From positions 1 through 12,700 of the forward strand of contig JASHUH010000392.1 in NCBI GenBank assembly GCA_030040115.1: 12,700 bases of DNA, given 5' to 3'. The translations under genes were made by a program, and so were the position numbers. The notes under the pieces are model-generated. The model saw nothing but the letters and a program-made list of their open reading frames with translations. It was not told the origin of the DNA and made no database searches. Source of the stretch: Acidobacteriaceae bacterium (lineage in GTDB: Bacteria; Acidobacteriota; Terriglobia; Terriglobales; Acidobacteriaceae). Positions 1 through 12,700 of this stretch are shown here, one piece after another (within the stretch, counting starts at the first letter, position 1; each line of letters starts with the position of its first letter).

Positions 1-2773
1 GGCCGCGCACCATCACATCGTGGCTGGGATCGAAGTAATGGAACCGGTTGCGGCCGGCGAGCTTGGCGTCGTACATCGCCTGCCCGGCCTGCCGCAGCAG
101 CAGGTCGGGATCGGCCTCGTCTTGCAATGGATAGAGCGCCACCCCCGCGCTGGCTGAGACGCGGATGGCCCAGCCGTCGAGCCACACCTCCTCGGCGGCG
201 GCTTCAAGCAGGCGCTGGAGCACCGGATCGGCCGAATTGCGACCGGGCAAGTCCAGCAACACCGCCACGAACTCGTCGCCGCCCAAACGGGCGAGGGTGT
301 CTCCTTCGCGCAGCGCCGATTGCATCCGCGCCGCAATCGCGGTGAGCAATCGGTCGCCGCTCTCGTGACCGTAACGGTCGTTTACTTCCTTGAATCCGTC
401 AAGATCGAAAAAAGCCACCGCGAGGAACTCCCGATGCCGTCGCGCCTGGGCCATGGCCTGGCTTAGCCGGTCGGCAAGCAGAACGCGATTCGGCAAACCG
501 GTGAGCGCATCGTGATGCGCGAGATGTTCGAGTTGCCGCTCGTGCTCCTTCCGTTCGGTGATGTCGGAAAACAGGGCCACATACTGCGCCGTGTTGCCGG
601 CCGCGTCCCGGATGGCGTTGATGCTGAGCATCTCGGCATACACCACGCCTTCTTTGGATCGGTTCCAGATTTCGCCGGACCAATGGCCGTCGCGCAGCAA
701 GGAACCCCACATGTTCTCGTAGAACTCACGGGGTTGCAGGCCGGACTTGAGCAGCCGCGGGTTCTGCCCGATGGCTTCGGCGCGGCTGTATCCGGTAATG
801 CGGCTAAAGGCGTCGTTGACGTCGAGTATGGTCCCGTTGGGATCGGTGAGGACGATGCCTTCGCTGGCGTGCGTAAACACGCTGGCCGCCAGGCGGAGCC
901 GATCTTCGGTTTGCTTCTGCACGGTGGCGTCTTCGGCAAAAAGGATGATGCCCCCCACCGAGCCGTCGCCGGCGCGCCAGGGCACAACCTCCCAGCGAAT
1001 CCACTGCACCGCGCCGTCCCCGCGCTCAAAGCGCTCTTCGTCGGCTTTGAGCGTCTCGCCGGCCAGGCCCCGCCGATGCGCCTCTCGCCAGCGCTCGGGC
1101 ACGTCGGGAACGACGTCGTAGTGGGATTTTCCAAGGATTTCCTGCCCTAGCAGGAAGTTCTCTTCCACCCAGCGGCGGCTCACCGCCAGGTAACGCATTT
1201 CGCGATCGAACATGGCCAGAGCCGCAGGCGCGCGCTCGATGAAAAGTTGCAGAAGCTCCTTGCTTTCGCGCAACTGAGTTTCGGCCCGCTTGCGCGCGGT
1301 GACGTCCTCGTAGAAAAGCACGATGCCGCCCACCGAACCATCGTCGGCCCTCCAGGGGGTAATCTGCCACCGGATCCATTCAATGGCGCCGTTGGCGCGA
1401 TCGTACCGGTCCTCTTCGACTCGCTGCGTCTCGCCGGCCAAGCCACGCCTGTGCGTCTCTTTCCAACGTTCCGGAACCTCCGGGTTGACCTCGTAATGGG
1501 AGCGCCCCAACACCTCCCGCGCATCCACCTGGTGATCTTCCGCCCAGCGGCGGCTCACCGCCAGGTAGCGCATCTCGCGGTCGAACATGGCCAGCGCCAC
1601 GGGCGCGTGCTCCACAAACAGCTCGAGCAGCTTTTTGCTGTCCCGGAGCGCAATTTCGGTCAGTTTGCTCTCGGTGATGTCTTGAACGGTGCCCCGCAAG
1701 GCAGCCGGTTTACCTTCGGCGTCAAGTTCCAGCCGGCCCCGCGTGTGCATCCAACGCACGGCCCCGTCCGTCTGGCGTATGAAGCGGTACTCGCGGTCGA
1801 AGGACGTGCGTTCACCCCTAAAGCACCCGTTCAAGCGCTCCGCCATGGCGGCGCGATCGTCGGGGTGGACCAGCGGCCAAAGTCCCTCAAGATCCCGGTT
1901 GTATCCGGCGCTTGTGCCCAGTATCGCGTCCAACTCCCCTGAGACCGTCCATTTTCTCGCCGGGATATCCAGAACAAAGCTGCCTACGTGGGCGATTTTC
2001 GGCGCCTCGTTGAGCGACTCCTCGCTGGCGCGCAAGCGCATGTCCGCAGTAATGAATCCGGTGATATCGGGCGCAATGCAGAGGATGCCTAGGATCGCGC
2101 CGTCCGAGCGGTTGACGGGATATTGCCGTAGGTCGATCCAACGCATGGACGCGTCCTGGCCCTGCACGCGGAGGATTTGGTTGGTGCGGCGTTCTTCTTT
2201 GAGCGCCTGCTTTTCGAGCCGGTACGAGACGTCGGCGATGGTTTCGGAATAGAGATCGTAATCGGTCTTGCCGAGCAGGTCCTCCGGCTGGCGCGCGGAT
2301 TCGGTCAAGCTCGCCAAAGCGCGGCTGGCGGCCAGAATGACGTGGTTGCGGTTGATGACATACACATAATCCCGGGTATGTTCGATAAGCGACTTGAAAT
2401 TGGCCGCGAGGGACCGGTCTCCTGGCTCGCGAACCTGCCTTGCGTCGCGCAGGATGAGATGAAGCAGCGGCGCACCATCGTTCTTCCGGGGCCGCACCCG
2501 GGCGTAATGGCCTTTGAAGCATTGAATGCGGCCGTCGGCGTGGCGAAGCCGGATGTTGAAAGTTCCCGACCGGCTTTCGCTGTGGGGTGAGAAAAGAGTC
2601 TGAGCAATGTCGGCGTCGGCAGGGTGAACGAGGTCATTGAGGCGCACGCGCGAGTGGAGAAACGCCTCGCGGCTGAAGCCCAGCAACGCGGAGGCGCCTT
2701 CGCTCACAGATCGCACCGGCAATCCACTTGTGAGCGCCAGCATAAAATCCGCCAAAACGAGGCTCCCTGCCAT
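1..2773 (-). CDS. Multi-PAS sensor diguanylate cyclase (GGDEF), C-terminus cut by window edge, probably continuing into an EAL domain
   Basis: A single frame stays open from 2773 to the left edge (924 visible codons). It encodes about six PAS/PAC modules (roughly residues 1-112, 125-240, 247-370, 378-500, 503-625, 628-745), then a GGDEF domain (about 752-914) starting at HDALTGLPNR. The active-site motif RLGGDEF (residues 829-835) is intact, and an RxxD inhibitory I-site (REGD, 822-825) lies five residues before it. It should therefore make c-di-GMP from two GTP and be product-inhibited. The last visible residues (FDPSHDVMVRG) resemble the GGDEF-EAL linker of bifunctional proteins, so an EAL phosphodiesterase domain beyond the edge is likely but unseen. 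I see no membrane segment, so sensing is probably cytoplasmic. The fourth and fifth PAS modules are a recent tandem copy. ATG 2773 keeps the first PAS strand whole; ATG 2743, behind GGCGGA, is a real alternative. The frame is closed upstream by a stop at 2966-2968. Confidence 0.93.
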   Translation of the reverse strand, partial: MAGSLVLADFMLALTSGLPVRSVSEGASALLGFSREAFLHSRVRLNDLVHPADADIAQTLFSPHSESRSGTFNIRLRHADGRIQCFKGHYARVRPRKNDGAPLLHLILRDARQVREPGDRSLAANFKSLIEHTRDYVYVINRNHVILAASRALASLTESARQPEDLLGKTDYDLYSETIADVSYRLEKQALKEERRTNQILRVQGQDASMRWIDLRQYPVNRSDGAILGILCIAPDITGFITADMRLRASEESLNEAPKIAHVGSFVLDIPARKWTVSGELDAILGTSAGYNRDLEGLWPLVHPDDRAAMAERLNGCFRGERTSFDREYRFIRQTDGAVRWMHTRGRLELDAEGKPAALRGTVQDITESKLTEIALRDSKKLLELFVEHAPVALAMFDREMRYLAVSRRWAEDHQVDAREVLGRSHYEVNPEVPERWKETHRRGLAGETQRVEEDRYDRANGAIEWIRWQITPWRADDGSVGGIVLFYEDVTARKRAETQLRESKELLQLFIERAPAALAMFDREMRYLAVSRRWVEENFLLGQEILGKSHYDVVPDVPERWREAHRRGLAGETLKADEERFERGDGAVQWIRWEVVPWRAGDGSVGGIILFAEDATVQKQTEDRLRLAASVFTHASEGIVLTDPNGTILDVNDAFSRITGYSRAEAIGQNPRLLKSGLQPREFYENMWGSLLRDGHWSGEIWNRSKEGVVYAEMLSINAIRDAAGNTAQYVALFSDITERKEHERQLEHLAHHDALTGLPNRVLLADRLSQAMAQARRHREFLAVAFFDLDGFKEVNDRYGHESGDRLLTAIAARMQSALREGDTLARLGGDEFVAVLLDLPGRNSADPVLQRLLEAAAEEVWLDGWAIRVSASAGVALYPLQDEADPDLLLRQAGQAMYDAKLAGRNRFHYFDPSHDVMVRG

Positions 2774-3059
2774 GCTCTGCTTTCTAACCTGCACGTATAA
2801 GCGACCATGCTGCGCAAATTGTCTGGTAACTGTTCCTAATGTAACACGCCTGGAAGTTACAAATGCGTAGCGAATATGAAGAAAAGGTGTTAGATCTTTT
2901 CCCCAAAGGAAAAACGGGTGCTCGCCTCGGGAAAAGAGCGGTCTGTTTCGAGTTCGGTGGGCCGTTCATCGCGGATTGCCGCGGGGGATTGCCTCCTTCT
3001 CGCGGTTCGGTCATTTCAACGCGGTTCCATTCCGCCGGGAGAACCAAAGCAGGCGCCGG

Positions 3060-3068
3060 TTATCCACG
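3060..3068 (+). promoter_or_regulatory. DnaA-box-like 9-mer TTATCCACG
   Basis: It matches the classical DnaA box TTATCCACA at 8 of 9 positions. It lies 130 bp upstream of the MerR/TPR start, in the same orientation as the copy at 3101-3109. Binding is inferred; a single 8/9 match is expected by chance fairly often, and the pair is what makes it notable. Confidence 0.35.
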
Positions 3069-3100
3069 AGTTTTTTGGCGAGGACTGAATTCTCACCCGC

Positions 3101-3109
3101 TTATCCACT
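3101..3109 (+). promoter_or_regulatory. DnaA-box-like 9-mer TTATCCACT
   Basis: Second 8/9 match to TTATCCACA, exactly 41 bp (about four helical turns) downstream of the first and on the same strand. It sits 12 bp before a CATAAT hexamer (3121-3126) that could be the -10 of the MerR/TPR gene, so a bound DnaA-like protein would overlap the promoter. Confidence 0.35.
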
Positions 3110-3197
3110 TAAGCCCTTGGCATAATTGCTGATAAGAGCCGCTGCGCGGAGGCGGTTCCACCAGCTTTTTTGAAGGGCAAGGCAGGAGCACCGTAGA

Positions 3198-4151
3198 GTG
3201 GGCAGCTATAGCCGCCAGGATGTCTTGCGGATCCTCGAGATCGGTTCCCGCCAGTTGCAGGGGTGGGAACGCGCCGGATTGATTCCCCACCAGCAGAGCT
3301 ACACGATTCGGGATCTGGGCCAGTTGCGCACCCTGCGCGCGCTGCGCGAAGAAGCCGTCCCGGCGGCTTCCATCCGGCAGTCGATCCTCGCCATGAAAGC
3401 CGTTTCCGGATTGGCGAATCCGCTGCTCGAGGCCTGCGTGGTGCGCACCGGCGCGCGGCTGACCTTTCGGCACCGCGGCGCGATGGTCGATCCCATCCGC
3501 CGCCAACTGCTGTTCGATTTCGAACGCGCCGGCCGCATTGACCGTCCGATGGCGCCCGGGAAGATCCTGGTGAGGCCGGCGCTGCTGCGCCCGACTCCGG
3601 TCGTGGGCCGGCGCAGCGTTCAGGAGCTTTTTCTGGCCGCCGTCGAAGCCGAGGAGTGCGGTAAAAAACACTATGCTCTCAAGCTCTACGAGGAAATCCT
3701 GGCGCTCGAGCCGGCCCACGCCGCGGCCTGCATCAACCTGGGCACCCTGTATTTTCAGCTGCGAGACTTTGTCCGGTCCGAAGGGTTCTACCGCCGCGCT
3801 GTCGAGAGCGATCCGGCTTATGCGCTCGGGTATTTTGATCTCGGCAATGTGCTCGACGAGTTGGCGCGGCTGGAGGAGTCGATTGCGGCGTACCGGCAGG
3901 CGGTTGGGCTGGCGCCCGGCTACGCTGACGCCCACTATAACCTGGCCTTGGCCTATGAGCGCACGGGGCAGTATCGGCCGGCGCTCCGCCATTGGCAGGC
4001 TTACGTCAAGATCGATAAAAGCGGTCCGTGGGCCGACCACGCGCGCGGTCAAATCCGCAAGCTGCTCAGCCGCGAACCCCTCGCCATCGCTTGGCGCGCG
4101 GAGCATTTTGTGCCGCAGGGCAGAAAGAGGGCGAAGCTGGCGCTGGTGTAG
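3198..4151 (+). CDS. MerR-type helix-turn-helix protein fused to TPR repeats
   Basis: The 317-residue protein starts at GTG 3198, with AGGAG 9 nt upstream. Residues 4-65 form a MerR-like winged HTH (YSRQDVLRILEIGSRQLQGW, then an AGLIP turn and a YTIRDL helix typical of the family's second half). A linker of unclear fold follows (about 66-138), then four TPR units (about 139-172, 173-206, 207-240, 241-274) with characteristic patterns such as ACINLGTLYF and AHYNLALAYERTGQY. The C-terminus is basic. It should bind DNA through the HTH and a protein partner through the TPR array. Classical MerR proteins instead carry a dimerising coiled coil and a metal- or drug-binding tail, neither seen here. 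It stands alone, and its stop is 1 bp from the end of the facing HigA remnant. The target is unknown. This architecture is, to my knowledge, common in Acidobacteria. Confidence 0.88.
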   Translation: MGSYSRQDVLRILEIGSRQLQGWERAGLIPHQQSYTIRDLGQLRTLRALREEAVPAASIRQSILAMKAVSGLANPLLEACVVRTGARLTFRHRGAMVDPIRRQLLFDFERAGRIDRPMAPGKILVRPALLRPTPVVGRRSVQELFLAAVEAEECGKKHYALKLYEEILALEPAHAAACINLGTLYFQLRDFVRSEGFYRRAVESDPAYALGYFDLGNVLDELARLEESIAAYRQAVGLAPGYADAHYNLALAYERTGQYRPALRHWQAYVKIDKSGPWADHARGQIRKLLSREPLAIAWRAEHFVPQGRKRAKLALV

Positions 4152-4152
4152 C

Positions 4153-4438
4153 TCAGGCCGCGCGGGGAAACGCGGCGATCTTGGGCCGTTTGCGGCGCGA
4201 TGCGCGCCGGAGGTCGTGCTGCTGCTGCAAATCGAGCCAGAGCTCGGGACGGCCGCCGAAGGCGTCGGAAAAACGCAGCGCCATCGCGGCCGTAACGGAT
4301 GCGCGGCCGTTGAGAATGCCCAGGCTATCGAACCCACCCTTGCTCTCGGCGGCATGCTGGCAAACGGGGAACAGATCGCAAAACGCCTTGCCGAAGCGCC
4401 TCGCCAGCACAAATTGCAGGAGCAAGCGTTCTCGTAAA
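4153..4438 (-). pseudogene. Degraded HigA-type antitoxin (XRE family), frameshifted
   Basis: The C-terminal half in one minus-strand frame reads ILNGRASVTAAMALRFSDAF, followed by ELWLDLQQQHDLRRA. This is close to the HigA signature (I-x-NG-x-R-x-(I/V)-TADTALRL...EFWLNLQ..YDL). The N-terminal half lies in a different frame: PAICAGEALRQGVL matches the HigA opening PPIHPGEILREEFL at about half its positions, but that frame stops at 4325-4327. The two halves are about 29 codons apart, against about 32 in an intact gene, so a net loss of some 8 bases explains the shift. The C-terminal frame alone begins only at a TTG (4425) and lacks the first DNA-binding helices. No HigB/RelE-like toxin is present; only 100 bp separate it from the next gene. 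It is likely a relic of a lost toxin-antitoxin pair. It would be intact only if the sequence contains an assembly indel. Confidence 0.65.
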
Positions 4439-4537
4439 CAAGTCAGCGCTTATGCGGCCGAGCCCGAGGACCGGCGAAAACACCCGGCGATAAGTTGCGA
4501 ACCTGCCCAACCGCTAGCGCGTTACACTTTTCTTGCC

Positions 4538-5281
4538 ATGACCGCAAAGCAAACGGCTGCTTCACCTGCTGTTTTCGCCTACTTCCGCCCCGAAGCGCTC
4601 ACCTTCCTGCGCAACTTGGCGCGCCACAATGACCGCGCATGGTTTCAGCCGCGCAAAGCGGAATTCGAAGCGCTGCTCAAAGAGCCGATGCTGTCGGTCA
4701 TTCGCAAGATCACCGACGCGATGATGGACTTTGCGCCCAACCACGTGCGTCCGGCGGAAAAGTGCCTCTTCCGCATCTATCGCGACACGCGCTTCAGCGC
4801 CAACAAGCTGCCCTACAAAACCCATGTGGCGGCATGGTGGACGCACACGGGGTTGGAGAAGACTTCCGGCGCGGGGTATTACTTTCACGTAAGTCCGAAA
4901 GAAGTGATTATCGCCGCGGGGGCTTACATGCCGGAGAAGGAGCAATTAGCGCAGATTCGCCACTGGCTGCTCGATCACCATGCCGAGTTTCGGAAGCTTC
5001 TCCAGCGGGCCGCCGTCCGCAGGACCTTTGAGGAATTTGAAGGCAACGCGCTCACGCGGCCGCCCAAGGGCTTCCCCTGCGAGCATCCGGGGCTGGACCT
5101 GATCCGCTGCCGGCAGTGGGGATTGGCGGCCACGCTGCCCGCGGCCACCGCGCTCCAACCGGATTTCGCCGCCACCATCATCCGCTCCTTCAGGATAGCG
5201 GTGCCGGTGGTGGATGCATTAAACACACCCATTGCCGCGGCGCAGGCTCCGCGCAAAAAAGTGCTGTTCGGGCTCCCATAG
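4538..5281 (+). CDS. DUF2461 family protein (TIGR02453-like)
   Basis: This 247-residue protein is about the usual family length. Family landmarks appear in order: an N-terminal LTFLRNLARHNDRAWFQPRK block (about 21-40), the conserved core LFRIYRDTRFSANKLPYKTH (about 77-96), then GYYFHVSP with AAGAYMPEKEQL (about 113-136), and TRPPKGFPCEHPGLDLIR (about 173-190). The biochemical function of the family is unknown. I see no signal peptide or membrane segment, so it should be cytoplasmic. ATG 4538 was chosen because the homologous region starts soon after it; no clear Shine-Dalgarno precedes it (TTTTCTTGCC). It appears monocistronic, between the HigA relic and the long HU leader. Confidence 0.88.
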   Translation: MTAKQTAASPAVFAYFRPEALTFLRNLARHNDRAWFQPRKAEFEALLKEPMLSVIRKITDAMMDFAPNHVRPAEKCLFRIYRDTRFSANKLPYKTHVAAWWTHTGLEKTSGAGYYFHVSPKEVIIAAGAYMPEKEQLAQIRHWLLDHHAEFRKLLQRAAVRRTFEEFEGNALTRPPKGFPCEHPGLDLIRCRQWGLAATLPAATALQPDFAATIIRSFRIAVPVVDALNTPIAAAQAPRKKVLFGLP

Positions 5282-5456
5282 AGCGGGTCCGAGCCTTTGT
5301 ACGCCGCGCGGGCTTCGAGGCGCGCCGAAACGCGGAGGGGCGCTCAACGCCGCGAAAATGCGGGCCTGGAGGCCACTCAGAAGGCGAAAACCCAGAAAAT
5401 ATAGGCAAATTCGGTACAGAACCCCAAGAAAATTGTGGAAAAACCGGCTTTTTGTA

Positions 5457-5486
5457 TTGACTTTCCCGGCTCAAAGCCGCATTGTA
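5457..5486 (+). promoter_or_regulatory. Putative sigma-70-type promoter of the HU gene
   Basis: A -35 TTGACT (5457-5462) is followed after 18 bp by ATTGTA (5481-5486) as a possible -10; CATTGT at 17 bp is an equivalent reading. An A-rich tract (5386-5456) lies just upstream, where an UP element would act. A small inverted repeat, CGGCT-CAA-AGCCG (5467-5479), fills the spacer and could be an operator. The -10 is weak, so this is a candidate only. Confidence 0.4.
5471..5482 (+). repeat. 12-bp direct repeat TCAAAGCCGCAT, copy 1
   Basis: This is identical to 5504-5515. The start-to-start distance is 33 bp, about three helical turns. It overlaps the putative -10 of the HU promoter. The 7-mer GCCGCAT also occurs inverted at 5562-5568. 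It could be a binding site for a regulator of HU, possibly HU itself. Confidence 0.5.
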
Positions 5487-5503
5487 GGCATCGGCAGGGT
5501 TCT

Positions 5504-5515
5504 TCAAAGCCGCAT
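5504..5515 (+). repeat. 12-bp direct repeat TCAAAGCCGCAT, copy 2
   Basis: Second exact copy, about 20-30 bp downstream of the putative promoter in the HU leader. See copy 1 at 5471-5482. Confidence 0.5.
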
Positions 5516-5636
5516 GAACAGAGGGGTTTTCGCGCAGCCTGGGCTCCATTGCACTCCCTCCATGCGGCTCGCATTCACGGCGGAAGCCCCTCAACACCCG
5601 AGCCGCACCGGCTCGACCAAGAAGGAGAACAGCACT

Positions 5637-5933
5637 ATGGCAGCAGGATTGACCAAGACCGCCCTGACACGGCAAATGGCCGAGAAGCTCGAAATCACCA
5701 ACAAGCAATCCGCGGCGTTTCTGGATCTGTTGGCGGAGACGGCGATCAAGGAAACCAAAAAGAACGGGGTGTTCGTGATTCCCGGCATCGGCCGCCTGGT
5801 CAAGGCGGAGCGTAAGGCCCGCATGGGACGCAATCCGCAAACCGGCCAGGCCATCAAGATCAAGGCCAAGACGGTGGTGAAGTTCCGTGTGGCCAAGTCG
5901 GCCAAGGATACGATCGCGCCTTCCAAAAAGTAG
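5637..5933 (+). CDS. HU-like nucleoid-associated DNA-binding protein
   Basis: The 98-residue basic protein fits the HU/IHF family (about 90-100 residues). The helical N-terminal half (TKTALTRQMAEKLEITNKQS, 6-25) precedes the beta-arm region: VFVIPGIGRLVKAERKARMG (45-64), then RNPQTGQAIKIKAKTVVKFR (65-84), with the family's G-R-N-P-x-T-G element and intercalating-arm proline. The last helix contains AKSAKD and the protein ends in a Lys-rich SKK. It should bind and bend DNA as a dimer, shaping the nucleoid. ATG 5637 is fixed by AAGGAG (5622-5627) 9 nt upstream and by the usual family N-terminus; the frame runs open upstream but has no family match there. Transcription probably ends at the strong hairpin at 5951-5983, so it is monocistronic. 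Confidence 0.95.
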   Translation: MAAGLTKTALTRQMAEKLEITNKQSAAFLDLLAETAIKETKKNGVFVIPGIGRLVKAERKARMGRNPQTGQAIKIKAKTVVKFRVAKSAKDTIAPSKK

Positions 5934-5950
5934 CATTCCGGACTGGCGAG

Positions 5951-5983
5951 AAAGGGGAGAAGCCTGGCGCTTCTCCCCTTTTT
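5951..5983 (+). terminator. Rho-independent terminator after the HU gene
   Basis: A perfect 13-bp stem (AAAGGGGAGAAGC, 5951-5963, paired with 5969-5981) encloses a 5-nt loop CTGGC and runs into a T tract. It begins 17 bp after the HU stop. Read on the minus strand, the stem is followed by only three T, so it may also act weakly for the opposing methyltransferase gene. Confidence 0.9.
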
Positions 5984-6155
5984 CGCATATCGCGCAAGCC
6001 TGGCGGCGATTTTTTCTGCACTCTTGCCGTGACGTGGCTCGCGGGTTGAGCGGTGACGTCGTTTCATCGCTTTCGATCGGCTGTGCGGCTTCGGCCTCAA
6101 CTATGCCGACGGCTTCCGATGGATGCACCGGGGACGGTTGGGTGATCCCGCCATG

Positions 6156-6899
6156 TTACGGAGCCGAAGCGGAGCCCACGGAACTCCGCGGCGCCAGCGC
6201 CCGCGCCACCAGCGATAAGCCGAAGCTGATCAGAATCGCCTTCAACATCAGTTCGCTGTCGTATTGCCAGGAAAGAAACGCCAAGATGACGAACACGCCG
6301 ATGGGATTGATTTCCGAAAGCAGGGCGATGAGCCAGCGCGGCTGGTTGCCGGCAGGCGCAAGAGACGTGCGCAAACGCGGGAAAAGACGCGGCACGGCGC
6401 GACGATATTGCCGGTAAGGCTCGCCCAGGCGCGGCTCTAAAAAAGCCTCTTCGCCCAAAATCAGGCGCAGGTAAAACAGCGTGACCAGGATCATGGTGAA
6501 GAGCGCGCCGGTGGGCGGCATGAGCAGGGAAATGGCGGCTATCATGCACCACCCGCCGAGATAGAGCGGATTGCGCACATACCGGTAAGGGCCGTCAGCC
6601 ATCAGCGCGCCGGCCTGCATTTGGCCTTGGTGGACAGTCGCGTATCCCAGATAGGCCGTTCCCCAAACGCGCAGCACCGCACCCAGGCCGGCCATCAGCG
6701 CGCCCAACACGATCACCGCGGGCGCAGAAAAGGTAAATCGCAGCACTCCGGCGCGGCTCAGTTCGAGCGCCAGCCATTCGAGCAGCGAAACGCGGCGGCC
6801 CAGGTCAAAGGCCTGGATCCAGGGGGCCCAGAATCCCAAAACCACAATGACCACCTGTATCAGCGTCCGCAGACGAAACTCGATCGCGCTGGCCCGCAT
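6156..6899 (-). CDS. Integral membrane methyltransferase of the isoprenylcysteine carboxyl methyltransferase (ICMT/PEMT-like) family
   Basis: The 247-residue protein has about five hydrophobic segments (roughly residues 12-31, 55-80, 112-147 as a pair, 199-212, 219-234). The family's SAM-binding core is present: GPYRYVRNPLYLGG (103-116), then LGEEAFLEPRLGEPYRQY (148-165) with paired glutamates. It probably transfers a methyl group from SAM to a lipid or lipophilic substrate in the inner membrane; the substrate cannot be read from the sequence, since bacteria with such genes generally lack prenylated CaaX proteins. The two hydrophobic segments after the core are an addition to the minimal fold. 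Start ATG 6899 was chosen for GGGAG at a 6-nt spacing; ATG 6905 sits directly on that GGGAG and a TTG at 6941 has no binding site. It diverges from dps across a 197-bp spacer. Confidence 0.85.
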   Translation of the reverse strand: MRASAIEFRLRTLIQVVIVVLGFWAPWIQAFDLGRRVSLLEWLALELSRAGVLRFTFSAPAVIVLGALMAGLGAVLRVWGTAYLGYATVHQGQMQAGALMADGPYRYVRNPLYLGGWCMIAAISLLMPPTGALFTMILVTLFYLRLILGEEAFLEPRLGEPYRQYRRAVPRLFPRLRTSLAPAGNQPRWLIALLSEINPIGVFVILAFLSWQYDSELMLKAILISFGLSLVARALAPRSSVGSASAP

Positions 6900-6922
6900 G
6901 GACATCTCCCGCTCATCGTGCT

Positions 6923-6937
6923 GTACTTCTAGAGTAC
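6923..6937. promoter_or_regulatory. Candidate operator dyad GTACT-N5-AGTAC
   Basis: A perfect 5-bp inverted repeat around TCTAG lies 24 bp upstream of the methyltransferase start and 160 bp upstream of dps. Its size and place suit a dimeric repressor of the methyltransferase. No regulator is identified and no promoter hexamers are clear beside it. Confidence 0.3.
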
Positions 6938-7096
6938 GCAATCGGGCAGCCGCGGGTCCGCGCGATCGCGGAGGTCTTCGCCGTGCTGTTTGGCGCCGGC
7001 GCCGAAGCGGAACAACTTCAGGCGTTAGGCCAGCATCGAATTCTCGGACGCTGGCGCGCGCGGCGCCGGCCCGGCTGCCGGAGGAGGGAGAGGGAA

Positions 7097-7606
7097 ATGT
7101 CCACGCATACGAGTCAGGAATCGAAAGCGGCCAAGACCAACAATCCGGACGGATTCGCTCCGGAGCAGGTCAAGGATGTCACCAATGTTCTGAACGCCAC
7201 CCTGGCCGACGTTTTTGCGCTTTACATCAAGACCAAGAACTTCCATTGGCACATGAGCGGGCCTCATTTCCGCGACTATCATCTCCTGCTCGATGAGCAA
7301 GCCACCCAAATCTTCGCCATTAGCGACGACATCGCCGAGAGGGTGCGCAAAATTGGCGGGACCACGCTCCGCTCGATCGGCCACATTGCGCGTCTGCAGC
7401 GCATCGCCGATAACGATCAGGAGTTTGTGCCGGCGCGCGACATGCTGCTCGAACTGCACGCCGACAACATGACGCTGGTGGAAAGCTTGCGCGCCGCGCA
7501 CGAGGTCGCCGGGAAGGTGAGCGACTACGCCACCACCAGCCTCATCGAAACCTGGATCGACGAGGCCGAGCGCCGCGCCTGGTTCCTGTTCGAGGCCACC
7601 CGGTAA
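7097..7606 (+). CDS. dps: Dps-family ferritin-like protein (DNA protection / iron storage)
   Basis: The 169-residue protein is a typical Dps length. The intersubunit ferroxidase ligands are all present with correct spacing: His50 in NFHWHMSG, His62, Asp66 in LLLDE, and Asp77 and Glu81 in SDDIAERV, followed by the conserved KIGG turn. It should assemble into a 12-subunit shell that oxidises Fe2+ with H2O2, storing iron and limiting hydroxyl radicals. The N-terminal tail (about 20 residues) has three Lys, so DNA binding is possible but not assured. ATG 7097 follows a purine run GGAGGAGGGAGAGGGAA, a very strong ribosome binding site; the frame continues upstream to 6983 but that part has no family match. 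The last 57 bp before the facing hydrolase gene show no convincing terminator. Control by a peroxide sensor is plausible, but I see no recognisable site. Confidence 0.93.
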   Translation: MSTHTSQESKAAKTNNPDGFAPEQVKDVTNVLNATLADVFALYIKTKNFHWHMSGPHFRDYHLLLDEQATQIFAISDDIAERVRKIGGTTLRSIGHIARLQRIADNDQEFVPARDMLLELHADNMTLVESLRAAHEVAGKVSDYATTSLIETWIDEAERRAWFLFEATR

Positions 7607-7663
7607 AACGTCCTCCACTTCGCGCCCGCGCACGTGTGGCCGCGGCCAGAGGCGTAGTGTCTC

Positions 7664-8536
7664 TCAACGAAAATCTTGGGCAGCGGCCCACGGCACGGAC
7701 TCGGGCCGTGGGCGGTTGCCCAACAGCACCACGCGGATGGAACCGCCGATGCCGCTGGGGGCGGGAACGACTTGCGCGGCGCGACCGGCGGCTTGAATGA
7801 TGTTGACGGCGACAGACACGGCCGGATCCATGGGCGTGTCGCGTACCGGAATGCGGGTGCGCAAAAAGCCGACTGTCGCCGACGACAGGAATTTGCGGCC
7901 GAATCCAGCGTAGACATAGCGATCGACGTACGAGGTTTCGCCATAGAGCCAGACCCCGCGCGCATCGTGCGGCGAAATCGCGGTCTCGGTGAAGCGGGCG
8001 GCTCGCACCCGGCGCGTGCGCGCGTCGATGCGCACCACGAAATTGCGCAGCAGGGCGGCTTGCGACGCGGGATCGTAGCTGGCCACGACCACTGAAAAGA
8101 TATCCCGTCCCGTGAACCTGCGCAGCGTCTCAGGATAGGCTCGGCGGAAGCGCTCAACCTGGCGCACGCAGGCCGCGCTTAGGCCGTCGAAGGCCAACTG
8201 CGCGGGATCGTCTGCGCTGCGATCGAGATAGCTGCGCACCAGCGCGTCGATATTGAGCCGCCGGGGCGCGGTCTCAAGGTAACGGCACAGATTTGCCGCG
8301 CCGGCGGGCGGCGGAGCAACAAAAATGGCGTCGCCGGTGACGATGGCCACGGTGCGCAGGGGTCGCGCCGGCTCAATGATCTTGAACGCGCCGTCGCACT
8401 CCGCGCCGAGAAACGTGATGCGGCTATCGGCGGCCACAAGCAGACCGTCCTTCGAGGGAACAAGCGCCACCAAGGTGGCGTGAGCCGCAGCGCACAGGAG
8501 CAGGGCCGCGATGAAGGCTGCGAAAAGGCGCGCCAT
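7664..8536 (-). CDS. Secreted protein with proteasome-like Ntn-hydrolase signature
   Basis: The 290-residue precursor has a clear signal peptide: MARLF, a hydrophobic core to about residue 17, and an AHA cleavage site (18-20). Cys15 lacks a small residue before it, so it is not a lipoprotein. Cutting after Ala20 leaves Thr21 at the N-terminus. Counted from it, TLVALVPSKDGLLVAADSR aligns without gaps to the start of proteasome beta subunits: Gly11, Val14, the block AADSR with Asp17, then Thr21 and Lys32. The tail SGIGGSIRVVLL (261-272) resembles the closing strand SGG-x-I-x-V, keeping the Ser169 equivalent but with Pro at the Asp166 position. I infer a periplasmic or exported Thr-type amidohydrolase or peptidase. 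Start 8536 is chosen from the signal peptide; its ribosome binding site is weak, and the frame runs open further upstream. It diverges from marR across 168 bp. A non-catalytic role remains possible. Confidence 0.72.
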   Translation of the reverse strand: MARLFAAFIAALLLCAAAHATLVALVPSKDGLLVAADSRITFLGAECDGAFKIIEPARPLRTVAIVTGDAIFVAPPPAGAANLCRYLETAPRRLNIDALVRSYLDRSADDPAQLAFDGLSAACVRQVERFRRAYPETLRRFTGRDIFSVVVASYDPASQAALLRNFVVRIDARTRRVRAARFTETAISPHDARGVWLYGETSYVDRYVYAGFGRKFLSSATVGFLRTRIPVRDTPMDPAVSVAVNIIQAAGRAAQVVPAPSGIGGSIRVVLLGNRPRPESVPWAAAQDFR

Positions 8537-8618
8537 GGATGCAAGTAGTATGGCATGGGGCCCGTTCCAGCCCGGATAAAAACGCCGCCACTGCACAGGC
8601 ATTCCCGGGTCGGGGAAT

Positions 8619-8655
8619 TTATATCGTTTCACGATTAGCTCGCATAGAGATATAA
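8619..8655. promoter_or_regulatory. Candidate MarR operator with nested inverted repeats
   Basis: The perfect palindrome ATCGT-TTC-ACGAT (8623-8635) is of the size bound by MarR-family dimers. It is nested in a wider inverted repeat, TTATATC (8619-8625) and GATATAA (8649-8655). The palindrome covers the -35 of the rightward promoter, and the outer right arm covers its -10, so binding would block marR transcription. A TATAAA (8618-8623 read on the minus strand) could be the -10 for the divergent hydrolase gene, which would make the site shared. Binding by the adjacent MarR is inferred from position. Confidence 0.6.
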
Positions 8656-8656
8656 T
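8628..8656 (+). promoter_or_regulatory. Promoter of the marR-clc-clc operon
   Basis: A perfect -10 TATAAT (8651-8656) stands 17 bp after a -35-like TTCACG (8628-8633, four of six consensus). Transcription would start near 8663, about 40 nt before the MarR start codon. The -35 lies inside the ATCGT-N3-ACGAT palindrome. Confidence 0.7.
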
Positions 8657-8704
8657 GGAAATGGATGCAAATCGAGGCGCCGGCCAGGCGGGCGGTAAAA
8701 AGCG

Positions 8705-9172
8705 ATGCACCGCAACAAATCCAGAGGGATGTTTGAGGAGCTGGCGCATTTCCGCCATAAGCTGCGGAAGTTTCTGCGCTTCAGCGAAGACGCCGCGCGC
8801 GCCTGCGGAATTACTCCGCAGCAGCAACAGCTCATGCTGGGCATCGCCGGTTTTACCGGTACCGGCAGGGCCAACATCTCGGAAATTGCCGAATTTTTGC
8901 AAGAGAAACACAATTCCGTGGTGGGGCTGGTGGATCGCGCGGTGCAGGGCGGGCTGGTGCGGAGAGCCGAGGACACAGAAGACCGGCGCGTGGTCGTGGT
9001 CACCCTGACGCAGCGCGGTGAAGACATTCTCAAGAGGCTGTCGCTGCTGCATCACGAGGAAGTGAAGCGATTGCGCCGCGACTTTTGGAGTGCGGAAGCT
9101 GAGCAACACGCGGAGCGGACAACCAGCCGGGGACGGGAGCCAAGTCGAAGTGTTGAACACTCCGCCAATTGA
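8705..9172 (+). CDS. MarR-family transcriptional regulator
   Basis: The 155-residue protein shows the MarR winged helix-turn-helix: ANISEIAEFLQEKHNSVVGL (56-75) with recognition helix NSVVGLVDRAVQGGLV, then the beta-wing ED-TEDRRVVVVTLTQRGEDI with the family's D-x-R signature at 93-95. Flanking helices (about 8-33 and 104-127) form the dimer interface. The final 25 residues are polar, Arg- and Ser-rich and probably disordered. It likely represses its own promoter through the palindrome at 8623-8635. Its coding end overlaps the start of the first ClC gene by 23 bp, tying regulator and channel translationally. The ligand is unknown; given its targets, a weak acid or anion would fit, but that is inference. 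ATG 8705 has only a weak GGCGG upstream; ATG 8729 is a less likely alternative. Confidence 0.9.
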   Translation: MHRNKSRGMFEELAHFRHKLRKFLRFSEDAARACGITPQQQQLMLGIAGFTGTGRANISEIAEFLQEKHNSVVGLVDRAVQGGLVRRAEDTEDRRVVVVTLTQRGEDILKRLSLLHHEEVKRLRRDFWSAEAEQHAERTTSRGREPSRSVEHSAN

Positions 9173-10991
9173 TCCGAAAACAAGGCGATTCGAGAAGAAG
9201 GTAAAAGCGCACCGAGGCAAGGGGCTTCTCCACCATCCGCTGCTGCGCAAGTATGCGCCGCTCATCCACGAAGATCTGGCGGCCGTCTATGCGCGCGATC
9301 TGCGCAAGTGGCTGGTGATCGCTCCCATCATCGGGGTCATCACCGGCCTGCTCACCACCGCCATTGCCATCGTCATCCTGAAGCGCATGTGGCCGCCGAT
9401 TCTCAGCTACTATCTGCGCCATCACTGGGCCATGCTTCCCGGCCTGCTGCTGGGATGCATCGCGACCGGCCTGATCATGCAATACCTCACGCCCGACCCC
9501 GATGAGCACTCGACGGAAGAGATCATCCGCAGCTATCACGAGCACCAGGGAGACGTGAACATGCGGCCGTTCCTCGCCAAACTGGCGGCGGCCGCCGCAA
9601 CCGTGGGCTTGGGCGGCAGTGCGGCGCTCGAAGGGCCGAGCATCTACGGCGGAGGCGCGATCGGGTCGTGGTTGTGGGAGCAGCTACGGCGTGCGCAACG
9701 ATTCCGCCTGGATGCGCGCGACCGGCGCATCATGCTGATCTGCGGCGCGGCGGCGGGCATGTCGGCGGTGTTCCGCGCGCCCCTCACGGGCATTGTGTTC
9801 TCGCTGGAAATGCCATACAAGGACGATCTGGCGCACGAAGCGCTGCTGCCGTCGCTGATCGCGTCGGTGGTGTCGTTCATGACGCTTAGTTCGTTTCTCG
9901 GCAGCGCGCCGCTTTTCGACTTTGCCGCCGAGCCCTCCTTCACGCGCCACGATCTGCTCTGGTGCGCCCTGCTGGGGTTGGCCATCGGCTTGGTGGGGAT
10001 GGGGTTCGTCACCACGTTTCGCCGCGTGCGCGCTTTTTGCGTGAACTGGAGCGCGCCGCACTGGGTCAAACTCGCGGTGGGCGGCGCGCTAACCGCCCTC
10101 TGCGGAATGGCGTTCGTCCATCTTTATAACGGCCCGCTGATCCCTCTGGGGCCGAACTACGAGGCCGTGGGACTGATTCTCCAGCATTCCTACAGTTCGG
10201 CGGAGCTGGCCACGTTTGGCCTGTTCAAGATGGCGGCAACCATCTTCACGCTGGGCGCCGGCGGAGTGAGCGCGATGTTCGTGCCGTTGTTTCTGACCGG
10301 CGGTTCGCTGGGCGTGGCGTTTGCGCAATCGGTGGCGCACAGCCCGGCGCTGGGGCTGTATGCAGCGGTGGGCATGGCCTCGTTTATTGCGGCGGGATAT
10401 AAAACGCCGCTGGCGGCCGTGGTCTTCGTGGCCGAAGCCACCGGCGGACATGCCTTCATCATTCCCAGCCTGGTTGGGGCGGCGGTTGCCTATGCGGTTT
10501 CAGGCGACGCCTCGGCGTCGGGCGATCAACGCCTGCATGAAGCCGTGAAAGTGCACGCTCTGCAGGGCGTCACCGTAGGTGAGGTCATGCAAAGCGACAT
10601 TCTTGCCGCGCCGGCCATGCTCACCCTGCGGGAATTTGCCGCTACCCTCTCGCCGCACACCCGTCACGAGGTCTTTCCCGTGTTCGACGGCGGGACCCTG
10701 ATCGGCGCTTGCAGCGTCTGGGCCTTGAGCCATGTGCCGCCGCAGGAATGGCACACCCGAAAGATACGCGATATTACGCAGCCCCTCGTGGCCCGCATCT
10801 CTCCGCACACCCCATTGCCCGAGGCGCTGCGCCTCATCTTGCGAGAGGATAGCGAACCGACGCTGCTGGTGGTGGAAGAGGATCACAAGGTCGTGGGTAT
10901 TTTGACCAAGGGCGACATTCTGCAAACGCTGATGCTCCCTCACGTTGAGAGCGCCGTTGAAGAGGAGATGGCGGTGCCCAGCCCGGCCTGA
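9150..10991 (+). CDS. ClC-family chloride channel/transporter with C-terminal CBS pair (divergent type)
   Basis: The 613-residue protein has a ClC membrane domain (about 52-455), then two cytoplasmic CBS domains (about 475-530 and 540-598, the latter ending VVGILTKGDILQTLM). The gating glutamate is kept in GSAALEGP (Glu161). The third filter motif is present in variant form, SAMFVP (374-379, usually GxFxP). The first motif (GSGIP or GHGVP) is replaced by EHSTEE (119-124). In GIVFSLEMPY (214-223) the position of the E. coli ClC internal proton glutamate (Glu203) is Met221, as in channel-type members. Passive anion conduction is thus plausible, but not certain. GTG 9150 was chosen for GGGAG about 10 nt upstream; it overlaps marR by 23 bp. 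GTG 9090 is an alternative without a usable binding site. It is the second gene of the marR operon. Confidence 0.9.
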   Translation: MLNTPPIDPKTRRFEKKVKAHRGKGLLHHPLLRKYAPLIHEDLAAVYARDLRKWLVIAPIIGVITGLLTTAIAIVILKRMWPPILSYYLRHHWAMLPGLLLGCIATGLIMQYLTPDPDEHSTEEIIRSYHEHQGDVNMRPFLAKLAAAAATVGLGGSAALEGPSIYGGGAIGSWLWEQLRRAQRFRLDARDRRIMLICGAAAGMSAVFRAPLTGIVFSLEMPYKDDLAHEALLPSLIASVVSFMTLSSFLGSAPLFDFAAEPSFTRHDLLWCALLGLAIGLVGMGFVTTFRRVRAFCVNWSAPHWVKLAVGGALTALCGMAFVHLYNGPLIPLGPNYEAVGLILQHSYSSAELATFGLFKMAATIFTLGAGGVSAMFVPLFLTGGSLGVAFAQSVAHSPALGLYAAVGMASFIAAGYKTPLAAVVFVAEATGGHAFIIPSLVGAAVAYAVSGDASASGDQRLHEAVKVHALQGVTVGEVMQSDILAAPAMLTLREFAATLSPHTRHEVFPVFDGGTLIGACSVWALSHVPPQEWHTRKIRDITQPLVARISPHTPLPEALRLILREDSEPTLLVVEEDHKVVGILTKGDILQTLMLPHVESAVEEEMAVPSPA

Positions 10992-11024
10992 GGCGACGAA
11001 AACTTAATACACGGGAGGTTCCCT

Positions 11025-12700
11025 ATGCCCGGCTTTTCCGCTTCTGAAGCCGACGAACAACTGGAATTGACGACGGAACACAATGGACAGTTCGGTGTTG
11101 CGTTGGAGCCCCAGGTGGTCAAGATCTGCATGTACGCCCTGCTGGTGGGCTTGATCGGCGGCCTGGTGGCTCAGGGATTGCTGGAACTGATCTACTTCTT
11201 CACCAATCTCTTCTTTTATGGTCGCGTTTCATTCGCTATCAGTTACCCGGCGCATAATCATCTCCACCTCTGGGTCCTGCTCATCCCGCCCATCGGCGGC
11301 CTCGTGGTTGGCCTGCTCATCTACTTTTTTGAGCCCACATTGAAGGGCCACGGCATTCCCGAAGCCATGGAAGCGGTGCTTTTCGGCCATAGCCGCATGC
11401 GCCTGCGCGTGGCGATTCTCAAGCCGCTGGCGACAGCTTTGGCTATCGGCACCGGCGGCCCGTTCGGCGCGGAGGGGCCGATCATCCAAACCGGCGGCGC
11501 GTGCGGTTCGCTGCTGGGCCAGGCGCTGGGGTTGAGCCCCTACTATCGGCGCGTGCTGCTCGCCTCAGGCGCCGCTGCCGGCATGGCGGCCACATTTACT
11601 GCCCCTCTGGCGGGGATTCTGGTGGCCGTGGAGTTACTGCTTTTCGAGATGCGCGCCCGGTCGTTTATCCCGGTTGCGCTGGCCTCTGCGGTAGCCACAG
11701 GAGTCCGTGTTTATTTTGTCGGCTGGGCGCCGCTGTTTCCTACTCCGGAATTCAAAATCACAGGGACCAACGAACTATGGCTCTTTGCGGTGCTCGGCGT
11801 TCTGATGGGAGTGGTGGGCATCGTCATGATCCGAGTGCTCTCCTGGCTCGAGGACTTCTTCGACGATTTGCCCATCAAATACGCCGCCATCTGGTCCCCC
11901 GCCATCGGAGCGCTGATTCTGGGCGCCATCGGCTACTTCTGCCCGCAGGTCTTCGGCACCAGCTACGACACCATCCGCGACATGCTGAACGACCGGCTTA
12001 CCGTGGGCAGCCTGCTCGGAATCGGCTTCGCCAAGTTCTGGGCCTTGGTGATCTCCTTGGGCTCAGGCACCACGGGCGGAGTCTTTGCTCCCTCGCTGGT
12101 CGTCGGCGGTGGTCTGGGCGCCGCCTTCGCCTTCGGATGCAGGCATATCTTTCCGCACCTGGTCAGCGATCCGGCCTTCTACTCTCTGGTGGCGATGGCA
12201 GGCGTGTTCGGGTGCATTGCCCGCGCGCCTTTTACCAGCATCGTGTTCCTGCTGGAGCTAAGCCATAATCCGAATTCGCTTTTGCCGCTGATCGTTTGCG
12301 TCATGATCGCCGACGGGGTGGTGCGGCTGTTTAGCCGCGACTCGATTATGACCGTGAAACTGGTGAAGCGCGGCCTGATCGTGTTGCAGGACTATTGGGT
12401 GCCGGTACTCATGCGGTCGCGCATTGACCAAGTGATGCGCAATGAATTCCTGGTTCTCGGCGCCGACGAAGAACTGCGCGCGGTCGTTCAGAAACTGAGT
12501 CCGACCCATGTCGATTTCATCCCCGTTGTCGATAGCGAGGGGAGTTTGATCGGCATTGTGGAGGCGCACGATCTGTTGCGCATCGAGCCGCCCGATCACC
12601 ATTTCACCATGAAGGAGTTGGCGCATCAGGACTACGTGCTGGCGTTTCCTGGCGAGACGGTGGACCGGGTGCAACGCAAAATGATGCTCAAAAACGCCGA
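11025..12700 (+). CDS. Second ClC-family chloride channel/transporter with CBS domains, 3' end cut by window edge
   Basis: 558 residues are visible. All three ClC filter motifs are recognisable: GHGIP (108-112), GAEGP (148-152) with gating Glu150, and GVFAP (352-356). In GILVAVELL the position of the E. coli proton glutamate is Leu204, and the central tyrosine position (SIYT in relatives) is Met442 in DSIMTVKL; both changes point away from a classical 2Cl-/H+ exchanger. After the membrane domain (about 33-440) comes a first CBS domain (about 466-520) and the start of a second (about 527 on), which continues off the right edge. It starts 33 bp after the first ClC gene with GGGAGG 6 nt before ATG, so it is co-transcribed. 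The two ClC proteins differ greatly in length and motifs and are not a recent duplication. Confidence 0.93.
   Translation, partial: MPGFSASEADEQLELTTEHNGQFGVALEPQVVKICMYALLVGLIGGLVAQGLLELIYFFTNLFFYGRVSFAISYPAHNHLHLWVLLIPPIGGLVVGLLIYFFEPTLKGHGIPEAMEAVLFGHSRMRLRVAILKPLATALAIGTGGPFGAEGPIIQTGGACGSLLGQALGLSPYYRRVLLASGAAAGMAATFTAPLAGILVAVELLLFEMRARSFIPVALASAVATGVRVYFVGWAPLFPTPEFKITGTNELWLFAVLGVLMGVVGIVMIRVLSWLEDFFDDLPIKYAAIWSPAIGALILGAIGYFCPQVFGTSYDTIRDMLNDRLTVGSLLGIGFAKFWALVISLGSGTTGGVFAPSLVVGGGLGAAFAFGCRHIFPHLVSDPAFYSLVAMAGVFGCIARAPFTSIVFLLELSHNPNSLLPLIVCVMIADGVVRLFSRDSIMTVKLVKRGLIVLQDYWVPVLMRSRIDQVMRNEFLVLGADEELRAVVQKLSPTHVDFIPVVDSEGSLIGIVEAHDLLRIEPPDHHFTMKELAHQDYVLAFPGETVDRVQRKMMLKNA

Follow-up and report, generated by a model that had tools for sequence, protein, structure and literature searches.

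Described proteasome-type hydrolases and the gene in the window

The usual picture of proteasome homologues is of machines that work in the cytoplasm, and the proteasome itself gains activity only once assembled. In some of the exported cholylglycine hydrolases of Gram-negative bacteria, removal of the signal peptide is thought to expose the nucleophile, although these enzymes differ from the protein described here in belonging to another Ntn family and in using a Cys. Catalysis by the 20S beta subunits depends on Thr1, Lys33 and Asp17, and the amine of Thr1 is surrounded by another network, formed by Ser129, Asp166 and Ser169 (PMC4792962). In the sections available of the same source, D166A blocks autolysis in the archaeal enzyme, D166A or D166N impairs 20S subunits, and a yeast Thr1Ser mutant is active but less efficient (PMC4792962). 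The Thr of Anbu is taken to be exposed by removal of the start Met (PMC5666114), and the C-terminal helix of Anbu is long (PMC8665760). A set of 22 new proteasome homologues (PMI, WPH, PHD and others) was described by Fuchs, Alva and Lupas (2021), who found propeptides in beta and HslV only; the terms for export and for Acidobacteria that we looked for are absent from their main text (PMC8665760). A literature search, with subscription journals mostly outside its coverage, turned up no report of a proteasome homologue that is exported. The present protein is therefore proteasome-like by its predicted fold and triad and new by its predicted location and maturation. The protein called “proteasome-like” in a Chlamydia paper is, we assume, an unrelated protease.

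The gene lies in a window of 12,700 nucleotides, the whole stretch of DNA that was analysed, and encodes a protein of 290 residues in which the signal peptide MARLFAAFIAALLLCAAAHA is followed by TLVALVPSKDGLLVAADSRIT (Table 1). A preliminary description made from the DNA letters had placed the gene correctly but gave no strand, which is minus. The translated sequence bears out the signal peptide ending in AHA directly before Thr21, and the numbering proposed from that Thr (Gly11, Asp17, Thr21 and Lys32) holds and extends to Arg19. The C-terminal motif that had been pointed out, SGIGGSIRVVLL, is present at residues 261-272.

Table 1. Positions of the gene, its predicted domains and its conserved residues in the window.
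Feature	Coordinates	Strand	Basis
Whole gene, 290 codons and stop	7664..8536	minus	ORF; close homologues begin at the same Met
Predicted signal peptide, residues 1-20, ending AHA	8477..8536	minus	sequence; -3/-1 rule 77/77; 10-residue hydropathy at least 2.0 in 73/73
Thr21, predicted nucleophile at the mature N-terminus (20S beta Thr1)	8474..8476	minus	T 104, S 2, missing 5 of 111
Mature Ntn-hydrolase (proteasome beta-like) domain, residues 21-290	7667..8476	minus	
Asp37 (20S beta Asp17)	8426..8428	minus	109/109, 2 missing
Arg39 (20S beta Arg19)	8420..8422	minus	109/109, 2 missing
Cys47, invariant	8396..8398	minus	109/109, 2 missing
Lys52 (20S beta Lys33)	8381..8383	minus	109/109, 2 missing
Gly68, likely equivalent of oxyanion-hole Gly47	8333..8335	minus	110/110, 1 missing; equivalence read from spacing after Lys52
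Cys84, invariant	8285..8287	minus	110/110, 1 missing
Cys123, invariant	8168..8170	minus	110/110, 1 missing
Gly199-Glu200, probable Gly128-Ser129 equivalents	7937..7942	minus	G 110/110, E 108/110, 1 missing; equivalence putative
SGIGG motif (residues 261-265), preceding the final core strand	7742..7756	minus	S 74, G 75, I/G/G 78 each, of 79

Conservation, predicted cleavage site and predicted fold

A search of about 5.8 billion proteins yielded at least 78 relatives besides the query (set A1, 79 sequences with the query), and a profile search added at least 32 more (set A6, without the repeated query). Both searches scored the 8000 candidates sharing most words, so relatives may have been missed. 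The relatives are 44-82% identical to the window protein, the three with names are metagenome-assembled Acidobacteria, and no precomputed Pfam domain was found on any relative listed. Conservation was counted over 111 sequences, namely A1 and A6 without the repeated query. The preliminary description had asked whether homologues keep Thr21, Asp37 and Lys52, and they do: position 21 is Thr or Ser in all 106 sequences that have it, and Asp37, Arg39, Cys47 and Lys52 are unchanged throughout the 109 that cover them. Gly68, Cys84, Cys123 and Gly199 are likewise invariant, with Glu200 nearly so (Table 1). The triad is complete in the window protein, a Ser at position 21 is still a usable nucleophile, and the conservation pattern of Thr21 and the triad exceeds chance. 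An oxidising compartment would suit the three invariant Cys, one of which may be unpaired. The Thr column is absent from five of the 111 rows, which were left out of its counts; the N-terminal region is missing from P0078 and P0079, whereas the called start of P0101, P0103 and P0105 is a Met that lies two positions past the Thr. In these last three, signal peptide and nucleophile were probably lost by gene calling, with a GTG codon as the likely cause. Of nine loci tried for substitution rates, five yielded a pair. The two closest pairs gave dN 0.108 with dS 0.32 and dN 0.120 with dS 0.46 (dN was 0.38-0.47 and dS 1.19-1.25 in the other three), and since dN is well below dS in these two, the gene is under purifying selection.

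A rule-based check detected the n-, h- and c-regions of a Sec-type signal together with a -3/-1 site. Among A1 members with enough leader, all 73 have a hydrophobic core (best 10-residue hydropathy at least 2.0), preceded by Arg or Lys in 68. The signal-peptidase rule holds at the bond before Thr in 77 of the 77 A1 members that reach it, whereas moving the bond by one to six residues leaves it satisfied in 0 to 63 of 76-77, and the -3 and -1 columns of A6 contain allowed residues only (29/29). The predicted cleavage site that the preliminary description had proposed to check therefore sits exactly ahead of Thr in the relatives reaching it, and by this reading export and cleavage at Thr21 are predicted. 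A lipoprotein reading was rejected: Cys15 lies outside any lipobox, and its column holds Cys in only 14 of 79 sequences.

The residue at -1 also bears on another way of exposing the nucleophile, namely self-cleavage of the 20S beta kind, with a leader that would serve for targeting only and be cut elsewhere or later. Gly, the residue of the self-cleaving subunits, precedes Thr in 24 of 106 sequences (8/77 in A1, 16/29 in A6), and this weakens the case for signal peptidase. However, Ala occupies the position in 81 (68/77 in A1, 13/29 in A6), with Ser in one A1 member, and no sequence checked at the Thr bond breaks the -3/-1 rule there. Because the h-region ends just before AxA, only a few residues ahead of Thr, a cut further upstream would leave scant space for a propeptide. 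The autocatalytic propeptide with Gly(-1) that marks 20S beta is absent from the window protein, where -1 ends the signal peptide, and the equivalent of Asp166, which archaeal autolysis requires (PMC4792962, in the sections available), appears to be Pro. We consider self-cleavage improbable in this family.

The preliminary description had located the loss of Asp166 at Pro258. The loss itself is likely, but the GG-x-I-[DR]-V register, which we set by comparison with what we take to be the beta-subunit C-terminus, favours Pro260 as the equivalent. Both columns are mostly Pro. In this register the places of Ser129, Asp166 and Ser169 would be held by Glu200, Pro260 and Ile263. The assignment of the nearly invariant Glu200 to Ser129 is probable by topology, and the model has a strand at 196-198, Gly199-Glu200 and a helix at 201-209. 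The apparent loss of Asp166 counts against release of an active enzyme by signal peptidase, because D166A or D166N impairs 20S subunits (PMC4792962, in the sections available); where a separate enzyme frees the Thr, a family may, hypothetically, do without the autolysis network. The changes at the putative Asp166 and Ser129 equivalents, and the fact that cleavage rests on prediction, would also suit a protein whose leader stays as a membrane anchor, or which stays inside, so that Thr21 is never freed and the protein serves as a non-catalytic, alpha-subunit-like binding or scaffold protein. However, an uncleaved leader needs no AxA site at a fixed place, and both the triad and the Thr or Ser at the cut site are conserved, which makes this highly improbable.

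The predicted structure of the window protein has the proteasome beta-type alpha-beta-beta-alpha fold, with a helix and strand order that can be read as the beta-subunit plan. The Ntn-like fold anticipated in the preliminary description was thus recovered, as proteasome-like, by structure comparison of the model. In 15 of the 50 matches listed, the alignment opens with residue 21 paired to residue 1 of the matched chain. Foldseek whole-chain TM-scores were low (query-normalised 0.35-0.47), and Anbu (PDB 5nyw, 5loy) was among the best matches. HslV and other Ntn families were absent among the matches listed in the VIA comparison, which is not evidence of difference. Together, sequence, conservation and predicted fold show which family and fold the protein has and that a cleavage-type site coincides exactly with the catalytic Thr.

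The protein resembles the 20S beta subunits (PF00227, MEROPS T1) in predicted fold, in the counterparts of Thr1, Asp17, Arg19 and Lys33, and in a probable oxyanion Gly. On the other hand, it has a signal peptide where they have a self-cleaved propeptide, a probable Glu for Ser129, a probable loss of Asp166, three invariant Cys, a mature chain of 270 residues rather than the roughly 195-205 of the mature 20S chains in the structure comparison, and no convincing Pfam match. With Anbu it shares the absence of a propeptide and, as predicted, would share a Thr at the mature N-terminus, whereas Anbu relies on start-Met removal, carries the long C-terminal helix and has no signal peptide reported in the available parts of the sources (PMC5666114, PMC8665760). 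Like the homologues of Fuchs 2021, in the sections available, it keeps the triad in divergent surroundings (PMC8665760). Neither the hslU neighbour nor the cytoplasmic location that characterise HslV is found for the window gene.

Links to proteasome families and sister proteins with leaders

Direct sequence searches gave little. A Pfam scan of the 79 A1 members produced one PF00227 match (E 0.18). Among all families listed, the strongest match, at E 0.0028, was to an unrelated one. Single-sequence family searches with the window protein found nothing significant, nor did the A1 profile against PDB sequences, in which three proteasome beta chains appeared at E 0.49, 1.0 and 2.3, below glyoxalase II and ribosomal S27 proteins. 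The comparison of A1 with an HslV profile reached 1%, giving no direct link. Relatedness came through intermediates. Among 396 phylum genomes A1 found the L008 protein (E 3.1e-5), whose Pfam Proteasome score of 22.1 is just below the cut-off of 22.4, and L038, in set A4, passes the PF00227 cut-off. In hhalign, A1 matched L008 at 92.0% over 241 columns, set A3 at 94.7% and set A4 at 96.4%, compared with 0.2-0.3% for reversed controls and at most 1.98% for 55 unrelated ORFs (60 were drawn, and five that were true members were removed). Single sister proteins ranged widely: L008 92%, L039 82%, L029 81%, L030 47%, L040 37% and L037 5%. The A1-A4 match rests mainly on about 41 N-terminal columns, and A3 and A4 were assembled from searches that started with A1; reverse searches retrieved the window protein from A3 (E 2.3e-5) and A4 (E 2.6e-4). 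A protein search with the L008 protein found only itself (P0112) among the 8000 candidates sharing most words, and its AlphaFold2 model was poor (pLDDT 57.7) and kept out of the fold search. By the usage of Fuchs 2021, then, the window protein would belong to the proteasome-like family through L008, A3 and A4 only, and it carries the triad and, in Gly68, the putative counterpart of Gly47 by which that usage is defined.

Four queries supplied the sister proteins: the L008 protein, with matches in 3 of 162 genomes, the L034 protein, in 4 of 200, A4, in at least 13 of 396, and A1 in family genomes. The phylum, family, A3 and A4 genome searches scored 5 to 8 candidates per genome, so their counts are lower bounds. 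Two of the 16 matches of the A4 search are the window protein and a repeat of L030, and L045, L055 and L056 fall outside our reading. Thirteen proteins (L029, L030, L034, L035, L037-L042, L046, L049 and L051) have a hydrophobic leader ahead of a proteasome-type start, and L008 has one as well if its upstream start is right. The best hydropathy window is 2.0-3.3 in ten sisters including L008 (0.41 in HslV), the others being judged by eye; L043 and L054 are without a leader, and L048 is ambiguous. The exported proteasome-like protein of the preliminary description is supported, but it does not stand alone, since other proteasome-like proteins of the same phylum also have signal-peptide-like leaders. 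AxA directly precedes Thr in L034, L042 and L046. Gly precedes it in the other ten and in L008 (with Ser for Thr in L037), as in self-cleaving beta subunits, and these ten of 13 count in favour of self-cleavage. As AxA-Thr is found in some sisters and Gly-Thr or Gly-Ser in others, export seems, as read from single sequences, to be combined with two routes of exposing the nucleophile.

Several further observations concern individual sister proteins. L039 (886-1842, minus) has a lipobox-like LSAC in its leader, then a short segment and GHG-Thr, so that self-cleavage would release the catalytic domain from a lipid anchor. L044, L047 and L050 are frames of 434, 392 and 450 residues with VGGP[IV]DVAV near the C-terminus, common to the sister set; their match to it is confined to that C-terminal region, and they are possibly cytosolic proteasome homologues. 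L044 and L050 start with Met-Thr-Ala-Glu, carry AADS, have no leader and share VGGPIDVAVIS; a Pfam scan did not recognise them, and our guess is that they may be of the PMI kind. L036 was rejected as a relative because it has an in-frame TAG and its ORFs lack the motif. We also dropped the idea that self-cleavage is lost along with the Asp166 equivalent: by eye, the Asp is present in the Gly-Thr proteins L039 and L051 and not in L030 and L041.

Genomic setting, proposed mechanism and meaning

The gene occurs in 11 of 80 genus genomes (one partial) and in seven of the 42 well-assembled ones. At least six matches among 300 family genomes comprised three full proteins, all from the genus, the distant exported relatives L034 and L035, and one spurious match; in the phylum sample at least three of 396 genomes match A1, L008 among them. 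The source genome is 84.7% complete and has a separate HslVU on contig C11; there is no hslU among the window ORFs, and a plasmid search gave no match. The neighbours in the window are unremarkable: a PAS/GGDEF-type gene (named by reading, running off the left end), MerR-TPR, DUF2461, HU-like, a PEMT/ICMT-type methyltransferase, ferritin-like, a MarR regulator and a CBS-domain CLC channel. In the MerR-TPR gene (3201-4151, plus) a MerR-type DNA-binding domain is fused to TPR repeats. Shared ORFs were compared over ten family loci and L027, several of them short, and no conserved partner gene emerged: apart from antisense ORFs, no neighbour is common to more than four loci, and conservation of the surroundings stops at close relatives. 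By reading, a glycerol-kinase-like gene adjoins in four of the ten (L018-L021), with a ribosomal S1-like gene nearby in three of these genomes, and a RarA-like AAA+ ATPase adjoins the family gene in L023 alone (3759-5123, plus).

Our best explanation, to which we assign a probability of roughly 0.78, is an exported T1-type Ntn hydrolase whose Thr21 is freed by signal peptidase I. The Sec route would export the proteasome-like chain, signal peptidase I would cut after Ala20 to leave Thr21 as a free N-terminus, and the chain would fold outside the cytoplasm. Thr21, with Lys52 and Asp37, would then attack an amide bond, with Gly68 as the oxyanion hole. Export, cut, activity, oligomeric state and substrate are what we infer. 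Since there is no conserved partner gene, the most likely function would be that of an ATP-independent peptidase, amidase or transpeptidase handling small or unfolded substrates. The lack of a partner gene at the loci compared would also suit an exported and processed transpeptidase or ligase, rather than a hydrolase, along the lines of connectase, a proteasome homologue that is monomeric and ligates proteins (PMC8665760). However, the two-helix insertion of connectase between strands 3 and 4 (PMC8665760, in the sections available) has no counterpart in the model, which is without a helix of four or more residues between residues 13 and 82; we regard such a ligase as unlikely.

Beyond the exported hydrolase itself, we tentatively propose, at somewhat less than even odds, that Acidobacteriota possess an exported proteasome-like branch whose nucleophile is freed in several ways. 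Signal peptidase would act at AxA-Thr in the window family and perhaps in L034, L042 and L046, and a signal peptide would be combined with self-cleavage at Gly-Thr or Gly-Ser in L029, L030, L035, L037-L041, L049 and L051. In the window family, export would have replaced self-cleavage as the switch for activity, Glu and Pro would have replaced the autolysis pair Ser129 and Asp166, and the enzyme, outside the cytoplasm, would do its work with neither ATP nor a partner to gate a ring. In a soil-type bacterium, a proteasome relative apparently leaves the cytoplasm and gains its active-site residue when its export signal is removed. If this is true, a nucleophile made by signal peptidase is a different way to keep an enzyme off inside the cell, and a proteasome fold works where no ATP exists. 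The family would then offer a single-gene system in which to ask whether the proteasome fold acts without a ring and what the Ser129/Asp166 network does.
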